DNA of 26,795 nucleotides, from IMG/VR virus record IMGVR_UViG_3300008459_011086, positions 1 through 26,795 of that record, one strand, 5' to 3'. Of this stretch, positions 1 to 26,795 are shown piece after piece; position 1 is the first letter of the stretch; each line of letters starts with the position of its first letter. The notes beneath the pieces are model-generated. The model made no database searches, had not been told where the DNA came from, and saw only the letters and a list, made by a program, of their open reading frames with translations. Made by a program: the position numbers and the translations under genes. This stretch comes from a virus.

Positions 1-880
1 TATTTTTTCCAATATAGGTTATATTTAATAATCCATTTAATGATTTAATATTAGTAAATAATGTATCTTTATACTTATAAGCTAATTCAGTAGATGATTG
101 ATAATCTTGTCTATCAATATAATTTAATGAAAATGAATTACGAGCAGTAGAGCTAAATAATACATTCCAATTATTTTTCTTAACACCAAAAGATAAAGCT
201 CCGTTTAAATTAGGAGATGAGGTAAACGATCTAGTAGTAGGAGACGATATTAATTTAGTAAATGCTCTTTTATCACCATTGCTACTTATGCGGTATTTGT
301 ATGTTGATGGAAAGCTCTGAGGGAAAAAAGTTGCGTCTACTAAGTTGAATTTTTGGAGTGTAGATATAGTTCCATATCCTGTTCCTAGACTTAAAGAAAA
401 AAAACTATTAGATACTTCTTTAGTAGACACCTGAACTAATCCTCCTGCAAAATCACCAGGCAGATTAGCTGTAGATGATTTATTTACAACAATATTATCA
501 ATTAAACTAGAAGGTATAATATCAAATGAAAATGCTCTACGATCAGGCTCAGTAGAAGGAAGCAATGTTTTATTTAACATTGCTAAATTATAGCGATCAG
601 CTAACCCCCTAACTAATACAAATTTATCATTTTGAATAGTAACACCACTTACTCTTTTAAGTGCATCACCAACAGTTCTATCAGGTGTCTTTTTAATAAA
701 ATCGATTGACACACCGTCTGATACGGCTAAGTTATTGCGAATAATATTTACAACAGCAGCTTCAGTTGATTTTTTACTTGTAGAGCGAACAGTAATTTCG
801 GATAATTGTTTATTAAAAACTGTATCTTGTGAAAACAATAATATAGGAAATAATAACAATAAAAATAATAAATGTTTCAA
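1..880 (-). CDS. TonB-dependent outer-membrane receptor, N-terminal part (runs off left edge)
   Basis: An open frame of 293 codons with no stop reaches the left edge, so the C-terminal barrel is missing from view. Residues 1-18 form a signal peptide (MKHLLFLLLLFPILLFSQ) of the Bacteroidetes type. The plug domain follows: LSEITV near 26-31, SDGVS at 54-58, the VRGLADRYN motif at 90-98, LPSTEPDRRAFSFD at 107-120, and PGDFAGG at 141-147. Early barrel strands follow. The family imports siderophores, vitamins or glycans across the outer membrane using TonB energy, and many phages use such receptors to enter cells. The start is TTG at 880, because a TAA lies directly before it in frame and no ATG gives the signal peptide. 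There is no N-terminal carboxypeptidase-like domain, which many Bacteroidetes receptors have. It lies 29 bases after the nuclease gene on the same strand and is equally AT-rich. The family call is firm; its role in a phage is unknown. Confidence 0.88.
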   Translation of the reverse strand, partial: MKHLLFLLLLFPILLFSQDTVFNKQLSEITVRSTSKKSTEAAVVNIIRNNLAVSDGVSIDFIKKTPDRTVGDALKRVSGVTIQNDKFVLVRGLADRYNLAMLNKTLLPSTEPDRRAFSFDIIPSSLIDNIVVNKSSTANLPGDFAGGLVQVSTKEVSNSFFSLSLGTGYGTISTLQKFNLVDATFFPQSFPSTYKYRISSNGDKRAFTKLISSPTTRSFTSSPNLNGALSFGVKKNNWNVLFSSTARNSFSLNYIDRQDYQSSTELAYKYKDTLFTNIKSLNGLLNITYIGKN

Positions 881-909
881 TTAAAGTGAATTTGTTTCAC
901 TTATAATTA

Positions 910-1695
910 TCATACACTTAGTTTAATACTTGTGGGTAATAACTCCGTCATCGGCTTAAAATCTGGGTTTTCCAGCTTATATATTTCGTATATGTTTTTA
1001 AACATATTAAAATTAGTAAGAATATCTCCATATTGTTTTAATTGCCATCCTTTACCTTGGATATTATCACCCTTACCTTCACCTCTAGTAGATGCTTTAA
1101 GCCATAATATACCTGTATCTTCAATTAATTGACTATGGGTTTCATTCCAAGCAACAGCATATGCTGCTAATTGTAAACCATATGAAGTGTGAAGTGAATT
1201 TGATGTTTTAATATCAAGTAACCATACTTTATTGTTTAATTTAACAATTAGATCAGCTGTACCTGCATATTCATGAGTATCTGAAAATAAATGATACTCT
1301 GTAGCTATTAGTTCTGGTTTGTAAGTATTCCAAAAGTCAGCAAATTTTAGAATCATTTTCCAAACGTCTAAGCTATATTCAGCTCTTCCACTTTCATCTA
1401 ACCAGTTTATTTCGTCACCGTTTAAAAAACGATCAACAGCAGTATGTACTTGAGTACCTTCAGCTGCTGCTTTAGAAGCAATAATATCACTATTGTGTCC
1501 TACATCTTTAAGCCAACTATGGAAAAATTGGTTTTTAGGAAAATAATTTAATACTGATGTAACTGAAGGATAATATTTGTCATTTCGTCTATAAAAACGA
1601 GAATCTAAAACATTAATTTGTTTATCTCCTTCACTATACTCAACAATGCGCTTAATTTTAGGATCCTTTATAATGTTAGCATGTCTATCAATCAT
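910..1695 (-). CDS. PD-(D/E)XK nuclease, RecB/Cas4-like exonuclease
   Basis: This 261-residue protein carries the RecB-family nuclease signature in order: VTSVL at 45-49, GTQVH with H84, E133, GTADLI with D148, the catalytic DIKTS with D161 and K163, and QLAAYA with Q175 and Y179. These residues bind the metal ions and form the active site in lambda exonuclease, RecB and Cas4 relatives. No cysteine cluster is visible, so the iron-sulphur cluster of true Cas4 is absent. Its probable job is trimming DNA ends during phage replication or recombination. The ATG overlaps the stop of the primase gene by 4 bases (ATGA), which suggests translational coupling and a shared replication role. Confidence 0.88.
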   Translation of the reverse strand: MIDRHANIIKDPKIKRIVEYSEGDKQINVLDSRFYRRNDKYYPSVTSVLNYFPKNQFFHSWLKDVGHNSDIIASKAAAEGTQVHTAVDRFLNGDEINWLDESGRAEYSLDVWKMILKFADFWNTYKPELIATEYHLFSDTHEYAGTADLIVKLNNKVWLLDIKTSNSLHTSYGLQLAAYAVAWNETHSQLIEDTGILWLKASTRGEGKGDNIQGKGWQLKQYGDILTNFNMFKNIYEIYKLENPDFKPMTELLPTSIKLSV

Positions 1696-2630
1696 ATTAA
1701 TTGTAATTTTTTCTCAAGCAAGCTCTGTAAATTCAGAGGTTTTGTTTGCTCAAGAGTGTTAAGAAATTGTTCAAAACCAATTTCATTAGCGTCTTTACCT
1801 TCCATTTCAACAAGATATACTTCTTTACCATATGACATAAGCATTTCAGCCTGTTTTAAAGCATCACGTCTAGCATCAGCATCTAAAGCAATATAAATTC
1901 TATCAACAGAGGCTTTAACTAATTTTTCCATTAATTTACCATGTATTACTTTACCAAATAAAGGAATAACATTTCGTTTAATAGTGAGAGCATCAAATAT
2001 TCCTTCAACAAGAATAATTGGTGCATCCCAATTTATGAATAACTCCCATCCGATAACGTCTTTAGCGGATGCAGGAGGATTTTTATATTTGCGGTCTGAA
2101 TCTTTATATGAACGAGCTATAAAGTAGTTTAATTTACAGTCTTCATTATAGGAAGGGATAATAACACGTTCATTATAAGTTCCATCTTTACAAAAACCAA
2201 TATTGTATTTTATAATATCGTTTTGTGTTATACCACGTTTTTTTAGAAATTTTAAAGCATGTTTTGCTTCAATTTGTGTAATTCTATTTTCAATTATACC
2301 TGAAAGAGATATAAATTCTTTAGGGAGTTCAATTGTATCTGAAACTATATTAATTTCCTTTTTATTAGGAATAATTAGGATATTTAATTCATTTATTTTG
2401 CCTTGTGGTGCTTTAATTTTTTTAAATAAAGATAATAATGTTTTACCTTTAGCACCACATACCCAACAATGCCAGAAATTCTCACGTTTTTCAGTTGTAC
2501 GTAAGTTAATTTCCATTTTATTTTTGTGATGAGTACAAAATGGACATTTAAAAGCATAATTGCCTTTACTAGTTGATTGTCCTTTGCCTAGTACGGACTC
2601 CACTAAAAATAGGAGAGCTGTATTATCCAT
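1692..2630 (-). CDS. DnaG-type DNA primase (CHC2 zinc finger plus Toprim)
   Basis: The 312-residue protein begins with a zinc-binding domain: CPFC at 29-32 and CWVC at 55-58, with histidines at 34, 35 and 54. A Toprim catalytic domain follows, with VEGIFDAL (E209), ALDADA (D250, D252) and GKDANE (K279, D280), the acidic residues that hold magnesium. Primases of this family make the RNA primers for lagging-strand synthesis. The protein is about half the length of bacterial DnaG and has no clear helicase-binding tail, as is common for phage primases. It lies 27 bases after the GIY-YIG gene and is coupled to the nuclease gene downstream. The helicase partner is not in this window. Confidence 0.93.
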   Translation of the reverse strand: MDNTALLFLVESVLGKGQSTSKGNYAFKCPFCTHHKNKMEINLRTTEKRENFWHCWVCGAKGKTLLSLFKKIKAPQGKINELNILIIPNKKEINIVSDTIELPKEFISLSGIIENRITQIEAKHALKFLKKRGITQNDIIKYNIGFCKDGTYNERVIIPSYNEDCKLNYFIARSYKDSDRKYKNPPASAKDVIGWELFINWDAPIILVEGIFDALTIKRNVIPLFGKVIHGKLMEKLVKASVDRIYIALDADARRDALKQAEMLMSYGKEVYLVEMEGKDANEIGFEQFLNTLEQTKPLNLQSLLEKKLQLI

Positions 2631-2657
2631 AACCTCGAATGTACGAAATAACTTTGA

Positions 2658-3092
2658 CTATAACAAGTCTTTAGTAAAAAATTTACCTAATATATTATCG
2701 TTATATGATTTATTCTTACTAATTAGAACTTCTTCTTTACATTGATAATGCATTTCGTAATATGTAAGTGCCTTTTTTGTTTTGCATTGTACTAATATCC
2801 AACGCTCAAAATTTTCTTCACCAAACTCTTTTATGTCAGCTAATAATTGCTTATTAGAGCCCCAATATGTTTTCCAATCGCTTTCAACACGAACTACTTC
2901 GTAGGTTGGTTTACGGCCAGGACCTGTTTGTTCAGCTAGTTGTTTTTTAGTTAATTTGTGTTTTTTATTATTCCAAAACACTTTTTTACCAATATAAATT
3001 TTACCTGTTTGTCGATGGGTAATTTTATAAACAAAACCAAAATACTTTTCGGGATTAAGTACATCCCAGCTTTTCCAATTATTATGTATCAT
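2658..3092 (-). CDS. GIY-YIG family endonuclease, SegE-like
   Basis: The 144-residue protein has the GIY-YIG core near its N-terminus: FGFVYKIT at about 19-26, then KIYIGKK, where the YIG half is intact and the GIY half reads FVY. The DWKTYWGSNKQLLADI and EFGEENFERWIL blocks are typical of the T4-type Seg and related free-standing phage endonucleases. A glutamate in YYEMHYQ could be the metal-binding residue. Such enzymes nick or cut DNA and often spread their own gene between phages. The start overlaps the end of the preceding 102-residue gene by 11 bases. It sits exactly where the tail genes give way to the replication genes, as expected for a mobile insertion. The family is fairly sure; cutting activity is not shown. 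Confidence 0.82.
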   Translation of the reverse strand: MIHNNWKSWDVLNPEKYFGFVYKITHRQTGKIYIGKKVFWNNKKHKLTKKQLAEQTGPGRKPTYEVVRVESDWKTYWGSNKQLLADIKEFGEENFERWILVQCKTKKALTYYEMHYQCKEEVLISKNKSYNDNILGKFFTKDLL

Positions 3093-3390
3093 ATTTTACA
3101 ACAAATGTCATGTCTGTGTCTGGAGACATTAGCATTGGCTTTCCAAATTTAGCGACTGCTAATAACTCATTATTGTCATTATATAAACCCAATGCCGTAG
3201 CATAAGTATAAAAATCAGATCCAGTAGCAAAAGGTTTTAATGATCCACTAGTATAATTAGTTACTAATGTTGGATTATAAGATAAATTATAATCACTTTC
3301 CTTTACTAAACAACGAACTTCATGCTCATATATAGTATGTTCATTTTTAAATGATACTACAAAAGATCCTGTATGTACTACTGCTGGCAT
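3082..3390 (-). CDS. Small structural protein with C-terminal [14 protein letters not shown] module
   Basis: The 102-residue protein is beta-rich with no signal peptide or membrane segment. Residues 68-81 ([14 protein letters not shown]) are identical to residues 278-291 of the 312-residue protein encoded at 6085-7023, and both then continue with a lysine/proline stretch and a short strand ending in VKYDT or VKIDY. The 25 or so residues before the motif also align loosely (NPTLV against NPSII). It therefore looks like a stand-alone copy of the C-terminal module of a tail or fibre protein, perhaps a subunit that docks on the same partner. It is the last gene of the surface-protein block; its 3' end overlaps the GIY-YIG gene. 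The exact function is unknown. Confidence 0.75.
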   Translation of the reverse strand: MPAVVHTGSFVVSFKNEHTIYEHEVRCLVKESDYNLSYNPTLVTNYTSGSLKPFATGSDFYTYATALGLYNDNNELLAVAKFGKPMLMSPDTDMTFVVKYDT

Positions 3391-3411
3391 TTTAATTTAT
3401 TATAGTTATTT

Positions 3412-3999
3412 TTAACATATATATGGTTGAAGTGGATTTGGATCACCTGGGTCTGTAGATATTGTTATATAAATAGTTGTATTTGTTGATCCTATAGTTG
3501 CTACAGGACTTCCTCCACATAATGTACCTCCATTCCCTGGACAAGTTGAAGTACTATATCCATATCTTTGAATATCTCCTGTTACAGTATTATAACATAC
3601 TATATAAACATCATCCCCAGGTATAAGTCCTGATATAGTTCCATATTCAAAACATGTTGTATCTGAAACATTGCCTGCACTTGTAGATGTAACAAATGAT
3701 CCAGAAGGAGATCCTAATGCTACTGAATCATATGGACTATTTACAGGTACATTATTTACATTATAATAAAGTTGAATTGGTTCTGTAACATTAGAATTTG
3801 TTTTAGCTCTAATAGTCAAAGTATAAGAACAATTATATATTGATGAAACTATTCCACTTCCTGTTACTTCATAAGTAGTACAATCGGATCCTCCTGTTGA
3901 GTAATATCCGTTACTAACCGGCCCTGTACAATTAGATCCACTATAAAGAGTACATCCTACTGTTATTGGAGAGCAATTTGAATAAAAGGTATTAGCCAT
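3412..3999 (-). CDS. Cys/Thr/Ser-rich putative virion surface protein
   Basis: The 195-residue protein is rich in Ser, Thr, Gly and Tyr and has about eleven cysteines spread along its length (for example NCSPITVGCTLYSGSNC near the start, TCPGNGGTLC near the end, and a C-terminal Cys). It has no signal peptide and no membrane segment. The composition is that of beta-sandwich appendage proteins that may be locked by disulphides after release from the cell. It follows the 159-residue Pro-repeat protein by 14 bases and precedes the 102-residue module gene by 21 bases, so it belongs to the same fibre or decoration block. I do not recognise a family. A host-adhesion role is inferred only from location and composition. 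Confidence 0.68.
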   Translation of the reverse strand: MANTFYSNCSPITVGCTLYSGSNCTGPVSNGYYSTGGSDCTTYEVTGSGIVSSIYNCSYTLTIRAKTNSNVTEPIQLYYNVNNVPVNSPYDSVALGSPSGSFVTSTSAGNVSDTTCFEYGTISGLIPGDDVYIVCYNTVTGDIQRYGYSTSTCPGNGGTLCGGSPVATIGSTNTTIYITISTDPGDPNPLQPYIC

Positions 4000-4013
4000 A
4001 TTATATTTTTATT

Positions 4014-4493
4014 TTAACAATTAACTCTAGCATCATCACAAGCAGTACCACAACTTGAAGCATCATATCCTAAACAATAAGAATAACAAGGTGGGGTAGG
4101 TGATGGTGATGGTGATGGGGATGGGGTAGGTGTTGGAGTTGGAGATGGTGTCGGTCCAGGTGATGGTGCAACTGGGGATGGGGATGGAGTTGGTGTTGGT
4201 GTTGGTGTTGGTGTTGGTGAGGGGGTTGGTGTTGGTGTAGGTGTTGGTGAAGGTGTTGGGGCAGGACAAGAAGTTATTGAAATATCTGTATGGTTATTAC
4301 ATATTCCTGTAGATTCAACCCTAACAGAAGTAGCATTATCAGGAACATTATACATTGCATATCCTGCTAATAAAGATGCTCTAGATACTCCCGTAACTAA
4401 GGGACAATCATACCCAGTAACATCACTATAAATGTTAAAAAGACCTGTATCTGCCCCAGCAGTTGATAATGTTATGGTTATAAGACAAGGCAT
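4014..4493 (-). CDS. Putative virion surface protein with Pro-Thr-Pro-Ser linker and Cys-rich tail
   Basis: The 159-residue protein has three parts. Residues 1-78 form a small beta-rich domain with [16 protein letters not shown] and VRVESTGIC blocks. Residues of about 79-136 are an almost pure PTPTPSP linker. Residues 137-159 form a Cys-rich end ([24 protein letters not shown]-like, with five Cys). The layout of folded head, stiff proline rod and disulphide-rich tip resembles that of the 514-residue protein just upstream, although the sequences differ. Such rods are common in appendage proteins of Bacteroidetes phages. It probably decorates the tail or capsid. The linker DNA is a simple repeat and may change length. 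Confidence 0.7.
4092..4262. repeat. GGTGTT-type simple repeat coding a PTPSP linker (159-residue protein)
   Basis: The plus strand reads as degenerate GGTGTTGGTGTT/GGTGATGG hexamers, including a run of pure GGTGTT units near 4191-4220. On the coding strand these are alternating proline and threonine/serine codons. The pure run is a likely site for slippage. It is related to, but distinct from, the 45-base repeat in the neighbouring gene. Confidence 0.8.
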
Positions 4494-4532
4494 TTTTTAT
4501 TTATATATTTTTAATTATTTTATAATTTTTAT

Positions 4533-6077
4533 TTATGCTGGTCCTCCACATGACACACATGATGCTGATGGAGTTGCTGTGAAATTAGTTCCATTTCTTG
4601 TAAATTCTCTATAATTAACCCCATCAGATAACCAGAAAGTTCCATTATTACTTACTTCTGTATCAAAACATGATTGACTGCTTGAATTTATTGTTATACC
4701 TGTGCATAAACATAAAGTTGCGGTTCCACTAAAAGTTAGATTTACATTAGTACATCCAGGAACAGCGTTACAAGCATCAGAAGATGATTGCGCTGAGAGG
4801 CTAAATGTTGAAGGTGATGGTGTTGGTGTTGGTGACGGCGTCGGAGAAGGTGTTGGTGATGGTGTTGGTGTAGCTGGTGTTGGTGTTGGTGATGGTGTTG
4901 GCGACGGTGTTGGCGACGGCGTTGGCGACGGTGTTGGTGTAGCTGGTGATGGTGTTGGCGACGGTGTTGGTGACGGTGTTGGTGTAGCTGGTGATGGTGT
5001 TGGCGACGGCGTCGGTGACGGTGTTGGTGTAGCTGGCGACGGCGTTGGCGACGGTGTTGGCGATGGTGTTGGTGAAGGTGTTGGTGACGGCGTCGGAGAA
5101 GGTGTTGGTGACGGCGTCGGAGAAGGTGTTGGTGATGGTGTAGGTGTTGGTGCAAAACAACATCTTACAGCAGTTCCTTCTCCTAAATAACAATCAGGAA
5201 CAACATAAATTGTAACTTTTGCCTTGTTACTTCTTAATTGGACTGGGCAAGACCCGGCAATATCTGCTCCTATAGTATACCATATCTGATAAGTACCAGG
5301 AGTGGTTGTTGTTAATACTATAGTTCCACTACTTCCTGTAGCCCAGGAATAGTAAGGAGTTGAAATACTTCCTGATAAACTAATAGAACTAGTATTTAAA
5401 GTTCCTGTTCTAGCATAATCATTAGGTGTAACAGAAACTTTTTTATTAGTTGATGTAGTAAAGTAAGTTGCAGAATTATTTATAGCTACTGGAGGTAAAG
5501 GGAAAATTCTTTGGTAATCCTGATTAGTTATGACTGCTAATCCATGTGCATAATATATGTTTCCTACAAATGTTTTTGATGTTTTAGTATCATATAAATT
5601 TCCATATCCATCATCATTTATATAGTAAGCAGAAGAGGATAACTGGAAGTAATTAGGTAATGCTTTTTCTCCGTAAATTTCTTGATTAATAGCTAATACT
5701 CTAATCCCTTCCATAGCCCCAGTAGGAAAATTAGTAACTAATTTACTATTATCATTGTATATAAAATAAGAAGAAGTTGGTCTCTGTTGAGAAGCAGATT
5801 CGTAATATATTGAACTTGCTAAAGATGAAGTATTTAAAGAAGCAGTATAATCTTGATAGAATAATTGATTTATTTGACTGTAGACTAATCTATCATATTG
5901 ATCTTCAGTAACAGGCTCATAACCAGGATTAAAACTACCTGTAAGGTTAGTTCCATTATATATAGTTAAGTATTCAGATGATGTTGGATACGGACAATAA
6001 GATAAAGTCCATTGCTTATTAGCATGGTAAGGTACAACCGTAACGTCTGATTTGCTTAACTTTTTGAATGATGCCAT
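4533..6077 (-). CDS. Tail fibre/adhesin-like protein with long Pro-Thr-Pro-Ser rod
   Basis: The 514-residue protein has an N-terminal part (1-300) resembling the 312-residue protein upstream: a block around [20 protein letters not shown] and [12 protein letters not shown] matches [13 protein letters not shown] and [12 protein letters not shown] there. A domain with an Ig-like look follows (about 195-295, ending in [12 protein letters not shown]). Residues of about 308-423 are an uninterrupted PTPSPTPSP rod with four ATP interruptions. Residues 424-514 form a Cys-rich C-terminal domain (CNAVPGC, CLC, CVSC). The probable arrangement is an N-terminal virion attachment part, a stiff rod and an exposed tip, which suits receptor binding. 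It starts 7 bases after the 312-residue gene ends. The fibre role is inferred from architecture and position. Confidence 0.75.
4809..5155. repeat. 45-base tandem repeats coding the PTPSP rod of the 514-residue protein
   Basis: The core consists of tandem units of 45 bases (15 residues, each beginning [11 protein letters not shown]), marked on the plus strand by GTAGCTGG at roughly 4869, 4939, 4984 and 5029. Shorter GGTGTTGGTGACGGC-like repeats flank them. Within each unit are 18-base and 6-base sub-repeats. Units differ at silent positions (GGT/GGC, GAT/GAC), so the array has drifted and is not a recent expansion or an obvious assembly error. It is much richer in G+C than the surroundings. 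Confidence 0.85.
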
Positions 6078-6084
6078 ACATAAA

Positions 6085-7023
6085 TTAGTAATCTATTTTA
6101 ACTCTTATCAGGGCTTCTTTAGTAAAGTCTTTTGTTAAAGGTCTACTCATTTTAGCTACAGCTAATAATTCATTATTATCATTATATAATCCTATTGTTG
6201 TTGGATATGTTTGAGGACTATTAATTAAAGTTGTATATAATAAATTACCATTATTATCTATAATAGATGGATTAGTTGTATAGTTAAATTCACTATTTTT
6301 TACACGTGTAAAGAAATAAGTAGATGAAACTGTTTCTGAAGATTTTAATTTAAAATTGGATGCTGAACCTGTACTTATTGCTCTAAACATTTGAAGAGCA
6401 TTATTTGAAGAAGATACCGCAAATGGAGCTCCGTTTAAAATAGCAATCCCTAAATCAGGGAATAAAAATCCATAATTAGTAGCAGTACTAAAAGATCCAC
6501 TAGCTATACTACCACTAATAATATTATAATATCTGTTTTCACCTAAAAAACGAGATACACTAGTAGTAGTACTATCATCAATTAATGTAAAAGGACCTAC
6601 AGAACCAGAGTTAATTTTTAACTCAAAAGATCCAGGCAATAATGATTCTTTATAACGTGAACGAGCAATATTAATTACATATATCTGACTTGCTGTTGTA
6701 GCATTATCAAATGAAAAATTGGTATCTTCAGTTCCGTAAATTAAATTTCTATATTGCCCATAAACAATACGAGATGGGGTATTACCAGGTACACTAGAAT
6801 TGATAGCTGTAGAGCCAGATCCATTTAGGTTACCATATTGAATACTAAATTGAACTGAACCAGAACTTGCTACTGGTTGGTTGTATACGTCTAAATAATA
6901 TTCTGTAAAGGTACTTGCTGTATAGAAAACAGATAGTTGATTAGCATCTCCGCTCCATAAACCACGTACTACGGTTTCTGAACTTACTACTTGGTCGTCT
7001 GTATTATATCTTGAAAATGACAT
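6085..7023 (-). CDS. Structural (fibre or baseplate-associated) protein with [15 protein letters not shown]-terminus
   Basis: The 312-residue protein is soluble and beta-rich. The N-terminus includes [17 protein letters not shown] central block ([19 protein letters not shown], then [14 protein letters not shown]) resembles the 514-residue protein downstream. The C-terminus carries [14 protein letters not shown] at 278-291, shared exactly with the 102-residue protein. I have a general recollection of similar [10 protein letters not shown] ends in T4-like phages with Bacteroidetes hosts, annotated only as structural. Position between the 220-residue protein and the fibre-like gene makes it a plausible adaptor between baseplate and fibres. 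The reading frame is intact, with 8 bases to the upstream gene. The exact role is uncertain. Confidence 0.78.
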
Positions 7024-7031
7024 ATGTTAAA

Positions 7032-7694
7032 TTATATTGTTGATACTTTTTGAATATTTAAAGGTATAGTAACTCTAGCACCACTATCTCTACCTATAAC
7101 AGTAATTGTAGTTGCTAATGAAGTTAATGAAGAACCAAATAATGTATTGATTGTAGTACCTATTAAAGTAAATGAAGTACCTACTTGTGTTACTGATAAT
7201 ACAGTTCCTGTTGTTGTATTTAATCCTGAAACTGGGGTTGTTGTAGTAATTCCTGTTCCTGTAAATGAAGATACTAAACGTGAATCAGCAATTGTAGCAA
7301 CATATCCATTGGCTTCAAATGTACTTGTAGCACCTAAATAATTAAGTGTTTGTGGAGTAATTGTTAATGAAGCTCCTTGGCGTAGTGTAATAGTATTATA
7401 TCCAAGGTTAATAACTGGTAATTTAGAAGTACCACGAGGTAAGGTTACCAACTTATAACGCATTATCTGTGAATCCTCAGGAAGGGCTTCTAATACAGGG
7501 GTATTTTCAATAGCTTCACCATAAAATGCAGAACCTGATGGGTGGTTTGGATTATATAGGGTATAATCAATTTCATCATCAGCTAATGCAAATTGTGTAA
7601 TTTTGAAGGAACCATCATTACGAGCCAATAATTCACGGCCCTTTGTGGTTAAAATTGCGTCTACAGTAATTGTCGTAGGATTTAAAATTGCCAT
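7032..7694 (-). CDS. Conserved phage tail/virion structural protein
   Basis: In the 220-residue protein, residues 11-60 (TTKGRELLARNDGSF, FALADDEIDYTLYNPNHPSG) match a block I recognise from structural proteins of T4-like phages of marine and freshwater bacteria; its function has not been worked out to my knowledge. The rest is low-complexity Thr/Gly/Val strand (TGTVLSVTQVGTSFTLIGTT), typical of a beta-sandwich. No signal peptide or membrane segment is present. It lies 46 bases downstream of the giant 1495-residue gene, the widest gap in this part of the operon, and an ATATTTAT motif stands 20 bases upstream of its ATG. It is probably a tail or fibre-attachment component. Confidence 0.78.
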   Translation of the reverse strand: MAILNPTTITVDAILTTKGRELLARNDGSFKITQFALADDEIDYTLYNPNHPSGSAFYGEAIENTPVLEALPEDSQIMRYKLVTLPRGTSKLPVINLGYNTITLRQGASLTITPQTLNYLGATSTFEANGYVATIADSRLVSSFTGTGITTTTPVSGLNTTTGTVLSVTQVGTSFTLIGTTINTLFGSSLTSLATTITVIGRDSGARVTIPLNIQKVSTI

Positions 7695-7740
7695 ATTATT
7701 CTATTGTATATACTATAAATATGTTAAAAATTCAAATTTA

Positions 7741-10700
7741 TTATTGTGTTGTTGTACCTTGTTGGTCAGCTAATAATTTTTGTTTTACTTCTTTAGTAAT
7801 TGTATCTATATTAGTTAAAACATCAGGAGCTAAATTTTGTGGAATTACAAAACCATATGATGTTTTTCCTTCACGTTTTTTAAATGTTAAATAAGTATTA
7901 GTTTCATCTTCTTGTCTAGACAATACTAAAAATCTTTTGTAAGATCCTGATATTAAGTCATTTCTATAGGTATTAGATAAAGAACTATCTAATTGAACTT
8001 GTAAAAAACTCCCAGAAAAAGATGAACTTAATATTCTAGATTCAACATAAGTACCATCAGATAAATATGTTAATACTAAATCATATGGTTTAACAATAAA
8101 CGGATAATCTACATCTCCATATATAGGATATAAACTACTACTTTGAGAACCAGTTAATGGATTAGGAACAAACTGATAATTGTTATTGTAAAAATTACTT
8201 AAACCCGTATTAAAAGTAATAATATGATCTGATCCTGTATTATTAGCTGAAGATGAAATTGAAGATGTGTTGAAGTAAGATGGTGGGCAATTTATAGAAG
8301 CATACCCAGTAGCTGTTGATAATGAACTTATCAATAAACTCCCAGCACTAGTAAAGGAGGCTGTATAATTTGTTGTACTTAAAGCAGACTGTGAAAATGC
8401 TAAAACTAATTTATCTCCTTGGGCAACATTTATAGGGTTTAAAAGAGGTCTATTAATAGTAAAAGTACGAGAAACCGCTCCTGTTGAAGTTTCAATATTT
8501 GGAATATCATATAGTTGTCCTGCAATAGAATAATCATATATATCAGGAGTTGTACATGAAGGATCAGCAATTCCATTATAAGTATTATTGGTAAGACTAT
8601 ATAAAGTTGGATAATAATTACTTAATGAACATCCTACTTTATTAGTATAAAAAGGTTTATTATACTTATAAAAAGTAGTACCAATTGGGTAATCTGTTAC
8701 TCCTATAAGTACAGGTTTAGTACTAACTATAGTTTCATTAGGTGATATTGAAGGGGTTGCATATATATAAAAATCAGTAATAGCAGCAGAAGCAGTAGCA
8801 CTATTTACTATGTTGATAGTAGCAGAATCAGAAACTATTTCGCTTCCATTTTTTAATAATTTTAAAGTCCAAGTTGAATTTCCTCCTTGAGGCATACTTA
8901 CGGTAATTCCTAAACTTGCTTCTACTCTATGATCTCCTGATTCTTGTACGGAATATGTAGGGAAAGAAGAAACTGTGCTTGCTGTTAAGTAGGCTGCCCC
9001 TTCAGTAACATTGTCAAATATTTTATATATATTACCATTAGAAGCTACAGGATAGTTAGGAGTTCCAGAACCACTTATAGTTCCTAATGCTATACTATTA
9101 TTAGCTCTTCCTAAATAACTATTTCCTCCCCCAGCTAATGTACTTTCAAAGTAAAGTATTCCATCGGCGCTACAACTTGCAAAGTAAAGTATAGGATAAT
9201 AAGAATATCCACTTTCAAAAATAAGTTTATTTCCGTCCGTTGTTTTTTGATTGCCAAATTTTTGATTATCAAATAATGAAATATTTAAATAATCATTAAT
9301 AACAAATGTTCTTTGTACATCTTCCCAATGTTTATTGCGTTGATTTAATTCTGTTAATCCTCCAAATTCGTCTACAAGATATTTTAATGTAGTTCTATTA
9401 CGATTAGGAAGAAAAGAAGATGATATTATTTCTGTAAATATTCCTATTTGGCGTGTATTTTTATCTATAGCTGCTGTTTTACCATATGAATTATCACCTT
9501 CATAGTTATCAGAAGCACTAGTATAAGTATTATATAATAAACTACTTACTTTAACACCATCATATCTTGATCTATTATATGTTGTAAGTGATTCATATGA
9601 ATCTTGTAAATAAGCAGGAGTTAATATACTTCCTGTTGTACCATATATAAATTCTATATCTTGTCTAGTTAAAGATAATCTACTAGCAGATACATTATTT
9701 AATAAAACATTATATTCAGAATGATCAAATGCATTCCTTTCAGAAGTTGTTAAACTTGAAGCAGAATATTGTGAATAAGGATTAAAGTTTCTTTGTATCC
9801 AATCATCCCCATATTCAATTACACTACCTGTAAATTCACCTGTATACCAAGGCTCTCTATCCATTATCATACACTTGTACATATCTCCATATCCAGATTG
9901 AGCCTTAATTTTTGGACCTTTTAAATTAGCATCCATTGGTTCTATTTCACTAGTAGAAGAAGGATTAGCATATACCCATTTGTTTCTCTCTAACACAGGA
10001 GAACTAATAGTAATACCAGTTGAAAGATTTGCCCTTGCTGGGGTGAAATCTTTTATCATTTTAAATAATGAATTATCAAAAAATTGAATTAAGCGGATAA
10101 AACCAGCATAATCCATATAAGATGAAGTAAAATTATAATAGGTATTTTTTTGTTGATTTAAATCTGTATAAGAACCACTATATAATTGTCTTGGATCACC
10201 TATGTAATCATCTAAACTCCAATAAGGATTAGCAACAGCTATAGAAGCAGAAGCATAAGTATCAATTTGAGATTCTGGAGAGAATGATACATCTATATAA
10301 TGTAAATCATCTGATCTAAATTGAGCTGAAGATGTTGGGTATTCTATTAAATTAATATAAGGTGATAATACACTACCTGTCACTATACTAGATGATATTA
10401 TTCTAATTTTATTATTATTAAATTCATCTAGCATATCGTTTTTTAAATTACCACCATATTCTTTAACACTTAGTACACTACCTGTAATTCCAAAAGTAGA
10501 TATTAATGTTTGCAAACCATAAGTTGTACCTCTAGTTTTTAATAATAAAGGTAAGTTATGATAAATGCGTTTGTAAGTTTCAGCAAGTAAATCTTTACGA
10601 GGAATATTATTTAAATAAGAACCAGTAGGAGCAAAATCATTATCAAAATTAACACTACCACTATCATTTCCTATTAAAAATGGAATATTATCTGAATCTC

Positions 10701-12228
10701 CATATTTGTTATATAGTTTGGTTCCTAATGATTGTAATGTAGTATACACTAAATCTTTAGAAATACCTTGTTCTAGATTATTATTTGCTAAATTAATATC
10801 AGTAATAGCACTTAAAAATATCCAAATATTATCAAAATAATGACCAACCATATCAAGAAAATTAAGATATGGTTCATTATTTCCATCGTCTTTGATAAAG
10901 GTAGGAACAGTATAAGTTAACTTATTTTGATTATAATCATCATAACCTTCTGCACTAGCAGTTGATGTATTAAACCAAAGAGAAGATGAAGTAGATCCTG
11001 TTGGTAATAAAGTAAAAGGCTTCAAAGATCCAGATTTAGGATAAGGAGTTATTCCAAATTCTAAGGATGAAGTTAAAGTTGATCCACTTTCAAAATATAA
11101 ATAGTATTCAAAACCATCAAAATTAGCTATAATATTATCAATACTAGCTGTTGCTGAATTTAAATCACGTATTACACTGGGATTACTAGAGGTTAAAGGT
11201 GTATATACTGCAATATTATTATTATAATTCTCTATTTCTTTTACTTTATTATAAAAATTAATAACTCTTTGTTTAGCAGAGCTAAAAAATACAAAGTTGT
11301 TATAATCTGAATAATCAGTATTAATATCGATACTTTGGGAAGTGATTAGACTTAAAAGTTGTTGATATGAAGAAGAAACATTTAAACTATTTAATACAGA
11401 ATTATATGTTTGATAAGAAGTACCTACATTATTTGTGTTAGAAATTTCAATATCAAAATTAGGACCTCTTAATTGAGGACCGGGAGCGGGTATGATTAAC
11501 TTGTCTAAATTGATATTAAAAGAATAAGGATTAACCTTTTCTTTTACAACCCATAGTGTTACTTTATCACTAATATCATCGGGGAGTGGTTGGTAAAGTT
11601 TAAATAAAATTTCATAGCCTGATTCAACTTTATTTAAAGCTGTATTTGTAGCTATAACTTGAGTGTTATTGCCAAAATTAAGTAGATATTCAGTAAAATA
11701 AGCGGATGAACTATACTCATTTATTAATGATAGAGATCCACTTTCAATCTGTTCGTTTGTTAAAGTAGTAGAACCTATTCTTAACTCTGTTCTATCAGCA
11801 GATATTTCTTTTAAAAATAATCCCGTTTGAAAGGGATCAGAAATTCTATTATTAAAAAAATTATATTGTACTTTAAATTCTCCTGATGAATAGCCTAAAT
11901 TTTGAAGATCTTTAACAGGATCTATTTCTATAACTGGTAAAGTAGAATATGATTGAGAATTATAATTTGAAATAACTCCTACAGATACATCAGTATAATT
12001 ACCAGGGGTTTGTCCTTGCGTGTTAGGTAATTTGAAATCTCTATAACTATAATTTATATTTAAAAGATTATCCCCTGCGTCATAAACAAAATATTCAATA
12101 TAGTCATTAGGATAACCAAAATCTTCCTTTAATAGTATAGGAGAAAGTAAATTAATATCATCAGCATCATAACGAGATACTTGTTGTTCATTTAAAATTT
12201 CACCTACTATTTTAATATTATCCGCCAT
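7741..12228 (-). CDS. Very large baseplate wedge/tail protein (T4 gp7/gp10-region counterpart)
   Basis: The protein has 1495 residues. Around residues 545-595 it carries ETYKRIYHNLPLLLKTRGT, then YGLQTLISTFGI and KEYGG, a block found in large tail or baseplate proteins of many T4-like environmental phages and reminiscent of the tail protein I (P2 gpI) region. The N-terminal third is mixed helix/strand with QISRYDADDINLL-like text. The C-terminal third is Ser/Thr-rich beta structure ending in YGFVIPQNLAPDVL and a short charged helix. T4 gp7 is also over 1000 residues and follows gp6 in gene order, so a wedge role is the best guess. Its ATG overlaps the previous stop (TAATG). It is not safe to assign a T4 gene number. 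Confidence 0.78.
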   Translation of the reverse strand: MADNIKIVGEILNEQQVSRYDADDINLLSPILLKEDFGYPNDYIEYFVYDAGDNLLNINYSYRDFKLPNTQGQTPGNYTDVSVGVISNYNSQSYSTLPVIEIDPVKDLQNLGYSSGEFKVQYNFFNNRISDPFQTGLFLKEISADRTELRIGSTTLTNEQIESGSLSLINEYSSSAYFTEYLLNFGNNTQVIATNTALNKVESGYEILFKLYQPLPDDISDKVTLWVVKEKVNPYSFNINLDKLIIPAPGPQLRGPNFDIEISNTNNVGTSYQTYNSVLNSLNVSSSYQQLLSLITSQSIDINTDYSDYNNFVFFSSAKQRVINFYNKVKEIENYNNNIAVYTPLTSSNPSVIRDLNSATASIDNIIANFDGFEYYLYFESGSTLTSSLEFGITPYPKSGSLKPFTLLPTGSTSSSLWFNTSTASAEGYDDYNQNKLTYTVPTFIKDDGNNEPYLNFLDMVGHYFDNIWIFLSAITDINLANNNLEQGISKDLVYTTLQSLGTKLYNKYGDSDNIPFLIGNDSGSVNFDNDFAPTGSYLNNIPRKDLLAETYKRIYHNLPLLLKTRGTTYGLQTLISTFGITGSVLSVKEYGGNLKNDMLDEFNNNKIRIISSSIVTGSVLSPYINLIEYPTSSAQFRSDDLHYIDVSFSPESQIDTYASASIAVANPYWSLDDYIGDPRQLYSGSYTDLNQQKNTYYNFTSSYMDYAGFIRLIQFFDNSLFKMIKDFTPARANLSTGITISSPVLERNKWVYANPSSTSEIEPMDANLKGPKIKAQSGYGDMYKCMIMDREPWYTGEFTGSVIEYGDDWIQRNFNPYSQYSASSLTTSERNAFDHSEYNVLLNNVSASRLSLTRQDIEFIYGTTGSILTPAYLQDSYESLTTYNRSRYDGVKVSSLLYNTYTSASDNYEGDNSYGKTAAIDKNTRQIGIFTEIISSSFLPNRNRTTLKYLVDEFGGLTELNQRNKHWEDVQRTFVINDYLNISLFDNQKFGNQKTTDGNKLIFESGYSYYPILYFASCSADGILYFESTLAGGGNSYLGRANNSIALGTISGSGTPNYPVASNGNIYKIFDNVTEGAAYLTASTVSSFPTYSVQESGDHRVEASLGITVSMPQGGNSTWTLKLLKNGSEIVSDSATINIVNSATASAAITDFYIYATPSISPNETIVSTKPVLIGVTDYPIGTTFYKYNKPFYTNKVGCSLSNYYPTLYSLTNNTYNGIADPSCTTPDIYDYSIAGQLYDIPNIETSTGAVSRTFTINRPLLNPINVAQGDKLVLAFSQSALSTTNYTASFTSAGSLLISSLSTATGYASINCPPSYFNTSSISSSANNTGSDHIITFNTGLSNFYNNNYQFVPNPLTGSQSSSLYPIYGDVDYPFIVKPYDLVLTYLSDGTYVESRILSSSFSGSFLQVQLDSSLSNTYRNDLISGSYKRFLVLSRQEDETNTYLTFKKREGKTSYGFVIPQNLAPDVLTNIDTITKEVKQKLLADQQGTTTQ

Positions 12229-12563
12229 TATCTTTTAGTCAATTCGTTTATAGTTGTTTGAGCATCAAGTACTTGTTGTCTTAAAGAGGTAATTTCATTT
12301 AATAAGGCCTGAACATCTTCTTGGCTGATACTAATACCTAGGTAATCAGCTTCTCTTTGCAAAATAAATTGATGTGAATTAGATTCTCCTTCTTTTGGAA
12401 TCTGGTAAAATACTTGGTCGTACAATTCAAAAAAATCATCCACTGTAAAGGAAAGTTGTTCCTCATCAGTTTGTTGATTTATTAGCTGGTTGAATCCAGT
12501 ATTAATAACCCTACTATAGGTATTCTTATCGTATACTGTTTTTTGTACGGGTATTTGAGACAT
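12228..12563 (-). CDS. Small baseplate/tail-associated protein with C-terminal coiled coil
   Basis: The 111-residue protein has VDDFFELYDQVFYQIPKEG at about 41-60 and a C-terminal helix with heptad spacing (ALLNEITSLRQQVLDAQTTINELTKR) that should form a coiled coil. Both ends overlap neighbouring genes by the TAATG pattern, so it is translated with the DNRLRE-like protein before it and the 1495-residue protein after it. Similar short proteins occur at this position in T4-like phages of aquatic bacteria, without assigned function. A bridging or oligomerising role in the baseplate is an inference from the coiled coil and tight coupling. Confidence 0.72.
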   Translation of the reverse strand: MSQIPVQKTVYDKNTYSRVINTGFNQLINQQTDEEQLSFTVDDFFELYDQVFYQIPKEGESNSHQFILQREADYLGISISQEDVQALLNEITSLRQQVLDAQTTINELTKR

Positions 12564-13663
12564 TATCTTATAACTTTAAAGATGTAATCTTTATCAGATA
12601 TTACTACTTCCTTATCTGCTACAATAGTTTTAATAAGTAATTTATAATAACGTTCAGGTTCTAATCCATTCATATAAACATCGAAATAATTACCATTAGC
12701 ATCACAGCTAATTTTAGTATATGATGTGTCATAATCTACGACTATTTCTTCAGTATCCAAATCTTTTATTGACCAATATGAAGAAGAAGGTAGTGCTTTT
12801 GAATTAGCATAACTTAATGTAGTTCTAAATGCAGTAGAAGGATAAATATCTCTAACATTTACTCTAAAACGTTGAAATGAATCTTGTTGAAATTCTCCCT
12901 TATTATTACCTAATGTAAGAGCAAATAAACTTGAAGTTACTACTGTTAAAGATCCGGTACTATATGATGAATCATTCCATCTAAATTCAAGTGCAGGAGG
13001 ATAAATAGTATGAGTATTACCTGAAAAATATTTTAATTCAAATTTAGAAGCTGTCGTAAATTCTAGAGATGATGAATGTTTTAAAATAAATCCATAGTTA
13101 GTTATTGAACCACTATTCCAAGCTAATACAGTATTAGTTACTTTAGTTTCAATATCTTTAGAAGATATATTAGTAAATGATTGAGTTGATTGATAAGTTG
13201 AACTAGTATACCATGAACCACCTCCTGCTGAGCCACTTACATAATAGGAACCTGTTGTACCTGATGGAAAAGCTCCATTCACCCAAAGACCACTTCCTGA
13301 AGAAAGTGTGTAAATCCAACTTACTCCGTTTGTAGTAATAGGGGAATTGCCTAATCTACCAGTACCCATATCCCAATCTTTAGAGATTGGATGTATAAAT
13401 AAGGTATAATTTAATGGAATTTCAGAAGCATTAGCTAAATATAATCTTAAATAAACATCAAAACTACTTCCACTAATTTTATTAGAAATAATATCAGAAA
13501 TTTGATCTGATGGGAATTTGATTAAAGGGCGAGATACTTCATTTGTACCTTGTAATGAATAATATGTGCTGGCTTCTAAAATTTCATCTAACCCTGCATT
13601 AAGAGTTGGGTAATATGAATAAAGAGTTGCACTTTTTTCCGGAAATATTTTGTAAACAGCCAT
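12563..13663 (-). CDS. DNRLRE-like baseplate/tail structural protein
   Basis: The 366-residue protein opens with VYKIFPEKSATLYSYYPTLNAGLDEILE, the typical start of DNRLRE-type beta domains (sheet proteins first described in bacterial surface proteins). It continues with the aligned strands of that fold up to about residue 220 (RPLIKF, DVYLRLYL, TNYGFILKHS). The rest is a second beta domain (FRVNVRDIYP, ERYYKLLIKT). No signal peptide is present. It is the first gene after gp6, following a 55-base gap that contains an ATATTTAT motif at 13682-13689. Its position would match T4 gp8, but I see no sequence support for calling it gp8. Confidence 0.75.
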   Translation of the reverse strand: MAVYKIFPEKSATLYSYYPTLNAGLDEILEASTYYSLQGTNEVSRPLIKFPSDQISDIISNKISGSSFDVYLRLYLANASEIPLNYTLFIHPISKDWDMGTGRLGNSPITTNGVSWIYTLSSGSGLWVNGAFPSGTTGSYYVSGSAGGGSWYTSSTYQSTQSFTNISSKDIETKVTNTVLAWNSGSITNYGFILKHSSSLEFTTASKFELKYFSGNTHTIYPPALEFRWNDSSYSTGSLTVVTSSLFALTLGNNKGEFQQDSFQRFRVNVRDIYPSTAFRTTLSYANSKALPSSSYWSIKDLDTEEIVVDYDTSYTKISCDANGNYFDVYMNGLEPERYYKLLIKTIVADKEVVISDKDYIFKVIR

Positions 13664-13718
13664 AATTAGTAATTACTACATATAAATATAGTAACTATTA
13701 AATTGTTTTAAGTAAAAA

Positions 13719-15563
13719 TTAACTTACTACAACTCTACCCTGTATATCATTGTTAGGATATCTAACTTCAAAAACAGCAGGGTCTAATGAAGGATATATA
13801 TTTCCATTACGAGTAGCTCCTGGGATATCATATCCATATTGTGAATAGGTAGTTCCTGTACTGTCTTGTTTATTTACGATTTCTAATTTTACTACAGATT
13901 GTACACCTTTAACTTGTAATAATTTTGAAGTAATATCTGAAAGGATAATTGGTTGATTAATTTGCCATTTATCTATATTAAAATGGTCTTGAAGTGTAGA
14001 TATACAAGATGTTAATACATCTTTATTAGAGTATCCACTTAATGTTATTATATCAAAGTTAACTCCTATATTAATGTAGTAAGCATCTCTAATATTAATA
14101 GCATCAGTAACCATTCTATATTGATTAAGATATGTTACTAAATTTTGTTTTAAAACAGTAGTAGCAGTAGATAATTGTTTATTACTATTATAAGATAAAA
14201 TATATAAATCCAATGAAAGTGGATTACCAGGTTGGGTATGGGCTACGGTTTGGGTGAAATCTTCTCTGGTGAAATCTTGTGATATGTAAGCTTTAGCTAA
14301 AGTACCATAATCAGAAGGCATAGATAATGCTCTAACAATATAATCATCTTTAGTTACTGCTCTTAATTGAGTAGAATAAGCATAAAGAGCATTTTGACGA
14401 ATCTCATCAATAGTATCTCCATTTCTACCACCTGAAGAAGGAAATGGATTATTAGATATTATACTATTTAAAACAGTAGTAGATATTGCTCCTCCAGGAT
14501 TACCGTTTTTATAATAAACTCCAGATGTATCTAAAATAGTTAAATCATTAGCAGGTACATTAGATGTTATGCCCCCTCCTACTAAATATCTTACATTATA
14601 GCTACCTGAAGGTGCTAATCCATATTCTTGAGTAAACATTACTGAGGCTTCATTGTAATTATTAGTTAACAATGATATTCCGGGTACTAATCCTAGTTGA
14701 ATATTATCTGGGGTTGGGATAATTTGTTCATCTGTTTTGTTTTGAGACAAACCTGCTCCAAATTCTAATTGTAAAGTATTATCTGAAAGTATTCTAGATG
14801 TAAATCTACGAGGTACTTTTTGTAATTGTAATAAATAAGGAACTTGATCTGTGCTGTAGGTAGGATTTGTTACTTGTTGAAAAATAGATGATTGAGCTAA
14901 ATATGGAACTTCATACCATATATTACTATCACTACCTGTAATTTTTAATATTTGTAATATATTAGTGTCAGTAATATTAGCAGTTGCAAATTTTTGATTT
15001 CCTATAAAAGAAATAGTAGTTTCTTTTAATTCAGCTGATATAGCAGGGGTTGATTTTTTAAATAAGTAATAATTATTATCTACAAAGGTAATTTCTGTAC
15101 TTCCTGTATCTGTAAAATCTATTTGTTGAGTAGTTAAAAATTTAGTTCCTGTAGAAGTTGAAGTAAGAGAGGTATTAGCAGGTATAATTAATCCATAAGT
15201 ATTATAATCAGGAGATAAAATACCTCCATTATTTATAGAAGGAACTAATTGATATATATCAACAGTAGTTGCCGAGGCATATGATGCTTTGGGACGATAA
15301 CCCATTACATAAGATAAAGCATATAAATTTTCCTTTTCTTTAGCATATAAAAGAAAATTTTCTTGTGTTTGAGTATCTAAATAAAACGACATTACGTCAC
15401 CTACATAAGAAGACATCTCAATAAATAAATTCCCAGGTGTTGATTCTGAAAAATCATTATATGTTGTAGGAAAGTAGGTTTTAGCATACTGTTGTAATGC
15501 TGCTTTAAAGTCTGTAAAACTTTTATTTAAATACGATATATTTTTATCTTCGTTAGCCATCAT
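13719..15563 (-). CDS. Baseplate wedge protein, gp6/baseplate J-like
   Basis: The 614-residue protein is close in length to T4 gp6 (about 660). The N-terminal block STPGNLFIEMSSYVGDVMSFYLDTQTQENFLLYA (42-74) is the usual opening of gp6/J proteins. The central J motif appears as GGRNGDTIDEIRQNALYAYSTQLRAVTKDDYIVRAL (378-413). These proteins dimerise to form the ring of the baseplate wedge and hold the inner baseplate together until the tail sheath contracts. It directly follows gp25 with a stop/start overlap; gp25 and gp6 neighbour each other in most contractile-tail systems. The N-terminus reads MMANE, and the second Met is an equally good start. Confidence in the family is high. Confidence 0.92.
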   Translation of the reverse strand: MMANEDKNISYLNKSFTDFKAALQQYAKTYFPTTYNDFSESTPGNLFIEMSSYVGDVMSFYLDTQTQENFLLYAKEKENLYALSYVMGYRPKASYASATTVDIYQLVPSINNGGILSPDYNTYGLIIPANTSLTSTSTGTKFLTTQQIDFTDTGSTEITFVDNNYYLFKKSTPAISAELKETTISFIGNQKFATANITDTNILQILKITGSDSNIWYEVPYLAQSSIFQQVTNPTYSTDQVPYLLQLQKVPRRFTSRILSDNTLQLEFGAGLSQNKTDEQIIPTPDNIQLGLVPGISLLTNNYNEASVMFTQEYGLAPSGSYNVRYLVGGGITSNVPANDLTILDTSGVYYKNGNPGGAISTTVLNSIISNNPFPSSGGRNGDTIDEIRQNALYAYSTQLRAVTKDDYIVRALSMPSDYGTLAKAYISQDFTREDFTQTVAHTQPGNPLSLDLYILSYNSNKQLSTATTVLKQNLVTYLNQYRMVTDAINIRDAYYINIGVNFDIITLSGYSNKDVLTSCISTLQDHFNIDKWQINQPIILSDITSKLLQVKGVQSVVKLEIVNKQDSTGTTYSQYGYDIPGATRNGNIYPSLDPAVFEVRYPNNDIQGRVVVS

Positions 15564-15973
15564 TATTGGAATTGTACTGTTACTTGATCTGGGGTTTGGG
15601 ATATATTCAATATATAATTAACATTTAAAATAATTGTATTAGAATCATATTCAGAAGTTACAGCAATATCTACTACTGTTATATCAGGAACATATATTGC
15701 TATACTATTTATTAAACTAACTTTTAAAGATTCTATATTTTCCTCTGTGATTCCTTCAAATAAAAATTTTCTTAAAATAGTTCCAAATGCAGGATTCATT
15801 ACTCTTTCACCAATGTCGGTTAAAAGTAAATTTAATAAATTAGACTTTATTTGATCTTTAGTAGTATAAGTACTATTAAATACCCCAGGCCCATTAAAAG
15901 GTAATGATACCCCAATAGCAATATTCTTTTGTAAATCTAACGGATTTACTCGTATTGTTTGAGGTATCGGCAT
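15563..15973 (-). CDS. Baseplate wedge protein gp25-like
   Basis: The 136-residue protein matches the usual length of gp25/GpW-type proteins. The hallmark is TDIGERVMNPAFGTILRKFLFE at 52-73, corresponding to the GER-M-P-FG-L-LFE motif of the family. It is preceded by a helix in which DQIKSNLLNLLLT contacts the core, and followed by an IVDIAV strand pair. In T4, gp25 joins gp6 and gp53 in the wedge and initiates sheath assembly; the family was once thought to have lysozyme activity, which is now doubted. It is coupled to gp6 (TAATG) and starts 1 base after the preceding gene. This is one of the safest assignments here. Confidence 0.93.
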   Translation of the reverse strand: MPIPQTIRVNPLDLQKNIAIGVSLPFNGPGVFNSTYTTKDQIKSNLLNLLLTDIGERVMNPAFGTILRKFLFEGITEENIESLKVSLINSIAIYVPDITVVDIAVTSEYDSNTIILNVNYILNISQTPDQVTVQFQ

Positions 15974-15974
15974 A

Positions 15975-16334
15975 TTATCCTAAATTTTTAAGTCCTGCTC
16001 TTTCTTGAGGTGTCATAGTAGCAGCGGCGTCTGCTATAAAAGCAGCAAATGGGTTTATACGTTCTCCTGTTGACTCATCAACAGCATCAATTATTTCTAA
16101 TTTAGGTTGAGATTGTTGAAAGCCAAAAGCTTCACCCATTTTATTACGTAAAGATGTTCTAACATCAGGATTACTAGGCATTACATCAGCACTAGTATAA
16201 CTAAATGTTTTGTTTTCACGTAAGGCTTTTTTTTCTTGTTTAGCCATGTGCTCTTCAAGAATGTATGGTAATTCTTCATGAATAGCATCAATTACAGCTT
16301 CTTTAATTAATCTTTTAAATGCTTTAGTATTCAT
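15975..16334 (-). CDS. Small tail/baseplate-module protein of unknown function
   Basis: The frame could open at 16373, but that start lies inside the preceding gene. The ATG at 16334 gives MNTKAFKRLIKEAVIDAIHEELPYILEEH, a natural amphipathic helical start with a 13-base gap, so I prefer it (119 residues). The protein is helical and charged at the N-terminus, with a NPFAAFIADAA and TPQERAGLKNLG end. No enzymatic motif, signal peptide or membrane segment is visible. It lies between a 417-residue helical protein and gp25. Similar small helical proteins are found next to gp25 in T4-like environmental phages. The function is unknown; a baseplate assembly role is a guess from context. Confidence 0.7.
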   Translation of the reverse strand: MNTKAFKRLIKEAVIDAIHEELPYILEEHMAKQEKKALRENKTFSYTSADVMPSNPDVRTSLRNKMGEAFGFQQSQPKLEIIDAVDESTGERINPFAAFIADAAATMTPQERAGLKNLG

Positions 16335-16347
16335 AATTATAAATATT

Positions 16348-17601
16348 TTATCCTTGTAAATTTCGTTGGTCAATGATTAGTTTTAATTGTTCTACTAAAT
16401 CGTTAGGGTCTAAAGTAAATGAAAATTCACTTTTAATTGTTTCTACCCCATCACGATTAATAGCTACAGCATAACGACGTTTATTACCTTTAACAACAAA
16501 GGCTTGATTTTGTTCTTCTTTAATTTTAAATGTAAATCCTTTATATGGTGAAAAATTATCAACATTACTATATATACTAGATGTAAGATCTGTTAATTGT
16601 TGTTGATCTAATCCATCTAAATTAACATTCTTTAGTCGTAATATTAATTCATTAAGTTTTCTAATTTCGTTTGCTAAGGCAACAGTAGCAATAGATAATA
16701 CAGCACTTAGAGCTGATACTAATTTTTCTAGTCTTTGTTTTTTATTTCTAAGTTCATCATGAGCTACCATTGTAATAACAGGAGTACCTGGAGGGGTGGA
16801 TATGACAGTTAAAGGAGCAGATCTATTTAATAATGGTATCAGTGTGTTAAATACAGTCAATGATATGCTAATGATACCTAATGTTTTTTGAAGATTATTT
16901 AATTTATTAATACTATTATTAATTAATGCAACGGTATTACTTCTCAAATTAGCAGCTATAGCTGCAGTATCAGGAGTATTTGCTTGATCTATGTATGCAT
17001 TAACTTGATCTACTAAAACTTCTAATTTTGCTCTTTGAGATATAATTGAAGTGAATTGATTAGCTAATTGTAAAGCTATTATAGATGCTAAAGTTTTAGC
17101 AGTATTAGATATTACTTTTTTAGTTAAATCTCTTCTTGCTTCTGCTTTTTCCTCTTTAGTTATTGCTTTTCTTTTAGCTCTTCTAAGTTTTCTTGCCTTA
17201 GCTTTTTCTTTTATTTTACTAAAAGGATCATCAATTATAATTTTTTTATCTTCTTCTAATTTTATTCTTAATTCTTCTAAATCTTTTAATTTTTCTTTAT
17301 AAGCAATATCTTCTTTATTTTTAGCTTCATTATATTGTTCTTGAGTTATTTGTTTTTCTTTTAAAAGCTTATCTAAACGCTTTAACTCAGTATTATGATT
17401 AAGTTCTACTTTTTGTTCTAGTATAACAATTTCTGCAATTTGGTTTGCTAATTGTTGGACTTTTCCTAAAGCAACAGATATAACTTTTTCTTTTGCTGTA
17501 TTTTTTAATTGATTTCCTAAGGTTTTAATAACGGTTGAAGATGATATTGTTTTTAAAATATCAGGAGAAATTACAGAAGATATATTTAAATTAGTAGCCA
17601 T
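16348..17601 (-). CDS. Helical tail/baseplate-module protein
   Basis: The 417-residue protein is mostly helix. Residues of about 60-165 are highly charged Lys/Glu coiled coil (ELKRLDKLLKEKQITQEQYNEAKNKED). There are hydrophobic stretches around 166-180 and 243-262 (LGIISISLTVFNTLIPLL) and another near 290-312. The C-terminal 60 residues differ: YKGFTFKIKEEQ, KRRYAVAINRDGVETIKSE and a closing helix. Hydrophobic helices in a tail-gene context could mean a membrane-contacting or hub-filling component. The ATG overlaps the stop of the hub-like gene (TAATG). I recognise the C-terminal block as conserved in T4-like aquatic phages but cannot name a function. Confidence 0.7.
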   Translation of the reverse strand: MATNLNISSVISPDILKTISSSTVIKTLGNQLKNTAKEKVISVALGKVQQLANQIAEIVILEQKVELNHNTELKRLDKLLKEKQITQEQYNEAKNKEDIAYKEKLKDLEELRIKLEEDKKIIIDDPFSKIKEKAKARKLRRAKRKAITKEEKAEARRDLTKKVISNTAKTLASIIALQLANQFTSIISQRAKLEVLVDQVNAYIDQANTPDTAAIAANLRSNTVALINNSINKLNNLQKTLGIISISLTVFNTLIPLLNRSAPLTVISTPPGTPVITMVAHDELRNKKQRLEKLVSALSAVLSIATVALANEIRKLNELILRLKNVNLDGLDQQQLTDLTSSIYSNVDNFSPYKGFTFKIKEEQNQAFVVKGNKRRYAVAINRDGVETIKSEFSFTLDPNDLVEQLKLIIDQRNLQG

Positions 17602-18791
17602 TAAACTGTAAAGTTTTGTTGTGACAATATCTTTCCTAAACCATCATTAATTTTATCTAAATCATTTAATAAACTTCCTGCAGCTTTATTTATGTCCATT
17701 GCTGGAGCTCCTTCAGGACTTCCTACTACAGTTGATAAAGCAATTCCAAAATTATAAAGACTATCTAGTAGAGATTCTAATAATTCATAAGTATTATCCC
17801 CTAATAGTAAAGGTTGAGGAGGATTATTAATATCATATGGTCCTAAAAATATAGAATTACTATTCAAATGTACTCTTTCATCAGCATTTAAATTAATAGC
17901 ATTTTTAGTATTTATTTCAACATTTGTTTTTGCAAATATCATTACTTCGTCCTTTTTAGAATTTAAAGTAATTCTATCAGCATTGAATATTACCTGAGAG
18001 TTGAAATAATCAGGTGCATTTAGAGGATTAGTTAAATTGTTTAAAACACCTGTTTTATCTGTTTGGAGAGGGATTTTTTGGGTTGAAGTCAAATAAATTG
18101 AAGAAGCATCTTTATTTATTTGTTCAACGTAATATTGTTTTTTAGGATTAAATGATAATCCATTAGTTAAAATAGTAATAGGATTATCTTCATTGCCTAC
18201 ATTACTCCACTCATTTAAGTTATTATACAGTTTTGTTGTTGAACTAAATCGTAAAGTAGCACCTTGTCTTCCTTGTATTATATGATCTCCTTCAAAAGGA
18301 ATTAAAGGTCTAATGTCTGAATTTTCAACAAAGGTAATTCCAGGGTTACTATCTAAATTATTAAATTGAGAATTAAGTTGAGTATTATTCCATATATTAA
18401 TAGGACCAGAATAATATTTTTTTATAGAGGTGTTACTAATTTGTTTATTATTAGAAGGAAGATCTTCTAAATAAATTAATTCTTTAAGAAGTGGAAAATA
18501 ACAACGGTATGAAGTTTTAGGAATAGCAATACTACATTCTTTATCTAAAAAATCATTATCATTAATTTTTGTAATATTTTGATTATTAATTTCTTCTATG
18601 TTTTTATAAAAAACACTTCCTATACCACTAAAACCTCCTGCTTTTTCAAACATTTCTTTTGTAGGAGTATTTTCTGTAGTAACTACACCAAATACAACTC
18701 CTATTTGAGCTTTTTGGTTTGGAATAAAGTTATTCTTTCCTATAGAGTTAACTACAGATGTAAGATTGTTTGATATTACAAAGCTACTCAT
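17601..18791 (-). CDS. Baseplate hub/spike-like protein (gp5-type region, no lysozyme domain)
   Basis: The 396-residue protein contains IIQGRQGATLRFSSTTK at about 171-187, then NPITILTNG and SSIYLTSTQKIPL at 230-241, a series seen in gp5-like hub proteins of T4-like cyanophages. ADERVHLNSNSIFLG at about 300-315 resembles the beta-prism/spike repeats of such proteins. The C-terminus is helical. No lysozyme active site is visible, so it would not digest peptidoglycan as T4 gp5 does. The start overlaps the preceding gene by 4 bases (ATGA). Gene order (hub, then gp25, then gp6) supports the call. It is moderately sure; a structural search would decide. Confidence 0.65.
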   Translation of the reverse strand: MSSFVISNNLTSVVNSIGKNNFIPNQKAQIGVVFGVVTTENTPTKEMFEKAGGFSGIGSVFYKNIEEINNQNITKINDNDFLDKECSIAIPKTSYRCYFPLLKELIYLEDLPSNNKQISNTSIKKYYSGPINIWNNTQLNSQFNNLDSNPGITFVENSDIRPLIPFEGDHIIQGRQGATLRFSSTTKLYNNLNEWSNVGNEDNPITILTNGLSFNPKKQYYVEQINKDASSIYLTSTQKIPLQTDKTGVLNNLTNPLNAPDYFNSQVIFNADRITLNSKKDEVMIFAKTNVEINTKNAINLNADERVHLNSNSIFLGPYDINNPPQPLLLGDNTYELLESLLDSLYNFGIALSTVVGSPEGAPAMDINKAAGSLLNDLDKINDGLGKILSQQNFTV

Positions 18792-19177
18792 TTCGTTATT
18801 TCTAATTGTACTATTGGAGCCTGTTCTAATAATTTATTTCCTTGTTCTTGTACTGCTTTTTGTTCTTCTAATAAAGCATTAATTTCATCCATATTAATTA
18901 AATCAGTACCATTATTAGCATTAACTGTTGCTGCACGTTGTGCTATAGCTGCCATTTTAATTAATTGTTCATTATTTTTTACATTAACATCAATTAAATC
19001 TTTAACAGTTGGCATTAGCATAACAGCAGAACCTGCATTAGATGTTGCCATAGGTTTCATTGTTTCAATAAATTCACCTATTTGTTTATCAATATCTTTA
19101 TTATTTTTATGTATTTTTTTAAACAAGTCCGATAAAGACATACCATCGAATACTTGTACATCATCAAAATTAGCCAT
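18788..19177 (-). CDS. Small structural-module protein of unknown function
   Basis: A longer frame begins with TTG at 19192, but the ATG at 19177 (MANFDDVQVFDGMSLSDLFKKIH) is the better start and gives 129 residues. The text is helical, with NNKDIDKQIGEFIETMKP near the N-terminus and DEINALLEEQKAVQEQGNKLLEQ near the C-terminus. This is compatible with a coiled-coil oligomer. It is the first gene of the tail operon after the sigma factor, and an ATATTTAT motif lies 14 bases upstream of the ATG. Related proteins occur next to hub genes in T4-like aquatic phages. The function is unknown. Confidence 0.7.
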   Translation of the reverse strand: MANFDDVQVFDGMSLSDLFKKIHKNNKDIDKQIGEFIETMKPMATSNAGSAVMLMPTVKDLIDVNVKNNEQLIKMAAIAQRAATVNANNGTDLINMDEINALLEEQKAVQEQGNKLLEQAPIVQLEITK

Positions 19178-19191
19178 AAATGTATTTACCA

Positions 19192-19199
19192 ATAAATAT
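19192..19199 (-). promoter_or_regulatory. Candidate phage late-promoter motif ATATTTAT before the tail operon
   Basis: The coding strand reads CATATTTATTGG, 14 bases before the ATG at 19177. The same ATATTTAT core, within 20 bases of an ATG, occurs before the genes starting at 7694, 13663, 20508 and 21245. It could be the target of the phage sigma factor encoded next door. In so AT-rich a genome chance matches are easy, so this is a suggestion only. Confidence 0.3.
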
Positions 19200-19205
19200 G
19201 AATAA

Positions 19206-19979
19206 TTAAATTTTTATATATCCGTGGTTGTAATATTCGTTATATAGTTGAACATATATAACTTTTAATTTTTTAATTATTTTAGTAATCTGAGGGGTTG
19301 ATACATCTGTTATTTCACGTATATAAATGTAAAGTGCTTTTTTGTTGAATATTTCTAATGTTTCACGCTTACGAAATAATTCAACAATAGCGTCTGCTGT
19401 TTGAGCATCTTGTTTTTTAGGGAATAATTTGTATATATGAGTGTCTATATATCTAATATATTGATCCATAAAACTATTTTCATCAAATAATAACTCTATA
19501 TTTTTGTCATTTTCATAAAGCATCATTTGCTCATCATCTGATTCATCTACATCAGCTTTTTCCTGTAATTTTTTATAGTTATTTTCGTTGTAAACGATTA
19601 AATAGCGTTTAGCAATAGTACCAAAATAGGAAAATGCTTTTCCTTTAGTTGGATTATATAAATGAAGTTTTTCAAGAAGGAAAGTAATAACCTCGTGTTT
19701 AAGTTCCTCTATTGTATCAGTATCAGTATAATAAAATTTGAATGTATGAATAATATTTTCTGCTAATTTATAAAAACCATATTCAATACGATCATTATAA
19801 ATACGATTACGTTCAAAGGTATCAGTAGTAGCAAGATATTCTACTATAGCATCTTCAGTATCCTGAGTGAAATAAATACGCGGTTCTTTAGGTTTGCGTT
19901 TACGAGGTTGACCACGTTTAGTTAGAGCAATTTTATCATCAGCAAATATATCGGCTCCATAATTATCGTAATAAGACAT
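19206..19979 (-). CDS. Late-transcription sigma factor, T4 gp55-like
   Basis: The 257-residue protein has a sigma region 2-like helical core at about 44-142 (NPTKGKAFSYFGTIAKRYLI corresponds to the region that grips the -10 DNA) and a region 4/HTH-like C-terminus at 214-245 (ALYIYIREITDVSTPQITKIIKKLK). In T4, gp55 replaces the host sigma factor on RNA polymerase and directs it to short TATAAATA-type late promoters, helped by the sliding clamp. The N-terminus is basic (KRGQPRKRKPKEPR at 21-34), close to an AT-hook, and may add DNA contact. The gene has a good host-type promoter just upstream (20002-20034) and lies directly before the tail operon it probably switches on. Confidence 0.82.
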   Translation of the reverse strand: MSYYDNYGADIFADDKIALTKRGQPRKRKPKEPRIYFTQDTEDAIVEYLATTDTFERNRIYNDRIEYGFYKLAENIIHTFKFYYTDTDTIEELKHEVITFLLEKLHLYNPTKGKAFSYFGTIAKRYLIVYNENNYKKLQEKADVDESDDEQMMLYENDKNIELLFDENSFMDQYIRYIDTHIYKLFPKKQDAQTADAIVELFRKRETLEIFNKKALYIYIREITDVSTPQITKIIKKLKVIYVQLYNEYYNHGYIKI

Positions 19980-20001
19980 AGTGATTTTCTAATTTTTAAT
20001 C

Positions 20002-20034
20002 CCAATATATGGAAGAAAAATCACATAACCAAAA
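20002..20034 (-). promoter_or_regulatory. Bacteroidetes-type promoter of the sigma-factor gene
   Basis: On the minus strand, TTTTG (complement of 20030-20034) is followed after exactly 20 bases by TATATTGG (complement of 20002-20009). This matches the Bacteroidetes housekeeping promoter (TTTG, 19-21 bp, TAnnTTTG). It lies between the stop of the preceding gene and the sigma ATG at 19979, leaving a leader of about 20 bases that is A/T-rich with no Shine-Dalgarno site. Confidence 0.65.
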
Positions 20035-20307
20035 TTATTTTCGGTTGTTAAACTCGTTGAGTATTTCTTGAATTTGTTTTAGATTTTGAAAGAAGGTACC
20101 TACTTCATCATCTGTTTTAAATGCACCCAATGTATCTAATTCATCTAATTTTTGTTGAGAATTTTGAATTATAATACTAATAGAGTCAATATATTGCTGT
20201 TGATCAACAACAGCTTTTTCAAGAGTATTATTACGTCTAATAAGAAAAAAAATTCCTATTCCTATAATCTCAAGTAAATGAATACCTAGTAACCAAATCC
20301 ACATCAT
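20035..20307 (-). CDS. Small membrane-anchored coiled-coil protein
   Basis: In this 90-residue protein, residues 2-24 (MWIWLLGIHLLEIIGIGIFFLIR) form one membrane helix followed by arginines, which suggests an N-out, C-in anchor. The rest is a helix with heptad character (VVDQQQYIDSISIIIQNSQQ and QNLKQIQEILNEF). It follows the 65-residue gene with a 3-base gap and has no enzyme motif. I do not recognise a family. A one-helix anchor with a cytoplasmic coil would suit a spanin-like, antiholin-like or host-membrane regulator, but no sequence evidence selects one of these. Confidence 0.65.
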   Translation of the reverse strand: MMWIWLLGIHLLEIIGIGIFFLIRRNNTLEKAVVDQQQYIDSISIIIQNSQQKLDELDTLGAFKTDDEVGTFFQNLKQIQEILNEFNNRK

Positions 20308-20310
20308 ATA

Positions 20311-20508
20311 TTACCCATTAAATTGTTGAGCAAAATCATCTTGTTCTAAAGAAATTATATCTTGTAATTTTTCAATTTGCTCTTTTAAATCACTAATAGA
20401 TTCCAAAGTTGAATCTTGATCAGCATTTCTATTTACTTGAAATTGAATCCTGTTTGCTATTGCTTCTAATTGTATTAACTTTTCCGCAACGTTTTGTTTG
20501 TATTTCAT
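20311..20508 (-). CDS. Small coiled-coil protein
   Basis: The 65-residue protein is almost entirely helical with leucine/isoleucine heptads (AEKLIQLEAIANRIQFQVN, then LESISDLKEQIEKLQDIISLEQDD). It has no membrane segment or metal site. It is followed by the 90-residue anchored coiled-coil gene after 3 bases, so the two may pair through their coils. The ATG is preceded by an AT-rich leader with an ATATTTAT motif 15 bases upstream. Function unknown. Confidence 0.65.
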   Translation of the reverse strand: MKYKQNVAEKLIQLEAIANRIQFQVNRNADQDSTLESISDLKEQIEKLQDIISLEQDDFAQQFNG

Positions 20509-20636
20509 AATATATGTTTATATATAAATATATGACAACTTATGGTTCCCACACCCCTACGTTTTTTCCCATCTCCTTATTTTCAAACCTCTCGTAGGTA
20601 AAATATACCAAAGAAATTTTGTACTTCCAAAGAAGA
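20509..20636 (-). other. Non-coding leader region with a 6-base inverted repeat
   Basis: No gene of useful size lies between the coiled-coil gene and the terminator at 20637. CCTACG (20556-20561) and CGTAGG (20593-20598) form a perfect inverted repeat 31 bases apart and could close a structured leader RNA. The minus strand between them is purine-rich. Candidate -7-like TATATTT elements occur at both ends. No known riboswitch is recognised. Confidence 0.4.
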
Positions 20637-20660
20637 AGGGCATCTTTTTTAAGACGCCCT
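20637..20660 (-). terminator. Rho-independent terminator after the 186-residue gene
   Basis: GGGCATCTT (20638-20646) and AAGACGCCC (20651-20659) make a 9-base stem with a four-base loop. The one mismatched pair is a G-U wobble in the minus-strand RNA, so the hairpin is made for that transcript. A U-rich tail (UUCUUCUUU) follows. It lies 25 bases after the stop of the gene at 20685. Confidence 0.75.
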
Positions 20661-20684
20661 CCTTTTATATAAAGTTTAAATTAA

Positions 20685-21245
20685 TTAAGCTTCAACTCCA
20701 CTATCTAAATCTAAATTAGCTTCTTCAGCAGCATCTTTTAATTTTTCTGCTTTAGCTGGATCTTTTTGTGTTAATGCTTTATAATATCCTTTAAGGGTTT
20801 TAATAACTGAAGGGCCAGCTAGAATACCTGTGGCTACAGCACCTACTAAAGCTACACCTGTCCAAAACGGATCTCCACCAGAAATAGCACCCATTAGTTG
20901 CTTAGCAGCCATTTCAGCTCCAGTTGTTTGTTCATCTAAATTTTCTTTTTTATCTTCACCCTTTATTTTCTTCTTTTCAGCTAATACAGCTTGTAATTCG
21001 GTGCGAACCATTTCTTTTAATTCGCTTTTTGTAAGTGATTTTTTCATTTCTTTTACTATGTTAATTTTTGGAGATTGTTTTAAAATTGTCTCTATTGTTT
21101 TTATTTGATCAGGACTATCAGTAGTTATCTCAAATGAATCATCCATTTTATTATCTTTAATTTGAGTACTACTTATTTCACTACCAACTTTTTCTAGACG
21201 GTTAAGAAGAGCAGCTTTATCCTCAAGTTTTATTTTGAATGTCAT
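20685..21245 (-). CDS. Protein with one membrane segment, unknown function
   Basis: In the 186-residue protein, residues 1-65 form a compact alpha/beta part (KIKLEDKAALLNRLEKVG, DSPDQIKTIETILKQSPKINIV) that resembles an ACT-like or ferredoxin-like fold. Residues 70-105 are a charged helix (LTKSELKEMVRTELQAVLAEKKK). Residues 128-149 are hydrophobic and probably span a membrane (WTGVALVGAVATGILAGPSV). The end is charged helix. The LKEMVRTELQAVL type of helix recurs in phage proteins of this group but gives no function. It is monocistronic: a hairpin terminator follows and an ATATTTAT motif precedes it. Confidence 0.68.
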   Translation of the reverse strand: MTFKIKLEDKAALLNRLEKVGSEISSTQIKDNKMDDSFEITTDSPDQIKTIETILKQSPKINIVKEMKKSLTKSELKEMVRTELQAVLAEKKKIKGEDKKENLDEQTTGAEMAAKQLMGAISGGDPFWTGVALVGAVATGILAGPSVIKTLKGYYKALTQKDPAKAEKLKDAAEEANLDLDSGVEA

Positions 21246-21302
21246 TTACAATAAATATGTACAAAACATAAACCCCACACAGCATTGTGGCTACCTACTC
21301 CA

Positions 21303-21488
21303 CTACTTCAATCCGTATATACGCTTCTTTAAATAATCACAATAAAAATCGTACCATAAACCATGAACAATAGCAAAGGAAATAAATTGGAATAAATCCA
21401 TTCCATTCATTTTAATTGCAAGGTAATGTATTGTAACAAAAAATAAATGTCCAATAACCATAATTAAATTACTAAGTAATTTTTTCAT
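21303..21488 (-). CDS. Small two-helix membrane protein
   Basis: The 61-residue protein contains two hydrophobic stretches, about residues 5-25 (LSNLIMVIGHLFFVTIHYLAI) and 32-50 (LFQFISFAIVHGLWYDFYC), and ends in basic residues. It is driven by the left-pointing half of the divergent promoter centred on 21527 and faces away from the T5orf172-type gene. Small phage membrane proteins of this size serve as superinfection-exclusion factors, holins or host modifiers. I cannot choose between these from the sequence. Confidence 0.62.
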   Translation of the reverse strand: MKKLLSNLIMVIGHLFFVTIHYLAIKMNGMDLFQFISFAIVHGLWYDFYCDYLKKRIYGLK

Positions 21489-21502
21489 AACTTATTTTAT
21501 TT

Positions 21503-21552
21503 TAAATATATTTTAATTATTTTGACTGTCAAAATTATTTAACTTATATTTT
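21503..21552. promoter_or_regulatory. Divergent promoter pair sharing a palindromic -33 element
   Basis: A perfect palindrome (ATTTTGACTGTCAAAAT, 21519-21535) supplies TTTTG to both strands. On the plus strand TTTTG (21520-21524) is followed after 20 bases by TATATTTT (21545-21552), 7 bases before the ATG at 21560. On the minus strand TTTTG (complement of 21530-21534) is followed after 19 bases by TATATTTA (complement of 21503-21510), upstream of the ATG at 21488. The palindrome could also be an operator for a dimeric repressor. Confidence 0.65.
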
Positions 21553-21559
21553 ACACTGT

Positions 21560-22075
21560 ATGAAAAAAAGTTTTACACGTGTACCAATTGAGGATGTTCA
21601 GTTCTATATTCGATTAGAACCTGGCGAATCTAATCTTGCTACTCACTTTGCCCTTATGCCTACTACTGATCCGGGGTTTGAAGAGGGATGGGAAGATGTA
21701 GTATACTTAAAAGAACCAGTAATGGATGCTAGCGGTGGTGTAAGAGCAACTGAATATGTGTATGTGCTAGTAAATAAATCGATGCCTGGTATGGTGAAAA
21801 TAGGAATGACTACTGATACTCCAGTAAAACGCGCACGTGATATTAATAGAGCAACGGGTGTTCCTACACCGTGGGTGCCTGTTTGGTCATTAAAGTGTTA
21901 TGCTTCGCGTATACTTGAGCAGCGAGTGCATGAGTATCTGGGTCAATATAGAGTGGCTGAGAATAGAGAAATGTTTAGAATTGATTCAGTAACGGCACAA
22001 CGTGTAATTGAGGAGTTAGGTAAGGATTTTACAAACTGCCTGTTGGCGGAGCGGATTGAACAACATCTCCGTTAA
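21560..22075 (+). CDS. T5orf172/MUG113-type GIY-YIG domain protein
   Basis: This is the only plus-strand gene found (171 residues). Residues 65-155 fit the T5orf172 domain: EYVYVLVNKSMPGMVKIGMT (65-84) is the degenerate GIY-YIG pair, R91 and R93 follow, then TGVPTPW (99-105). ILEQRVHEYLGQYR (118-131) carries the conserved Glu and His, and REMFRI closes the domain. The family occurs in phages and in KilA-N or Bro-type DNA-binding proteins and is thought to act on DNA as a nuclease. Residues 1-64 are not recognised. It uses its own half of the divergent promoter, and its last 47 bases overlap a convergent 58-residue gene. The sequence is slightly less AT-rich than its neighbours, which could mean recent transfer. 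Confidence 0.85.
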   Translation: MKKSFTRVPIEDVQFYIRLEPGESNLATHFALMPTTDPGFEEGWEDVVYLKEPVMDASGGVRATEYVYVLVNKSMPGMVKIGMTTDTPVKRARDINRATGVPTPWVPVWSLKCYASRILEQRVHEYLGQYRVAENREMFRIDSVTAQRVIEELGKDFTNCLLAERIEQHLR

Positions 22076-22205
22076 CAACGGCTTCCATAAACTGTTCCAA
22101 CGTTAGACCATAGCGTTTAGCTTGTTCCATACGTTGTTTTAATATATGTTCTGCTATTGCTTCTTTAGTTAACAATAGATTATCTTGTATATACTTTGTC
22201 GACAT
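22029..22205 (-). CDS. Short convergent gene, 58 residues, unknown function
   Basis: ATG at 22205 opens a 58-codon frame reading MSTKYIQDNLLLTKEAIAEH, then ILKQRMEQAKRYGLTLEQFMEAVV, and ending in APPTGSL. The composition is that of a real helical protein (charged, few Cys or Trp, good codon use). Its 3' end overlaps the T5orf172-type gene tail to tail by 47 bases. Helices separated by TLEQFMEAV resemble small HTH-like or antitoxin-like proteins, but I see no diagnostic motif. The upstream 65 bases are noncoding and AT-rich. Confidence 0.62.
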   Translation of the reverse strand: MSTKYIQDNLLLTKEAIAEHILKQRMEQAKRYGLTLEQFMEAVVNGDVVQSAPPTGSL

Positions 22206-22270
22206 AAAAGAGGTGTTTAAAAGAGATCTTTGAAATATTGCAAAGTGGTTTAAAATGGGTTAAAATGAAT

Positions 22271-22555
22271 TTAATTATTGCGTTTTGGAGCAAATTTACG
22301 TATTGGTGCTTGTTTTGGATAATTTGTTTTTGGTTGTGGCTTTAAATTATATATTCTTGGTTGTTGATATCTTGGTATATAACGTGGTTGAGGAATATAA
22401 TAATATGGATTAATTGGTCTATAATAAAAAAAATCATAGTAATACGGACGAAATTCATAATAATTTCTATCATAATAAACGGAGTCTGTAGCGTACTCGG
22501 AAACATAGCAACTGCTAAGAAATATTAGAGCGAAAATTGTTAATAATTTTTTCAT
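22271..22555 (-). CDS. Tyr/Pro-rich lipoprotein
   Basis: A longer frame starts at 22660, but the ATG at 22555 gives a clear lipoprotein signal: MKKLLTIFALIFLSSC with lipobox LSSC and Cys16 as the lipid-bearing residue. The mature part (about 79 residues) is remarkably rich in Tyr, Pro and Arg (NYYEFRPYYYDFFYYRP, then IPQPRYIPRYQQPRIY) and ends in a basic KFAPKRNN. It should sit on a membrane facing the periplasm or cell surface. Phages such as T5 make a small lipoprotein (Llp) that blocks their TonB-dependent receptor; a similar exclusion role is possible here but not shown. The family is unknown. Confidence 0.75.
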   Translation of the reverse strand: MKKLLTIFALIFLSSCYVSEYATDSVYYDRNYYEFRPYYYDFFYYRPINPYYYIPQPRYIPRYQQPRIYNLKPQPKTNYPKQAPIRKFAPKRNN

Positions 22556-22736
22556 AGTATATTTGTATATATTGTCGGTGGTTAAAGATTGTATTTCTGT
22601 CGAACATACATATCTTTTTTTTACACCAACCACGCCCCATCGATGGACCGCAATTGGCATGGGAGCAATCCGCGATCAAACCGCTATCGGACCGCCATCG
22701 ATCGACAGCGACCCGATCTCGATCATCTTTTTTGAT
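22556..22736. other. Intergenic region containing a GC-rich, GATC-rich island
   Basis: No convincing gene lies here. About 22634-22724 is roughly 60% G+C by eye, against about 30% around it. It holds the 10-base palindrome CCATCGATGG (22637-22646), two copies of GGACCG (22645, 22689), and four GATC sites within about 60 bases. On the minus strand it follows the stop of the 67-residue gene and precedes the lipoprotein leader. It may be a structured RNA, a protein-binding region or foreign DNA. Confidence 0.5.
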
Positions 22737-22940
22737 TTACGCTTGTACGGCTACATCTAATAATTCACCGTCACTGAATAGATAAGCCATATCATCTATT
22801 ATAATATTACAATTACCATCATTATAGTCTAATAAGTTATCACACTCATCAAATGACCAATCGATCTTACGGTTGTCTAATTCGATGATGAATTCAGTTG
22901 CGCTCATTGTTTCTGCTAATGTTGTGATTTGGAAGTTCAT
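22737..22940 (-). CDS. Small acidic protein, unknown function
   Basis: The 67-residue protein is strongly acidic (FDECDNLLDYNDGNC, IIIDDMAYLFSDGELLD) with an N-terminal helix (LAETMSATEFIIELDNRKI). No membrane segment or enzyme motif is seen. Acidic small early phage proteins often bind host enzymes or mimic DNA, but nothing here proves that. It has its own -7 element (22965-22972) and an A-rich leader. It ends next to the GC-rich island. Confidence 0.62.
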   Translation of the reverse strand: MNFQITTLAETMSATEFIIELDNRKIDWSFDECDNLLDYNDGNCNIIIDDMAYLFSDGELLDVAVQA

Positions 22941-22964
22941 ATTTGTGTTTTTAATTGTGTAATG

Positions 22965-22972
22965 TGAATATA
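22965..22972 (-). promoter_or_regulatory. -7 element TATATTCA for the 67-residue gene
   Basis: The minus strand reads TATATTCAC, 24 bases upstream of the ATG at 22940, followed by the A-rich leader (ACACAATTAAAAA) seen at the other small genes. No good -33 TTTG is visible at the right spacing. Confidence 0.5.
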
Positions 22973-22992
22973 CGTGTATGATTCTGATCAGC

Positions 22993-23193
22993 CTAGCTTA
23001 CCCAGTCTATATTTAAATTATATAGTAGATCAAGTGCTACATCTTTCTCCACCCACCCATTTCCATCTACATCCACAATACTACCTATATAATATAATCC
23101 ATCACGGCACATTAAATCGGATAATTTAAGTATGTGTTGTTGGTTTACTACTGTTGCTTGGCGCTCTAATTCTCTCATTTGTTTAGTTAACAT
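22993..23193 (-). CDS. Small protein, unknown function
   Basis: The 66-residue protein has an N-terminal helix (MLTKQMRELERQATVVNQQHILKLS in two halves) and a strand-rich end (YYIGSIVDVDGNGWVEKDVALDLL). DVDGNGWVEKD looks a little like an EF-hand calcium loop, but there is only one copy and the flanking helices are poor, so I do not claim calcium binding. It has its own -7 element (23216-23223) right after a hairpin. No family is recognised. Confidence 0.62.
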   Translation of the reverse strand: MLTKQMRELERQATVVNQQHILKLSDLMCRDGLYYIGSIVDVDGNGWVEKDVALDLLYNLNIDWVS

Positions 23194-23215
23194 ACGTTTA
23201 ATTTTTATTATAACG

Positions 23216-23223
23216 TAAATATA
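23216..23223 (-). promoter_or_regulatory. -7 element TATATTTA for the 66-residue gene
   Basis: The minus strand has TATATTTA 22 bases upstream of the ATG at 23193, followed by an A-rich leader (AATAAAAATTAAA). It lies 3 bases after the hairpin at 23227-23243. Confidence 0.5.
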
Positions 23224-23226
23224 GGA

Positions 23227-23243
23227 ACGGGGCTTTGCCCCGT
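23227..23243 (-). terminator. Hairpin after the 70-residue gene
   Basis: ACGGGGC and GCCCCGT form a perfect 7-base GC-rich stem with a three-base loop, 4 bases after the stop of the gene at 23248. No U-tract follows, so termination may be weak or factor-dependent, or the hairpin may protect RNA ends. Confidence 0.6.
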
Positions 23244-23247
23244 CACA

Positions 23248-23460
23248 TTATTCTATACCTCTCATCTTTAATATCGTACGCCTTAATTGACTTATTTCCT
23301 CATTACGTTCTTCTATTATCATGAATAGGAGGAATAGTGCTGCCATTATTAATACTAGGAACCCACAGACGAAGTCCATATCGGTTTTAGCCCAGATAAA
23401 CATTAGATACATTGATAATAGACCTAATAATACACTGATAATGCCGTTAAATGTTTTCAT
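23248..23460 (-). CDS. Small two-helix membrane protein with charged tail
   Basis: The 70-residue protein has hydrophobic segments at about 5-23 (NGIISVLLGLLSMYLMFIW) and 31-48 (VCGFLVLIMAALFLLFMI), then a charged helix (EERNEEISQLRRTILKMRGIE). The predicted layout is two membrane spans with a cytoplasmic coil. It has its own -7 element and is enclosed by two strong hairpins, so it is expressed as a single gene. Function unknown. Confidence 0.66.
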   Translation of the reverse strand: MKTFNGIISVLLGLLSMYLMFIWAKTDMDFVCGFLVLIMAALFLLFMIIEERNEEISQLRRTILKMRGIE

Positions 23461-23482
23461 ATTGTAATTTTTAATTGTGTGA

Positions 23483-23490
23483 TGAATATA
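23483..23490 (-). promoter_or_regulatory. -7 element TATATTCA for the 70-residue gene
   Basis: The minus strand has TATATTCA 22 bases upstream of the ATG at 23460, followed by CACACAATTAAAAA. The hairpin at 23492-23513 ends only one base upstream and occupies the space where a -10 to -33 spacer would be. Confidence 0.5.
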
Positions 23491-23491
23491 T

Positions 23492-23513
23492 GAGGCGGGT
23501 TTTGACCCGCCTC
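23492..23513 (-). terminator. Hairpin after the 91-residue gene
   Basis: GAGGCGGGT and ACCCGCCTC form a perfect 9-base stem with a four-base loop, 3 bases after the stop at 23517. An AT-rich run, not a U-tract, follows. Confidence 0.65.
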
Positions 23514-23516
23514 GCT

Positions 23517-23792
23517 TTATTTACTATACTGATTATTATAATGTTCAATTATAGGTTTCATGTGTGTGTCTATCGCTTCAGCGTCTGCTTGGGTCTGGGT
23601 GGACGCCCAGTTCAACACACACGTCTCATGGTAACCACGACTCCACTCGATCGTATCATCATGACGTTTGGTTCCCGGCTTCATGAACGTAACGGTTGAA
23701 CCATCATTATCATCATACACTTCATATCCTAATGACTCAGCAAATGTAAATGCTGCTTTGTTAATTGCGGATCTAATTTCTTTTTTGGTCAT
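23517..23792 (-). CDS. Small alpha/beta protein, unknown function
   Basis: The 91-residue protein begins with a helix (KKEIRSAINKAAFTFAESLGYEVYDD), goes into a strand pair (STVTFMKPG), and continues with HDDTIEWSRGYHETCVLNWASTQTQADAEAIDTHMK. The fold looks compact and soluble. I do not recognise a family or an active-site motif. It has its own -7 element (23812-23819) and is closed by a strong hairpin. Confidence 0.65.
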   Translation of the reverse strand: MTKKEIRSAINKAAFTFAESLGYEVYDDNDGSTVTFMKPGTKRHDDTIEWSRGYHETCVLNWASTQTQADAEAIDTHMKPIIEHYNNQYSK

Positions 23793-23811
23793 ATATTTTA
23801 ATTTTATAACG

Positions 23812-23819
23812 TGAATATA
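23812..23819 (-). promoter_or_regulatory. -7 element TATATTCA for the 91-residue gene
   Basis: The minus strand has TATATTCAC 19 bases upstream of the ATG at 23792, followed by GTTATAAAATTAAAA. A TTTG lies 23 bases upstream of it, a little too far for the usual spacing. Confidence 0.5.
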
Positions 23820-23849
23820 TGTGCATTATTCTGACCAATCAACAAATGA

Positions 23850-23871
23850 GCCCCGGGTAGAAACCCAGGGC
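23850..23871 (-). terminator. Hairpin after the 134-residue gene
   Basis: GCCCCGGGT and ACCCAGGGC pair over 9 positions with a four-base loop; the single mismatch is a G-U pair only in minus-strand RNA. It lies 33 bases after the stop at 23905. Confidence 0.6.
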
Positions 23872-23904
23872 CGAACCATTAAAAATTAAAAGTATGAACC
23901 GTCT

Positions 23905-24309
23905 TTAATGCGTTGTTTCTATATTATATAATTCAATTAGTTTTTCTGGAGCATAGGTATCAAAGCACTCCCAATAATCACCATCAAAAATATAAACGTA
24001 GTCTACATTTTGATCGTTAATTAACTCTTTATAATCGCCCGTCTTTACACTCACATTCTGTTCGCCTCTATCTCTACCGTATGCGCGGCACCATCCTCTT
24101 ACTGGCTTATCGAAATCATGTTTCTCACCTATTTTCTCACCTAACACACTTATATCACCTAATTTCATTAGCGCGTCTACCCTATCTATATCAGCATACC
24201 ACTTAATTAGGGTAGCTCCTACCCCACCTGGGTAACCATCAAAGTGGCAGTAAATATAATCAACGGTTCCATTTGTGTTTCTAACTCCAATGTAAGATCT
24301 TGTGGACAT
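23905..24309 (-). CDS. Conserved phage/bacterial MSTRSYIG-type protein of unknown function
   Basis: The 134-residue protein begins MSTRSYIGVRNTNGTVDYIYCHFDGYPGGVGATL, which I recognise as the opening of a widespread protein family in phages and bacteria that has no known function. Further conserved-looking blocks are LGDISVLG, YGRDRGEQ and VDYVYIFDGDYWEC. The fold appears soluble and alpha/beta. The conserved His/Asp/Gly and Arg-Asp-Arg residues hint at a binding site, but no activity can be named. It has its own -7 element at 24332-24339. The call of the family is fairly sure. Confidence 0.78.
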   Translation of the reverse strand: MSTRSYIGVRNTNGTVDYIYCHFDGYPGGVGATLIKWYADIDRVDALMKLGDISVLGEKIGEKHDFDKPVRGWCRAYGRDRGEQNVSVKTGDYKELINDQNVDYVYIFDGDYWECFDTYAPEKLIELYNIETTH

Positions 24310-24331
24310 AATTTTTAATTTTTTATTTGAA

Positions 24332-24339
24332 TGAATATA
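24332..24339 (-). promoter_or_regulatory. -7 element TATATTCA for the 134-residue gene
   Basis: The minus strand reads TTTTTCTCATATATTCA, 22 bases upstream of the ATG at 24309, with the A-rich leader AAAAAATTAAAAA. It begins 9 bases after the stop of the 79-residue gene. Confidence 0.5.
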
Positions 24340-24348
24340 TGAGAAAAA

Positions 24349-24588
24349 CTATGCCTGAGCGATTGGTTTTATTTTACTTAGCATCGCAACAATATCCTCA
24401 TCACTCGTCTCTTTCGCCTTATATTCTTCCACCAGTGTAAAAGCAGTCTCAAACATCATCTTTACTTCTTCGTTTTCATGAAGCAAAGTAGCTAAAGCTA
24501 TTATAATATCCATTCTGGTTCCTTCAATATCAATATCAAGACCTTCTCCATCATCAACAATACTAAATTTTGCTTTTACTTGGTTCAT
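24349..24588 (-). CDS. Small acidic protein, unknown function
   Basis: The 79-residue protein has an N-terminal strand pair (VKAKFSIVDDGEGLDIDIEG) and two helices (MDIIIALATLLHENEEVKMMFETAFTLVEEYKA and DEDIVAMLSKIKPI). It is acidic and soluble, with no known motif. The layout of strand pair plus helices resembles small host-protein-binding phage proteins, but this is only an impression. It has a -7 element at 24609-24616. Confidence 0.62.
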   Translation of the reverse strand: MNQVKAKFSIVDDGEGLDIDIEGTRMDIIIALATLLHENEEVKMMFETAFTLVEEYKAKETSDEDIVAMLSKIKPIAQA

Positions 24589-24608
24589 ATTTTATATTTT
24601 TATTTGAA

Positions 24609-24616
24609 TAAATGTA
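24609..24616 (-). promoter_or_regulatory. Promoter of the 79-residue gene
   Basis: The minus strand has TACATTTA 20 bases upstream of the ATG at 24588, after a T-tract (TTTTTTG). TTTTA stands 19 bases before it, an imperfect -33 element. Confidence 0.48.
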
Positions 24617-24631
24617 TACAAAAAATCTGGC

Positions 24632-24817
24632 CTAATAAAAGACAGCTCCACTTTTCGCTTGACACCCCACCTTATACTCGCGACACCATTCAAAAAAACC
24701 GTCTTCATCTCTTACGTCTGCGGGACCAGTTTCTGGGTAGCCTGCTGGTTCACCTTCCACTCGTACGCCGAATAAAAAATTGATCATTAGTTGTAATACA
24801 AAAAGAATATTGTTCAT
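24632..24817 (-). CDS. Small protein with N-terminal membrane or signal segment
   Basis: A longer frame reaches 24859, but it would start inside the terminator and promoter. The ATG at 24817 gives 61 residues: MNNILFVLQLMINFLFGVRVEG (a hydrophobic N-terminus that could be a membrane anchor or signal), then an acidic stretch (ETGPADVRDEDGFFEWCREY) and a tail with one more Cys. No lipobox is present. Function unknown. Confidence 0.6.
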   Translation of the reverse strand: MNNILFVLQLMINFLFGVRVEGEPAGYPETGPADVRDEDGFFEWCREYKVGCQAKSGAVFY

Positions 24818-24832
24818 ATAATTTAATTTGGA

Positions 24833-24840
24833 TGAATATA
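24833..24840 (-). promoter_or_regulatory. -7 element TATATTCA for the 61-residue gene
   Basis: The minus strand reads TTTTTTTGTATATTCA: the U-tract of the upstream terminator runs directly into the -7 element. It lies 15 bases before the ATG at 24817. Confidence 0.5.
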
Positions 24841-24841
24841 C

Positions 24842-24875
24842 AAAAAAAGTTCCGCTCACCTTGCGGCGAGCGGAC
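24842..24875 (-). terminator. Strong rho-independent terminator after the 84-residue AT-hook gene
   Basis: TCCGCTCACC (24851-24860) and GGCGAGCGGA (24865-24874) form a 10-base stem with a GCAA loop on the minus-strand RNA; the one mismatch is a U-G wobble there. A run of seven U (24842-24848) follows. This is the clearest intrinsic terminator in the window. Confidence 0.88.
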
Positions 24876-24892
24876 CTTAAATAATTAACTAA

Positions 24893-25147
24893 TTAAGCAG
24901 CTACTTCTACCTTTTTAGTTGCTGGGCGACCTCTCTTAATTGATCCACCTGCAGCAATCCTTGCTGCTTGTGCTGCAAGTTTAGCTTGACGTGCTGAACC
25001 TGCTACTGCGGGTCTACCCCTTTTTACTTCACCACCTGCTGCTACACGAGCTGCTCTAGCGGCTAAACGGGCTTGACGTGCCGAACCTTCTACTGTTGGG
25101 CGGCCTTTTGATTTTGGAGTTGTGTTTTCTGTGTTTGTTTTTGACAT
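24893..25147 (-). CDS. AT-hook protein with three GRP motifs
   Basis: The 84-residue protein has 29-residue repeats: KGRPTVEGSARQARLAA (14-30), KRGRPAVAGSARQAKLAA (42-59) and a last KRGRPATKK (71-79). GRP cores lie at 15-17, 44-46 and 73-75. GRP flanked by Lys/Arg is the AT-hook, which lies in the minor groove of AT-rich DNA. The linkers (ARQAxLAAxAARxAAGG) are Ala/Arg helices like those of histone H1-type bacterial proteins. It is very basic and has no other domain. It could compact phage DNA, shield it, or alter host transcription. It is expressed alone, from a full Bacteroidetes promoter to a strong terminator. Confidence 0.85.
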   Translation of the reverse strand: MSKTNTENTTPKSKGRPTVEGSARQARLAARAARVAAGGEVKRGRPAVAGSARQAKLAAQAARIAAGGSIKRGRPATKKVEVAA

Positions 25148-25186
25148 AACCTTTTGTTTTAATTTTTGTTATTTATAATTGTGATA

Positions 25187-25219
25187 TGAATCTATACTAA
25201 AAACTTGGACCGAACAAAA
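25187..25219 (-). promoter_or_regulatory. Bacteroidetes-type promoter of the 84-residue AT-hook gene
   Basis: Minus strand: TTTTG (complement of 25215-25219), 20-base spacer containing GTCCAAGTTTTT, then TAGATTCA (complement of 25187-25194), 39 bases before the ATG at 25147. The leader contains a 26-base block (25160-25185) identical to that of the next gene upstream. Confidence 0.7.
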
Positions 25220-25224
25220 CTTAT

Positions 25225-25425
25225 CTACCAAAATTTACAATCTATTATTACAACTTCTTCTTCTGGGCTATCATCATTCTCATCATCATAATAATAATCT
25301 TCAACAATTAATTCTGGTACTAATTCTGTGGCATAATTCCAATCAGTGTGATCATCGTGTGACAAAATAACTTTTTTGTCTTGAGGGAGTTGTTGTAGGT
25401 GTTCAATTAATTGTTTTACAGTCAT
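25225..25425 (-). CDS. Small acidic phage protein (TVKQLIEHLQQLPQD type)
   Basis: The 66-residue protein begins MTVKQLIEHLQQLPQDKKVILSHDD, a start I recognise from many short phage proteins of unknown function (helix, LPQD turn, strand with acidic end). The middle is DWNYATELVPELIVEDYYYDDENDDSPEEE, extremely acidic, and the end is VVIIDCKFW. It may act through protein binding or DNA mimicry; that is a guess. It has a full promoter at 25458-25489. Confidence 0.68.
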   Translation of the reverse strand: MTVKQLIEHLQQLPQDKKVILSHDDHTDWNYATELVPELIVEDYYYDDENDDSPEEEVVIIDCKFW

Positions 25426-25457
25426 ATTATTAATTTTTGTTATTTATAATTGTGATG

Positions 25458-25489
25458 TGAATATACTAAAAAACTTGGACTGAATAAAA
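25458..25489 (-). promoter_or_regulatory. Bacteroidetes-type promoter of the 66-residue acidic gene
   Basis: Minus strand: TTTTA (complement of 25485-25489), 19-base spacer with GTCCAAGTTTTTT, then TATATTCA (complement of 25458-25465), 32 bases before the ATG at 25425. The leader block 25431-25456 is identical to 25160-25185. Confidence 0.68.
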
Positions 25490-25495
25490 CTTATC

Positions 25496-25705
25496 TTATT
25501 TATTATTCGAAATATTTACCCACACAATTTCTCTTTCCGCTTGTCTTTGCCATTTACGTTTTGGTAAAGCTTTAAATTCTGCTTTTAATCCGTGACTGGC
25601 TAGTACCCCATCCAGCTCATTAATTGCATTCAAAACTTTTCTATTTAACTCAACACTCTGCATCTCTTCCCTAATCGTCATAATTGATTCTAAACTCAAA
25701 TTCAT
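25496..25705 (-). CDS. Small basic protein, unknown function
   Basis: The 69-residue protein is helical in its first half (LESIMTIREEMQSVELNRKVLNAINELDGVLASHG) and basic in the second (KALPKRKWQRQAEREIVWVNIS). No motif is recognised. The basic patch could contact nucleic acid. It lies between the two AT-hook genes and has its own -7 element (25726-25733). Confidence 0.62.
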   Translation of the reverse strand: MNLSLESIMTIREEMQSVELNRKVLNAINELDGVLASHGLKAEFKALPKRKWQRQAEREIVWVNISNNK

Positions 25706-25725
25706 AATTGTAATTTTTGTTTAGA

Positions 25726-25733
25726 TAAATCTA
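25726..25733 (-). promoter_or_regulatory. -7 element TAGATTTA for the 69-residue gene
   Basis: The minus strand reads TTTTTCGTAGATTTA, 20 bases before the ATG at 25705, followed by an A-rich leader (AAACAAAAATTACAA). No -33 element at correct spacing is seen. Confidence 0.48.
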
Positions 25734-25752
25734 CGAAAAATAATTATGACAA

Positions 25753-26382
25753 TCAACGTCTTGACTTAGGTCTGCCGCGTTTTCCTCCTGAACGTTTCTG
25801 TAAAGCTGCTTTTGCGGCTATCTTCTTCGCTTGAGCCTCTGGTGTGAGAGCTGGTCTTCCTCTTCTTCCTCCTACTTTTGGTGTGGAAACCGTTTTTGGA
25901 ACGGCGGATTTTGGGCGCCCTCTCTTTCCACCTGATCTGGCTTTTGCCTCTGCTTTTAAAGCCTCCTTATGTGCCTTTAAAGCAGGGCTTAACGCGGGTC
26001 TACCTCTTTTACCGTGCTTAGGTTTATTCTCTTTCTCAATCTGCTTCACCTTCTTATCACGTTGTTTTTGTTGTTTTTCTGCTCTACGAGCCATTTTATC
26101 CAACATTTTCTTGTGTTTAAGAACAGCTGGGTGTATAATAACTTGATCCAGGTCGTATGAACGAATGCCTCCACTCACGTCAACAACCTCATAACCGCCA
26201 TTGGGAAAAGTGGGTTTTTCACCTGGCTCATATCGCTTCCAAAGTTCAAAATATAATTTCTTGTCGTAAAAAAATGGTGCTGGGAGTACACGAATACCTT
26301 TTTCCTGTGGAACAAAAATTTCCTCCGTTTCATCATACGCTAGATATGTTCCGTATTGCCATGGTTTTTCTATTACTTTCAT
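25753..26382 (-). CDS. AT-hook protein with N-terminal globular domain and four GRP motifs
   Basis: In the 209-residue protein, residues 1-90 form a globular beta-rich part (KPWQYGTYLAYDETEEIFVPQ, VLPAPFFYDKKLYFELWKRYEPG) that I do not recognise. Residues 91-122 are a charged helix. The rest holds four AT-hooks: GKRGRPALSP (GRP at 127-129), GKRGRPKSAV (155-157), GRRGRPALTP (175-177) and GKRGRPKSRR (203-205), arranged as a duplicated pair 28 residues apart within each pair. Linkers are Ala/Lys helices. The N-terminal domain may bring a partner to AT-rich DNA. It shares the hook type, but not the linker sequence, with the 84-residue protein. A full host-type promoter lies upstream. Confidence 0.85.
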   Translation of the reverse strand: MKVIEKPWQYGTYLAYDETEEIFVPQEKGIRVLPAPFFYDKKLYFELWKRYEPGEKPTFPNGGYEVVDVSGGIRSYDLDQVIIHPAVLKHKKMLDKMARRAEKQQKQRDKKVKQIEKENKPKHGKRGRPALSPALKAHKEALKAEAKARSGGKRGRPKSAVPKTVSTPKVGGRRGRPALTPEAQAKKIAAKAALQKRSGGKRGRPKSRR

Positions 26383-26396
26383 AACTTTGATTTAAA

Positions 26397-26429
26397 TAAA
26401 TTTAAGAAAAAAACTTGGACAAAACAAAA
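26397..26429 (-). promoter_or_regulatory. Bacteroidetes-type promoter of the 209-residue AT-hook gene
   Basis: Minus strand: TTTTG (complement of 26425-26429), 20-base spacer with GTCCAAGTTTTTTT, then TAAATTTA (complement of 26397-26404), 14 bases before the ATG at 26382. Confidence 0.66.
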
Positions 26430-26430
26430 C

Positions 26431-26646
26431 CTAATTTAAAAAATCTTTCAATTTGTCTTTAAATCTATTAAACAAAACAGTACCAAAAAGTACTAATAAA
26501 AAAATTGCTATTACACGCCATATCGCATCGAATGGGGGTGTTTTTCTAAGGAGATATACGACAAAAATCCCTCCCCAGAATAATATATTTACAAAAATTT
26601 CTGTGGGGGTGACTGTCGGGGGGTATGATTCAAGAAAAAAATTCAT
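26431..26646 (-). CDS. Small two-helix membrane protein
   Basis: The 71-residue protein has hydrophobic segments at about 18-33 (FVNILFWGGIFVVYLL) and 43-58 (WRVIAIFLLVLFGTVLF), joined by RKTPPFDAI and ending in a charged helix (NRFKDKLKDFLN). It is another of the small membrane proteins of the early block, with a -7 element at 26650-26657. Function unknown. Confidence 0.62.
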   Translation of the reverse strand: MNFFLESYPPTVTPTEIFVNILFWGGIFVVYLLRKTPPFDAIWRVIAIFLLVLFGTVLFNRFKDKLKDFLN

Positions 26647-26649
26647 AAT

Positions 26650-26657
26650 TAAATCTA
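26650..26657 (-). promoter_or_regulatory. -7 element TAGATTTA for the 71-residue gene
   Basis: The minus strand reads TTTTTTTCTTAGATTTA very close (3 bases) to the ATG at 26646, so the transcript would start near or inside the gene. It is weaker than the others. Confidence 0.35.
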
Positions 26658-26795
26658 AGAAAAAAACCTCGCCCCCTACCCCAGGGGCCCCAAAACAAAA
26701 AAAAATTTCAAAAAAAAAGTATATACTTTGTCGAAAAAAAAGAGGTGGAGTGGCGAAGAAAAAAAGGAACCTATCATAACATCACTATCCCCATA
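26658..26795. other. Non-coding right edge with G-runs and A/T homopolymers
   Basis: No gene is seen. The minus strand has GGGGCCCCTGGGGTAGGGGG (26672-26691), three G-runs and a GGGGCCCC palindrome, embedded in long T-tracts (for example 26695-26705 and 26711-26719). The G-run block and T-tracts could be a terminator or regulatory region of a gene to the right of the window. Confidence 0.4.

Follow-up and report, generated by a model that had tools for sequence, protein, structure and literature searches.

A TonB-dependent receptor and lipoprotein cassette carried by phages of Bacteroidota: a candidate route for phosphorus uptake by infected cells

It has been shown that phosphate depletion, and not depletion of iron or nitrogen, strongly induces neighbouring receptor-lipoprotein genes in Flavobacterium johnsoniae (PMC8115612). 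For example, the phoBR operon of this bacterium includes Fjoh_0545, a receptor with Plug, CarbopepD_reg_2 and OMP_b-brl_3 domains, and Fjoh_0546, a pectin-lyase-like lipoprotein named form II (FII), while the related lipoprotein form I exceeded all other exoproteins in abundance in that study and PlcP and a glycosyltransferase were described as phosphate-controlled lipid-remodelling genes (PMC8115612). Phages are also known to carry phosphorus genes under the control of host PhoBR, as reported for the cyanophage genes pstS and phoA (Zeng and Chisholm 2012, as cited in PMC10976474). As to phage TonB receptors, an earlier, sequence-only reading of the DNA described here knew of no well-studied example, and this still holds, although a TonB receptor ('SusC') had already been reported in the megaphages Mar_Mega_1 and LR745206 and was read as serving carbohydrate uptake (PMC9723777). 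Our search of the open literature, where absence is no proof, found no phage TonB receptor beyond that report.

The stretch of DNA analysed here, referred to as the window, is an entire IMG/VR record of 26,795 bases. Its first genes, all on the minus strand, are as follows.

2 to 880, minus strand: TonB-dependent receptor (TBDT), N-terminal 293 codons comprising signal peptide, plug and barrel start, with the remainder beyond the contig end (Plug PF07715; 38 viral relatives).
881 to 909, minus strand: spacer of 29 bases with the inverted repeat AAGTGAA (902-896) / TTCACTT (890-884) just 5' of the receptor start (read from the sequence).
910 to 1695, minus strand: phage exonuclease (PD-(D/E)XK), a conserved gene with accessory genes inserted behind it (PHROG 298, E 7.3e-37; PF12705; 129 viral relatives).
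1692 to 2630, minus strand: phage DNA primase (Toprim) (PHROG 47, E 1.7e-44).
2658 to 3092, minus strand: SegE-like GIY-YIG endonuclease, ahead of the primase (PF19835, E 5.6e-28).

The receptor frame starts with TTG at position 880 and is open at the contig edge. Its N-terminus, MKHLLFLLLLFPILLFSQ, resembles a signal peptide as judged by eye, the Plug domain PF07715 covers residues 57-146 above the Pfam cut-off (E 1.3e-8), and the motifs VRGLADRYN and PGDFAGG are both found in the frame. The fragment matched no PHROGs family, and a sequence search of the PDB returned only weak matches for it, to the colicin I receptor, and nothing of note for the full-length receptor or for the lipoprotein described below. 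Plug domain and exonuclease and primase neighbours on the same strand bear out the earlier claim of a TonB receptor within a phage gene cluster, as the coordinates do the 29-base gap that separates it from the preceding gene. The order from endonuclease to primase is kept in nearly all exonuclease loci, and the phage context of the window is firm because contractile-tail genes are encoded elsewhere in it (baseplate wedge PHROG 261 and 10646/219). Two tail-region proteins of the window contain tandem repeats (4099-4259 and 4809-5152) coding for long (P-[ST])n runs such as PTPSPTPTP, which probably serve fibres or adhesins as flexible linkers. Further proteins (24893-25147 and 25753-26382) contain the repeated, AT-hook-like sequence GGKRGRPA(L/V), and similar repeats precede a zeta-toxin-like kinase in several related loci.

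A scan of IMG/VR viral contigs identified 38 relatives of the receptor fragment, with 61-84% identity across its length, a level that excludes chance, and 129 relatives of the neighbouring exonuclease. Intact receptors in this family have 747-830 aa, the longer ones carrying CarbopepD_reg_2 in front, and the contigs that contain them reach 326 kb. As in the window, the receptor is located behind the exonuclease in L002, L003, L004, L005, L006, L007, L017, L041, L042 and L095, so that related phages keep it at the same place on independent contigs, and in many other relatives it sits elsewhere. The relatives with the gene order of the window also indicate what would be expected to its left, namely a complete 748-aa receptor followed by a lipoprotein. 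Sixteen large records (88-326 kb) hold the receptor at one locus each; a terminase is present in 11 of them, and the receptor frame is unbroken except in G296, where it forms two frames, and G293, where it meets the contig edge. Among the closest receptor pairs listed, dN/dS is 0.055-0.195. The family thus shows what is expected of a phage auxiliary metabolic gene, being intact, inside bona fide phage genomes and under purifying selection. In the 183-kb contig of L005 (9971-12122) the receptor is broken into two frames, one of 580 and one of 158 aa, while the very similar copy of L006 is intact, and the split represents either a sequencing error or a decaying copy.

The receptor is one half of a two-gene cassette. 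In a dereplicated set, a lipoprotein of 400 aa is encoded directly 3' of the receptor in all 45 cases with room for it, and in 44 of these 45 the stop and start codons overlap by 4 bases (ATGA). A search with the lipoprotein alone recovered 198 viral loci, of which 80 were kept, and the receptor lies just upstream in every one of the kept loci with room. The lipoprotein of the window would be located beyond the contig end and is assumed from these relatives. It has been reported that the surface-export signal of Capnocytophaga lipoproteins is C-x-K-(D/E)2 (PMC5080379); the lipobox cysteine of the phage lipoprotein is mostly followed by x-K-(E/D), which is near but not identical to that signal.

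As regards predicted folds, full-length relatives of the receptor match Plug PF07715 above the Pfam cut-off and the OMP_b-brl_3 barrel, and a model of one of them shows about 22 long strands, with TonB transporters as its Foldseek matches (E 2e-15), barrel pLDDT mostly 70-88 and a poorly modelled plug (mean 57). The 22-strand barrel of a TonB transporter is therefore predicted for the relatives, the window copy being too short to show it. The lipoprotein has no Pfam match, and in this and in its predicted fold it differs from the SusD family. Its model (pLDDT 85) was only weakly matched by Foldseek (best E 0.0085), and a second look by VIA comparison revealed a right-handed beta-helix with Z about 24 to the alginate epimerases AlgG and AlgE4 and a resemblance to phage tailspikes and lyases as well. 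Since epimerases, tailspikes and lyases all match, the predicted beta-helix says nothing on function.

A PHO box consists of 7-bp half-sites with a 4-bp gap, and most receptors located outside the exonuclease slot are preceded, mostly 50-85 bp before the start, by a direct repeat with a matching layout and an 11-bp period (e.g. TTAATAATTTGATAATA and TTAACAATTTCTTAACA). When only intergenic spacers of 60 bp or more are counted, TAAYA-N6-TAAY is found in 32 of 43 phage receptor spacers and in 8 of 397 that belong to other genes at the same loci; the corresponding p-value of 8e-32 is too strong because these promoters share ancestry and are also where the motif was first recognised. Controls reduce this bias and do not remove it: other periods (8-10 and 12-15) are seen in 0-3 of the 43 spacers, and a motif-free self-match by lag has its maximum at 11 (z 4.6). 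It should also be mentioned that predicted Pho boxes in phages can be unreliable, as cautioned for cyanophages (PMC10976474). Repeat-like matches upstream of a tail gene (11/47) belonged, in most of the copies displayed, to a phage-promoter-like stretch, TATTTATAATATA, and were not counted as PHO boxes.

The repeat is absent upstream of the receptor of the window and of the other exonuclease-slot copies (9/9); in many of these copies the spacer is short and contains an inverted repeat of the form GTGAA...TTCAC. Other genes may occupy this slot. In L058, L061, L073, L076, L077, L082 and L118, an Oar-like outer-membrane protein of 990-1120 aa (CarboxypepD_reg and OMP_b-brl_4) is encoded directly behind the exonuclease, so two outer-membrane receptor-like types share one insertion place. 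Oar-like genes showed the 11-bp-period repeat in reverse orientation only (3/7), and no PHO box is claimed for them. The inverted repeat AAGTGAA-N5-TTCACTT of the window (881-902 region) is also found ahead of the Oar-like gene of L077, and may for this reason be an element specific to the slot, with a role in regulation or recombination. In L008, L009, L042, L043, L062, L168, L179 and others, the slot or the place behind the cassette is taken by a GT2 glycosyltransferase gene with a metallophosphoesterase gene after it, and the 11-bp-period repeat lies upstream of the glycosyltransferase of L008, L168 and L179.

Close cellular copies are rare, and the closest, in Aquirufa, lies in a phosphate/phosphonate island. 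A scan of 84,980 species, using peptide patterns that detect close relatives only, returned Aquirufa antheringensis and a related MAG, plus weak matches. A whole-protein search retrieved a close copy from 3 of 222 Aquirufa-family genomes, and among 395 genomes across the phylum one was present in Aquirufa only, the next best reaching 31-48% identity in their best segments. The A. antheringensis receptor is 69% identical to that of L004, and its lipoprotein 73% identical to the phage lipoprotein. A tree places the Aquirufa receptor inside the phage group, with five phage receptors as its sister (99/90), and so makes exchange between phages and hosts, in one direction or the other, likely. Behind the Aquirufa pair come an alkaline-phosphatase-superfamily protein (PF01676) and a PitA-like permease (PHO4). 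Also encoded no more than about 25 kb away are a phosphate-selective porin O/P, another PHO4 permease, an alkaline phosphatase, a SusC/SusD pair, a Phn-HD oxygenase (TIGR03276) and a TIGR03364 oxidoreductase, both above cut-off, and a PhnX-like hydrolase. PhoU was not found in the Aquirufa genome.

As an independent check, the host genome shows the repeat accumulating in this phosphate island. The 2.5-Mb Aquirufa genome contains 34 matches to TAAYA-N6-TAAYA, and 10 of them, at 6 places, lie in the 22-kb island, where length by itself would predict about 0.3. These island repeats stand upstream of the phosphoesterase, of the porin/PHO4 unit (as a run of three), of the SusC/PhnX divergent region, of PitA and of the receptor. 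A further repeat is located immediately upstream of a response regulator of the PhoB family (TIGR02154; its 206.6 bits do not reach the cut-off of 296). The same clustering is seen in a second, closely related genome. Because it precedes phosphate genes and a PhoB-like regulator, the repeat is a good candidate for a PHO box, and it is probably recognised in the phages by host PhoB. The island phosphoesterase, which is PlcP-like and preceded by the box, is up to 48% identical to the metallophosphoesterase of some of these phages, and it is possible that the phage glycosyltransferase-phosphoesterase pair mediates lipid remodelling under phosphate stress, as a counterpart of the PlcP and glycosyltransferase genes of F. 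johnsoniae (PMC8115612).

The best explanation of these findings, and one that we consider fairly probable, is that the cassette is a phage PHO-regulon module for the import of organic phosphorus. It would consist of a TonB-dependent outer-membrane transporter, the first 293 codons of which are in the window, and an outer-membrane, probably surface-located, beta-helix lipoprotein. During infection both would be produced in the host envelope, where the lipoprotein may capture a phosphorus substrate such as an organophosphate, a phosphonate or a phosphorylated polymer, and the receptor may import it with the host TonB-ExbB-ExbD system, so that phage DNA synthesis in a phosphate-limited Bacteroidota cell would be provided with phosphorus. 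The cassette of most phages would bring its own promoter and be switched on under starvation through the repeat, while in the lineage of the window, behind the exonuclease and without the box, it is probably transcribed from phage promoters. As the window copy lacks the repeat, its phosphorus function rests on homology. Feeding of the host during infection, which the sequence-only reading had listed among several functions for a single receptor gene, is thus the best-supported class of function, with the amendments that phosphorus, and not iron or carbon, is the likely nutrient and that the unit is a two-gene cassette. As likely as not is the wider proposal that a widespread group of large Bacteroidota phages is the main reservoir of the module, which would move between loci and phages with its PhoB-responsive promoter and occasionally back into bacteria, and that infected cells gain a route of phosphorus uptake absent from most of their relatives.

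The cassette might instead import another nutrient, such as a glycan, siderophore-bound iron or cobalamin, its position in the Aquirufa phosphate island being incidental. This view is helped by the breadth of the receptor-lipoprotein family in Bacteroidota, where it often occurs outside phosphate clusters; distant pairs (about 30-37% identity) have no phosphate-gene neighbours, and the family as a whole is therefore not tied to phosphorus. The resemblance of the beta-helix to polysaccharide lyases and epimerases and the carbohydrate uptake proposed for the megaphage 'SusC' (PMC9723777) point the same way. On the other hand, the 11-bp repeat is common to the phage and host copies and to phosphate genes, the closest cellular copy lies within a phosphorus island, and similar lipoproteins respond to depletion of phosphate and not of iron or nitrogen (PMC8115612), which leaves import of another nutrient unlikely and uptake of phosphorus the preferred reading.

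Even less probable is a role in superinfection exclusion, in which the phage receptor would replace or flood the host TonB receptor or absorb rival tail fibres or bacteriocins as a decoy. TonB receptors are commonly used by phages and colicins, and variable surface proteins could be swapped in the exonuclease slot, which may hold an Oar-like protein instead; however, a decoy would explain neither why a translationally coupled lipoprotein always accompanies the receptor nor why the promoter is probably nutrient-responsive, and the whole barrel is strongly conserved (dN/dS under 0.2) with no diversified loops. Nothing was found in support of the earlier suggestion that a host entry receptor is masked or replaced. 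An artefact at 880-910, be it misassembly, host contamination or a prophage boundary, is hardly credible. The receptor does stop at a contig edge and TonB receptors are as a rule host genes, but the same exonuclease-receptor junction recurs in the independent contigs L002, L004, L006, L017, L041, L042 and L095, receptors are found far inside terminase-bearing contigs of 88-326 kb, and close cellular copies are as scarce as stated above. For the family, the large terminase-bearing records, the mostly unbroken frames and the low dN/dS exclude misassembly and contamination.

Large phages of water-dwelling Bacteroidota thus repeatedly carry a receptor and a lipoprotein, mostly behind a phosphate-starvation-like switch, which suggests virus-driven phosphorus uptake by the starving host. 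Phages of a second phylum appear to supply a gate in the outer membrane, linked to the host signal that also controls the cyanophage genes. If this is true, the purpose of a phage TonB receptor is explained and phosphate limitation becomes linked to infection of Bacteroidota in a testable manner. It would also provide a handle on an uncharacterised and yet highly expressed class of low-phosphate lipoproteins, and the combination of receptor, lipoprotein and box would become a sequence marker for phosphorus-limited viral communities.

The searchable literature appears to contain no earlier account of the module, of its link to a PHO-like box or of its distribution among Bacteroidota phages. Fjoh_0545-0546 resembles the phage pair in having an adjacent receptor and lipoprotein, the receptor domains of the longer form and a beta-helix-type lipoprotein, under phosphate control; it differs in being chromosomal, beside phoBR, and the likeness is one of domains and fold description (PMC8115612). 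The phage lipoprotein, with its pectin-lyase-like predicted fold and lipobox cysteine, may be akin to the beta-helix lipoproteins FI, FII and FIII of F. johnsoniae. The A. antheringensis pair has the same gene order and the same 11-bp box as the phages, whereas it is cellular and adjoins a phosphatase and PitA that are missing beside the phage cassettes. SusCD / PusCD and XusA-XusB likewise combine a TonB transporter with a surface lipoprotein partner, which is SusD or XusB in those systems and a beta-helix lipoprotein in the phages. The megaphage receptor shares about 30% identity with the phage family and has a swapped gene order, and the accessible part of its report describes no box, lipoprotein or phosphorus link (PMC9723777); in L120 (LR745206.1, a 634-kb phage; 8404-12241), this distant receptor, at about 30% identity, has a lipoprotein gene in front of it and not behind. 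Finally, the cyanophage genes encode a periplasmic binding protein or a phosphatase in cyanobacterial hosts, whereas the cassette described here encodes an outer-membrane TonB system in Bacteroidota.

Follow-up and report, generated by a model that had tools for sequence, protein, structure and literature searches.

The window, a stretch of viral DNA of 26,795 nucleotides (positions 1 to 26,795 of IMG/VR record IMGVR_UViG_3300008459_011086), encodes on its minus strand two proteins with repeated AT-hooks, whose genes lie 606 bases apart (Table 1). An initial annotation, made from the letters of the DNA, had put this distance at about 600 bases and had described the larger protein as an N-terminal globular domain followed by a charged helix and four hooks arranged as a duplicated pair, and this description was borne out. 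The GRP cores of the larger protein stand at residues 127, 155, 175, and 203, giving spacings of 28, 20, and 28 residues, and all four read RGRP. When residues 120 to 209 were shuffled, RGRP occurred 0.02 times on average, and four copies appeared in 0 of 20,000 shuffles. The hooks fall into two two-hook units (residues 125 to 159 and 173 to 207) that are 66% identical, linker included, and the segment that precedes them (residues 85 to 124) has by composition a net charge of +10.

Table 1. Genes, protein parts, and promoter-like element discussed in the text, with window coordinates.
Feature	Position	Strand	Basis
Large AT-hook protein gene	25753..26382	(-)	ORF with ATG start, 209 aa; 47 related loci; purifying selection judged from sequence
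N-terminal predicted SH3-like (Tudor/KOW-type) barrel, residues 1-84	26131..26382	(-)	AF2 pLDDT 77-91 over residues 1-90; fold matches; alignments
Charged helix, basic, residues 85-120 (predicted)	26023..26130	(-)	AF2 and composition
AT-hook 1, KRGRPA, residues 125-130	25993..26010	(-)	RGRP invariant, 28 members
AT-hook 2, KRGRPK, residues 153-158, exactly 28 residues past hook 1	25909..25926	(-)	RGRP invariant, 28 members
AT-hook 3, RRGRPA, residues 173-178	25849..25866	(-)	RGRP invariant, 28 members
AT-hook 4, KRGRPK, residues 201-206, exactly 28 residues past hook 3	25765..25782	(-)	RGRP nearly invariant, 28 members
Small AT-hook protein gene, 84 aa, three hooks	24893..25147	(-)	29-residue period; usual partner of the large gene
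TANATTYA box (TAAATTTA), putative phage promoter element	26397..26404	(-)	Upstream of the large gene

The larger ORF belongs to a real gene family and is not a chance reading frame. Scanning IMG/VR with the large protein retrieved 8 loci, and alignments of the N-terminal domain raised the number to 30 and then to 47, each in a viral contig, with identities down to 41%; nearly all members have two to five hooks, and the copy in IMGVR_UViG_3300008113_008697 is identical to that of the window. Every complete member has the same layout: the barrel comes first, a linker or helix next, and the hooks last. Four hooks are the usual number, one member has five, and the most distant members (41 to 51% identity in the N-terminal domain) have two to four, several of them with hooks in the weaker form KGRK or RGRK. 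No relatives were found in 50,697 sequenced phage records or by a pattern scan, with the limited sensitivity of patterns, of 84,980 bacterial and archaeal genomes. In a literature search that covered few subscription journals, nothing turned up on phage AT-hook proteins built in this way, and the family is apparently previously undescribed. As judged from sequence comparison, the large gene is under strong purifying selection: against the closest distinct homolog, dN/dS is ∼0.07 overall and ∼0.03 in the N-terminal domain, rough values given that synonymous sites are near saturation.

In the C-terminal half, the hooks are well conserved and the linkers vary. Across 28 aligned members, conservation is ∼91 to 94% in the hooks versus 45 to 68% in the linkers, with the RGRP cores of hooks 1 to 3 invariant and that of hook 4 nearly so. 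The spacing within a unit is 28 residues in 55 of 55 cases, whereas the gap between units varies from 19 to 25; the members are related, and these counts are not independent events. At ∼41 to 50% identity, the 28-residue gap is present in L072, L078, L080, L081, and L085 and absent in L077 and L082. Such fixed spacing suggests that the two hooks of a unit are held at a set distance. In the AF2 model of the full protein, helices are predicted with moderate confidence at residues 133 to 148 and 181 to 198, inside the units. By our own estimate, a helix of ∼16 to 18 residues spans ∼25 Å, and the two hooks of a unit could reach AT tracts about one helical turn apart.

At the level of residues, the protein has four (K/R)RGRP motifs with flanking K/R, invariant or nearly so among the 28 members. 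The Pfam AT-hook model PF02178 scored 9.6 bits against a gathering score of 17.4 (relatives reached 17.0); with only 13 positions, this model is a weak test, and we therefore say that the protein has AT-hook motifs, not that it is a Pfam member. AT-hooks are established binders of the minor groove of AT-rich DNA. The invariance of the RGRP cores argues that the large protein would bind AT-rich DNA, a well-supported expectation, and that it would do so through the minor groove. An alternative is that RNA or acidic proteins, and not DNA, are the targets of the basic repeats. The hook region is indeed very basic, and SH3-like and KOW barrels are, as general knowledge has it, frequent binders of RNA or proteins, but it is the RGRP core itself that is invariant, beyond mere basic charge, and we regard this alternative as very improbable.

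The N-terminal domain contains motifs that are invariant or nearly so in the family alignments (RVLPA, GG.EV, and D.DQ...HP). AF2 modeling of residues 1 to 115 with 28 sequences (mean pLDDT, 82) yielded seven strands between residues 2 and 83 and a long helix from residue 85, a predicted SH3-like (Tudor/KOW-type) barrel. Barrels of this fold usually bind proteins or nucleic acids, and the one here probably binds a protein. VIA-align placed KOW, Tudor, CAP-Gly, and Agenet chains over residues ∼20 to 89 at Z scores of 5.6 to 6.3, values that are common for small folds and thus indicate a fold class without naming a function. Foldseek against the PDB gave ribosomal L2, SAWADEE, and PWWP domains as top matches (best E value, 0.08) and nothing below an E value of 0.001. 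These three, like the KOW, Tudor, and CAP-Gly chains, have SH3-like folds. The single strong match in BFVD is an uncharacterized protein of an uncultured Caudovirales phage (E value, 1.5e-8; 53% identity), evidently a family member; weaker BFVD matches are small phage proteins, including a gp30.5 and a DUF2158 protein. No sequence library (Pfam, PHROGs, NCBIfam, PADLOC, or PDB sequences) names the domain. The subthreshold matches UPF0227 (E value, 0.025), phrog_1378 (0.045), FCP1 (0.065), the designed protein SAKe6FR (0.009), and Spt5 KOW (1.1) are mutually inconsistent and were set aside. The slow change of this domain is what would be expected of a docking surface. The initial annotation had suggested that it might recruit a host or phage protein to AT-rich sites, and the predicted barrel makes such recruitment plausible.

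In the smaller protein, the three GRP cores follow one another at intervals of 29 residues, with Ala/Arg-rich segments between them. Of 35 contigs with flanking sequence, 33 carry the small gene close to the large one and on the same strand, usually 0.7 to 2.5 kb downstream and, in three distant members, upstream. The small family is the broader of the two: among 18 contigs retrieved with the small protein, 6 also carry the large one, and several long contigs, among them one of 173 kb, carry the small protein without it. In a 179-kb relative (G004), the large and small AT-hook genes are the only ones with repeated [KR]GRP hooks; the same census found no repeated-hook ORF in Flavobacterium phage immuto, nearly the whole record of which was covered, and neither protein was found in immuto, Microcystis phage Mel-JY01, or LR756508. 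The near-constancy of the pair and its isolation in the 179-kb relative support the earlier suggestion of a dedicated pair of DNA-occupying proteins. In two contigs, another small protein with three hooks, diverged from the first, is encoded ∼8 to 10 kb downstream of the large gene (L046:19589-19891 and L047:18008-18358), which indicates that the small family has paralogs.

Shortly upstream of 13 of the 17 gene starts on the minus strand between 19979 and 26646 lies a TANATTYA box (shuffles: mean, 1.1; maximum, 6), a probable phage promoter element that we take to resemble the −7 element of Bacteroidota promoters. GGCA-type motifs occur further upstream in many relatives. Most small genes of the region seem to have their own promoter, as fits early genes, and, judged only by position and promoter-like boxes, the large gene would be expressed early. 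A leader that contains TCCAAGTTTTT, with a G/T-rich stretch before it, is common to three genes (upstream of 25147, 25425, and 26382), including the two AT-hook genes. We considered the TCCAAGTTTTT leader as a regulatory target of the hooks and rejected it; it is confined to the closest relatives, and the TANATTYA box is the broader signal. Elsewhere in the window, a T5orf172 (GIY-YIG-like) ORF at 21560 to 22075 on the plus strand runs opposite to its neighbors and occurs in either orientation in relatives, and two minus-strand ORFs at 4014 to 6077 carry long PTPSP-type repeats and are probably tail related and stalk-like.

This setting bears on the possibility that the large protein is an aid to genome condensation or packaging, a basic protein coating phage DNA before or inside the virion. 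Such a role would suit the AT-rich phage DNA and a net charge of +25 over 85 residues, but the gene stands among small genes, each with a promoter-like box, and not among capsid genes. A match of the N-terminal domain to a virion protein, which according to the initial annotation would have reduced the hooks to a packaging aid, was not found in Pfam, PHROGs, NCBIfam, PDB sequences, PDB folds, or BFVD, although a missing family match is not proof of absence from the virion. We consider the packaging role improbable.

Among isolated phages, the closest in the baseplate wedge protein are Flavobacterium phage immuto (44%) and Microcystis phage Mel-JY01 (41%), and the family loci have GC contents of 28 to 37%. 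The 179-kb relative also encodes, at 84421 to 87693 (L146:6421-9693), a 1,090-aa outer membrane β-barrel protein with a carboxypeptidase-regulatory-like domain, which is like host TonB-dependent/SusC-type receptors, a kind common in Bacteroidota. In light of the nearest isolates, the GC content, and this receptor-like gene, the host of these phages is likely a member of the Bacteroidota.

We propose, with a probability of roughly 60%, that the product of the large gene is a DNA-binding phage adaptor built along HMGA/CarD lines, in which the hooks grip AT-rich DNA and the barrel docks a partner protein. Each two-hook unit, through its fixed 28-residue spacing, would hold two neighboring AT tracts; the connection of the units is looser and would allow them to bind at differing distances or on two separate duplexes. 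The partner would dock on the N-terminal SH3-like barrel, which is the best conserved of the folded parts, and the protein, together with the small three-hook protein, may coat or bend AT-rich DNA and bring the partner there. Candidates for that partner are host RNA polymerase, a nucleoid protein, or the protein itself; the examples of CarD and MotB lead us to favor, speculatively, the polymerase or a nucleoid protein of the host. The phage probably makes the two proteins as a tool with which to seize its own DNA or that of the host. AT-hooks have been studied mostly in eukaryotes, with CarD as the bacterial showcase, and a barrel with strictly spaced hooks beside a second hook protein is a compact, testable system for how phages grip AT-rich DNA. 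The hosts concerned are probably Bacteroidota, whose take-over by phages is little understood. From the fixed spacings of 28 and 29 residues follows a sharp prediction of how far apart the AT tracts in bound DNA should lie. We rate the interest of the system as moderate; it would be greater if the barrel were shown to recruit RNA polymerase.

Several known proteins share parts of this build. Like HMGA and other proteins with the AT-hook motif (PF02178), the large protein has several RGRP cores with basic flanks, whereas its within-unit linkers are of fixed length and predicted to be helical; to our knowledge, HMGA has no folded N-terminal domain. The hypothetical protein WWT39479 of Mel-JY01 (L103:729-1721), from a phage related at the baseplate (41%), likewise has four HMGA-like RGRP hooks, but these have an exact 26-residue period and lie in the middle of the protein, with a further C-terminal part behind them, and no relative of the N-terminal domain was found in the Mel-JY01 record.

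T4 MotB, an early phage DNA-binding protein, combines a KOW-like N-terminal domain with a predicted OB-fold; it binds DNA nonspecifically, alters the binding of H-NS to DNA, and raises burst size two-fold (PMC7827196, PMC6070864). It resembles the large protein in layout, as a phage protein with an N-terminal KOW/SH3-like domain, predicted in ours with KOW chains among the fold matches, and a second predicted nucleic acid-binding part (PMC7827196), and differs in that this second part is, in our AF2 model, made of hooks and helices. Regarding kinship with MotB, the large protein had no significant family match in PHROGs. MotB suggests another role, in which both AT-hook proteins would contend with nucleoid proteins of the host for AT-rich DNA and so antagonize host silencing, as proposed for MotB and H-NS. 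Genomes of 28 to 37% GC would be natural targets of AT-specific silencers, but the hooks would bind phage DNA equally well, and we hold this role to be possible but unlikely.

A parallel in build is CarD of Myxococcus xanthus (CarD_CdnL_TRCF), in which a Tudor-like N-terminal domain binds RNAP-β, four RGRP hooks bind the AT-rich minor groove, and the hook domain alone is inactive (PMC4374960). In both proteins, four RGRP hooks follow a small N-terminal barrel, which is Tudor-like in CarD and, in ours, predicted to be of that type. This order of parts, the AT-rich leaders and the promoter-like box that recurs ahead of most genes in the region, and a possible phage sigma factor gene nearby (a weak match; E value, 0.016) would suit a strict CarD-type transcription cofactor, in which the barrel would sit on RNA polymerase, either of the host or modified by the phage, and the hooks at AT-rich phage promoter leaders. 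However, the CarD family model PF02559 was matched by 0 of 28 members and by nothing above the cutoff in 9 phage records (a control matched in 12 of 14 genomes), and the segment before the hooks is basic here and acidic in CarD; a strict cofactor of this type is in our view possible but unlikely. More generally, membership in the CarD, KOW, or MotB families fails at the sequence level where it was tested. No CarD chain was among the VIA-align matches listed, which excludes nothing. The N-terminal domain of CarD is five-stranded, and the phage protein has an AF2 barrel with SH3-like matches in the Z range common for small folds. In CarD, the hooks lie in a disordered tail, whereas in the phage protein they form fixed 28-residue units with predicted helices; CarD is myxobacterial, and the large protein comes from a phage. 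Returning to our adaptor proposal, a bolder version, which we think doubtful, is that of a two-protein phage chromatin system in which rigid hook-helix-hook units would serve as rulers on AT-rich DNA and the barrel would recruit host RNA polymerase; phages would then have arrived independently at a factor like CarD. As AT-hook DNA-binding proteins, these phage proteins are of a known kind; what is new is the combination of parts and the strict hook spacing.
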